Origin: Betaproteobacteria bacterium
Lineage (GTDB): Bacteria; Pseudomonadota; Gammaproteobacteria; Burkholderiales; SG8-41
NCBI GenBank assembly: GCA_947486575.1
Contig: CANKUB010000041.1
Location: 1 to 35,838, forward strand
Length of the DNA: 35,838 nucleotides
Direction of reading: 5' to 3'
The translations under genes and the position numbers were made by a program. Shown one piece after another: positions 1 through 35,838 of this stretch. Below the pieces are notes generated by a model. That model did no database searches and was not told where the DNA came from. It saw only the letters and a program-made list of their open reading frames with translations. The stretch's first letter is position 1; every line of letters starts with the position of its first letter.

Positions 1-135
1 ATCCATCGAGTCAAGCACCTGCGCCTCCATCTCGCGATCTGACAAGCCGCCGCACAATTGAATAATGCGGTCGGCCAAGGTGGATTTACCATGGTCAATG
101 TGCGCGATGATGGAAAAATTGCGGATGTGTTGCAT
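1..135 (-). CDS. lepA: Elongation factor 4 (LepA), N-terminal 45 codons, cut by window edge
   Basis: LepA is a ribosome-associated translational GTPase that back-translocates stalled ribosomes. Reading the minus strand from the ATG at 133-135 gives [20 protein letters not shown], the G1/P-loop start of LepA (AHIDHGKST), followed by [10 protein letters not shown] and a switch region beginning [15 protein letters not shown]. This is close to textbook LepA, whose N-terminus is much better conserved than other translation GTPases in this stretch. The frame is open to base 1 and the rest lies outside the window. In betaproteobacteria lepA normally follows rpoE-rseA-rseB-mucD, as it does here except for the inserted plus-strand gene at 541-1857. 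No strong Shine-Dalgarno is seen ahead of the ATG. Confidence 0.95.
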
Positions 136-540
136 GCACGAAGCGGAAGGGAACGGCTAATACAGAAAGGGGCGCTCGTAAGCTACCAGGCGCCCCAGCA
201 TGATGGCAAAGTGACCGTAAACAGTTGTATTTTATCGCATTTTCGATAGGAAAGCAGTAACGGCAGGGGCGGCCCGAAAATAACCAAAGAACAGGAGCAG
301 CGTAATAGATACGCTGACTTTATTGTGCGCATCAAGCAGCGGCATCCAGCGTGCCACTTGGAGCCTGACAAGACTGCAAAGAAGTGGTTATTTTTGAGGC
401 CGCTGGCAACGGCTTTCACGAAACTCCCGAATGGGGATTGGTCAGACGCAACTGCCGATGATGGCTGATATGCAACCAGAAACGCATCTTCGGTGCGTTA
501 ACGCACAGAAGATGATGAGGCATCTACGTAGACTGCTGTC
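136..540. other. Intergenic region between lepA and the MBL-receiver gene
   Basis: No convincing gene is visible. On the minus strand it must hold the lepA promoter; a 7-bp inverted repeat (GGGGCGC at 169-175, GCGCCCC at 190-196) sits 34 bases upstream of the lepA start. On the plus strand a frame from 250 to the TGA at 466-468 is open for 72 codons and reads like plausible protein, but it has no ATG, GTG or TTG start with a ribosome site. It could be the tail of a decayed gene. Confidence 0.4.
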
Positions 541-1857
541 ATGAAAGTGCGATTTTGGGGAACCCGCGGATCGATTGCCACGCCAGGGCCAGGCACTACC
601 CGCTTTGGGGGCAATACCTCGTGTGTCGAGATAACCACCAACAGCGGCGCGTTGCTGATTTTTGACTGCGGCACCGGTGCGCACCCGCTGGCCGCTAAAT
701 TGATGGCCGAGAACCAAGGCGCCATCAACGCGAACATTCTTTTGGGGCACACTCACTGGGATCACATTCAGGGTTTTCCGTTTTTCAGCCCGGCCTTTGT
801 CAAAGACAATAGCGCAGCCATCTATGGGCCCGAAGGCAGTCACGGCACCTTGCAAAAGGTGCTGGCCGGGCAAATGGAATTCACCTACTTCCCTGTTGAA
901 TTGGCCCAGTTGCCAGCCGCCATCAGCTACCACGATCTGACCGAAGGCATTCACACCATTGACGGCGTGCGGATTGCTGCACAGTTTCTGGATCACCCGG
1001 CCATGACACTGGGCTACCGCGTTGAGGCCGATGGTGTCGTGGTTGTCTATCTGGTGGATCACGAGCCGTTTTCGGACGAACTGTGGCGCGCCGGGACGCC
1101 GCCAGGCCATATTGAGTCGATCCTGCACGACGGGGACCGCCGTCATGCGCACTTCATGGCCAATGCCGATTTAGTGATTCACGACGCCCAGTACACGCCT
1201 CAGGAGTATCCGTCCAAAAAAACCTGGGGCCACAGTAGCTATGACTACGTAGTACAAATTGCATCAGCGGCAGGCGTGCGCAAAGTTGCGCTGACCCACC
1301 ACGATCCGGGACACAATGACGATTTTGTCGCTGAAATCGAAGCCAAGGCCCGCGCCTTGGCCGATCAGATTAGCACAGGCCTCGAAGTGTTTTGCGCTTA
1401 CGAGGGCTGCGAAATGACGCTGGTGCCAAACGCCACAGCGCGACCGTTTGTAGCGCCAGATCCGTCACAGGAGTCTGTATCCGAGCGTCGCTTTCACGTG
1501 CTGGTGGTGGATGACTATCCGGCCACGCTAACACTGGTCACTCAGGCACTGGAACAGGAGAATTACACGGTAAGTAGCGCGACCAGTGGCTCTCAAGCCC
1601 TCGCGATGATTGAAGCGCTGATGCCGGATTTGGTGGTGCTGGACTACAAGATGCGTGGCATGGACGGTCTGGCTGTCACCAAGGCATTGCGCGCCCGTCC
1701 CGAGACGCAAAATTTACCGGTGCTAATGCTAACCGGCATGACTGACGAGCCCAGCACCCGGGCTGGCTTTGATGCCGGTGTGACCGACTACGTGACCAAG
1801 CCATTTTCGATTCCGCAATTTACGGCCCGCGTGCGCGCCTGCCTGGCCCGCACCTGA
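541..1857 (+). CDS. Metallo-beta-lactamase-fold hydrolase fused to a C-terminal response-regulator receiver domain
   Basis: The 438-residue product has two domains. Residues 1-300 are an MBL-fold hydrolase of the PhnP-like (COG1235) group: FWGTRGSIATPGPGT start, FGGNTSCVE, metal motif HTHWDH at 70-75, and further likely ligands at H152, D215 and H253/H254. Residues 318-436 are a CheY-like receiver: acidic pocket D324/D325, phospho-acceptor D368 in VVLDYKM, T398 in LTGM and K420 in TKPF. All are intact, so phosphorylation could control the hydrolase or its localisation. The group cleaves phosphodiesters in known members, but the substrate here is unknown. No histidine kinase is nearby. The gene is convergent with the glutaredoxin gene and divergent from lepA, so it interrupts a normally co-directional block. 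No clear ribosome site precedes the ATG. Confidence 0.85.
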   Translation: MKVRFWGTRGSIATPGPGTTRFGGNTSCVEITTNSGALLIFDCGTGAHPLAAKLMAENQGAINANILLGHTHWDHIQGFPFFSPAFVKDNSAAIYGPEGSHGTLQKVLAGQMEFTYFPVELAQLPAAISYHDLTEGIHTIDGVRIAAQFLDHPAMTLGYRVEADGVVVVYLVDHEPFSDELWRAGTPPGHIESILHDGDRRHAHFMANADLVIHDAQYTPQEYPSKKTWGHSSYDYVVQIASAAGVRKVALTHHDPGHNDDFVAEIEAKARALADQISTGLEVFCAYEGCEMTLVPNATARPFVAPDPSQESVSERRFHVLVVDDYPATLTLVTQALEQENYTVSSATSGSQALAMIEALMPDLVVLDYKMRGMDGLAVTKALRARPETQNLPVLMLTGMTDEPSTRAGFDAGVTDYVTKPFSIPQFTARVRACLART

Positions 1858-1921
1858 CACGACATTTTCTGCAAGGCAGCGGCGCCTCGTGCTGACAAAC
1901 AGTAGGGTTGGTTGGTTACTT

Positions 1922-2191
1922 TTACCGATTATAAGTATTTTTTTTAAAATTTTTACGTAATAGGTCTATAACCGCTACCTCATCCAGAAAATAGTGACAC
2001 AGCTCGAGCCCTTCAGATTCCAGCAACGGCACGAGTTCGCCGTAGCGAGCCTCCAGCGCTGCGTCACTATCAACATCCACCACCTTGATTTCAAAAACAA
2101 AGCGGCCCTGCAAATTATGTAGGGCCGCGATCATGTCATCACACAGGTGGCAGTAGGTGCGCGAGTAAACCGTCAGTACCCGCACCGCCAT
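1922..2191 (-). CDS. Glutaredoxin-like thiol-disulfide protein (glutaredoxin 2/DUF836 family)
   Basis: An 89-residue thioredoxin-fold protein. The N-terminus VRVLTVYSRTYCHLCDDM carries a CxxC pair (C14, C17) at the end of the first strand, and VVDVDSDAALEARYGELVPLL matches the family's usual segment where 'VPVL' precedes a partner-binding loop. Here VPLL is followed by an extra acidic stretch and a C-terminal basic tail (KNFKKN). It starts 3 bases after the mucD stop and is clearly part of that operon, as is common in betaproteobacteria, which suggests a role in envelope or thiol stress. Its last codons fall in an AT-rich patch that also contains one copy of the TAA-N2-ATTT motif described under findings. 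Specific partners are unknown. Confidence 0.8.
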   Translation of the reverse strand: MAVRVLTVYSRTYCHLCDDMIAALHNLQGRFVFEIKVVDVDSDAALEARYGELVPLLESEGLELCHYFLDEVAVIDLLRKNFKKNTYNR

Positions 2192-2194
2192 CGT

Positions 2195-3592
2195 TTAATT
2201 TCCGCCCGCATCCAATCTGAAAGGCACATACAGCGAATTGCCGCCGCGCCGCACCAGCAGCGCCACGATGCGCCCCTTGTCAAACTGGCTCATCATTTGA
2301 TTGAATTGCTCGACAGATTTCACATCTTGATTATTCACGGCCAAAATCACGTCACCCTTGCGCACACCCGCGCGCGCTGCAGCGCCCTGCACTTCGCCCA
2401 CCATGACGCCGTTTTCGATCTTGAGTTCTTTGCGTTGCGCATCCGTGAGATCCGTCAGGCTCATGCCATACACCGTGGGTGCCGCAGCGGGCGGTTTTTG
2501 TCCGCGTCCGCCGCGTGCCGTGCGGCCATCCTCCTGCAACTCGGTGACAACCACCTGCACATCCTTGGAGGCCTTGTTGCGCCAGATTTGTGCGGTCACT
2601 TTGGCGCCGGGCTTGGTTCCGCCCACGATACGCGGCAGGTCTTCCGACGCTGCAATGGGCTTGCCGTCAAAACGCAGAATCACGTCACCGGCTTCGATGC
2701 CGGCCTTTTCCGCAGGGCCGCCTTTTTCAACGGAATTCACCAGCGCGCCTTGCGGCTTGGGCAGGCCAAAGCCATCGGCCAGTTCCTTGGTCACCGGCTG
2801 GATCACCACGCCGATACGTCCGCGTGTGATCTTGCCACCCGTCCGCAATTGCTGCGCAATATCATTGGCAACATCAATCGGTATGGCAAACGAAAGTCCC
2901 ATGAATCCACCCGTGCGGCTGTAGATTTGCGAGTTGATGCCCACCACTTCGCCACGCATGTTAAACAGTGGCCCGCCGGAGTTACCCGGATTCACAGCTA
3001 CGTCGGTTTGTATGAACGGCACAAAATTTTCTTGCGGCAACGAGCGGCCCTTGGCGCTGACAATGCCTTTGGTCACGGTGTTATCAAAACCAAACGGCGA
3101 GCCGATGGCAACCACCCATTCACCCACTTTGAGCTTGGCGGGATCACCGAATTTCACTACGGGCAAATTCGTCGCTTCAATTTTTATCAGCGCCACGTCG
3201 GTGCGCCGGTCAGAGCCAATAACTTTAGCTTTAAATTCACGCTTGTCCGTCAGGCGCACGGTGATTTCATCGGCTGATTGCACTACATGCGCATTGGTCA
3301 TGATGTAACCGTCGGCGGTGATCACAAAGCCTGATCCCAATGATTGCGACTGCTCACGCGGCTGCCCCGGTGTATTGGGCGCAAAGCGGCGGAAAAATTC
3401 AAAGAACGGATCATCTTCCGGCACATTGGGCATCTGCTGCGCCAGCGGGTTGCGTGCCGCCGCCCCCTGCGTGGTGCTGATGTTGACGACTGCCGGGCCG
3501 TTTTTTTCAACCAGATCGGTGAAATCCGGAAGTTGCGCCTGCGCGCCCAGCGGCAACAGCAAGCACAAGACTATGAGTACTTTTCTGAGCAT
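2195..3592 (-). CDS. mucD: Periplasmic serine protease, DegP/DegQ (MucD) family
   Basis: A 465-residue periplasmic protease/chaperone. A signal peptide (MLRKVLIVLCLLLPLGAQAQ) is followed by a trypsin-like domain with the full triad: H102 in TNAHVV, D132 in RTDVALIK and S205 in GNSGGPLFN. Two PDZ domains follow, roughly residues 250-345 and 375-460 (GRIGVVIQPV; GVRKGDVILAVN). The longer frame opens at 3610, but ATG 3590-3592 has AGGAG at 3598-3602 five bases upstream and begins directly with the signal peptide, so I chose it. Known MucD/DegP proteins degrade misfolded envelope proteins and dampen sigma-E signalling, which suits its place fourth in the rpoE operon, 39 bases after rseB. Confidence 0.93.
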   Translation of the reverse strand: MLRKVLIVLCLLLPLGAQAQLPDFTDLVEKNGPAVVNISTTQGAAARNPLAQQMPNVPEDDPFFEFFRRFAPNTPGQPREQSQSLGSGFVITADGYIMTNAHVVQSADEITVRLTDKREFKAKVIGSDRRTDVALIKIEATNLPVVKFGDPAKLKVGEWVVAIGSPFGFDNTVTKGIVSAKGRSLPQENFVPFIQTDVAVNPGNSGGPLFNMRGEVVGINSQIYSRTGGFMGLSFAIPIDVANDIAQQLRTGGKITRGRIGVVIQPVTKELADGFGLPKPQGALVNSVEKGGPAEKAGIEAGDVILRFDGKPIAASEDLPRIVGGTKPGAKVTAQIWRNKASKDVQVVVTELQEDGRTARGGRGQKPPAAAPTVYGMSLTDLTDAQRKELKIENGVMVGEVQGAAARAGVRKGDVILAVNNQDVKSVEQFNQMMSQFDKGRIVALLVRRGGNSLYVPFRLDAGGN

Positions 3593-3631
3593 GAATTCTC
3601 CTGATTTCACTCGGTAATTTTATTGGGGTGC

Positions 3632-4660
3632 TTACTTTGGCGCGATGTTGGGTACTGTGTTAGGTGCAATACTGTTTGCCACGTTTTTGCTTTCCATCGA
3701 ATTCGCAATCTGCATTACGGTCGCCGCCGGCGCTTCACCCAACACGGTCACCACATGTTCGCCAAGCGCACGCTTATAAATGTGTATAGCGCCCTGATTG
3801 GACAAAAGCTTGGCAGGGAGTTCCCGCACTTTGGGCTCGACAAAAACAGAAATCGCCGCCAGACCATCCGAATAAACCAGATGCGGCATCGCCAGCGGCC
3901 GACCGGCAATGGTGCGCTTGACTTCCATTGACTTGCGGAAGCCTGCTGGCAAATTGCTGGCCGCCCAACCGGTGTCGGCCGCCTGCTCCATCACGTTTAA
4001 CGCTGAACGATCAACGCGCCATTTTTGTAATTGCGCACGGCCTTCATAGCGCGACGTGACCTGATCACGGCTGAAATTTCCGCCTAAAGTTAATTGAAAA
4101 AACCCAAAAGATTCAACAACTTGCATGTTCTCGTTGATTACCTGCGCGCGCAGCGGCAGGCCCGAATTCAACTCGGCGCAAAACTTGCGGCCATAGCGCA
4201 ATTTGTCTTTGGGCACGACGCTGATCCACACGCACTCAAAGCCGCCCATGCGATCGGCGTCAAGTTTGCGCACATCGTATTGCGGCGTGAGATCGGATAA
4301 TTTTTCGGGCAGCATCACTGGCAAGTGCCGCGTGCTGCGTAACTCAATTAGCACCACTTTTGCATCGGGAATGTAGGCAGTGACATGATCATTGGCACGC
4401 ACGATTTCGCGTTGCGGGCCATCCAGCGTAACGAGCTTTTCAAAAACGCCGCCTGCCTGATTGACGTAATGCACCACGCGTGAGGTTTCAACACGGCTGC
4501 CATGCTGATAAACAAAAGTACCCGAATAGCTGACGGTGCGCGACGAATCGGCGATTTTTTTCAGCCACTCCAATGCGTCTGTCGTGCCCGCATCCTGCGC
4601 GCACACTTGAGTCGCTGCTATCGTCGCCGCAGTCGTAGCGACGGCCAACCAGAATTTCAT
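3632..4660 (-). CDS. rseB: Sigma-E factor regulatory protein RseB (MucB)
   Basis: A 342-residue periplasmic protein with a signal peptide ending near TQVCAQ. The N-terminal half (DALEWLKKIADSSRTVSYSGTFVYQ, residues about 27-50) is the LolA-like lipid-sensing fold of MucB/RseB, and the C-terminal part from about residue 225 contains the RseB segment ending in VVTVLGEAPAATVMQIANSM. The last residues (SIAPNTVPNIAPK) look like a short degenerate repeat. RseB binds the periplasmic part of RseA and protects it from cleavage until envelope damage signals accumulate. It lies 28 bases downstream of rseA and upstream of mucD, the standard order. Confidence 0.92.
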   Translation of the reverse strand: MKFWLAVATTAATIAATQVCAQDAGTTDALEWLKKIADSSRTVSYSGTFVYQHGSRVETSRVVHYVNQAGGVFEKLVTLDGPQREIVRANDHVTAYIPDAKVVLIELRSTRHLPVMLPEKLSDLTPQYDVRKLDADRMGGFECVWISVVPKDKLRYGRKFCAELNSGLPLRAQVINENMQVVESFGFFQLTLGGNFSRDQVTSRYEGRAQLQKWRVDRSALNVMEQAADTGWAASNLPAGFRKSMEVKRTIAGRPLAMPHLVYSDGLAAISVFVEPKVRELPAKLLSNQGAIHIYKRALGEHVVTVLGEAPAATVMQIANSMESKNVANSIAPNTVPNIAPK

Positions 4661-4688
4661 GTTTTGCTATTCAACGAGAAAGGTTGCA

Positions 4689-5273
4689 TCAGTCACCTGC
4701 ATTCGACACGGTACGAATGTAGGGCGCAACACCCTGAATCGCTGTGCTCGGTGAAATACCCTGGTGTGCCAGCAAGTACTCGTGCATATGATCTGGCGCT
4801 GCGGTGGGCTTTGCTGCGGCGATCAATGCCGCCGCTGTCTGCGGCGCCACTGCGGCTATTTGCGGCTGCGCGGCCACTGATGCCTTTGCAAGCTCGCCCG
4901 GAGTATCCGGTTTGACATTGGAGAGCGCCATCCAGCCCACCACGGCGATTGCTGCTACTGACGCTGCCGCTGACAACGCAATCGTCTGAAACCTGCTCTT
5001 GACAGGTAACAGGCGCGTGGCGCGTGGCGCCAGCACCGTAGGCTCCTGTGCCAGACGTTCACTGAAGCGCGCGCTGAAACCCGCACTCAGCACCGGCACA
5101 CCCGCACCAGAATTGCCATGACGCATTGCGTCGCCGATCAAATGGTAGGTATCCCAAGTCTCTCGATTGGAAACCTCGCCCTCGCTTACCTTGAGTCGCG
5201 CAATTTCACGCGCGGCTTCATCGACCGTAAGCTCACCATCCATCAAACTCGATACGTTTTCTGAACCTTGCAT
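4689..5273 (-). CDS. rseA: Anti-sigma-E factor RseA (MucA-like)
   Basis: A 194-residue single-pass inner-membrane protein. The cytoplasmic N-terminus (VSSLMDGELTVDEA; ETWDTYHLIGDAMR around 40-53) is the sigma-binding anti-sigma domain shared by RseA/MucA proteins. One hydrophobic segment around residues 95-118 (IALSAAASVAAIAVVGWMAL) spans the membrane and is followed by an Ala/Pro-rich periplasmic tail. It sequesters RpoE and is degraded by regulated proteolysis under envelope stress. Its ATG follows the rpoE stop by one base, so translation is probably coupled. The tail is more alanine-rich and less conserved than in enterobacterial RseA, which is usual in betaproteobacteria. Confidence 0.9.
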   Translation of the reverse strand: MQGSENVSSLMDGELTVDEAAREIARLKVSEGEVSNRETWDTYHLIGDAMRHGNSGAGVPVLSAGFSARFSERLAQEPTVLAPRATRLLPVKSRFQTIALSAAASVAAIAVVGWMALSNVKPDTPGELAKASVAAQPQIAAVAPQTAAALIAAAKPTAAPDHMHEYLLAHQGISPSTAIQGVAPYIRTVSNAGD

Positions 5274-5274
5274 T

Positions 5275-5874
5275 TCACCATCTCCTGTCTTTGCCCGTTC
5301 CGAGCAAGGGTCTTAACTCTAATGCGATTGCTTCGCGCGCGCGGAATATTCGCGAGCGCACCGTACCTATCGGACACTTCATGGCTTCGGCGATTTCCTC
5401 GTAGCTCAGGCCTTCCATCTCCCGCAATGAAATTGCGGTGCGTAAATCCTCTGGCAACTTCTCCAGCGTTTGGTTCACCGAATCCGCTACCTGGCGGCTC
5501 ATCATCAGATTTTCTGGTGTGTTGAGATCTTGCAGCAACTCCGTTTCTCCGAGCTCTTCTGCTTCTTCGGCATCCATGGAAGTCGACGTCGGCGCACGCC
5601 GACCCGACGCCACCAGATAATTCTTGGCAGTGTTGATACCGATCCGGTATAGCCACGTGTAAAAAGCACTATCGCCGCGAAAATTCGGCAGCGCGCGGTA
5701 GGCTTTTATAAAGGCTTCCTGCGCTACGTCCTCCACCTCCGATGCGTCTCTTATAAAGCGGGACAGCAGCCGGATCAGCTTGCGTTGGTACTTTGCGACC
5801 AGCAGCTCGAACGCATGCTTGTCGCCACGTTGTGCGCGCTCGACCAACTGCTGGTCGATTTCGCGGTCACTCAT
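5275..5874 (-). CDS. rpoE: Extracytoplasmic-function RNA polymerase sigma factor RpoE (AlgU-like)
   Basis: A 199-residue ECF sigma factor of the ECF02 type. Region 2 holds HAFELLVAKYQRKLIRLL and the -10 recognition segment VEDVAQEAFIKAYRALPNFRG; FYTWLYRIGINTAKN completes region 2. Region 4 is LPEDLRTAISLREMEGLSYEEIAEAM followed by PIGTVRSRIFRAREAI, the -35 helix-turn-helix. Length and motifs match E. coli RpoE and AlgU along the whole protein. It directs transcription of envelope-stress genes and heads the operon with rseA, rseB, mucD and a glutaredoxin. AGGG lies upstream of the ATG. The upstream gap to the ABC transporter gene (5875-6130) holds the probable autoregulatory promoter. Confidence 0.95.
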   Translation of the reverse strand: MSDREIDQQLVERAQRGDKHAFELLVAKYQRKLIRLLSRFIRDASEVEDVAQEAFIKAYRALPNFRGDSAFYTWLYRIGINTAKNYLVASGRRAPTSTSMDAEEAEELGETELLQDLNTPENLMMSRQVADSVNQTLEKLPEDLRTAISLREMEGLSYEEIAEAMKCPIGTVRSRIFRAREAIALELRPLLGTGKDRRW

Positions 5875-6063
5875 GAACCATTTCCCTGTTATCGTTGTTA
5901 TTCAGGCTCGCACACCGTGTCTTGCTCGTGCCCCGCCCGTAGCCTGCGTAAACTGCCAAAACGCAAAGCGGGAGTATACCGAACCCGCACAGCCTATTCG
6001 TCACAATTCGCATCAAATCACATCAATTACATGAAAATTGAGGCGAACGGGCCGCGACACGCA

Positions 6064-6091
6064 AGAGACCCGCCAGATCGAAATAAGTTCG
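6064..6091 (-). promoter_or_regulatory. Candidate sigma-E-type promoter for the rpoE operon
   Basis: On the minus strand CGAACTT (6085-6091) resembles the RpoE -35 element GGAACTT, and 16 bases further is GTCTC (6064-6068 region), a weaker match to the -10 element TCNNA. It would give a leader of about 180 nt before rpoE. RpoE operons are generally autoregulated, so a site is expected, but the -10 match is imperfect and the call rests on pattern only. Confidence 0.3.
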
Positions 6092-6130
6092 CGGAAAGGC
6101 CGTGAAACTGCTCCAGCGCCGTGCGAGAGT

Positions 6131-7669
6131 TCACAACGTAGAAGCTGGTGTACGCCAGGCCCGCTCGCTGGCCTCAAACAGCCCTTGTATCAGCAACGCC
6201 AGCACCGCCGCCGGAATCGCCCCCGCCAGCATCATGGCGTGATCGTTCACCGCCAGCCCGGCAACGATACGCTCGCCGTAGCCGCCCGCGCCGATAAACG
6301 CCGCAATGGTGGCCGTGCCCACATTTATTACCGCCGAAATCTTGACGCCCGCCAGCACCGACGGCAGCGCCAGCGGTAAATCGATCAACCGCGTCACCGC
6401 CCCGGAACGCAGGCCCAAGGCATAGCCCGCCTGCCGCAAGCCGGGGGCGACGCCTGCCAGTCCGTTTTCGGTGTTACGCACAATCGGCAGCAGACCATAT
6501 AAGAACAGCGCAATCACCGCTGGGGCCATGCCAATACGCCCCAGTGCCGCAATCAAAAACGCCAGCATTGCCAACGCCGGTATCGTCTGCAACACCCCTG
6601 TGACGCCCATAATCCACGGCCGCGCCCGCTTTGAGCGCGCCGCCCACACCCCCAGCGGCACACCCACGCCCACGCTTAAAGCCAGCGCGCCGAACACCAA
6701 CAGGCAATGATCAACCGTAAGCCGCCAGAAATCCGGCGCAAACAGTTGCGCCAGCCAGCCGGGACGGCCTTGTGCTGCCGACGGTTTGCCGCCAGCGTTC
6801 AAAAAATCAGCCGCCACGTGCGCAAACGGCTGGCCATCCAGTTCGGCGGCGGCATTCATGCGCATCATCGCCGCGTTGGAAATGCCACCTGCCATCCCGT
6901 GCACCGCAGCAAACGCCAGCGGTGCGCGCGATGGCAAATCCTTGCGGTAAACCAGCACCCCTTCATATGGCGGAAAAAACGCGCGATCATCCGTCAGCAC
7001 CTTCAAGCTATAACGGCCAAGCTTCGCATCCGTGGTGTAAACATCCATCACATCAATGCGGCCCGCCTTGATCGCCTCATAAGCCAGCCCGTGATCCAGC
7101 CCCACCGGTTGGGCGGCCAACGCATACGTCTCGCGCAACGCGGGCCAGCCGTCCTTGCGATTGAGAAACTCCTGCGACAAACCGTAACGCAAATCCGGCG
7201 CGCGCATGAGATCAGAAATTTTTGTGATGCCCAGCGCCTGCGCACGCGCATCCGTCATCGCCAGTGCATACGAATTACCAAAACCCAACGGCGCACTCAC
7301 TGCCAGCCCATGCGCCGCAAGCGCAGCATTCAACTCCGCCAACGAAGGCACACGCGCAAGCCCCAGCAACTCAAACGCCAACGTGCCGGTGTAATCCGGA
7401 TATACATCAATCGCCCCGCTTTTCAACGCGGCAAATAGAATGGCTGTGTTGCCCAGACCTTGGCGATGCGTTGCAACGGCATTGCCCGTAGCCTGAATGC
7501 GCTGCGTAGCGATTTCACCGAGGATGTACGATTCGGTAAAGCGCTTGGAGCCTACGGTTACGCTTTCGCCCGCCATGGCACAGGGCGCAATCAGCAGCGT
7601 GCATATCACGGCAACAGCGCGCATAAGCGCTAGGGGAAATGAACGTAAGTATTTGTTTTTATTTAACAT
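6131..7669 (-). CDS. Osmoprotectant/quaternary-amine ABC transporter, substrate-binding protein fused to permease
   Basis: From ATG 7667-7669 the product is 512 residues. A signal sequence (about 1-33, ending PCAMA) leads into an OpuAC/ProX-type binding domain (VTVGSKRFTESYILGEI; GSGAIDVYPDYTGT-like segment; YEGVLVYRKDL). From about residue 320 a membrane domain begins (FWRLTVDHCLLVFGALALSV), with the coupling loop LRQAGYALGLRSGAVTRLIDLPLALPSVLAG, typical of ProW/OpuCB permeases. The order is binding domain then permease, the reverse of ProWX/OpuABC fusions. No ATPase gene lies next to it: downstream is the rpoE promoter region, upstream is vapBC. The reading frame continues to 8005, but that extension is antisense to vapBC and has no protein character. 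No good ribosome site is seen; ATG 7624 is an alternative start. Confidence 0.82.
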   Translation of the reverse strand: MLNKNKYLRSFPLALMRAVAVICTLLIAPCAMAGESVTVGSKRFTESYILGEIATQRIQATGNAVATHRQGLGNTAILFAALKSGAIDVYPDYTGTLAFELLGLARVPSLAELNAALAAHGLAVSAPLGFGNSYALAMTDARAQALGITKISDLMRAPDLRYGLSQEFLNRKDGWPALRETYALAAQPVGLDHGLAYEAIKAGRIDVMDVYTTDAKLGRYSLKVLTDDRAFFPPYEGVLVYRKDLPSRAPLAFAAVHGMAGGISNAAMMRMNAAAELDGQPFAHVAADFLNAGGKPSAAQGRPGWLAQLFAPDFWRLTVDHCLLVFGALALSVGVGVPLGVWAARSKRARPWIMGVTGVLQTIPALAMLAFLIAALGRIGMAPAVIALFLYGLLPIVRNTENGLAGVAPGLRQAGYALGLRSGAVTRLIDLPLALPSVLAGVKISAVINVGTATIAAFIGAGGYGERIVAGLAVNDHAMMLAGAIPAAVLALLIQGLFEASERAWRTPASTL

Positions 7670-7724
7670 TTTAAAAACTACTACGCCTTGTATAACAAGC
7701 CTGCGTGAGGCCAACGTAATCAAG

Positions 7725-7743
7725 TATATACTATGTGTGTATA
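7725..7743 (+). promoter_or_regulatory. Probable vapBC promoter -10 and overlapping operator
   Basis: TATACT (7727-7732) is a good -10 hexamer 31 bases before the vapB start. It overlaps the inverted repeat TATAC (7727-7731) / GTATA (7739-7743) with a 7-base spacer. VapB-type antitoxins generally repress their own promoter by binding such short AT-rich inverted repeats. A clear -35 was not found. Confidence 0.45.
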
Positions 7744-7762
7744 ACATCTTGGGGCACCCGAC

Positions 7763-7999
7763 ATGCACACCACCCGCGTATTCACCAACGGTAACAGCCA
7801 AGCCGTGCGCCTGCCACGCGAGTATCGTTTTGACGGCGGCGAAGTCGTGATTAAAAAAGTGGGCGACATGGTTATCTTGTTTCCCAAGCAATACAAGGAA
7901 GCGCGCTTCAAGGAATTGCTTGCCGCATTCGACAACGATTTTCAGATTGCGCGTACACAACCCCAAGCCACACAAGCGCGTGATTTCAGCGCGGCATGA
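7763..7999 (+). CDS. vapB: VapB-type antitoxin with AbrB/SpoVT DNA-binding domain
   Basis: A 78-residue protein. Residues 1-45 form the swapped-hairpin AbrB/MazE-like DNA-binding domain of VapB antitoxins (TRVFTNGNSQAVRLPREYRF, then VVIKKVGDMVILFPK). The remainder is the toxin-binding tail, including FKELLAAFDNDF. It binds and neutralises the PIN-domain toxin encoded next and represses the operon. The stop overlaps the toxin start by 4 bases (ATGA), the standard arrangement for coupled translation. GGGG at 7751-7754 is a weak ribosome site 8 bases before the ATG. Confidence 0.92.
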   Translation: MHTTRVFTNGNSQAVRLPREYRFDGGEVVIKKVGDMVILFPKQYKEARFKELLAAFDNDFQIARTQPQATQARDFSAA

Positions 8000-8415
8000 G
8001 CGCACCGTATCTGCTCGACACCGACACCTGCATTTACCTGATTAACCGGCGCACGGGCTTTGAACGTTTGCTGGAGCATCTTGAAACACTCGCCTACGGC
8101 GACGTTTTAATTTCATCGATCAGCGCTGCTGAACTGGAATTCGGCATCGCCAAAAGCCATCGCGGCGCGGCAAACCGCAATCGCTACACGCTGTTCATGG
8201 CGCGATTTGAAATCGCCCTGTTCGACGAGAACGCTGCAAGCCGCTACGGCCCGCTGCGCGCCACACTCGAAACGGCAGGTACGCCCATAGGCCCGCTGGA
8301 CACACTCATCGCCGCGCATGGTATGGCGCTGAATGCCACGTTGATTACCAACAACGTGCGCGAATTCAGCCGCGTGGAAAATCTTAAGATCGAAAACTGG
8401 TTTGCAGACATTTAG
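7996..8415 (+). CDS. vapC: VapC-type ribonuclease toxin (PIN domain)
   Basis: A 139-residue PIN-domain endoribonuclease. The metal-binding acidic residues are present: D8 in YLLDTDTC, E46 in SAAELEFG and D102 in GPLDTLIAAH, followed by the N-rich LITNNVREFSRV segment that supplies N119/N120. VapC enzymes of this LLDTDTCIYLI type cleave tRNA(fMet) or other stable RNAs and arrest growth when free of VapB. It looks intact and is coupled to vapB by the 4-base overlap. The pair lies between the transporter gene and a decayed second toxin-antitoxin locus. Confidence 0.93.
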   Translation: MSAPYLLDTDTCIYLINRRTGFERLLEHLETLAYGDVLISSISAAELEFGIAKSHRGAANRNRYTLFMARFEIALFDENAASRYGPLRATLETAGTPIGPLDTLIAAHGMALNATLITNNVREFSRVENLKIENWFADI

Positions 8416-8545
8416 TTTTACGCCGTCACTGCTTGCGCGGTTCCAAAAAGCGGATTATTGCTGCAACGAAAAATTGACGGATTCGAATATACATTCCGCC
8501 AGCAATCCGTTGCAAAATTGCGCTTGCCACATCCAGTTTTTGTAG

Positions 8546-8674
8546 AATGGCCTACTGACAGGCAGAATGGTTGTAGTGCGCTACACCCGGCATGGCGCGG
8601 ATCGCCATACTTTTAGCATGAGGAAAGCCAATGAACGCGAACAAAACCGTATCGCGCTGCGCCTTGAAATCTAA
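8546..8674 (+). pseudogene. brnT: BrnT toxin remnant (C-terminal part only)
   Basis: The frame entered after the in-frame TAG at 8543-8545 reads NGLLTGR, then from ATG 8567 MVVVRYTRHGADRHTFSMRK and ANEREQNRIALRLEI, stopping at 8672-8674. This matches the last strands and the S-x-R-K/R-A-N/T-x-R-E helix of BrnT (RelE-fold) toxins. A full BrnT is about 90-100 residues; the N-terminal two thirds are missing and no frame between 8416 and 8545 supplies them. The fragment overlaps the brnA start by 44 bases, the usual brnTA arrangement. The toxin is therefore almost certainly inactive, unless the 35-codon ORF is still made. Confidence 0.65.
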
Positions 8675-8906
8675 ACTAGCCCGCGTTGACACGCATGTCA
8701 TCAAGCCGGATGAATATCAGGAAATTCCTGAACTCACCGATACCATGCTTGCCCGCGCTAAAGTGAATAAAGGCGGAAAGCCGGTATCGCAAAACCCGCG
8801 CGAGTTAATATCGCTGCGCTTACCCGCTGATGTCATCGCACGCTGGAAAGCCACCGGCCCGGGTTGGCAGACGCGCATGGCCGATCGGCTGAAAAAGGCT
8901 CGGTGA
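8631..8906 (+). CDS. brnA: BrnA-type antitoxin
   Basis: A 91-residue protein of the BrnA family (COG3514). The central stretch IPELTDTMLARAKVNKGGKP and the C-terminal ribbon-helix-helix segment ELISLRLPADVIARWKATG followed by PGWQTRMADRLKKA are characteristic. BrnA binds BrnT and represses the brnTA promoter. Here the partner toxin is only a 3' remnant immediately upstream, so this is an apparently intact orphan antitoxin. AGGAAAG at 8621-8627 is a good ribosome site for the ATG at 8631. It could persist as a regulator or as an anti-addiction factor. Confidence 0.88.
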   Translation: MNANKTVSRCALKSKLARVDTHVIKPDEYQEIPELTDTMLARAKVNKGGKPVSQNPRELISLRLPADVIARWKATGPGWQTRMADRLKKAR

Positions 8907-9077
8907 AGCATTCGAATCTCGTCATAGTTGAGCTTGTGTAAGTTGCTGAATAGATAGCGCCAGCACAGAGAGGCGGTTAGAGCTTGTCGTATTTTGTCGC
9001 CTTACCTCGAGACTTGTCTACCGGATACTTATTCGCATTGATCGCCAACTTCTTGTCGGCTGATTTCCGATGATGCA

Positions 9078-9356
9078 ATGCTGGCCTGCAACTACGCAGC
9101 TCTGATGCTTGAAAAAGGCGAATTTCAGAAAGCGGAAGTACTATTCAAGCAGGCTATCAAGGGCGGAAATTTGCCCAACGCCTATTATGGACTGGCCCTG
9201 CTTTACCGGATGGCGAGTGAGTTTGATGCCAGTAAGGGCGTTCTTGAAACAATGTTTTCCCGAATACCGCAACAGACTTTGGCAAGAGAATATGCGGGGA
9301 TATACGCCGAAGCCAAACACCTCTATAGCGAGTTAAACAAAGAGAAAAAGCATTGA
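9078..9356 (+). CDS. Small TPR-like protein, possibly truncated
   Basis: The 92-residue frame contains one good and one weak tetratricopeptide helix pair: NYAALMLEKGEFQKAEVLFK then AYYGLALLYRMASEFDASKG. TPR units mediate protein-protein contacts. The open frame begins only 12 codons upstream of the ATG (stop TGA at 9039-9041), no ribosome site is visible, and there is no signal peptide or partner domain, so it may be the tail of a larger decayed gene. A TTG-started 31-codon frame (9353-9448) overlaps its stop by three bases but is unlikely to be real. Function unknown. Confidence 0.5.
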   Translation: MLACNYAALMLEKGEFQKAEVLFKQAIKGGNLPNAYYGLALLYRMASEFDASKGVLETMFSRIPQQTLAREYAGIYAEAKHLYSELNKEKKH

Positions 9357-9478
9357 GCCAGGTCAATCGGAATTTTCCACCGAATTGGGCACAAGGATTT
9401 CGCCACCGCGTAAAATTTCTATTCCGGCAAAAGCTCGAGCACAATTAATCTTTAGCACATTGATCGATTTCAAACATC

Positions 9479-10441
9479 TTACTGCGCCTCAATCCCCGCC
9501 TGCTTAACCACTTTAATCCACTTGGCGACTTCAGCTTTGATATAGGCCTCGTGCTCGTCGAGCGTACTGCCCACGGGCTCGGCACCTTGCTCGATGAGAA
9601 ATTTGCGATTCGCCGGATCGCGCAGCGACGTAACCAGTGCACTGTTCAAACGCTCGCCTATGGCACGCGGAATTCCCGCCGGGCCGATATAGCTGAAGCC
9701 GCTACTCACCACGTAGCCGGGCATACCGGCTTCGATCATGGTGGGCACCTCTTTGGCAAACCCCGCGCGCTTGTCGCCGGTTTGCGCGATAAGCCGTATA
9801 CGCCCCTGCTGCACATGTCCATAGACGAGCGGCAGGCTGGAGAATTGCAGTTGCACGTGTCCCGCCACCAGATCGATGATCGCCGGGCCAGCGCCCTTGT
9901 ACGGCACATGCACAATTTTCGTTCCAGCCATCGCATTGAACAGTTCGACCGACATATGGCCGACGGTGGCACGCCCTGAGGAAGAACAAAACAATTGCCC
10001 CGGTCGCGATTTCGCCAGTGTGATCAATTCCTTGACGTTTTTCACTGGCAGCGAGGGATGCACCACCAGCCCGGACGGCACATCCACAACCAGCCCCAAG
10101 CCGGTGAAATCTTTCACCGTGTCGTACGGCATTTTTTTGATCATTGACGGATTGATCACAAAACTCGCGGCTACCAGGCCTACGGTGTAACCATCCGGCG
10201 GGCTTTTGGCGATGATCTCACCGCCCACCGTGCCACCCGCGCCTGCGCGATAGTCAAACACCAGTTGCTGCCCCAAAACTTCCGTCATTTTCGGTTGCAG
10301 CAATCTGAAAAACACATCGCTGTTGCCGCCGGGCGCGGCCGGATTCACCACACGGATGAGTTTGTTGGGAAACGGTTGCGCCATCGCTACGCCGCCAAAC
10401 AACATTACGGTAAAGCTTCCCCACACGCAGCAACGCTTCAT
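9479..10441 (-). CDS. Bug/TctC-family periplasmic solute receptor (copy 1)
   Basis: A 320-residue extracytoplasmic receptor. The signal peptide is MKRCCVWGSFTVMLFGGVAMAQ, followed by the family start PFPNKLIRVVNPAAPGGNSDV. VFDYRAGAGGTVGGEIIAKSPPDGYT, VVHPSLPVKNVKELI and VHVPYKGAGPAIIDLVAG are the hallmark blocks; the G-x-x-D/N-x-x-x-R loop binds carboxylates. Bug proteins capture organic acids for tripartite tricarboxylate transporters or signal to regulators. The longer frame opens at 10720; ATG 10439-10441 has GAGGAG at 10448-10453 and starts the signal peptide. The gene lies 43 bases after the deacetylase-like gene on the same strand, so the two probably serve the same substrate. Confidence 0.9.
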   Translation of the reverse strand: MKRCCVWGSFTVMLFGGVAMAQPFPNKLIRVVNPAAPGGNSDVFFRLLQPKMTEVLGQQLVFDYRAGAGGTVGGEIIAKSPPDGYTVGLVAASFVINPSMIKKMPYDTVKDFTGLGLVVDVPSGLVVHPSLPVKNVKELITLAKSRPGQLFCSSSGRATVGHMSVELFNAMAGTKIVHVPYKGAGPAIIDLVAGHVQLQFSSLPLVYGHVQQGRIRLIAQTGDKRAGFAKEVPTMIEAGMPGYVVSSGFSYIGPAGIPRAIGERLNSALVTSLRDPANRKFLIEQGAEPVGSTLDEHEAYIKAEVAKWIKVVKQAGIEAQ

Positions 10442-10474
10442 CGCCCGCTCCTCAAACAACATATTATTTTTTAA

Positions 10475-10487
10475 AATCAAATACTTA
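10475..10487 (+). promoter_or_regulatory. IHF-consensus-like AT-rich site between deacetylase-like and Bug genes
   Basis: AATCAAATACTTA fits the IHF consensus WATCARNNNNTTR exactly and has the typical A/T tract just upstream (10461-10474). It overlaps the TAA stop of the deacetylase-like gene and lies 34 bases ahead of the Bug start. It is one of seven related motifs at gene boundaries in the window. IHF binding is inference. Confidence 0.3.
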
Positions 10488-11369
10488 TTTATTTCCTGCT
10501 GATTTGTCCTGCTTCCCGTACCAATCCAGTATCTGCTCACCCGTCCAGAACAACACACCGGGCTTATCGCGCAGCGTCTTGAACACCGTTTCAAAATATT
10601 TGATGCGATGCGCAACACCGGAGATATACGGATGCACAGCAATCGCCATGATCTTCGCGCGCGTTTTGCCTTCTTCGTAGAGCCGCTCAAAGTGATCCAT
10701 GGTGCGCGTGACGAACTCATTGCTGGAATGATGCTGCACCATCATCATCGGAATGTCGTTGCACTCCGCGTTATAGGGCATTGCCACCACCTTGCCATAG
10801 TTGGTGCGGATGTTGCACGGCTCGTCGTCGATAATCCAGTCAGCGATGTATTTGATACCCGCTTCGGCCAGATAATCCGGCGTGTAATTTGTCTCCGTCA
10901 GTCCCGGCGACAGCCAGCCTACCGGCGCCTTGCCGGTGAAATCCTTGATGATTTTGACCGTACGCTGAATCATCGCGCGCTGATCTTTTTCAACGTGTAT
11001 CGGCTGCTGGTCATACGAGTGACCCACAAACTCCCATCCAGATTTCAGCGACTCTTCCGCTACCCGCACATAATCGCTAATCACCCGCGCATTGGTGAAC
11101 AGCGATGCCTTGATACCCAGATCATCCAGCGCCTGTTTCATGCGCCAGAAGCCCACGCGCATGCCGTATTCATGCCACGCCCAGTGCGCGAAATCCGGTA
11201 CGCGGTTGATGTGGGTTGGCGGCGGCAACACTTGCCGTGGCATCGGCCGATGGATATCCCACACCTCAACATTGATAATCGGCCAGATCACCACGCGCGC
11301 GCCGCCAGGCAGCTTTAACGGCGGACGATCAATAATGGCGGAATAGTCGAGGCGTTGCGATGGAAGCAT
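10485..11369 (-). CDS. Polysaccharide-deacetylase-family (NodB/PuuE-like) hydrolase
   Basis: A 294-residue cytoplasmic protein with no signal peptide. It has the PuuE/allantoinase-like version of the NodB fold: VVIWPIINVEVWD (residues 26-38), FWRMKQALDDLGIKASLFTN, EFVGHSYDQQPIH (H117), GWLSPGLTETNYTPDYLAEAGI and ADWIIDDEPCNI (D181, D182), with HP at 246-247. The classical TFDD metal motif is not seen and HSxxxH is altered, as in PuuE proteins, so it is probably an amidohydrolase of a small molecule, not a polysaccharide enzyme. It is followed by a Bug receptor and is divergent from two more, which points to catabolism of an imported carboxylated amide. The actual substrate is unknown. Confidence 0.8.
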   Translation of the reverse strand: MLPSQRLDYSAIIDRPPLKLPGGARVVIWPIINVEVWDIHRPMPRQVLPPPTHINRVPDFAHWAWHEYGMRVGFWRMKQALDDLGIKASLFTNARVISDYVRVAEESLKSGWEFVGHSYDQQPIHVEKDQRAMIQRTVKIIKDFTGKAPVGWLSPGLTETNYTPDYLAEAGIKYIADWIIDDEPCNIRTNYGKVVAMPYNAECNDIPMMMVQHHSSNEFVTRTMDHFERLYEEGKTRAKIMAIAVHPYISGVAHRIKYFETVFKTLRDKPGVLFWTGEQILDWYGKQDKSAGNK

Positions 11370-11471
11370 GATTTGCCCAGCGTAATGAGTGAATGTTGTT
11401 CAAACGATTATACGGGCAATTTGCATAGCCAGTTGCGATTGACTACCATGCGTCAGACGAGGAGATCACTC

Positions 11472-12458
11472 ATGAAACGCATTATTTTTTTCACCCTGAT
11501 CAGCACTGCAACCTTTCAGGAGGCTGCTGCTCAAAACCCTTCGACAAGCTCAGGGCAGGCTTTCCCTACACGCTCGATCCGGCTGGTGGTGCCCTTCCCA
11601 CCAGGCGGCAACATCGACATCACTGCACGCGCTATCGCACCGGGTCTGGGCGAACTGCTCGGGCAGACTGTCGTAGTCGACAATCGCGGTGGCGCAGGCG
11701 GCTTGATCGGCATAGAGATTGTGACCAAGTCTGCGCCGGATGGACACACGCTGGCACTGGCCTCCAGCGGCACTATCACGGTGGCGCCATCGCTCTACAC
11801 CAAGATGCCCTACGATCCAATCAAGGATCTGACTGCGATCGCGCTGCTGTCGTATGTGCCGATTGTGCTGGTGGTAAACCCCGGGAATCCTGCGAAGTCG
11901 GTCAAGGAATTTATTGCGCTCGCCAAGAGCAGGCCTGGCAAGTTGACGATGGCATCGGGCGGAAACGGCACCTCCAATCAACTGGCGGGCGAACTGTTTC
12001 AGCTGGAAACCGGCACAAAGTTCGTGCATGTTCCCTATAAAGGCGCCGCCCCTGCCGTTGTTGATGTGATGGGCGGGCAAGTCGATATGCTGTTCGATCA
12101 ATTGAGCGCATCCAGTAACTTCATCCGCTCCGGCAAGCTGCGCGCCTTGGTGGTGGCCGGTGAAAAGCGTAACGCTGTCATACCCGATGTGCCCACCATG
12201 ATCGAGAGCGGCTTGAAGAATTGCGACGCGGGCACGTTTACCGCATTAATGGGCCCGGCTGCATTGCCGCGCAACGTAATCGCTGCGCTGAATACCGCAG
12301 TCAATAAAACACTGGCCATGCCGGCAACACGCGAACGTTTTGCGGCCGTGGGTGCAAGCGTACTCGGCGGGACACCGGCGCAGCTCGACAAGAACCTGAA
12401 AGAAGAACTGGCGATGTGGACGCGCGTGGTCAAGGCCGCCAATATCCGTGTCGACTAA
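11472..12458 (+). CDS. Bug/TctC-family periplasmic solute receptor (copy 2)
   Basis: A 328-residue receptor whose ATG at 11472 has AGGAG at 11460-11464. After a signal peptide (MKRIIFFTLISTATFQEAAAQ) comes an unusual NPSTSSGQ stretch before the family start AFPTRSIRLVVPFPPGGNIDI. The rest is canonical: VVVDNRGGAGGLIGIEIVTK, APDGHTLALASSG, TKFVHVPYKGAAPAVVDVMG. It is closely similar to the next gene, sharing runs such as VIPDVPTMIESGLKNCDAG, so the two arose by tandem duplication. The NPSTSSGQ insert is encoded by a short dispersed repeat (11537-11555) absent from its paralogue. It is divergent from the deacetylase-like gene across a 102-base gap, where no operator could be identified. Confidence 0.92.
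   Translation: MKRIIFFTLISTATFQEAAAQNPSTSSGQAFPTRSIRLVVPFPPGGNIDITARAIAPGLGELLGQTVVVDNRGGAGGLIGIEIVTKSAPDGHTLALASSGTITVAPSLYTKMPYDPIKDLTAIALLSYVPIVLVVNPGNPAKSVKEFIALAKSRPGKLTMASGGNGTSNQLAGELFQLETGTKFVHVPYKGAAPAVVDVMGGQVDMLFDQLSASSNFIRSGKLRALVVAGEKRNAVIPDVPTMIESGLKNCDAGTFTALMGPAALPRNVIAALNTAVNKTLAMPATRERFAAVGASVLGGTPAQLDKNLKEELAMWTRVVKAANIRVD
11537..11555 (+). repeat. Short dispersed repeat inserted in frame in a Bug gene
   Basis: CCCTTCGACAAGCTCAGGG is, from memory, the core of a family of short repeats widespread in proteobacterial genomes (TTCGACAAGCTCAGG and its complement). Here it lies inside a coding sequence, adding eight codons (NPSTSSGQ) at the signal-peptide/mature junction relative to the neighbouring paralogue. 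The frame is kept. Confidence 0.55.
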
Positions 12459-12547
12459 GCATCGGCCTGATGCGCGCAGCATCGGTGTTACGCGAATTTG
12501 CGTCTAAAGAGATGATTCAATACCATGCGCGTCCAAGGAGATTTCCC

Positions 12548-13510
12548 ATGACGCGCATCATTCCGTTTTTGTTGCTGGTGACTACTGCAATCGGGCAGGC
12601 AGTAGCGCAGGCCTACCCCACACGCCCGGTACGTCTGGTGGTGCCCTTCGTACCCGGCGGCAACATCGACATCACCGCACGCGCCATAGCGCCGGGCCTG
12701 GGTGAGTTGCTGGGGCAGCAAATTGTGATTGATAACCGTGGCGGGGCAGGCGGCCTCATCGGCACCGAACTCGTCGCCAAATCCGCGCCGGATGGTTACA
12801 CGCTGGTGCTGGGCTCCAGCGGCGTGTTGACCGTTGCGCCGACGCTCTACAGCAAGATGCCATACGATTCCGTCAAGGATTTTACGCCGGTCGTGCTGCT
12901 CTCCTATGTGCCGATCGTGCTGGTGGTCAATCCCACTCTGTCCGCGAAAAACGTGAAGGATTTCATCACTCTCGCCAAATCACGTCCTGGCAAAATGATC
13001 ATGGCCTCGGCGGGCAACGGCACCACCAATCAACTCGCAGGCGAATTGTTCCAGATGGAAACCGGCGCGAAATTCGTTCATGTGCCGTACAAAGGCAGCG
13101 GCCCGGCGCTGATCGACTTGATTGGCGGGCAAGTCGATATGCTGTTCGATCAGCTCAGCGCATCGAGCAACTACATTCGCTCTGGTCGTCTGCGCGGCAT
13201 CGTGGTCGCCGGTGAAAAACGCAACGCGGTGATTCCCGATGTGCCGACCATGATTGAAAGCGGTTTGAAGAATTGTGACGCAGGCACCTTCACGGCGTTG
13301 ATGGCGCCCGCAGGATTAGCGCGCGAGATTGTGACAAAGCTGAATACCGCCGGTAATAAAGCCCTGGCCATGCAAGCCACGCGAGATCGATTTGCAACCG
13401 TGGGCGCTGATATTCTTGGCGGCACACCCGCGCAGTTGGATACGCTTATGAAACAGGAGCTGGCGAAGTGGACGCGCGTGGCGAAGACTGCAAATATCAA
13501 GCTGGATTAA
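12548..13510 (+). CDS. Bug/TctC-family periplasmic solute receptor (copy 3)
   Basis: A 320-residue receptor with signal peptide MTRIIPFLLLVTTAIGQAVAQ and mature start AYPTRPVRLVVPFVPGGNID. AAGGAGA at 12535-12541 is a strong ribosome site for ATG 12548; the longer frame from 12416 overlaps the preceding gene and is not used. IVIDNRGGAGGLIGTELVAK, SYVPIVLVVNP and FVHVPYKGSGPALIDLIGG are the family blocks. It lies 89 bases after copy 2, to which it is highly similar, and is convergent with the leuD-like gene at 13547. With copy 2 it may supply the missing TctC-type receptor for the TctAB permease encoded in the neighbouring operon. Confidence 0.92.
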   Translation: MTRIIPFLLLVTTAIGQAVAQAYPTRPVRLVVPFVPGGNIDITARAIAPGLGELLGQQIVIDNRGGAGGLIGTELVAKSAPDGYTLVLGSSGVLTVAPTLYSKMPYDSVKDFTPVVLLSYVPIVLVVNPTLSAKNVKDFITLAKSRPGKMIMASAGNGTTNQLAGELFQMETGAKFVHVPYKGSGPALIDLIGGQVDMLFDQLSASSNYIRSGRLRGIVVAGEKRNAVIPDVPTMIESGLKNCDAGTFTALMAPAGLAREIVTKLNTAGNKALAMQATRDRFATVGADILGGTPAQLDTLMKQELAKWTRVAKTANIKLD

Positions 13511-13546
13511 CGCGCCACCTTTATAAAGATCATTTAAAACAAATAC

Positions 13547-14164
13547 TTACACCGCGTCAGCGTATAGCCAGGGGCGTTCACTTTTATAAGCCGCCTCAAA
13601 CGCATCCAGCCGCTCACGGTATTGCACGGTGCGCGCAATATCATCCAGCCCTTCCAGCAGACATTTCTTGCGCACCGGGTGAATCTCAAAGCGGTGCGTT
13701 TTTCCCTGCGGGTCAATCACCGTCTGCGCAGCCAGATCCACACTGATCGTTGATCCCGGATGCTCGCGCAACTGGGTACGCAGTGCGGCGCATTCCGCAT
13801 CACTTAGCACCACTGGCAGCAAGCCATTTTTGTAGCAGTTATTCGCGTGAATATCGCCAAAGCTCGACGCAATCACACAACGAATACCAAACTCATACAA
13901 GGCATACACCGCGCTTTCACGTGAAGAACCGCTGCCCCAATTGCGATCCGCCACGATGATCTGCGCGCGATTAAATGGCGCAACATTGAGCAAATGTTCC
14001 TTCTCGCTGCCGTCGGCATTGAAGCGCCGGTCGTGAAACAGAATGCGCGCATGCTCGGGCCCGCGCGGCACTTTGTTAAAGCGCGTCGGGCAGAGTTGAT
14101 TGGTATCGACATTGGGTTCGTCGATGGGTGCCGCTACTGCGGTGATGGTGGTGAAGGGATTCAT
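13547..14164 (-). CDS. leuD: 3-isopropylmalate dehydratase small-subunit homologue (LeuD-like swivel domain)
   Basis: A 205-residue aconitase-superfamily swivel subunit. It partners the LeuC-like subunit encoded one base upstream (LeuC stop 14166-14168, LeuD ATG 14162-14164). NVDTNQLCPTRF, ADRNWGSGSSRE (residues 73-83) and SSFGDIHANNCYKNGLLPV are present. The substrate-side motif reads SSRESAVYAL, where E. coli leucine-pathway LeuD has SSREHAPWAL, and GCGSSRE has become GSGSSRE. This places it in the divergent LeuD group and makes a catabolic or alternative substrate plausible. It is the last gene of a seven-gene operon led by tctBA. Leucine biosynthesis itself cannot be excluded, but leuB-leuA and other leucine genes are absent here. 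Confidence 0.85.
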   Translation of the reverse strand: MNPFTTITAVAAPIDEPNVDTNQLCPTRFNKVPRGPEHARILFHDRRFNADGSEKEHLLNVAPFNRAQIIVADRNWGSGSSRESAVYALYEFGIRCVIASSFGDIHANNCYKNGLLPVVLSDAECAALRTQLREHPGSTISVDLAAQTVIDPQGKTHRFEIHPVRKKCLLEGLDDIARTVQYRERLDAFEAAYKSERPWLYADAV

Positions 14165-14165
14165 T

Positions 14166-15572
14166 TCATGCGCCTTTCAACAAATCACGCACATCAGTCA
14201 GCCGACCTTTGAGCGCCGCCGCAGCCGCCATCGCGGGGCTTAGCAGATGCGTGCGTCCACCGGTACCCTGGCGGCCCTTGAAATTGCGGTTTGAGGTGGA
14301 TGCACAACGCTCACCCGGCTGCAATTGATCGCCGTTAATGGCGGTGCACAATGAACAACCCGGCTCGCGCCATTCAAAGTTTGCCGCTATCAATATTTTA
14401 TCCAGGCCTTCCTGCTCGGCTTGACGTTTCACCAACTGTGAGCCGGGCACTACCCATGCAGGAATCACCGCGCGGCCCAGTCTGGCAACCGCTGCCGCCG
14501 CGCGGATATCCTCAATGCGGGCGTTAGTACACGAGCCAATAAACACTTTGTCCACGGTGATGTCTGACAGCGCCATACCCGGCGTCAACGCCTGATAGTC
14601 AATAGCGGCGGCCATCTCCTGCGCGGCGATTTCGTCTTTGACATCGCGCGGGTTGGGCACCACACCCGTCACCGGTCCACCTTGCTCGGGGTTGGTGCCC
14701 CACGTCACCATCGGCGCGATGTCGGGCGCATTCAATGACACCTCGCTGTCAAAGCGCGCACCTTCGTCGCTGGGTAATTGCTGCCACAGTGCCAGTGCTG
14801 CATCCCACTGCACCCCTTTGGGCGCATACGGTCGGCCTTGCATGTATGCGTAGGTGGTGTCATCGGGCGCAACCATGCCTGCACGCGCACCGGCTTCGAT
14901 CGACATATTGCAAACTGTCATGCGGCCTTCCATGCTCATATGACTAAAGGTGCTCCCAGCGTATTCGAGCACGTGGCCGGTGCCGCCTGCCACACCGATT
15001 TTTGCAATGATGGCGAGAATCACGTCTTTGGGCGACACGCCAAAACCCAGCTTGCCGTCAATGGTAATGCGCATGGTTTTCTGCGCGCGCTGCCAGATGG
15101 TTTGCGTTGCCATCACATGCATCATGTCGGAGGCGCCAATGCCAAACGACAGACAACCGAACGCGCCATGCGTGGACGTATGCGAATCCGCGCCGCAGAT
15201 CAGCAAGCCCGGCTGCGTAATGCCCTGCTCCGGCGGCACGATGTGCAGAATACCCTGACGCGGATCGTCAATGCCGAACAGGGTGATGCCATGCCTGGCT
15301 GCATTGGTTTGCAGTTTGATCACCATATTGCGAATCTCGGCATTGGCGATGCCTGCCACGCCATTTTCGCGCCCGGTGGTGGGCACATAATGATCGTTAA
15401 ACGCGAACACCTGTTTGGGCCGCGCGATGGTACGGCCCTGCTGCTCCAGCTTGTCAAAGGCGTGTGACGATCCTTCGTGGAAAAACGCACGATCCACGTG
15501 CAACAGCAGTTCGCCCTCCTCCTCCACTACAACATGGCGATTCCAGATTTTTTCGAATAGGGTAAGCGGCAT
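14166..15572 (-). CDS. leuC: 3-isopropylmalate dehydratase large-subunit homologue (LeuC-like)
   Basis: A 468-residue [4Fe-4S] hydro-lyase subunit from ATG 15570-15572, with GGAG upstream; a TTG one codon earlier is the alternative start. Cluster ligands are present: C348 in GSCTNAR, and C406 and C409 in GCSLCTA. Other blocks are NDHYVPTT, LICGADSHTSTHGAFG and SNRNFKGRQG, the last differing from the usual NRNFEGRQG. The enzyme would isomerise a 2-hydroxy acid to its 3-hydroxy isomer through a dehydrated intermediate. The length equals that of bacterial LeuC, but the N-terminal half departs from the leucine-pathway form. It is downstream of tctBA, the dehydrogenase and the reductase in one tight operon, which favours a role in catabolism of an imported acid. 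Confidence 0.87.
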   Translation of the reverse strand: MPLTLFEKIWNRHVVVEEEGELLLHVDRAFFHEGSSHAFDKLEQQGRTIARPKQVFAFNDHYVPTTGRENGVAGIANAEIRNMVIKLQTNAARHGITLFGIDDPRQGILHIVPPEQGITQPGLLICGADSHTSTHGAFGCLSFGIGASDMMHVMATQTIWQRAQKTMRITIDGKLGFGVSPKDVILAIIAKIGVAGGTGHVLEYAGSTFSHMSMEGRMTVCNMSIEAGARAGMVAPDDTTYAYMQGRPYAPKGVQWDAALALWQQLPSDEGARFDSEVSLNAPDIAPMVTWGTNPEQGGPVTGVVPNPRDVKDEIAAQEMAAAIDYQALTPGMALSDITVDKVFIGSCTNARIEDIRAAAAVARLGRAVIPAWVVPGSQLVKRQAEQEGLDKILIAANFEWREPGCSLCTAINGDQLQPGERCASTSNRNFKGRQGTGGRTHLLSPAMAAAAALKGRLTDVRDLLKGA

Positions 15573-15589
15573 CAATTACTCCGTAAGGG

Positions 15590-15934
15590 TTAACGTCGTC
15601 TGCTACTGGACGTTGTTCTTCTCGTTGTCGTTGATGACGACGATTTGGTAGTGGTCGTTCTCGCCGAGGAAGTAGACGATGATGTCGAAGGCGACGCGCT
15701 GGATTTAGCGGCGTCTTTGGCACTGGTTTGGGTAGCGGGTTTCGTCTTGGCGGGTGCCTGGCACACAACGGAGAGCTTGGGGCAGTCACAGCTTTTCGCC
15801 GTTTGCCCGCTGGGGCAACTGCCCTTATACGATTTACCGCTACAGGTGCAGTTCATGGTGGATTGTGCTGACGCGAATCCCGAAAACGCGAACAAGCATG
15901 CGCTCAGCAGGGCTGTAACTATGGCTGTTTTCAT
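15590..15934 (-). CDS. Small secreted Cys-rich protein with Ser/Thr/Arg low-complexity tail
   Basis: A 114-residue protein I cannot assign to a family. Residues 1-23 are a signal peptide ending SGFASA. The mature part begins with a compact domain with six cysteines (C29, C31, C40, C49, C51, C58), enough for three disulfides or a metal site, containing CTCSGKSYKGSC. From residue 60 it becomes a Lys/Ala then Ser/Thr tail ending in SSSRRR. AAGGAG lies just upstream of the ATG. It sits between the PanE-like gene (26 bases) and leuC (14 bases), so it is co-transcribed with metabolic genes, an odd place for a secreted protein. It may be a periplasmic accessory of the transport system or a passenger. 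No homology-based function is claimed. Confidence 0.72.
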   Translation of the reverse strand: MKTAIVTALLSACLFAFSGFASAQSTMNCTCSGKSYKGSCPSGQTAKSCDCPKLSVVCQAPAKTKPATQTSAKDAAKSSASPSTSSSTSSARTTTTKSSSSTTTRRTTSSSRRR

Positions 15935-15960
15935 CCACGTCTCCTTTTCAGTAAATACCG

Positions 15961-17016
15961 CTATATGAAATCCTTCACCACATCGATGCTGGCGGGCACC
16001 GCCCCGCGCTCAACCTGTTTCACCGCTTCATTCATATTAGCGTGTGTCTGTGCTGTTACACCAATTTCCGCGCCCTTGTCCGCCACAAAACCGTTGATGT
16101 AATCAGTCTCCGTGCGGCGGCCTTTGAGCATATCCTGCCCCATTGATGGCCGCTGATCGTCGTCGCGCCCTCTGGAGCCTTCAATCAGAATATTTTCAAT
16201 TTCGGCCAGCGCGTCGCCGCTGCCCTCGCCTGCGCGCCCCAGTGTTTCGGGTTCCATGCCGAGCATGGTTTCAAGATTAAAACCCAGCGCCTGCCCCACG
16301 CGTACCGCTTCGGAACCCAGCCGAATCGACAAACGGCGGGTGTCTTCACGGCCATCGCGCTGGTTGCCGCTCAAGCCGGTGGCCGCCGACAAGCCGTTAC
16401 GCATCGAGTTAATCACCAGCTTCGACCAGCGTTCGCCCCACAGATTGCTGGTGACTTTGCTGCTGTCGGCGCATGACAATAAATCCGCAACGTCCTGCGC
16501 GCGCTGCGTGTGACGCCCATGCACTTCGCCCACGCGATACACGATATGTTCAGCACCGCCCAGATGTATGGTGCGCTTGATGCGGCCCGGCGCAACCAGC
16601 TCCGCCGCGATCAAACTGGCAATGCAGCCCATGACCTTGCCCCAACCCACCACGCCTGCAATACGCTCTTCGTTAATGCAGTTTTGCAGCGACACCACGT
16701 AGCCCGCAGGCGCGAGGTAGTCCTTGATCAGATGCGTCGCCCAAACAGTGTCGTACGATTTTACGCACATGAACACAATGTCAAACGGCCGCTGCTTCAC
16801 TGCCGACTGCACGTCGCTAATATGCAGGGTGTTAACTTTCACCACATGCATTTCTGCGGGCGTCATGCCAGAAATATGCAGGCCGTGTTCGCGCATGGCC
16901 TCGACGTGTTCCGGCCACGCATCGACCAAGGTCACGTCGTGCCCCGCACGGGTCATATGCGCTCCGGCGTAGCCACCGATTGCACCGGCGCCTACTACTG
17001 CGATTCGCTTACTCAA
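15961..17016 (-). CDS. Ketopantoate reductase (PanE/ApbA)-family 2-oxoacid reductase
   Basis: A 351-residue NADP-type reductase. The N-terminus SKRIAVVGAGAIGGYAGAHM is the dinucleotide-binding Rossmann turn. VKSYDT carries a typical cofactor/substrate contact, and the C-terminal helical domain contains WSKLVINSMRNGLSAATGL, including the family's catalytic Lys and Asn. I place the start at TTG 17014-17016 because AAAGGA (17023-17028) precedes it at good distance and it begins exactly at the fold; ATG 17035-17037 would add seven residues without a ribosome site. PanE makes pantoate for CoA, but operonic relatives often reduce other 2-oxoacids. Between the decarboxylating dehydrogenase and leuCD it more likely acts on a pathway intermediate. 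Confidence 0.85.
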   Translation of the reverse strand: MSKRIAVVGAGAIGGYAGAHMTRAGHDVTLVDAWPEHVEAMREHGLHISGMTPAEMHVVKVNTLHISDVQSAVKQRPFDIVFMCVKSYDTVWATHLIKDYLAPAGYVVSLQNCINEERIAGVVGWGKVMGCIASLIAAELVAPGRIKRTIHLGGAEHIVYRVGEVHGRHTQRAQDVADLLSCADSSKVTSNLWGERWSKLVINSMRNGLSAATGLSGNQRDGREDTRRLSIRLGSEAVRVGQALGFNLETMLGMEPETLGRAGEGSGDALAEIENILIEGSRGRDDDQRPSMGQDMLKGRRTETDYINGFVADKGAEIGVTAQTHANMNEAVKQVERGAVPASIDVVKDFI

Positions 17017-17067
17017 AAATAATCCTTTAAAAACCATTACTTAAGTAATGCCTACATTAAGCAACCC

Positions 17068-18126
17068 TTAACTGTCTTTGAGCTTTGCAACAATCGCTTC
17101 GGTCATCCGCCGCGTGCCGCCGCCGCCACCGAGGTCGGGCGTGATATCGCGCTTTTCCTTGAGCACATGCGACAACGCCTTGTCAATACGATCCGCGGCC
17201 TGCGACTGGCCGATGTAACGTAGCATCATTACCGCCGACAGTATCGCTGCCATCGGATTGGCGACGTCTTTACCGGCAATATCGGGCGCGGATCCATGCA
17301 CGGCTTCAAACATGGCACAGTCTGGTCCGATGTTAGCGCCGGGCGCGACGCCCAGGCCACCGACCAGGCCCGCCGCTAAATCTGACACGATATCGCCATA
17401 CAAATTTGGCAGCAGCAGACCGTCAAAAATCTCCGGCTTCATCACCAGCTCCATGCACAGCGCATCCACCACGCGCTGATCGAGTGTGATTTCGGGATAC
17501 GCCTTGGCGGTCTCCTGCGCGGTTTTAAGAAACAGGCCGTCGGTCATTTTCATCACGTTGGCTTTGTGGCCCACGGTAAGCTTTTTGCGCTTCAGGCGAC
17601 GCATGTAATCCAGCGCGAATTTGCTCACGCGCTCGGTCGCGCGAAACGAAATAATCTTGATCGCCTCGGCGGTTCCTTCGTCGATCATGCGCTCCATGCC
17701 GGTGTAGAGGTCTTCGCTGTTTTCGCGGAAGATGATGATGTCCACGTTGTCGTAGCGCGACTGCACACTCGGATAATTACGCACGGGCCGCACATTCACG
17801 TATAGCCCAAGCTCTTTGCGCAGCGCAATCGCCACACTCGGGTGCGAGCGCTTTTCGATGACGCCTTTGTCGTTCTTGCGCTCGATGCGCACGCGGTAAT
17901 CACCGCCGAACGGCGTTTGCGTAGGGCCTTTGATCACCACTTGATTGCGCGCGATGGATTCAAATACCGCAGCAGGCAGCGGCGTGCCCGTGCGTTCACC
18001 TTCGACCATGCCGGCTGCAACTTCTTCAAACTCTACTGCTGCACCACTCGCCAGCACAATATCGCACGCTGACTTTGTGACCTCCGGCCCGATGCCGTCG
18101 CCAGGTATCCAAGTTACTTTTTGCAC
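17068..18126 (-). CDS. NAD-type isocitrate/isopropylmalate-family beta-decarboxylating dehydrogenase
   Basis: A 352-residue enzyme starting at a GTG (18124-18126). WIPGDGIGPEV (6-16), RENSEDLYTG (134-143), GHKANVMKMTDG (187-198, catalytic Lys), GDIVSD (244-249, metal Asp residues) and VHGSAPDIAGKDVANP (277-291) define the family. The last block lacks the Lys-Tyr pair that bacterial NADP-isocitrate dehydrogenases use for the 2'-phosphate, so NAD is the likely cofactor. It would oxidise a 2-hydroxy-3-carboxy acid and release CO2. Residues about 72-95 (PFGGDYRVRIERKNDKG) look longer than in typical IDH or LeuB and flank the substrate loop. It lies 18 bases after tctA. Isocitrate, 3-methylmalate or tartrate-type substrates are all possible. 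Confidence 0.85.
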   Translation of the reverse strand: MQKVTWIPGDGIGPEVTKSACDIVLASGAAVEFEEVAAGMVEGERTGTPLPAAVFESIARNQVVIKGPTQTPFGGDYRVRIERKNDKGVIEKRSHPSVAIALRKELGLYVNVRPVRNYPSVQSRYDNVDIIIFRENSEDLYTGMERMIDEGTAEAIKIISFRATERVSKFALDYMRRLKRKKLTVGHKANVMKMTDGLFLKTAQETAKAYPEITLDQRVVDALCMELVMKPEIFDGLLLPNLYGDIVSDLAAGLVGGLGVAPGANIGPDCAMFEAVHGSAPDIAGKDVANPMAAILSAVMMLRYIGQSQAADRIDKALSHVLKEKRDITPDLGGGGGTRRMTEAIVAKLKDS

Positions 18127-18144
18127 GAATTTCCCCCTGTGGCT

Positions 18145-19653
18145 CTACTCGTCTTTGCCGTCTTCTTTGTATTTTTTCAGCATCGGCAATATGAAAGGCA
18201 GCAGTATCGAAATCACCGACATCACCACCAGCGTGATCGTGATCGCGCTGCCGAAAAAGATTTTCGGACTGGCGCCGGAAATCGTCATCGCCTGCCGGAA
18301 CGATTGCTCCATCATGCCACCGAGCACCAGCGACAACACCAGTGGCGCAACAGGGATATCTATTTTGTCAAAGACATAGCCAACCACGCCAAATAGCAGG
18401 ATCAGGTAAAGGTCGGTCATACTGCCGTTAATGGCATACGCGCCGATTACCGATATGGCAATAATCAGCGGATACAAAATACCCGAGGGAATTTTAAGCA
18501 ACTGCACAAAAATGCCGATCAGCGGCAGATTCAAGATCAGCAGCATCACGTTGCCGATGTACATGCTGTTAATCAGGCCCCATACCAAATCGGGCCGGTT
18601 CTGGAACAGTAGCGGCCCCGGCTGTATGCCATACATGATGAACGCCCCCATCAGCACGGCCGTTGCGCCACCGCCGGGTATGCCCAGTGTGAGCAGCGGC
18701 ACCATCGCGCCAGCGGTGTCGGAGTTGTTGGCCGACTCCGGCCCGGCAACACCTTCAATCGCGCCATGGCCGAACTCAGCAGGGTTTTTCGACAGCCGCT
18801 TCTCAGTGGTGTACGACATGATCGACGCAATCGTACCGCCCGCACCCGGCAGCACACCAATGATGAAGCCGATCACGCCACCACGCCAGATCGGCCCTAT
18901 GGAGCGCGTCCATTCTTCTTTGGTCAGCCACAGTTTGCCGGTAATTTTCATGGTGGCAGCGCCGGTACCCTTGTAGATATCCTCCAGCCCGCGAAACACT
19001 TCCGCCACGGCGAACAGCCCCACCACTACCACTACAAAACCCACGCCATCCTGAAACTCTGCCACTCCCATGGTGAAGCGCGCCTGACCGCTCTGCAAAT
19101 CAATGCCGATGGTGGCGATCATCAAACCCAGAATAGTGGCCAGCAAACCTTTCGCCGCTGATTTTCCGGTCAGCGTAGACACCGCCGTCATCGCAAACAA
19201 CATCAGCGTGAAGTACTCTGCTGGGCCAAACTTGAGCGCCATCGAAGACAACGGCACGGCGAATACGGTCAGTCCAATAACACCCAGTGTGCCCGCGATG
19301 AACGAACCGATAGCTGATACCGCAAGCGCTGCACCAGCGCGCCCCTTCTTTGCCATCTCGTAGCCGTCAATCGACGTCATCACCGAAGCGGCTTCGCCCG
19401 GCGTGCGAATCAAAATGGCCGTGGTTGAGCCGCCATATTTGGTGCCGTAGTAAATGCCGCACATCATGATCAGCGCGGAAGTCGGGTTCATGCCGAAGGT
19501 CACCGGAATCAGCAGCGCGATACCAGCCGACGGCCCGATACCAGGCAATACGCCAATGATGGTTCCCAGAAATACACCCAGGAAGGTGTACCACAGGTTG
19601 ATCGGCATCGTGCTGACCGCGAAGCCGTTAAGAATATGATTAAAAGTCTCCAT
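18145..19653 (-). CDS. tctA: Tripartite tricarboxylate transporter, large membrane subunit TctA
   Basis: A 502-residue polytopic inner-membrane protein with about twelve hydrophobic segments. It has the TctA signatures: GIGPSAGIALLIPVTFGMNP near residue 40, YYGTKYGGSTTAILIRTPGE around 70-90, and in the second repeat GVLPGAGGTIASIMSYTTEK followed by GVAGPESANNSDTAGAMVPL. The two LPG(I/A)G loops are the internally duplicated substrate sites. It forms the ion-coupled channel with TctB and receives ligand from a periplasmic TctC/Bug receptor. tctB ends 12 bases upstream and the dehydrogenase gene follows after 18 bases. The C-terminus KKYKEDGKDE is a charged cytoplasmic tail. Confidence 0.94.
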   Translation of the reverse strand: METFNHILNGFAVSTMPINLWYTFLGVFLGTIIGVLPGIGPSAGIALLIPVTFGMNPTSALIMMCGIYYGTKYGGSTTAILIRTPGEAASVMTSIDGYEMAKKGRAGAALAVSAIGSFIAGTLGVIGLTVFAVPLSSMALKFGPAEYFTLMLFAMTAVSTLTGKSAAKGLLATILGLMIATIGIDLQSGQARFTMGVAEFQDGVGFVVVVVGLFAVAEVFRGLEDIYKGTGAATMKITGKLWLTKEEWTRSIGPIWRGGVIGFIIGVLPGAGGTIASIMSYTTEKRLSKNPAEFGHGAIEGVAGPESANNSDTAGAMVPLLTLGIPGGGATAVLMGAFIMYGIQPGPLLFQNRPDLVWGLINSMYIGNVMLLILNLPLIGIFVQLLKIPSGILYPLIIAISVIGAYAINGSMTDLYLILLFGVVGYVFDKIDIPVAPLVLSLVLGGMMEQSFRQAMTISGASPKIFFGSAITITLVVMSVISILLPFILPMLKKYKEDGKDE

Positions 19654-19665
19654 GTTTGCGGCCCC

Positions 19666-20142
19666 TTAAAACGGCAGTATGCCGGACGGCAAATTAACGC
19701 CCAGCAACTTGGTAAAGGCGTAATAACTGAGAAAACCATAGAGCAACGACGTCAGCACATTGGTCCACGTTTTGCCTTTGTGGAAATAGGATGTCATCAC
19801 CAGAAGGAATAGCGAAGTGGACACGGCATACCCCAGCGGCTCAAACAGCGCAAAGTAGGTGCCGGTAACCACCACGGCACCCGCAACAATCTTGTAGGAG
19901 GACGTATCCTGTGGTTCTGTTGCGGCGGTTTCTTCCCCCGGCTGTTCTTTGGGTGCCTTGCTCTCTTTGATCATCTCAGCCAGTAACATCGCGGCTGCGA
20001 TTAACAGCCCAACACCGAGCAATCGCGGAAATGCCTTGGGCCCCAGCGGATCGCCAATTTCAAGTGTGGGAATTTGTGAGGTGGCCCAGAAGTAAATTCC
20101 CGCCAGCACCAGAATACCCACGAATATAATTCTGTCCGTCAT
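19666..20142 (-). CDS. tctB: Tripartite tricarboxylate transporter, small membrane subunit TctB
   Basis: A 158-residue protein with four hydrophobic helices: one at residues 5-20, one following FPRLLGVGLLIAAAMLLAEM (about 40-57), and two in the C-terminal half. Between helices 2 and 3 is a charged loop rich in Lys/Glu. This is the usual TctB topology; the family is poorly conserved in sequence. It heads the operon, and the upstream gap (20143-20202) would contain the promoter: TATTAT on the minus strand near 20190 is a possible -10, without a convincing -35. No tctC follows; Bug genes at 11472 and 12548 are the nearest receptor candidates. Confidence 0.9.
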   Translation of the reverse strand: MTDRIIFVGILVLAGIYFWATSQIPTLEIGDPLGPKAFPRLLGVGLLIAAAMLLAEMIKESKAPKEQPGEETAATEPQDTSSYKIVAGAVVVTGTYFALFEPLGYAVSTSLFLLVMTSYFHKGKTWTNVLTSLLYGFLSYYAFTKLLGVNLPSGILPF

Positions 20143-20202
20143 CTGATTTTCTCTCTCTTTTTACGGGATTGGACACGCCGGCTAAGCATAATATTTGGTG
20201 CA

Positions 20203-20397
20203 ATGCATAACCTGCGCAACACTCCTCAATGCCAAGCGCGCCCGCAGTTTACCGAAGAATACTGCTATCGTGTTGAAGCACTGGCCGCATATTCACATCA
20301 CCCACTGGACTCTGCCGATGTGTGGGGCTTGACGTACCAGCACGCACAACGCATGCGTTCGTACACGCAGTTGTTGCGCCATTTGAACCCGCGATAA
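20203..20397 (+). CDS. Small hypothetical protein
   Basis: A 64-residue frame between the divergent tctB and aconitase genes. The product has no signal peptide or hydrophobic stretch and is moderately rich in aromatic residues, His and Arg (TEEYCYRVEALAAYSHHPLD, then HAQRMRSYTQLLRHLNPR). I do not recognise a family. It is predicted largely helical. The ribosome site is weak (TGGTG six bases upstream). It could be a real small gene or a chance frame in the regulatory gap. Confidence 0.35.
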   Translation: MHNLRNTPQCQARPQFTEEYCYRVEALAAYSHHPLDSADVWGLTYQHAQRMRSYTQLLRHLNPR

Positions 20398-20540
20398 TGT
20401 TTTCACACCATCAACGCCCCGGAAAAGACTAAAATATCGGCCACAGGCGCGCGGTCGTTTTTTGCATAGGATCGCGGCCTTTCACCGTGTTCGCACAGTG
20501 TTCATGTACACCCCCACCATAGAGCCATCGTGGTTTTCTC

Positions 20541-20553
20541 TAACTATTTGATT
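20541..20553 (+). promoter_or_regulatory. IHF-consensus-like AT-rich site upstream of aconitase 1
   Basis: TAACTATTTGATT is the reverse complement of an exact IHF consensus (WATCARNNNNTTR). It ends 14 bases before the aconitase ATG at 20568, so it covers the ribosome-binding region, where the only weak Shine-Dalgarno is AAGAG (20557-20561). This position is unusual for an IHF activation site and would suit repression or a leader role. The 170-base gap 20398-20567 otherwise shows no clear promoter hexamers. Confidence 0.25.
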
Positions 20554-20567
20554 TTAAAGAGTTATCT

Positions 20568-23258
20568 ATGACATACGATCCGTTTAAAGCCATCCGTGAA
20601 TTCAAACTCAAATCCGGCAAAACCGGCAAAATGTATTCGTTGGCCGCGCTCGAAGAAGCCGGGCTGGGCAAGACGTCGCGCCTGCCAGTCAGTCTGCGTG
20701 TGGTGCTTGAATCCGTACTGCGCAATTGCGACGGCAAGCGCATCGGCGACGATCGCGTTAAAGAACTCGCAGGCTGGCAACCGAACGCCGAGCGTACGGC
20801 GGAAGTCCCCTTTGTACTCGCTCGCATCATGCTGCAGGATATGGCGGGCTTCCCGGCGCTGAATGACTTTGCCGCCATGCGTGCCGAAGCCAAGCGTCAA
20901 AATTTCGAACCTACCAAAATCGAGCCGCTGGTGCCAGTCGATCTGGTGGTCGATCACTCGGTGGTGATCGACGTACATAACTCGGTTGATGCGCTGCGCA
21001 AGAACATGGAAATCGAGTTTGAACGCAACGGCGAACGTTACACCTTCCTCAAGTGGGCCAAGCAGGCGTTCTCCGGCATCCGCGTGATACCTCCGGGTAA
21101 CGGCATCTGCCATCAGGTTAACCTTGAATACCTGTCGCGCGGCGTGTGGGAAAGAGATGGCGTGTATTACCCTGATTCAACCGTCGGCACCGACTCTCAC
21201 ACCACCATGGTCAACGCCATCGGCGTGCTGGCCTGGGGCGTTGGCGGCATCGAGGCGGAAGCCGGCATGCTGGGCCAGCCCTACTATTTCCTCACGCCTG
21301 ATGTGGTCGGCGTGCATATGAGTGGCAAGCTCAATCCAGGCGTCACCGCTACCGACCTCGTGCTGACGGTCACCGAGCTGCTGCGCAAAACCAAAGTCGT
21401 CAATAAATTCGTCGAGTACTTTGGCGAAGGCGCCGCTTCGCTGTCGCCGACCGACCGCGCCACCGTGGCCAACATGGCGCCCGACTACGGCGCCACCTGC
21501 GGCTTTTTTGCGATCGACGACAAGACGCTTGAGTACTACCGCATGTCGGGTCGCGAAGAGCATTGCGACGCGATTGAAAGTTATCTCAAAGCGCAAGGCA
21601 TGTTTGGCATTCCTAAAAAAGGCGATATCGACTATTCGCAGGTGGTCGAGCTTGATCTTTCCACCGTACGCCCCAGCGTATCAGGCCCCAAGCAACCTGA
21701 GGACCGCATCAATCTCGAAGGCATCAAGAGCCGCTTCACCGAGCTTTACGCAAAGCCCGTTGCCGAAAGCGGCTACAACAAGCCCGCTGCCGATATGGAC
21801 AAGCGTCTGCCCGTGCCCAACAAATCCGGCATGGACGTGGGCAACGGCGATGTGCTGATCGCCGCGATCACGTCCTGCACCAACACCTCCAACCCGTGGG
21901 TGCTGCTGGCCGCTGGTCTGGTTGCCAAGAAAGCTGTCGAAAAAGGCATGAAGCCGCATCCGCGCGTCAAGACATCCATGGCGCCTGGTTCCAAGGTGGT
22001 CACGGCGTATCTCAGGCAGGCAGGCCTGCTGCCTTACCTGGAGCAACTGGGCTTCCAGGTCGTCGCTTACGGTTGCACCACCTGCATGGGTCTTGCGGGA
22101 CCGCTGGATAAAGAACTCGAAGATACCGTAGTCAAGAACGACCTGATCACCGCAGCGGTGCTCTCTGGTAATCGCAATTTCGAAGCGCGCATCCATCAAA
22201 GCCTGAAAGCCAATTTCCTGATGAGCCCGCCGCTGGTCGTCGCCTTCGCGCTTGCCGGAACAGTGCTGAAAAACATGGACACCGATCCCATCGGCAACGA
22301 CAAGGATGGCAAGCCGGTGTTCCTGAAAGACCTGTGGCCCACACCCGCTGAAGTAGATGCCCTGATGAAGTTCGCCACCGACAGCAAGAACTTCAAGCGT
22401 GAATATGGTGATCTTGCGGGTGCCAAGGATCTTTGGGACGCCATTCCCGAAGCCAAGGGCGCGCTGTTCCAGTGGGACCCGAAATCAACTTACATGCTCG
22501 AACCCCCGCTGTTTGAAGGTTTCAAGCGTGAGTTACCCAAAGTCACCGATATCAAAGGCGGTCGCGCGCTCGGCATTTACGGCAACAAGCTGACCACCGA
22601 CCACATCAGCCCGGTAGCGCCCATCCGCAAGGGCACACTGGCAGGTGATTGGCTGATAGCGGCCGGCAGCACGGATTTATCGAGCTTCGGCTCGCGCCGC
22701 ACCAACCACGAAGTCATGGTGCGTGGCGCATTCGCCAACCCGCGCATCAAGAATCTGCTCGCGCCAGGCACTGAGGGCGGCGTCACCATCCATCAACCCA
22801 GCGGCGACAAGATGACGATTTTCGAAGCATCGATGCGTTATCAGAACGTCGACAAGGTGCCCCTGTTTGTTTTCGGCGGCGAAGAATACGGCACCGGCTC
22901 ATCGCGCGACTGGGCGGCCAAGGGCACGCAAATGCTCGGCGTCAAGGTTGTGGTGGCGCGCGGCTACGAGCGCATCCATCGCTCCAACCTCGTCGGCATG
23001 GGCGTGCTGCCATGCCAGTTCAAAGGCGCGGATAGCGTGCAGTCACTGAATATTACGGGCACCGAGTCGTACGATCTGCTGGGCGTGGAAGGCGGTAATC
23101 TGAAACCGCTGCAGGATGTCACGCTGGTGATTCATCGTGCTGATGGCAGCAAGCAAAATGTTACCGTGACGCTGCGTGTGGATTCGCCGATTGAAGTTGA
23201 GTATTTGAAGCACGGCGGCATTCTGCCGTTTGTGTTGCGGGAATTGATGGCGGCGTAA
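20568..23258 (+). CDS. acnA: Aconitate hydratase, AcnA type (paralogue 1)
   Basis: An 896-residue monomeric aconitase of AcnA/IRP1 type. The cluster ligands are C437 in TSCTNTSNP, and C503 and C506 in [32 protein letters not shown] and the swivel-domain [15 protein letters not shown] (arginine in the active site) are all present, and the length is full. The domain order is three cluster domains, a linker near residue 640, then the swivel domain ending [14 protein letters not shown]. The enzyme converts citrate to isocitrate. The residue after TSNP is Trp (W444), where E. coli AcnA has Ser and paralogue 2 has Ala; this lies near substrate-contacting arginines in known structures and could alter specificity. 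It is divergent from the tctB operon and followed by a REPIN-like repeat. Confidence 0.94.
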
Positions 23259-23300
23259 CATACGCTGCTTTGAAGTGAGGGTGCGGACACACACTCTCAC

Positions 23301-23381
23301 TGTCGTTCCCGCGCAGGCGGGAACCCATAACACGGTGCCATAGGGCACATCGCATGGATTCCCGCCTGCGCGGGAATGACA
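23301..23381. repeat. REPIN/MITE-like palindromic element between the two aconitase genes
   Basis: Two 28-base arms, 23301-23328 and 23354-23381, are inverted copies with two mismatches. Each arm is itself palindromic around TTCCCGCGCAGGCGGGAA. The 25-base centre contains a smaller hairpin (GTGCC/GGCAC). The arm sequence is a very common intergenic repeat in proteobacteria (related to Neisseria dRS3-type ATTCCC-N8-GGGAAT). In RNA the whole unit would fold into one long hairpin between the two aconitase messages. Confidence 0.85.
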
Positions 23382-23470
23382 AGTCATAGTTTGTGGTGCT
23401 CCGTGAATTGCCTACATGCTATTTCGTGGAGAAACAACTTCGTTAACCCCTACTACCTGGAGTCCCTTAG

Positions 23471-26170
23471 ATGGCACAAGACACCTTCAAAACCCTGCGC
23501 GATTTCACGCCCTCCCCAGGCAAATCCGGCAAATATCACTCACTAGCCGCACTGGAACAAGCAGGCCTCGGCAAGATCTCCCGCCTGCCGCGCTCTATCC
23601 GCGTGGTACTCGAAGCCCTCGTGCGTCACTGCGACGGCAAGCGCGTGAGCGAAGAACACGTCAAAGCCCTCGCAGCCTGGCAGCCCAACGCCACGCGCAC
23701 CGCAGAAATCCCCTTTGTGGTGGTGCGTATCGTACTTCAGGATTTGATTGGCTTTGGCACCCTTAACGATTTGTCCGCAATGCGCGCAGCGGCAGAACGC
23801 CTCGGCGTGCCGCCGGGCAATATCGAGCCGCTGGTGCCGGTGGATGTGGTGGTCGATCACTCGGTTGAAATCGACGTTTACAACCGGCCCGACGCCGTGC
23901 AGCGCAATCAGGAAATCGAATTCAAGCGCAACGCCGAGCGCTATCGCTTCGTCAAATGGGCGCAAGGCGCCTTCAAGACGGTGCGCGTGGTGCCGCCCGG
24001 CAACGGCATTATTCACCAGATCAACATGGAACATCTGTCACGCGGCGTGTTTGAAAAAGACGGCGTGTGGTTCCCCGACACCGTGTTCGGCACTGACTCG
24101 CACACCACCATGGTCAACGGCATCGGCATCGTAGCATGGGGCGTCGGCGGCATCGAAGCCGAAGCGGGCATGCTGGGCCAGCCCAATGCGTTCCTGACGC
24201 CCGACGTCGTCGGCTGTCACCTGACCGGCAAGCTGCGCGAAGGCGTCACAGCGACTGACCTTGCCTTGACCGTTACCGAACTCATGCGCAAAGCCAAAGT
24301 CGTCGGCAAGTTCGTCGAATTCTTTGGCGAAGGCGCAACTGCGCTGACCGCTGCCGACCGCTGCACCGTTGCCAATATGGCGCCCGAATACGGCGCGACC
24401 ATGGGTTACTTTCCAGTCGATGAAAAAACCATCGAGTATTTCCGCACCACCGGCCGCGAGCCGGAGCAAGTCGCCGCGATTGAAGCGTATTTCAAAGCGC
24501 AAAACATGTTCGGCATGCCGAAGTCCGGTGAAATCGACTACAGCGAATTGATCGCCCTTGATCTCGCCAGCGTCGTACCTTGCCTGTCGGGACCGAAACG
24601 CCCGCAGGATCGTGTCAGCCTGCCCGATCTTGGCCGCGGCTTCGATGCACTGTTCTCCGCACCCACCGACAAAAACGGTTATGCCCGTGCTGCCGACGAC
24701 CTCAATCGCCGCGTGGACAGTGGCCACGCCGATTTTGATGTGGGTCATGGCGACGTGCTGATTGCGTCGATCACGTCCTGCACCAATACGTCGAACCCTG
24801 CGCTGCTGATTGCGGCGGGCTTGTTCGCCAAACGTGCTGTGGAACGCGGGCTCACGATCAATCCGCGCGTCAAAACCTCGCTTGCCCCAGGCTCCAAAGT
24901 GGTTACAGCCTATCTGCGCGATGCTGGGTTATTGGCCCCGCTCGAAAAGCTGGGATTCGGTGTCGTCGCCTACGGCTGCACCACCTGCATGGGCGCTGCG
25001 GGCCCGCTCGACGCCAAGCTCGAAGAGGCCGTAGTGTCGAAAGATTTAGTCACCGCCGCTGTGCTCTCCGGTAATCGCAATTTCGAAGCCCGCGTGCATG
25101 CCAACCTGCGTGCGAACTACCTCGCCAGCCCCGCGCTGGTGGTGGCTTACGCGATTGCAGGCACCGTGCGCACTGATCTGCTGACGGATCCGCTGGGCAA
25201 GGGCGCAGATGGCAAGCCGGTGTTCCTGAAAGACCTGTGGCCCACCGATGCAGAAGTCGCGTCACTCTTGAAATTCGCCGCCAATGCCGAACACTTCCGT
25301 CGCGAATACGGCGACCTGTCGGGTAACAAAGCCTTGTGGGATGCGATTCCCACGGTCGAAGGCGCAATCTATAAATGGGATGAAAAATCCACCTTTATCA
25401 AGGAACCGCCGTTCTTTGAAGGCGTTACCCGCACACCCGGCAAAGTCACTGACATCGTTGGTGCTCGCGCGCTGGCGATACTCGGCGATTCAATCACCAC
25501 CGATCACATCAGCCCCTCCACCAAAATTCGTCCAGGTACGCCCGCTGGCAAGTGGCTGGAGCCGTTCAAAGATCATCCGCCGTCCGAGTGGGGCCACTTC
25601 GGTGTGCGCCGCTGCAACCATGAACTGATGGTGCGCGGCACCTTTGCCAATGTGCGCCTGCGCAACATGGTCGCCCCCGGTACCGAAGGCCCCATCACCA
25701 AGGTACAGCCCACCGGCGAACAAATGACCATTTTTGAAGCCAGCGAAATCTACCGCGCCAAGAACACACCGCTGGTAATCTTCGGCGGCGACGACTACGG
25801 CATGGGTTCCTCGCGTGACTGGGCCGCGAAAGGCGTGCAACTACTCGGCGTCAGAGCGGTCATTGTCAAAAGCTTTGAGCGCATCCACCGCGCCAACCTG
25901 ATCGGCATGGGCGTGTTGCCTTTGCAATTCAAAGCGGGTGAAAGCGTGGCATCGCTGGGCATCAATGGCACCGAGAGCTTCACCATCGAAGGCATGAACG
26001 GTGGCAACGTCAAGCCACTACAGGACGTTGCGATGGTGATTACGCGTGCTGACGGTTCAACTCAGCGCGTGACGTTAACGCTGCGTATCGACACTGGCAT
26101 CGAAGTGGATTACCTGAAGCACGGCGGCATTCTGCCGTATGTGCTGCGAGATTTGGTGGCTGCTGCGTAG
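23471..26170 (+). CDS. Aconitate hydratase, AcnA type (paralogue 2)
   Basis: An 899-residue AcnA-type aconitase collinear with paralogue 1 and, by eye, well over half identical. Cluster ligands occupy the same positions: C437 in [10 protein letters not shown]503 and C506 in [22 protein letters not shown] and HGGILPYVLRDLVAAA complete the swivel domain. The position after TSNP is Ala (A444), not Trp. The substrate-side linker around residues 690-720 (HPPSEWGHFGVRRCNHELM) also differs from paralogue 1. GGAG eight bases upstream supports the ATG at 23471. The two genes are in tandem on one strand but separated by 212 bases with a long palindrome. One may be the housekeeping enzyme and the other act on a citrate analogue. 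A zeta-toxin-like gene starts only 27 bases after its stop. Confidence 0.92.
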   Translation: MAQDTFKTLRDFTPSPGKSGKYHSLAALEQAGLGKISRLPRSIRVVLEALVRHCDGKRVSEEHVKALAAWQPNATRTAEIPFVVVRIVLQDLIGFGTLNDLSAMRAAAERLGVPPGNIEPLVPVDVVVDHSVEIDVYNRPDAVQRNQEIEFKRNAERYRFVKWAQGAFKTVRVVPPGNGIIHQINMEHLSRGVFEKDGVWFPDTVFGTDSHTTMVNGIGIVAWGVGGIEAEAGMLGQPNAFLTPDVVGCHLTGKLREGVTATDLALTVTELMRKAKVVGKFVEFFGEGATALTAADRCTVANMAPEYGATMGYFPVDEKTIEYFRTTGREPEQVAAIEAYFKAQNMFGMPKSGEIDYSELIALDLASVVPCLSGPKRPQDRVSLPDLGRGFDALFSAPTDKNGYARAADDLNRRVDSGHADFDVGHGDVLIASITSCTNTSNPALLIAAGLFAKRAVERGLTINPRVKTSLAPGSKVVTAYLRDAGLLAPLEKLGFGVVAYGCTTCMGAAGPLDAKLEEAVVSKDLVTAAVLSGNRNFEARVHANLRANYLASPALVVAYAIAGTVRTDLLTDPLGKGADGKPVFLKDLWPTDAEVASLLKFAANAEHFRREYGDLSGNKALWDAIPTVEGAIYKWDEKSTFIKEPPFFEGVTRTPGKVTDIVGARALAILGDSITTDHISPSTKIRPGTPAGKWLEPFKDHPPSEWGHFGVRRCNHELMVRGTFANVRLRNMVAPGTEGPITKVQPTGEQMTIFEASEIYRAKNTPLVIFGGDDYGMGSSRDWAAKGVQLLGVRAVIVKSFERIHRANLIGMGVLPLQFKAGESVASLGINGTESFTIEGMNGGNVKPLQDVAMVITRADGSTQRVTLTLRIDTGIEVDYLKHGGILPYVLRDLVAAA

Positions 26171-26197
26171 ACAAATTGAAACTATAGTTCAGCCGAA

Positions 26198-26788
26198 ATG
26201 CCTGATGTCGTCGTTATTGCCGGGCCCAACGGGTCCGGCAAATCAACGACTGCACCAAAACTGCTTCGTGACACTCTACGGGTTGAGGAATTTATCAACG
26301 CCGATGTCATTGCCAGCGGACTTTCTGCATTCGCGCCGGAACGTGTAGCATTTCCGGCAGGCCGCATTATGCTGCGGCGGATGAAAAAATTAGCCGAGCA
26401 GCAGAAAAATTTCGCCCTTGAATCAACTTTGTCCAGTCGGAGCCTTGCACCCTGGCTCTCCAAACTACACGCTGACGGATATGTCATTCACCTGATTTTT
26501 CTGTGGTTGGCTGACGCAAACCTCGCCACCAAACGTGTCGCTGAGCGCGTCAACGCAGGCGGTCACAACATCCCGGAAGAAATTGTACGCAGACGATATA
26601 CTCGCAGCATCAGCAATTTCTTCAATATTTATCGCCCGCTTGCAGACTCATGGCTCATGCTGGACAATTCATTGCAGGATTCGCCCAAACCGGTCGCCTG
26701 GCGAAATGTTGGCGGGCCGATTCAAATTGTTAAAAGCGGACCTTGGATCAAACTGCGAGCACAATATGAAAAGAACGTCTTCCAGTAA
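26198..26788 (+). CDS. Zeta-toxin-family kinase (COG4185-like P-loop ATPase)
   Basis: A 196-residue P-loop protein. The Walker A motif is GPNGSGKST (9-17). FINADVIASGLS (D36) and FALESTLSSRS (E75) are the zeta-toxin substrate-binding and catalytic segments, and GGHNIPEEIVRRRYTRSISN (121-140) supplies the arginine-rich lid. Zeta toxins phosphorylate UDP-N-acetylglucosamine and block wall synthesis; many chromosomal relatives are uncharacterised. No epsilon antitoxin precedes it. Instead a small basic protein overlaps its 3' end by 23 bases. It follows aconitase 2 by 27 bases with no evident promoter or terminator between, so it may be read from the aconitase promoter. No strong ribosome site is visible. 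Confidence 0.88.
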   Translation: MPDVVVIAGPNGSGKSTTAPKLLRDTLRVEEFINADVIASGLSAFAPERVAFPAGRIMLRRMKKLAEQQKNFALESTLSSRSLAPWLSKLHADGYVIHLIFLWLADANLATKRVAERVNAGGHNIPEEIVRRRYTRSISNFFNIYRPLADSWLMLDNSLQDSPKPVAWRNVGGPIQIVKSGPWIKLRAQYEKNVFQ

Positions 26789-26981
26789 CGGCAAATACAA
26801 AATCGCCAGCGAAATCAGTACTTTTAACTTCGACGTGCCTGCGCTGGTTCGGGCCGCACGCAGCGCCGTACGCGAAGCAGTTCGTCAGCACAAACGCGCC
26901 GGGCACTCGATTGCGGCTGTTGTCGACGGAAAAGTGGTCACGATTCCCGCATCGCGCATCAAAGCACGTAGGGCGGGATAG
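26766..26981 (+). CDS. Small basic partner of the zeta-like toxin, putative antitoxin
   Basis: A 71-residue protein starting at ATG 26766, inside the last codons of the zeta-like gene. It contains a predicted amphipathic helix (VPALVRAARSAVREAVRQHK) followed by RAGHSIAAVVDGKVVTIPAS, a hairpin-like end. Small proteins with the pattern 'helix, HKRxGxxIxVxxDGKVVxIP' are commonly encoded after COG4185 zeta-like kinases, so an antitoxin role is reasonable but from memory and unproven. The final codons (ARRAG, stop 26979-26981) are read out of the left end of an inverted repeat, so the C-terminus may have been altered by its insertion. Confidence 0.65.
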   Translation: MKRTSSSNGKYKIASEISTFNFDVPALVRAARSAVREAVRQHKRAGHSIAAVVDGKVVTIPASRIKARRAG

Positions 26982-27062
26982 ACGCGCCCTTTGCGTAGTA
27001 ACCCACCACTTGTGTTACATGTCACCACGAATGGCGGATTACACTGCGCCAATCAGCCCTAC
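26968..27062. repeat. Inverted-repeat element 1 (GTAGGG...CCCTAC)
   Basis: GTAGGGCGG (26968-26976) and CAGCCCTAC (27054-27062) are inverted with one mismatch, and GGCGGATTACACTGCGCCAA near the right end resembles the widespread intergenic palindrome family with GGCGGATTACGC-type arms. The left end overlaps the stop codon of the zeta partner gene. Assignment rests on terminal symmetry and remembered similarity. Confidence 0.4.
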
Positions 27063-27080
27063 AAGACTGAATATAAGCCC

Positions 27081-27166
27081 GTAGGATGGGCTGACGAAGG
27101 AAGCCCAACTTCTACCGGTGCATCACTCGCGAACGTTGGGCTTCACTACTCCCAGCACCAACCTAC
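27081..27166. repeat. Inverted-repeat element 2 (GTAGGATGGG...CCAACCTAC)
   Basis: GAAGCCCAAC (27100-27109) and GTTGGGCTTC (27135-27144) form a perfect 10-bp inverted repeat, and the outer ends GTAGGATGG / CCAACCTAC are inverted with one mismatch. Such GTAGGTTGGG-ended units are frequent MITE-like repeats. The right end overlaps the stop codon of the MBL hydrolase gene (TAG, 27163-27165). With element 1 it fills the whole 181-base gap between two convergent genes and may serve as a bidirectional terminator. Confidence 0.6.
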
Positions 27167-28020
27167 AACATCCGCCACTGCGCACCCGCCTCCACCGCCC
27201 GCCCATCGCGCGCAAGCTTGAGCAGATGCCCGTGCAAGGAGCGGCGAGCAGGCACATGCAGCTTGGGTGATACGTCGTCGTAAACCACCGGCACGAGTTC
27301 ATCGAGCGTTGCTGTTTTAGCCGGGGCCTTGGTCAGCGCATCGACTACCTTTTGCTCGCGCTTCAGACGGTGTGCAATAATTTTAGTGACTTCTTCGCGC
27401 GGCGTTTCGATCAAGTGGCCGTGGCCTGGCGCAAACGCGGTGATGTTGTAGTTGCCCAACTTATTGAGCGAGGCAAAATAGTCAAACATGTCGCCATCGG
27501 GCGGCGATATCACCACGGTGGAGCCTTGCATCACGTGGTCGCCGGTGAACAACAAACCCGCGCCTTCGAGCAGATAACACAGGTGGTTGGACGCGTGCCC
27601 CGGCGTGTGTATGGCTCGGATTTTGAATGCGCCGCAATCCACCACGTCGTCATTGACCAGCGCGTGATCCGGCTTGAATTCGGTGTCCTGCCGTCCATCC
27701 TGCGGCACTTTGCCGAAGCCGTGAATCAGTGCGCCGGTGGCTTTTGCAACAGCGCGCGATGACGGCGAGTGATCCTGATGCGTGTGGGTACAGAAAATCC
27801 AGCGTAGCCGCTTGCCACTGTGCTTGATCAGCAACTCGGCATGTGAGGCAATCTCCGGCCCCGGATCGATCATCGCCAGATCCCCAGAGTCATCGCCGAC
27901 GATGTAGGAATTGGTGCCCGGCCCGGTCATCATGCCAGGGTTGGGGGCGGTGATGCGCTGCACGCGTGGATGGATGCGAACGAGTTCGCCGGGGATAATG
28001 GTACTGGGGGTGGTTGCCAT
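27163..28020 (-). CDS. Metallo-beta-lactamase-fold hydrolase (glyoxalase II/LACTB2-like)
   Basis: A 285-residue MBL-fold enzyme. After GMMTGPGTNSYIVGDDSGDL comes the metal motif HTHQDH in FCTHTHQDHSPSS, then HTPGHASNHLCYLLEGAGLL, FTGDHVMQG and FAPGHGHLI, which supply the remaining metal ligands. A C-terminal winged-helix-like tail (ELVPVVYDDVSPKLHVPARR) is typical of LACTB2-like proteins, which hydrolyse RNA or thioesters. It follows the NUDIX gene by 30 bases on the same strand; this pair is common in betaproteobacteria. Its TAG stop lies within inverted-repeat element 2, so the last residues (WRML) may reflect the insertion. Confidence 0.88.
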   Translation of the reverse strand: MATTPSTIIPGELVRIHPRVQRITAPNPGMMTGPGTNSYIVGDDSGDLAMIDPGPEIASHAELLIKHSGKRLRWIFCTHTHQDHSPSSRAVAKATGALIHGFGKVPQDGRQDTEFKPDHALVNDDVVDCGAFKIRAIHTPGHASNHLCYLLEGAGLLFTGDHVMQGSTVVISPPDGDMFDYFASLNKLGNYNITAFAPGHGHLIETPREEVTKIIAHRLKREQKVVDALTKAPAKTATLDELVPVVYDDVSPKLHVPARRSLHGHLLKLARDGRAVEAGAQWRML

Positions 28021-28050
28021 AATTAAAATCCTCCTGTTTCTGAATAGAAT

Positions 28051-28872
28051 CTAAAACTTGCCTCTGCCCGCCTCAGTCCCGGCCTCTTCATAACCGGGTT
28101 GACCCGGCAGCACGCGCAGGCCATCCTTGTTAATGCGCGGCTCGATCACGGGGATGTCACCCAGCGCCTGCATGCAGGTCATCAGCGAGGCGACGCTGTC
28201 GTGCTCCGCAAACAGCCGCAGCGTGTTTACCGTGGGTGTGCGCATGTCGAATTTTTTCTGCTTATGCAGACTCAAGGCTTCTGCCGGACGCACCCACAGG
28301 TGGTTGATGGTTTCGCGGTTGTCGTGCAGCGGCTTTTGCGATGGCGGCGCAGCCGCCACAAAGAACCGGGTGTCGTAGCGGCGCGGCGCGCCTGCGGGCG
28401 TGATCCAGTGGCTGAAATAAGTGATGTGCTGCAACGGCAGGCGCAAGCCTTCATCTTTGAGCATTTCGCTTAACGGATGTTCGCCGTGTTCAACGCGGCT
28501 GCGATAAGCGTGAAACCGCGCCGCGCGCACTTCATCATCCAGCGTCACAATTTCATCTTTGTCGTTGCACGCGAGCAAAATGCCCGCCTCTTCGAACGAC
28601 TCACGTATTGCGGCAACCCAGTAGGCGAGACCGCCGCTGACAAGACCCAGCTTGCGGCTGGCATCAACATCGTTGAGCCCCGTGCACAATGCTGCAATAT
28701 CCTCGCTGCCATCATGCGCATCCACCGCGCCGCCGGGGAACACGTACGCGCCAGGCACGAACACCGATTGAAAATTACGCTGCACCATCAGCACTTCAAA
28801 GCCCTGTGGCGAATCGCGCACCAGCGTAACGGTCGCGGCTGGGCGCGGAATCAGCTTTTCTGTCATAACCAT
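28051..28872 (-). CDS. NUDIX hydrolase (NUDT19-like)
   Basis: A 273-residue NUDIX protein. Residues 10-40 (RPAATVTLVRDSPQGFEVLM, then FVPGAYVFPGGAVD) precede the NUDIX helix AIRESFEEAGILL, matching REUxEExGU, with a long insert between the PGG and the helix as in NUDT19-type CoA diphosphatases. It would cleave a nucleoside diphosphate linked to another group, possibly acyl-CoA. ATG 28870-28872 is used; ATG 28864-28866 two codons on is equally good, and neither has a ribosome site. The start region overlaps one copy of the TAA-N2-ATTTG motif. It is upstream of the MBL hydrolase gene in a two-gene unit. The C-terminal tail (GTEAGRGKF) is low complexity. Confidence 0.85.
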   Translation of the reverse strand: MVMTEKLIPRPAATVTLVRDSPQGFEVLMVQRNFQSVFVPGAYVFPGGAVDAHDGSEDIAALCTGLNDVDASRKLGLVSGGLAYWVAAIRESFEEAGILLACNDKDEIVTLDDEVRAARFHAYRSRVEHGEHPLSEMLKDEGLRLPLQHITYFSHWITPAGAPRRYDTRFFVAAAPPSQKPLHDNRETINHLWVRPAEALSLHKQKKFDMRTPTVNTLRLFAEHDSVASLMTCMQALGDIPVIEPRINKDGLRVLPGQPGYEEAGTEAGRGKF

Positions 28873-28975
28873 TTGTTTATATTGATTAAATTTTAATTCA
28901 ATGCAATAGCCATCAGTACCAATACATCTGTGGCGAAATAACCATGCCTTATGTTACCGCGCCCGCACCGTTTCA

Positions 28976-29935
28976 TTACAATTTGAGGCCCGCTGCACGC
29001 GCGACATCCTGCCACTTGGCAATCTCCGCCTGCAAATGACGCAGCAACGCCTCAGGCGTGCTGTGCCGTGCCTCAGCCCCCTGATTGGCAAACTGCGTTT
29101 GAACCGCTGGCATAGCCAGCGCCGCTGCCAGCGCGCCATTCAGTTGTTGCACGATGGCGGCAGGTAATCGCGCCGGGCCCAGCACCGCATGCCAGTTGTC
29201 CGCTTCGGAATTTTGCAAACCCGCTTCGGCCATGGTTGGCACTTCCGCTGCGGCGGGCGACCGTTTGGAAGCCGTCACCGCCAACGCACGCAAGCGCCCG
29301 GAATTCACATGCGGCAGCGCAGGTGGCATGCCTGAAAAGTACGCGTGCGATTCGCCGCCCAGCACGGCCGTGTTGGCTGGCGCACCCCCTTTGTATGGCA
29401 CGTGCACCAGCTGCGTGCCGGTGCGCAATTTGAACAACTCCGCTGCCAGATGCTGCGGGCTGCCATTGCCTACCGACGCGTAATTGAGTTGCCCCGGTTT
29501 TTCTTTCGCCAGGCGAATCAGATCCTGCACGGATTTCACTGGCAGACCAGGGTGCACTACGAGTATCAGCGGCACCGACGCCACCATAGCCACCGGTGTG
29601 AAATCCTGCGGCACCCTGAACGCCAGCGCGGGATACACACTGGGGCTTATTGCCACCGATACCGTCGCCATAAACAAGGTGTAACCATCGGGTGCCGCCC
29701 GCGCGACGATCTCCGCGCCGATATTGCTGGTGGCGCCAGGACGATTGTCGACAATGAGCGGCTGGCCGAGCTTGTCATTCAGCGGCTGCGCCAGAAGACG
29801 CGCAAGTATGTCGGGCGCGCCGCCCGCCGCGAAACCAACCACCATGCGCAGCGGTTTGGTGGGGTACGTCTGCGCCTGAATCTGGGCCGAGACCGACAAA
29901 TACAGCACTATTAAAATAAATATCTTACGCAACAT
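28976..29935 (-). CDS. Bug/TctC-family periplasmic solute receptor (copy 4)
   Basis: A 319-residue receptor starting at ATG 29933-29935 with GAGAGG close upstream; the frame also opens at 29980 inside the preceding gene. After signal peptide MLRKIFILIVLYLSVSAQIQAQ come TYPTKPLRMVVGFAAGGAPD, IVDNRPGATSNIGAEIVARA, APDGYTLFMA and LVHVPYKGGAPANTAVLGG. It is clearly more distant from copies 2 and 3 than they are from each other. It begins 8 bases after the thermonuclease-like gene, which overlaps the molybdopterin hydroxylase gene, so it probably feeds that enzyme. The ligand is unknown; aromatic or heterocyclic carboxylates would fit a hydroxylase. Confidence 0.9.
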   Translation of the reverse strand: MLRKIFILIVLYLSVSAQIQAQTYPTKPLRMVVGFAAGGAPDILARLLAQPLNDKLGQPLIVDNRPGATSNIGAEIVARAAPDGYTLFMATVSVAISPSVYPALAFRVPQDFTPVAMVASVPLILVVHPGLPVKSVQDLIRLAKEKPGQLNYASVGNGSPQHLAAELFKLRTGTQLVHVPYKGGAPANTAVLGGESHAYFSGMPPALPHVNSGRLRALAVTASKRSPAAAEVPTMAEAGLQNSEADNWHAVLGPARLPAAIVQQLNGALAAALAMPAVQTQFANQGAEARHSTPEALLRHLQAEIAKWQDVARAAGLKL

Positions 29936-29943
29936 CGCCTCTC

Positions 29944-30579
29944 TCATCGCCGCTTGCCCGGTGCACAGAGATTTTCGCATGGCACACCGTCGCCATTTTT
30001 ATCCAGCGTCTTGATACGACACTGGGTAAAGTAAAAGCGCGCTTCGTCACACGTGACCATCTGCGAACAATAGCGCTTTTTGCCGCAGGGACTCGACGAC
30101 GCGTCGATTTCCCGCGTCGTGCCATGCGCTTTGCGAAACTCCCACGGCGGCGTTGGGTTTGCGCTCGCCCACAAACCACGCCGCGCGCTCTGTGCTTCAA
30201 CCTGTAATGCAATCAACGCCTTGTCGGAATGATAGTGTGAATACTCCCACGCCATGCCGCGCCGCAGTTGCTCTTCGTTCACATTGACGCGGCCTGCCTG
30301 TATCAACGCGACCACACGGCCATAGTCATCCACCGTTTTAGTGGTTACGCTCACATCCTTGCGCAATACCATGGCAGACAGCGCAGCGCGCGATGCCGGT
30401 CCGAAATCCTGCAATTTTTCCGGCGCGTCTATACCGGCAAGGCGGACCGTCGTTTTCTTGCCCGCCTGTTGCACGATAATCGTATCGCCATCGAGTACAG
30501 CGATGACGTGGGCGCTGAAGGTTTCTGCGCGAGGCGCTGCAACGCTCAGTAAAAATAGTAGTGCGGCAACGATTCTCAC
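29944..30579 (-). CDS. Secreted thermonuclease-like protein with C-terminal Excalibur domain
   Basis: A 211-residue protein starting with GTG (30577-30579), overlapping the upstream gene's TGA. Residues 1-18 are a signal peptide. The staphylococcal-nuclease (OB-fold) domain shows VIAVLDGDTIIVQ, VRLAGIDAPE (catalytic Arg), and DDYGRVVALI (second Arg), followed by LRRGMAWEYSHY. Residues about 165-205 form a Cys-rich Excalibur-type calcium-binding motif, CDEARFYFTQCRIKTLDKNG then DGVPCENLC. It should cut extracellular or periplasmic nucleic acid in a calcium-dependent way. Its place inside a hydroxylase-receptor operon is unusual and may be fortuitous. Confidence 0.87.
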   Translation of the reverse strand: MRIVAALLFLLSVAAPRAETFSAHVIAVLDGDTIIVQQAGKKTTVRLAGIDAPEKLQDFGPASRAALSAMVLRKDVSVTTKTVDDYGRVVALIQAGRVNVNEEQLRRGMAWEYSHYHSDKALIALQVEAQSARRGLWASANPTPPWEFRKAHGTTREIDASSSPCGKKRYCSQMVTCDEARFYFTQCRIKTLDKNGDGVPCENLCAPGKRR

Positions 30580-32948
30580 AACGCAACTTTACCCAGCGCC
30601 TGCAATATCCGCTCCGGCGTAAACGGCTGATCGTTGACGCGCGCCTTGAAGGGTTTCAAGGCATCGTTAATGGCGTTCATGACTGCCGCTGGCGCACCCG
30701 CGACACCTGCCTCACCTGCACCGCGTGCGCCGAGTTCCGACACCCGCGTCGGCGAATGCGTGTGGCCCACTTCGATATCCGGCATTTCACCCGCCATCGG
30801 CACCAGGTATTCCGCCAGTGTGCCGTTGAGCAACTGCCCTTGGTCGCTGTAGATGCACTGCTCGAATAACGCAGCGCCGATGCCCTGCACCACGCCGCCA
30901 CGGATCTGCTCATCCACCAGCAATGGATTCACCACGGTGCCCGCATCATCGATCACCCAATGCTTGAGCACTTTGACAAAGCCGGTTTCAGGATCCACTT
31001 CGACGTAGCTTCCATGCGCGCCATTGGTAAAAATACCGCTGTAGTGTTTTTGCGCGTAACTGCGTGTCACCGTCAGCTCGGGCTGATAATCCCTGGGCAC
31101 CTGCTCAGTGCGAAAATACGCGGTGCGCGCCACTTCTTCGAGCGAGATTTTCACCACGCCGGTTTGCGCATCCACCACATTGCCGTTGCGAATATCCAGC
31201 ATCGACGCTTCTGATTCCATCAGCCGCGCAACGAAATTCAGGATGTTTGCCTTCAACGCTTTGCCGGTTTGAAACACGGCTTCGCCGCCGATGCCGGTAC
31301 CACGTGAACCCCAATTGCCGCCGCCATAAGGCGTGGTTTCGGTATCCCCCATGATCACCCGCACGTTCTCTACTGCTACGCCTACGCAGGTGGCTGCCAC
31401 CTGTGCCGCAACAGCGTGTGCGCCCTGGCCAAACTCCGTCAGACTGGTCGCCACCGTAATGCCGCCAGTAGGCATCAAGCGTATGGTGCAGGCATCCTGC
31501 GACGCAATCGACACGCCGCCTTGCCCGTAGGTGGCCGACGACGACATGGAATTTTCAATGAACATCGCCAGCCCGATGCCGCGATACACACCCTTCGCGC
31601 GCAATGCCTGTTGCTCACGCCGAAGCTCATCATAACCCATTGTTTTTAACAACAATTCCAATGATGCATGCTGAGAAAGTTTTTCAAACGTTGCGCCACT
31701 CAAACAGGTGCGCGGGTAAGCGTCGTCGGGCGCGAGATTGCGTTTACGAAAGGCAGCGGGATCCATGCCCACCGCGTCGGCAGCGAGATCGACGATGCCC
31801 TCGGTGATTGCGCACACCACCGGGTGTCCCACCGCGCGATATTGACCATACATGCCCTTGTTCTGAAACACCGCACGTGCGCGCCCTCGGTAAGCCTGCG
31901 GCATGTAAGGCGCACCGGTGAGATTGGTGACGTGAATACCTTCGTTCGCACCACCGCGCGGATAACCGGAATACGGACCGATGCCATAGATGTCATCCAC
32001 CTCGAACGCCAGCATATCACCCGCCTTGGAGACAGCACAGCGCACCGTCGCACGATGCCCGCGTGCATGAAAATCCGACACAAACGATTCCAGGCGGTCG
32101 GCCACGAATTTCACTGGACGCCCGGTGAGCAGCGCCGCTGCTGCCGTAGCCATGTCGTCGCCGTAGGTGTGAATCTTGAGGCCAAACGCGCCACCGACAT
32201 CGGGCGCAATCACCCGCACGTTGTTTTCCGGCAGACCAAAGTGATGCGCGAGTATCCATTGCATCATGTACGGCACCTGCGTGGAGTGCCACACCGTCAT
32301 TTGTGCATCAGCAGCGTTGTAATCGACGAGAATGGTGCGCGATTCCAGCGACACCGGCGTATGACGCCCGGTGGTAAACGTGGCCTCAACCACATGATCG
32401 GCTGCGGCAAACACATCATCCACCTTGCCGTTATCGATGAAGCGTTCCACGCACAGATTGCTGCCGAGTTCAGGATGTATCAGCGGCGTTGCGGCATCCA
32501 GCGCGGTTTCGATATCAGTCACGGCAGGCAGCGCTTCGTACTCCACCTCAATGTATTGCAGGGCATCTTCAGCCAACGCCCGCGTTTGCGCCACCACCAT
32601 CGCCACTGGCTCCCCCTGCCAGCGTGCGATATCCACCGCCAACGGCAATTGCGGCGCAGACTGCATTCCCTTGATGTGTTTCAACACACCGACGTACGGC
32701 TTGCACATCGCGGCCACGTCAGCCCCTGTGATCACGCGTACCACGCCCGGCACCCGCACGGCAGCGGCAATATCCAGTCGCGTGATACGCGCATGCGCAT
32801 GCGGGCTGCGCAACACGGCTGCGTGCAGCATGCGCGGCAATTGGAGGTCATCTACGTATTGCCCGCGCCCGGCGAGCAGGCGTTTGGCGTTGGCGCGCGG
32901 GAGGGAGGCGCCGATGTAGCCGCTATTGTTTGATTCTTGTGATTTCAA
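30576..32948 (-). CDS. Xanthine dehydrogenase-family molybdopterin-binding subunit (aldehyde oxidase/CoxL-like), orphan
   Basis: A 790-residue large subunit of a molybdenum hydroxylase. RLLAGRGQYVDDL (24-35) starts the a/b hammerhead domain; DVGGAFGLK (250-258), GQGAHAVAAQVAA and the active-site motif GAGEAGVAG (about 743-751, catalytic Glu) are present. The motif that is usually YRGAGRPE reads YRAVGHP (370-376), so pocket chemistry may differ. The frame starts at TTG (32946-32948) with no good ribosome site and no nearby ATG alternative. Such enzymes need 2Fe-2S and FAD subunits, and none is adjacent: upstream is MazEF (25 bases), downstream a nuclease and a Bug receptor. Either the partners are encoded elsewhere or electrons go to a different acceptor. 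Confidence 0.87.
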   Translation of the reverse strand: MKSQESNNSGYIGASLPRANAKRLLAGRGQYVDDLQLPRMLHAAVLRSPHAHARITRLDIAAAVRVPGVVRVITGADVAAMCKPYVGVLKHIKGMQSAPQLPLAVDIARWQGEPVAMVVAQTRALAEDALQYIEVEYEALPAVTDIETALDAATPLIHPELGSNLCVERFIDNGKVDDVFAAADHVVEATFTTGRHTPVSLESRTILVDYNAADAQMTVWHSTQVPYMMQWILAHHFGLPENNVRVIAPDVGGAFGLKIHTYGDDMATAAAALLTGRPVKFVADRLESFVSDFHARGHRATVRCAVSKAGDMLAFEVDDIYGIGPYSGYPRGGANEGIHVTNLTGAPYMPQAYRGRARAVFQNKGMYGQYRAVGHPVVCAITEGIVDLAADAVGMDPAAFRKRNLAPDDAYPRTCLSGATFEKLSQHASLELLLKTMGYDELRREQQALRAKGVYRGIGLAMFIENSMSSSATYGQGGVSIASQDACTIRLMPTGGITVATSLTEFGQGAHAVAAQVAATCVGVAVENVRVIMGDTETTPYGGGNWGSRGTGIGGEAVFQTGKALKANILNFVARLMESEASMLDIRNGNVVDAQTGVVKISLEEVARTAYFRTEQVPRDYQPELTVTRSYAQKHYSGIFTNGAHGSYVEVDPETGFVKVLKHWVIDDAGTVVNPLLVDEQIRGGVVQGIGAALFEQCIYSDQGQLLNGTLAEYLVPMAGEMPDIEVGHTHSPTRVSELGARGAGEAGVAGAPAAVMNAINDALKPFKARVNDQPFTPERILQALGKVAL

Positions 32949-32973
32949 AATGAAAATTCGTGCGATGCGGCGA

Positions 32974-33318
32974 TTACCCAGCCACCAAGCCCATCAACCG
33001 GCCCAAGGCATCATCGATAACCACCTGCGGCGCGCGCTCCACTTTTTTTGCCTGACGTGCATTCAAGTCAAGCATGCGAATTTTATTCACCAAGGCGACG
33101 CCTTGCGTTTTGCAACCTGTGCCGGTCAGCGATACGGCAAAACCTGCGTATCGCGCAAAGTCTCCACCTTGCGTGATCGGCGCCACCAGCACATCACCCA
33201 GCCGGTTGAAATCCCTGGTGGTCAGCACCAGCGCCGGACGCGCTGCACCACGCATCTCGTGCCCGACCACTGGGTCAAGACTGACGCGAACAATATCGCC
33301 ACGATCAAATACCGCCAT
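32974..33318 (-). CDS. mazF: MazF/PemK-family endoribonuclease toxin
   Basis: A 114-residue PemK/MazF-fold toxin. FDRGDIVRVSLDPVVGHEMR at the N-terminus, RPALVLTTRDFNRLG, VLVAPITQGG and GVALVNKIRMLDL follow the family pattern, including the RPALVL strand and the basic/Thr residues of the RNase site. MazF toxins cleave mRNA at short single-stranded motifs. I start it at ATG 33316-33318, which shares one base with the antitoxin stop (TGATG); the longer frame to 33357 runs into the antitoxin gene. It looks full-length and functional. The hydroxylase gene follows after 25 bases. Confidence 0.9.
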   Translation of the reverse strand: MAVFDRGDIVRVSLDPVVGHEMRGAARPALVLTTRDFNRLGDVLVAPITQGGDFARYAGFAVSLTGTGCKTQGVALVNKIRMLDLNARQAKKVERAPQVVIDDALGRLMGLVAG

Positions 33319-33569
33319 CACCAAACCTCTTGACCGGCGGGCCGCGCCACATCCCATAGCGCCATGTCAACCGGAGGGGGTGCTTTCGGGTCGCACTGGG
33401 CCAGCATATCGGCGAGCGAAAACTTCCGCTTGGGCGACAGCGTTATCGTATGCTCGTCCGTCGTTTTCAGAATCATCGACTGACCCGCCTTAATGCCCAG
33501 ATTTTTCAACACCGCTGGCGGCAAAACCGCTACCGTACTGTTGCCGTACTTACGTAGCACTACTTCCAT
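33318..33569 (-). CDS. mazE: MazE/PemI-family antitoxin with AbrB-like domain
   Basis: An 83-residue antitoxin. Residues 1-45 form the MazE/AbrB swapped-hairpin DNA-binding domain (VVLRKYGNSTVAVLPPAVLK, LGIKAGQSMILKTT), and the acidic tail (ADMLAQCDPKAPPPVDMALW) would wrap the toxin. It neutralises MazF and autoregulates the operon. The stop overlaps the toxin ATG by one base. The 90-base gap upstream (33570-33659) is the probable promoter region and separates it from the glycosyltransferase gene; no clear operator was found. Confidence 0.9.
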   Translation of the reverse strand: MEVVLRKYGNSTVAVLPPAVLKNLGIKAGQSMILKTTDEHTITLSPKRKFSLADMLAQCDPKAPPPVDMALWDVARPAGQEVW

Positions 33570-33659
33570 CGCCTCACCTCACTGTTTAGCATCGTTGAAC
33601 ATAGTTTATTGCCTGCCGTAAACGCTGTCAATCAGTGTTGAACATCTGGAATGGGCGAT

Positions 33660-34880
33660 TTACAACGTCCTCGCTGCAAGCCGTTCAATCAACCGCAACT
33701 GCTGCGGCAGACAAATACCCGCAAGATCGTAACACTCCACTGACGTAGCGCGCGCTGCCGTGCGTAGATGTTCATATTTTAACGGTTGCCCCAGCGCATC
33801 GATCACCCTATCAGCCAGCGTACGATGATCAAAAAAATCCACCAGCAGTCCGTTCTTGCCGTGGGTTATAACCTCCTCCACCGGCGCGGTTGCACTGCCC
33901 ACCACCAAACAGCCCGCACTCATGGCTTCGATACAGCTCCAGCCCAGCACAAACGGATAGGTTAAATAGACGTGACATCTTGAAACCTGCAACACGTTCA
34001 GATAGGCGCCGTACGGAATACGCCCAAGAAAATGCACGCGATTCAGGTCAATGTCCGCTTTGACTTCATCCAGAAACATCTGCTTCCAGGTGTGACCTTC
34101 GGGCGCCTTTGGCCCGTATGACACTTCGTCGCCACCGACGATCAGCACGGTAGCGTCAGGCCGTTCGCGCAGTATGTGCGGCAGCGCCCGCATGAATTGA
34201 TGATAGCCGCGATACGGCTCCAGATTACGATTGACAAAGGTGAGCACCTCATCGCCAGCGCGCAGGGTTTTGCCATCCACAGTAATCGTCGCTGCGGTAT
34301 TGGGGCGCACGATTTGCGTATCGATGCCATCGAACACCACGCTGATGCGCTCACGATACGCGCGCGGCATGGTGCTGTGCTGAAACTGGGTGGGCGTGAT
34401 ACCCCAATCCATGGCGTCCATCGTCAACAGCAGATTGGCATTCTTGGTGCGTACTCTGGCGGCGTTGCCGATGTCGTTGGCGGCGAACTCGGCATCGAAA
34501 TTTACATCAAGTCCGCGCACCGCGTAAAAAAATTCCAGCAGCGCCAGCAACTTCGCATCCGGCCATACGTCTTTCAGAAACAGGCTCTCGCCCCAGCCGG
34601 GGTTGGCGACGATCACGTCCGGTTTGTAACCGGATTGCCTCATGCGCACCGCGGCGGCTGCACACGCGTCACCGCGTATCAGTTTGGTTTCAAAATCCGC
34701 CGCCAGCGGATGAATATCGCGCGTGGAACCACGCCCAATCGGATACCGCACCATCGGAATCTGCGGCAAGCCCGCGCCATCAATCGCCAGCGCACGCACG
34801 TCATGTCCCGCGTTGGCCAGCGCAGGCGCCAGATGCTTGAATTGCCCCGGAAAATTCTGATGGATGAAGAGCAGATTCAT
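33660..34880 (-). CDS. Glycosyltransferase, GT4-like GT-B fold
   Basis: A 406-residue glycosyltransferase. The N-terminal Rossmann domain starts NLLFIHQNFPGQFKHLAPAL and includes PDVIVANPGWGESLFLKDVW; FFYAVRGLDVNFDAEF is typical of the subgroup. The C-terminal donor-binding domain shows FVNRNLEPYRGYHQFMRALP, VLIVGGDEVSYG, VHFLGRIPYGAYLNVL and the EAMSAGCLVVGSATAPVEEV segment that contacts the nucleotide sugar. Acceptor and donor are unknown. No neighbouring polysaccharide genes are visible, so it stands alone apart from the alpha/beta hydrolase 39 bases upstream. It is cytoplasmic, with no signal or membrane segment. Confidence 0.87.
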   Translation of the reverse strand: MNLLFIHQNFPGQFKHLAPALANAGHDVRALAIDGAGLPQIPMVRYPIGRGSTRDIHPLAADFETKLIRGDACAAAAVRMRQSGYKPDVIVANPGWGESLFLKDVWPDAKLLALLEFFYAVRGLDVNFDAEFAANDIGNAARVRTKNANLLLTMDAMDWGITPTQFQHSTMPRAYRERISVVFDGIDTQIVRPNTAATITVDGKTLRAGDEVLTFVNRNLEPYRGYHQFMRALPHILRERPDATVLIVGGDEVSYGPKAPEGHTWKQMFLDEVKADIDLNRVHFLGRIPYGAYLNVLQVSRCHVYLTYPFVLGWSCIEAMSAGCLVVGSATAPVEEVITHGKNGLLVDFFDHRTLADRVIDALGQPLKYEHLRTAARATSVECYDLAGICLPQQLRLIERLAARTL

Positions 34881-34919
34881 GCACTGACGGTCATTATCGT
34901 AATTATTTGTTTTTATTGA

Positions 34920-35681
34920 TTATTTCATGAAGTCCAGCATCAACGCATTGACCTCATCCGCTGCTTCGTACATCACCCAATGCCCCGCTCCCTCAATGCT
35001 GTCGATGCGTACATCCGACCTGGCGGCGCGGCATTCATCGACGCGGGGTTGAATATTCGGTATGCACAAGGCATCGGCGGCGCCCCAGATAATCTGCACA
35101 CCGCAGGTCATTTTTTGCAGTGCCTGCGTCATCAAATCTGGCGTCAGGCTGATGCGCCGACCGTCGTAACGCGTGCGCAGCACATTCGTCAGATGCAGGT
35201 CTACCGCTTCTTCGGTCACTTTGAGCGGGTCTGCGATCATCATCACGCGCAGGTTATGCCCCAGCACTTCGCGCATCAAGGCGTCGCCTTCACTGGCCTT
35301 CGGAATTCTTTTCATGCCGAGATCGGGCTGTTTGCCGCCAAAGCCACCGGGGCCCATCAACGACAGCTTGTGCACGCGCGTGCCTAATTGCGCCGCGCAT
35401 AACGCGGCAATCGCACCGCCCAGCGAAAATCCCGCAAGCCTGAACGCGCCCGTGGGCACAATGTCGTTTAACCCCGCCATCACCAGTGCAACAAACGCTT
35501 CGCACGGCATTTCCTTCGATACCCAGGGCGATTCGCCGTAGCCCGGCATATCGAGCGCGTGTACCGTGTAGTGCTGTGCCAACGCATCAAAATTGCGATC
35601 CCAGTGGTTCACGGAACCCATGCCGCCATGGATCAACACCAGTGGCGGGCCGTTGCCTGCCGATTTGCTGTAAAGCTTCAT
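34920..35681 (-). CDS. Alpha/beta-fold hydrolase
   Basis: A 253-residue alpha/beta hydrolase close to meta-cleavage-product hydrolases and related esterases. LVLIHGGMGSVNHW gives the oxyanion loop, GFSLGG (84-89) the nucleophile S86, WGAADAL the acid D203, and GAGHWVMYE the histidine H234. A cap of about residues 112-180 separates the core halves. The triad is intact. Substrate is not predictable; relatives act on aromatic ring-cleavage products, lactones or esters. It precedes the glycosyltransferase on the same strand with 39 bases between, in an AT-rich spacer carrying another copy of the TAA-N2-ATTTG motif. Confidence 0.88.
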   Translation of the reverse strand: MKLYSKSAGNGPPLVLIHGGMGSVNHWDRNFDALAQHYTVHALDMPGYGESPWVSKEMPCEAFVALVMAGLNDIVPTGAFRLAGFSLGGAIAALCAAQLGTRVHKLSLMGPGGFGGKQPDLGMKRIPKASEGDALMREVLGHNLRVMMIADPLKVTEEAVDLHLTNVLRTRYDGRRISLTPDLMTQALQKMTCGVQIIWGAADALCIPNIQPRVDECRAARSDVRIDSIEGAGHWVMYEAADEVNALMLDFMK

Positions 35682-35728
35682 ATTTATCTAGGGTCTTCGC
35701 GTACGAGTGTGGGTGAATTTGAGGCATT

Positions 35729-35838
35729 TTAGAGCACTGGCAACATGCACGTGAGTATTTTCAGTCGCAGATATTCCTCATCGCGCAGCCCGTATGCACG
35801 ACGTTGAATGACGCGAATTTTGTTGTTCAATCCCTCAA
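35729..35838 (-). mobile_element. C-terminal end of an ISL3-family-like transposase, cut by window edge
   Basis: Reading the minus strand from the right edge gives EGLNNKIRVIQRRAYGLRDE and EYLRLKILTCMLPVL, ending at TAA 35729-35731. This is, from memory, the typical C-terminus of ISL3-type (and related DDE) transposases (EGxNNKIKxIKRxAYGxRD). Only the last 35 codons are in the window, so it is unknown whether the element is complete. The terminal inverted repeat expected just downstream (about 35690-35728) was not identified. Confidence 0.75.

Follow-up and report, generated by a model that had tools for sequence, protein, structure and literature searches.

The window, a stretch of 35,838 nucleotides (positions 1–35,838 of contig CANKUB010000041.1, assembly GCA_947486575.1, Betaproteobacteria bacterium, SG8-41), encodes an orphan large subunit of a xanthine-oxidase-family hydroxylase that, on sequence comparison, is probably a working catalytic subunit assembling in trans with the medium and small subunits of a paralogous operon on contig C50 of the same genome. 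The genes for such Mo hydroxylases usually form a tight operon of three, hereafter labelled L (large, Mo-binding), M (medium, FAD) and S (small, 2Fe–2S), and lone L genes are readily dismissed as broken. Genomes are numbered with G, loci with L and contigs of the window's genome with C; g1 is the window's genus and g3 a neighbouring genus. The genes considered are collected in Table 1.

Table 1 Features of the window around the orphan L gene.
Feature	Position	Strand	Basis
Orphan L, xanthine-oxidase-family hydroxylase, 790 aa, TTG start	30576..32948	-	Pfam domains, g1 orthologues, pN/pS, motifs
Thermonuclease-like protein (SNase + Excalibur), GTG start	29944..30579	-	ORF and domain search; PF00565, 74 bits (cut-off 21)
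Bug/TctC periplasmic receptor	28976..29947 (alternative starts 29935, 29980)	-	PF03401, 246 bits (cut-off 27)
NUDIX protein, downstream, shared neighbourhood	28051..28872	-	domain search, locus comparison
Metallo-beta-lactamase-fold protein, downstream, shared neighbourhood	27163..28020	-	domain search, locus comparison
Glycosyltransferase, upstream of L	33660..34880	-	domain search, locus comparison
Alpha/beta hydrolase, upstream of glycosyltransferase	34920..35681	-	domain search, locus comparison
mazEF-type toxin–antitoxin pair, between glycosyltransferase and L	32974..33569 (33318–33569 and 32974–33357)	-	PF02452, PF04014

The L reading frame is uninterrupted, with no internal stop, and a single chain carries the Ald_Xan_dh_C, MoCoBD_1 and MoCoBD_2 domains (100, 221 and 260 bits) that place it among the large subunits of the family. 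The frame starts with TTG, as proposed in the initial annotation; TTG or GTG is found at codon −12 to −8 in all 13 of the orthologous loci that have a visible start (L020 also has an ATG). Near the C terminus, the catalytic glutamate lies in the motif GAGEAG at residue 743 and is present in all 41 sequences that cover it out of 42 aligned. The loop letters YRAVGHP had been read correctly, but as a departure from the usual motif, and this second part did not hold: 39 of the 40 aligned members of the subfamily, complete operons among them, have YRAVGHP and the remaining one YRGVGHP, which rules the loop out as an unusual or decayed motif. Five remoter relatives (44–47% identity) have YRAVGAP or YRGVGAP. 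The absence of FAD and 2Fe–2S subunit genes around L was confirmed by blastp, in which ten S and eight M sequences from this genome were queried against all window open reading frames of at least 50 residues and neither an M nor an S was returned.

One rival reading of the gene is a functionless remnant, decaying since its operon lost M and S; the partner genes do exist in remoter relatives and are gone here. Against this, orthologues are 84–90% identical in 12 further members of the genus (one of them cut by a contig end) and 86% identical in G023, pN/pS for L is about 0.09–0.16 and the catalytic motifs are intact. This conservation and selection weigh heavily against a decayed copy, and we regard the remnant reading as highly improbable.

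Across 74 genomes of the window's family, mostly MAGs as titled, L without adjacent M–S occurs in 15 (in one of them, G083, the contig does not extend upstream of L) and a complete M–S–L operon in 8. The presence of the partners at this locus in close relatives had been named as the sign of a decayed copy; close relatives also lack them, and M–S lie beside L only in remoter relatives, at 73% identity or less. Judged from these relatives, the comparison supports M–S–L as the ancestral arrangement here, with g1 and g3 now devoid of M–S at this locus yet retaining L under purifying selection. The loss of M–S at the orphan locus amounts to only about two events, one in g1 together with g3 and one in G077. 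In 14 loci, the sequence upstream of the orphan L contained no trace of the original M or S; the only strong matches there, in L048, are to the S gene of another operon. The position where M–S would be expected is occupied by the glycosyltransferase, the gene immediately upstream of L in 10 of the 12 clade relatives with upstream sequence (the exceptions are L015 and L019). The alpha/beta hydrolase beyond it is common to the window and L009, L010, L013 and L017. The mazEF-type pair is confined to the window, with zero blastp matches in 42 related loci.

The candidate partners lie in the C50-type operon, whose L is 58–59% identical to the orphan L. When the subunits of the window's genome are compared with the lost partners, the C50 S is the nearest of ten (68% identity versus at most 51% for the others) and the C50 M the nearest of eight (49% versus at most 39%); candidate M and S partners for the orphan L exist in the genome, away from it. 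A C50-type M is present in 15 of 15 orphan-L genomes versus none of the 8 with complete M–S–L, a contrast (naive Fisher 2e-6) that does not represent 23 independent points, since M–S was lost only about twice at the orphan locus. None of the 15 has a second close M. Neither type of close M was found in G028, in which L is cut by a contig end.

The C50-type locus has in turn repeatedly lost its own L. With 14 candidates scored per genome, six of the 15 genomes, including the window's, have an intact C50-type L, one has a broken copy and in eight it was not found, so that nine genomes have lost or broken it while keeping M–S. Contiguous M–S without an intact L was found at seven loci in relatives (one of them in G083, where the orphan side is off-contig), three of which retain about 37, 51 and 11 C-terminal residues of L. 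In G081 (62% complete) and G092, the C50-type locus is cut by a contig end and the loss rests on L not being found elsewhere; in G080, the sequence continues for only 780 bases beyond S. The L copy of G088 is a pseudogene. Of seven M genes in G080 and in G084, the C50-type one alone lacks an adjoining L. On the L tree, the losses map to six changes (five in the g1/g3 clade and one in G077), or to five in total when branches with support below 80 are collapsed.

The initial annotation had suggested looking elsewhere in the genome for lone small and medium subunits. The window's own genome yielded no lone M: its C50 operon is complete, with an intact L, and all nine M matches have an adjoining L, in one case across overlapping contigs. 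That case, an M–S on contig C227, was rejected as a contig-break artefact, as C227 shares a 149-base identical overlap with the start of C119 and forms part of an M–S–L locus. The search did succeed in relatives, where a lone L and a lone M–S, the latter of the type most similar to the partners that were lost, occur at separate loci of the same genome in seven contiguous cases and, by absence of L, in two more.

On the M tree, the retained M of 14 genomes groups with that of intact C50-type operons (support 98), which indicates that the original partners disappeared rather than relocated. A displaced original M–S was likewise rejected, because every orphan genome has a C50-type M as its sole close M and no upstream remnant turned up in the 14 loci. 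The S tree has poor resolution and alone does not unite all C50-type S. In comparisons of related genomes, neither of which has the C50-type L, M shows a pN/pS of 0.235–0.265 and S one of 0.09–0.26; FAD motifs are kept in 14 of 14 M, whereas of the 14 S, 13 keep the Fe–S cysteine motifs and the remaining one is cut by a contig end. Long branches for M or S in some L-less genomes (G084, G082, G081 and G077) could signal slow decay. Convergence of the orphan L on the C50-type L gave no clear signal, with 5 of 66 diagnostic columns shared versus 1–4 of 66–75 in six other lineages.

Two further readings leave the orphan L functional with a different partner or none. It could act by itself or pass electrons to an unrelated acceptor, with no M–S involved, as the several other lone L genes in these genomes might suggest; retention of the C50-type M–S after five or six losses of its own L would then stay unexplained, and turnover without a 2Fe–2S relay is not known for any member of the family. 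We regard this option as very unlikely. Alternatively, the retained M–S could serve a different lone L (for example the genes on C155, C152 or C127), with the orphan L using another M–S or several. G084 has three further lone L genes and G080 six, but among the matches listed, L proteins of neither the C50 nor the orphan type are at most 37% identical to the C50-type L, versus 58–59% for the orphan L. Moreover, 13 of the 14 genus members have the orphan L together with the C50-type M, and the remaining one, G086, has neither. We consider service to a different L quite unlikely.

In the preferred reading, trans pairing with the C50-type subunits, the orphan L would join M (FAD) and S (2Fe–2S) from the separate locus in one hydroxylase; we infer that the products of the two loci meet. 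In nine of the 15 genomes, one L and one M–S from different loci would form a single split enzyme. The window's genome would have a single M–S serving two L subunits, a proposal drawn from relatives because the C50 operon here is complete. By analogy with the family, the enzyme would hydroxylate an aromatic or N-heterocyclic ring in the cytoplasm with water as the oxygen source, and electrons would pass from Mo to 2Fe–2S, FAD and a further acceptor. A broader version, in which M–S is a free-standing electron-transfer module for several stand-alone L subunits of differing specificity at different loci in the genus, seems rather doubtful.

The nuclease and receptor genes run in the same direction as L, as initially described. 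The overlap between L and the nuclease gene is four bases (GTGA, 30576–30579), not three; GTGA closes L in 12 of 14 orthologous loci, a count that covers the end of L, the nuclease start within it being read from the window's sequence. The receptor begins 8 bases after the nuclease gene, as described, if its start is at 29935; with the alternative at 29947 it overlaps the nuclease stop by four bases (ATGA), and its open reading frame extends at most over 28976–29980, with internal starts. A scan of 28800–35000 gave one promoter-like site versus 2.7 expected by chance, no more than background. The nuclease adjoins L in 12 of 13 g1/g3 loci with downstream sequence, but in none of the complete M–S–L relatives and not at the orphan locus L048, which argues against a functional link with the hydroxylase; the nuclease is probably a passenger, likely in the same transcript as L. 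The pairing of receptor and hydroxylase fared better in part. The complete operons L021, L023, L024 and L046 likewise have a Bug gene (55–62% identity) directly after L, which points to a long-standing association; in 8 of 13 g1/g3 loci with downstream sequence, however, the orthologous receptor is absent or replaced. The receptor may import the substrate of the hydroxylase.

Loss of the partners at one locus and of the catalytic gene at a paralogous one offers a natural experiment on exchangeable subunits. We found no description of such reciprocal loss in the literature, judged from titles and abstract openings. If trans pairing is true, annotation based on gene neighbourhood would overlook such enzymes, and M–S would be open to study as a shared module.

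Among alphaproteobacterial M–S–L relatives, one neighbour cluster recurs in seven loci and has one annotated member, PuuE/allantoinase-like (121 bits, under the cut-off), and FAD-monooxygenase and cyclase-family clusters recur in four loci each. These neighbours are suggestive of N-heterocycle breakdown, in relatives too distant for transfer to the orphan L.

Aerobic CO dehydrogenase CoxL belongs to the same family (430 bits to 8uem), with an active-site cysteine loop, AYRCSFR. The orphan L was rejected as a CoxL because YRAVGHP replaces this loop and the NCBIfam CODH models score 492 and 428 bits versus cut-offs of 950 and 991; glyceraldehyde dehydrogenase alpha (NF041018) was rejected at 540 bits versus 790. 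The best solved relative is the L of quinoline 2-oxidoreductase (PDB 1t3q chain B; 460 bits over residues 11–785), in which the YR.VG loop and the catalytic glutamate region align, although the loop reads YRGVGFT, and likeness in sequence does not imply a shared substrate. The Arthrobacter nicotinovorans ketone dehydrogenase KdhLMS (PDB 7dqx; 332 bits to the orphan L) combines L, M and S in a heterotrimer (PMC8305194), and a figure legend gives the gene order as kdhL, pnh, kdhMS (PMC10494377), so that kdhL seemingly does not adjoin kdhMS; there, unlike here, both parts lie within one catabolic cluster, with no sign of a paralogous operon in that legend. The four betaproteobacterial M–S–L–Bug operons named above belong to the same subfamily; their L is 66–73% identical to the orphan L with the same motif and with Bug next to it, but their genomes lack a C50-type M and keep M–S adjacent to L.

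The large molybdenum-binding subunit gene (L) of the window, which is contig C41 of a 5.35-Mb genome in 282 contigs, overlaps a thermonuclease-like gene by GTGA on the minus strand; a Bug/TctC receptor gene follows, starting either in an ATGA overlap or 8 bases on. An upstream glycosyltransferase gene and downstream NUDIX and metallo-beta-lactamase-fold genes make up a neighbourhood common to most close relatives. In the relatives that have it, the glycosyltransferase gene adjoins L, with no mazEF-type pair between. The TTG start initially assigned to L is normal, as all 13 orthologous loci whose start can be seen have TTG or GTG at the expected place. The motif YRAVGHP had been read as a departure from the usual form, but it is the norm of the subfamily: all 40 aligned rows, complete operons included, have YRAVGHP or YRGVGHP, and the catalytic Glu is kept in every aligned row that covers the C-terminus.

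Features of the window at L and on either side of it
Feature	Positions	Strand	Remarks
L, xanthine-oxidase-family Mo hydroxylase	30576-32948	minus	790 residues
mazEF-type pair	32974-33569		between glycosyltransferase and L; window only, among loci compared
Promoter-like site	33631-33603		before mazE; the region's single one, a count at chance level
Two aconitase-type genes	20544-26170		in tandem; 64% identical to each other
Zeta-toxin/AAA-like gene	26198-26788		after the tandem aconitase-type genes

Gene order around L was compared at 42 relatives' loci, taken from species genomes. The initial annotation had reported the genes for the medium FAD (M) and small 2Fe-2S (S) subunits as missing beside L, and neither adjoins it in the 13 closest relatives (84-90% identity; the upstream side of L041 is off-contig). 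Among the remaining 29 (44-73% identity), M and S adjoin L in 26; L048 (68% identity), the locus of genome G077, has L without them; contig ends truncate L032 and L045. In a sample of 399 genomes across the order, with few candidates per genome scored, close matches outside the family were found to L in 23 genomes and to M in 18. At the cut-offs used, 7 genomes had L alone, 2 had M alone and 16 had both. Linkage is thus the rule, since 15 of these 16 carry both on a single contig, separated by roughly the length of S; only in G232 do they lie on two separate contigs. Alphaproteobacterial M-S-L relatives (L030, L031, L035, L043, L044, L047, L049) have a common gene nearby, the annotated member of which is PuuE/allantoinase-like, and other nearby genes include FAD monooxygenase and TRAP transporter genes. 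The label Bordetella parapertussis on six metagenome-assembled loci (L010, L011, L015-L018) looks wrong, because they fall in or beside the window's genus.

The window's own genome holds a paralogous M-S-L locus on contig C50, with an L 58-59% identical to the orphan L. Its S matches the lost partner at 68% (the other nine S compared, at most 51%) and its M at 49% (the other seven M compared, at most 39%), by far the closest among the ten of 17 S matches and eight of nine M matches compared. Contigs C227 and C119 of this genome, whose ends share an identical 149-base overlap, represent one M-S-L locus split by assembly. Across 74 family genomes, orphan-type L occurs in 15, namely 13 of the 14 members of the window's genus, G023 and G077 (in G083 its upstream side is off-contig). 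Each of the 15 has exactly one close M, always of the C50 type, and the remaining genus member, G086, lacks C50-type M as well. Complete M-S-L sets of the orphan L's type occur in 8 genomes, none with C50-type M. In G070 and G078, C50-type L is accompanied by M, and orphan-type L is absent. No close M was found in G028 (73% complete; L contig-cut), G052 (C50-type L at a contig start) or G076 (a 200-residue piece of C50-type L).

C50-type L is intact in the window's genome, G023, G085, G087, G091 and, apparently across a contig break, G090. In seven others it is gone or broken on contiguous sequence that keeps M-S: G084, G089, G080, G082, G083, G088 and G077. After S, about 37 residues of the L C-terminus are left in G083, about 51 in G077 and about 11 in G080 (judged by eye; the contig ends 780 bases after S), and G088 has fragments with stops. 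For G081 (62% complete) and G092, whose contigs end inside S, loss rests on genome-wide absence of C50-type L. Lone M-S genes, which the initial annotation proposed to look for elsewhere in the genome, thus occur in seven relatives but not in the window's own genome, whose C50 set is complete.

In a quick-method L tree, the orphan genes of the window's genus and the neighbouring genus form one group (14 rows, support 100). L048 stands apart, beside the complete L046 (support 80), which argues for about two losses of M-S at the orphan-L locus. This tree requires six changes between intact and lost C50-type L, five of them within the orphan clade; if weakly supported branches are collapsed, a single loss could account for both G082 and G083, which lowers the total to five. 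The retained M of 14 genomes groups with those of the G070 and G078 C50-type operons (support 98); the fifteenth, G090, is outside the M tree, its M being 74-80% identical to that of C50. The S tree is poorly resolved.

The retained subunits keep their cofactor motifs, FAD motifs in 14 of 14 M and Fe-S cysteine motifs in 13 of 14 S (one contig-cut). Between related genomes that both lack C50-type L (G084, G089, G081; G080, G092), pN/pS was 0.235-0.265 for M, 0.09-0.26 for S, with those of G081 and G092 partial, and 0.09-0.12 for orphan L; this assumes loss before the genomes split, and the M tree places G081 elsewhere. Median values over all pairs differ little between genomes without and with C50-type L (M, 0.30 versus 0.31; S, 0.19 versus 0.165), and some M or S branches are long in the former. 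All seven M matches in each of G084 and G080 have L alongside except the C50-type M. A second M-S in G082 (C16) and one in G088 (C102) apparently also lack an L. Three further lone L genes in G084 and six in G080 make other pairings possible. In the same genus, L genes that stand singly or in tandem and have no M-S of their own were seen on C155 and C149 of G084, C152, C127 and C134 of G080, and C72 and C121 of the window's genome.

In the simplest account, the orphan L, for which we infer assembly and activity, would be a working subunit that borrows C50-type M-S, and dependence on these would later have allowed repeated loss of C50-type L. In the literature searched, with subscription journals mostly outside coverage, no account was found of paralogous Mo-hydroxylase operons that underwent reciprocal loss. 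The best solved relative of the orphan L is quinoline 2-oxidoreductase, and in the Paenarthrobacter nicotine cluster, according to a figure legend, the L and MS genes are apparently non-adjacent (PMC10494377).
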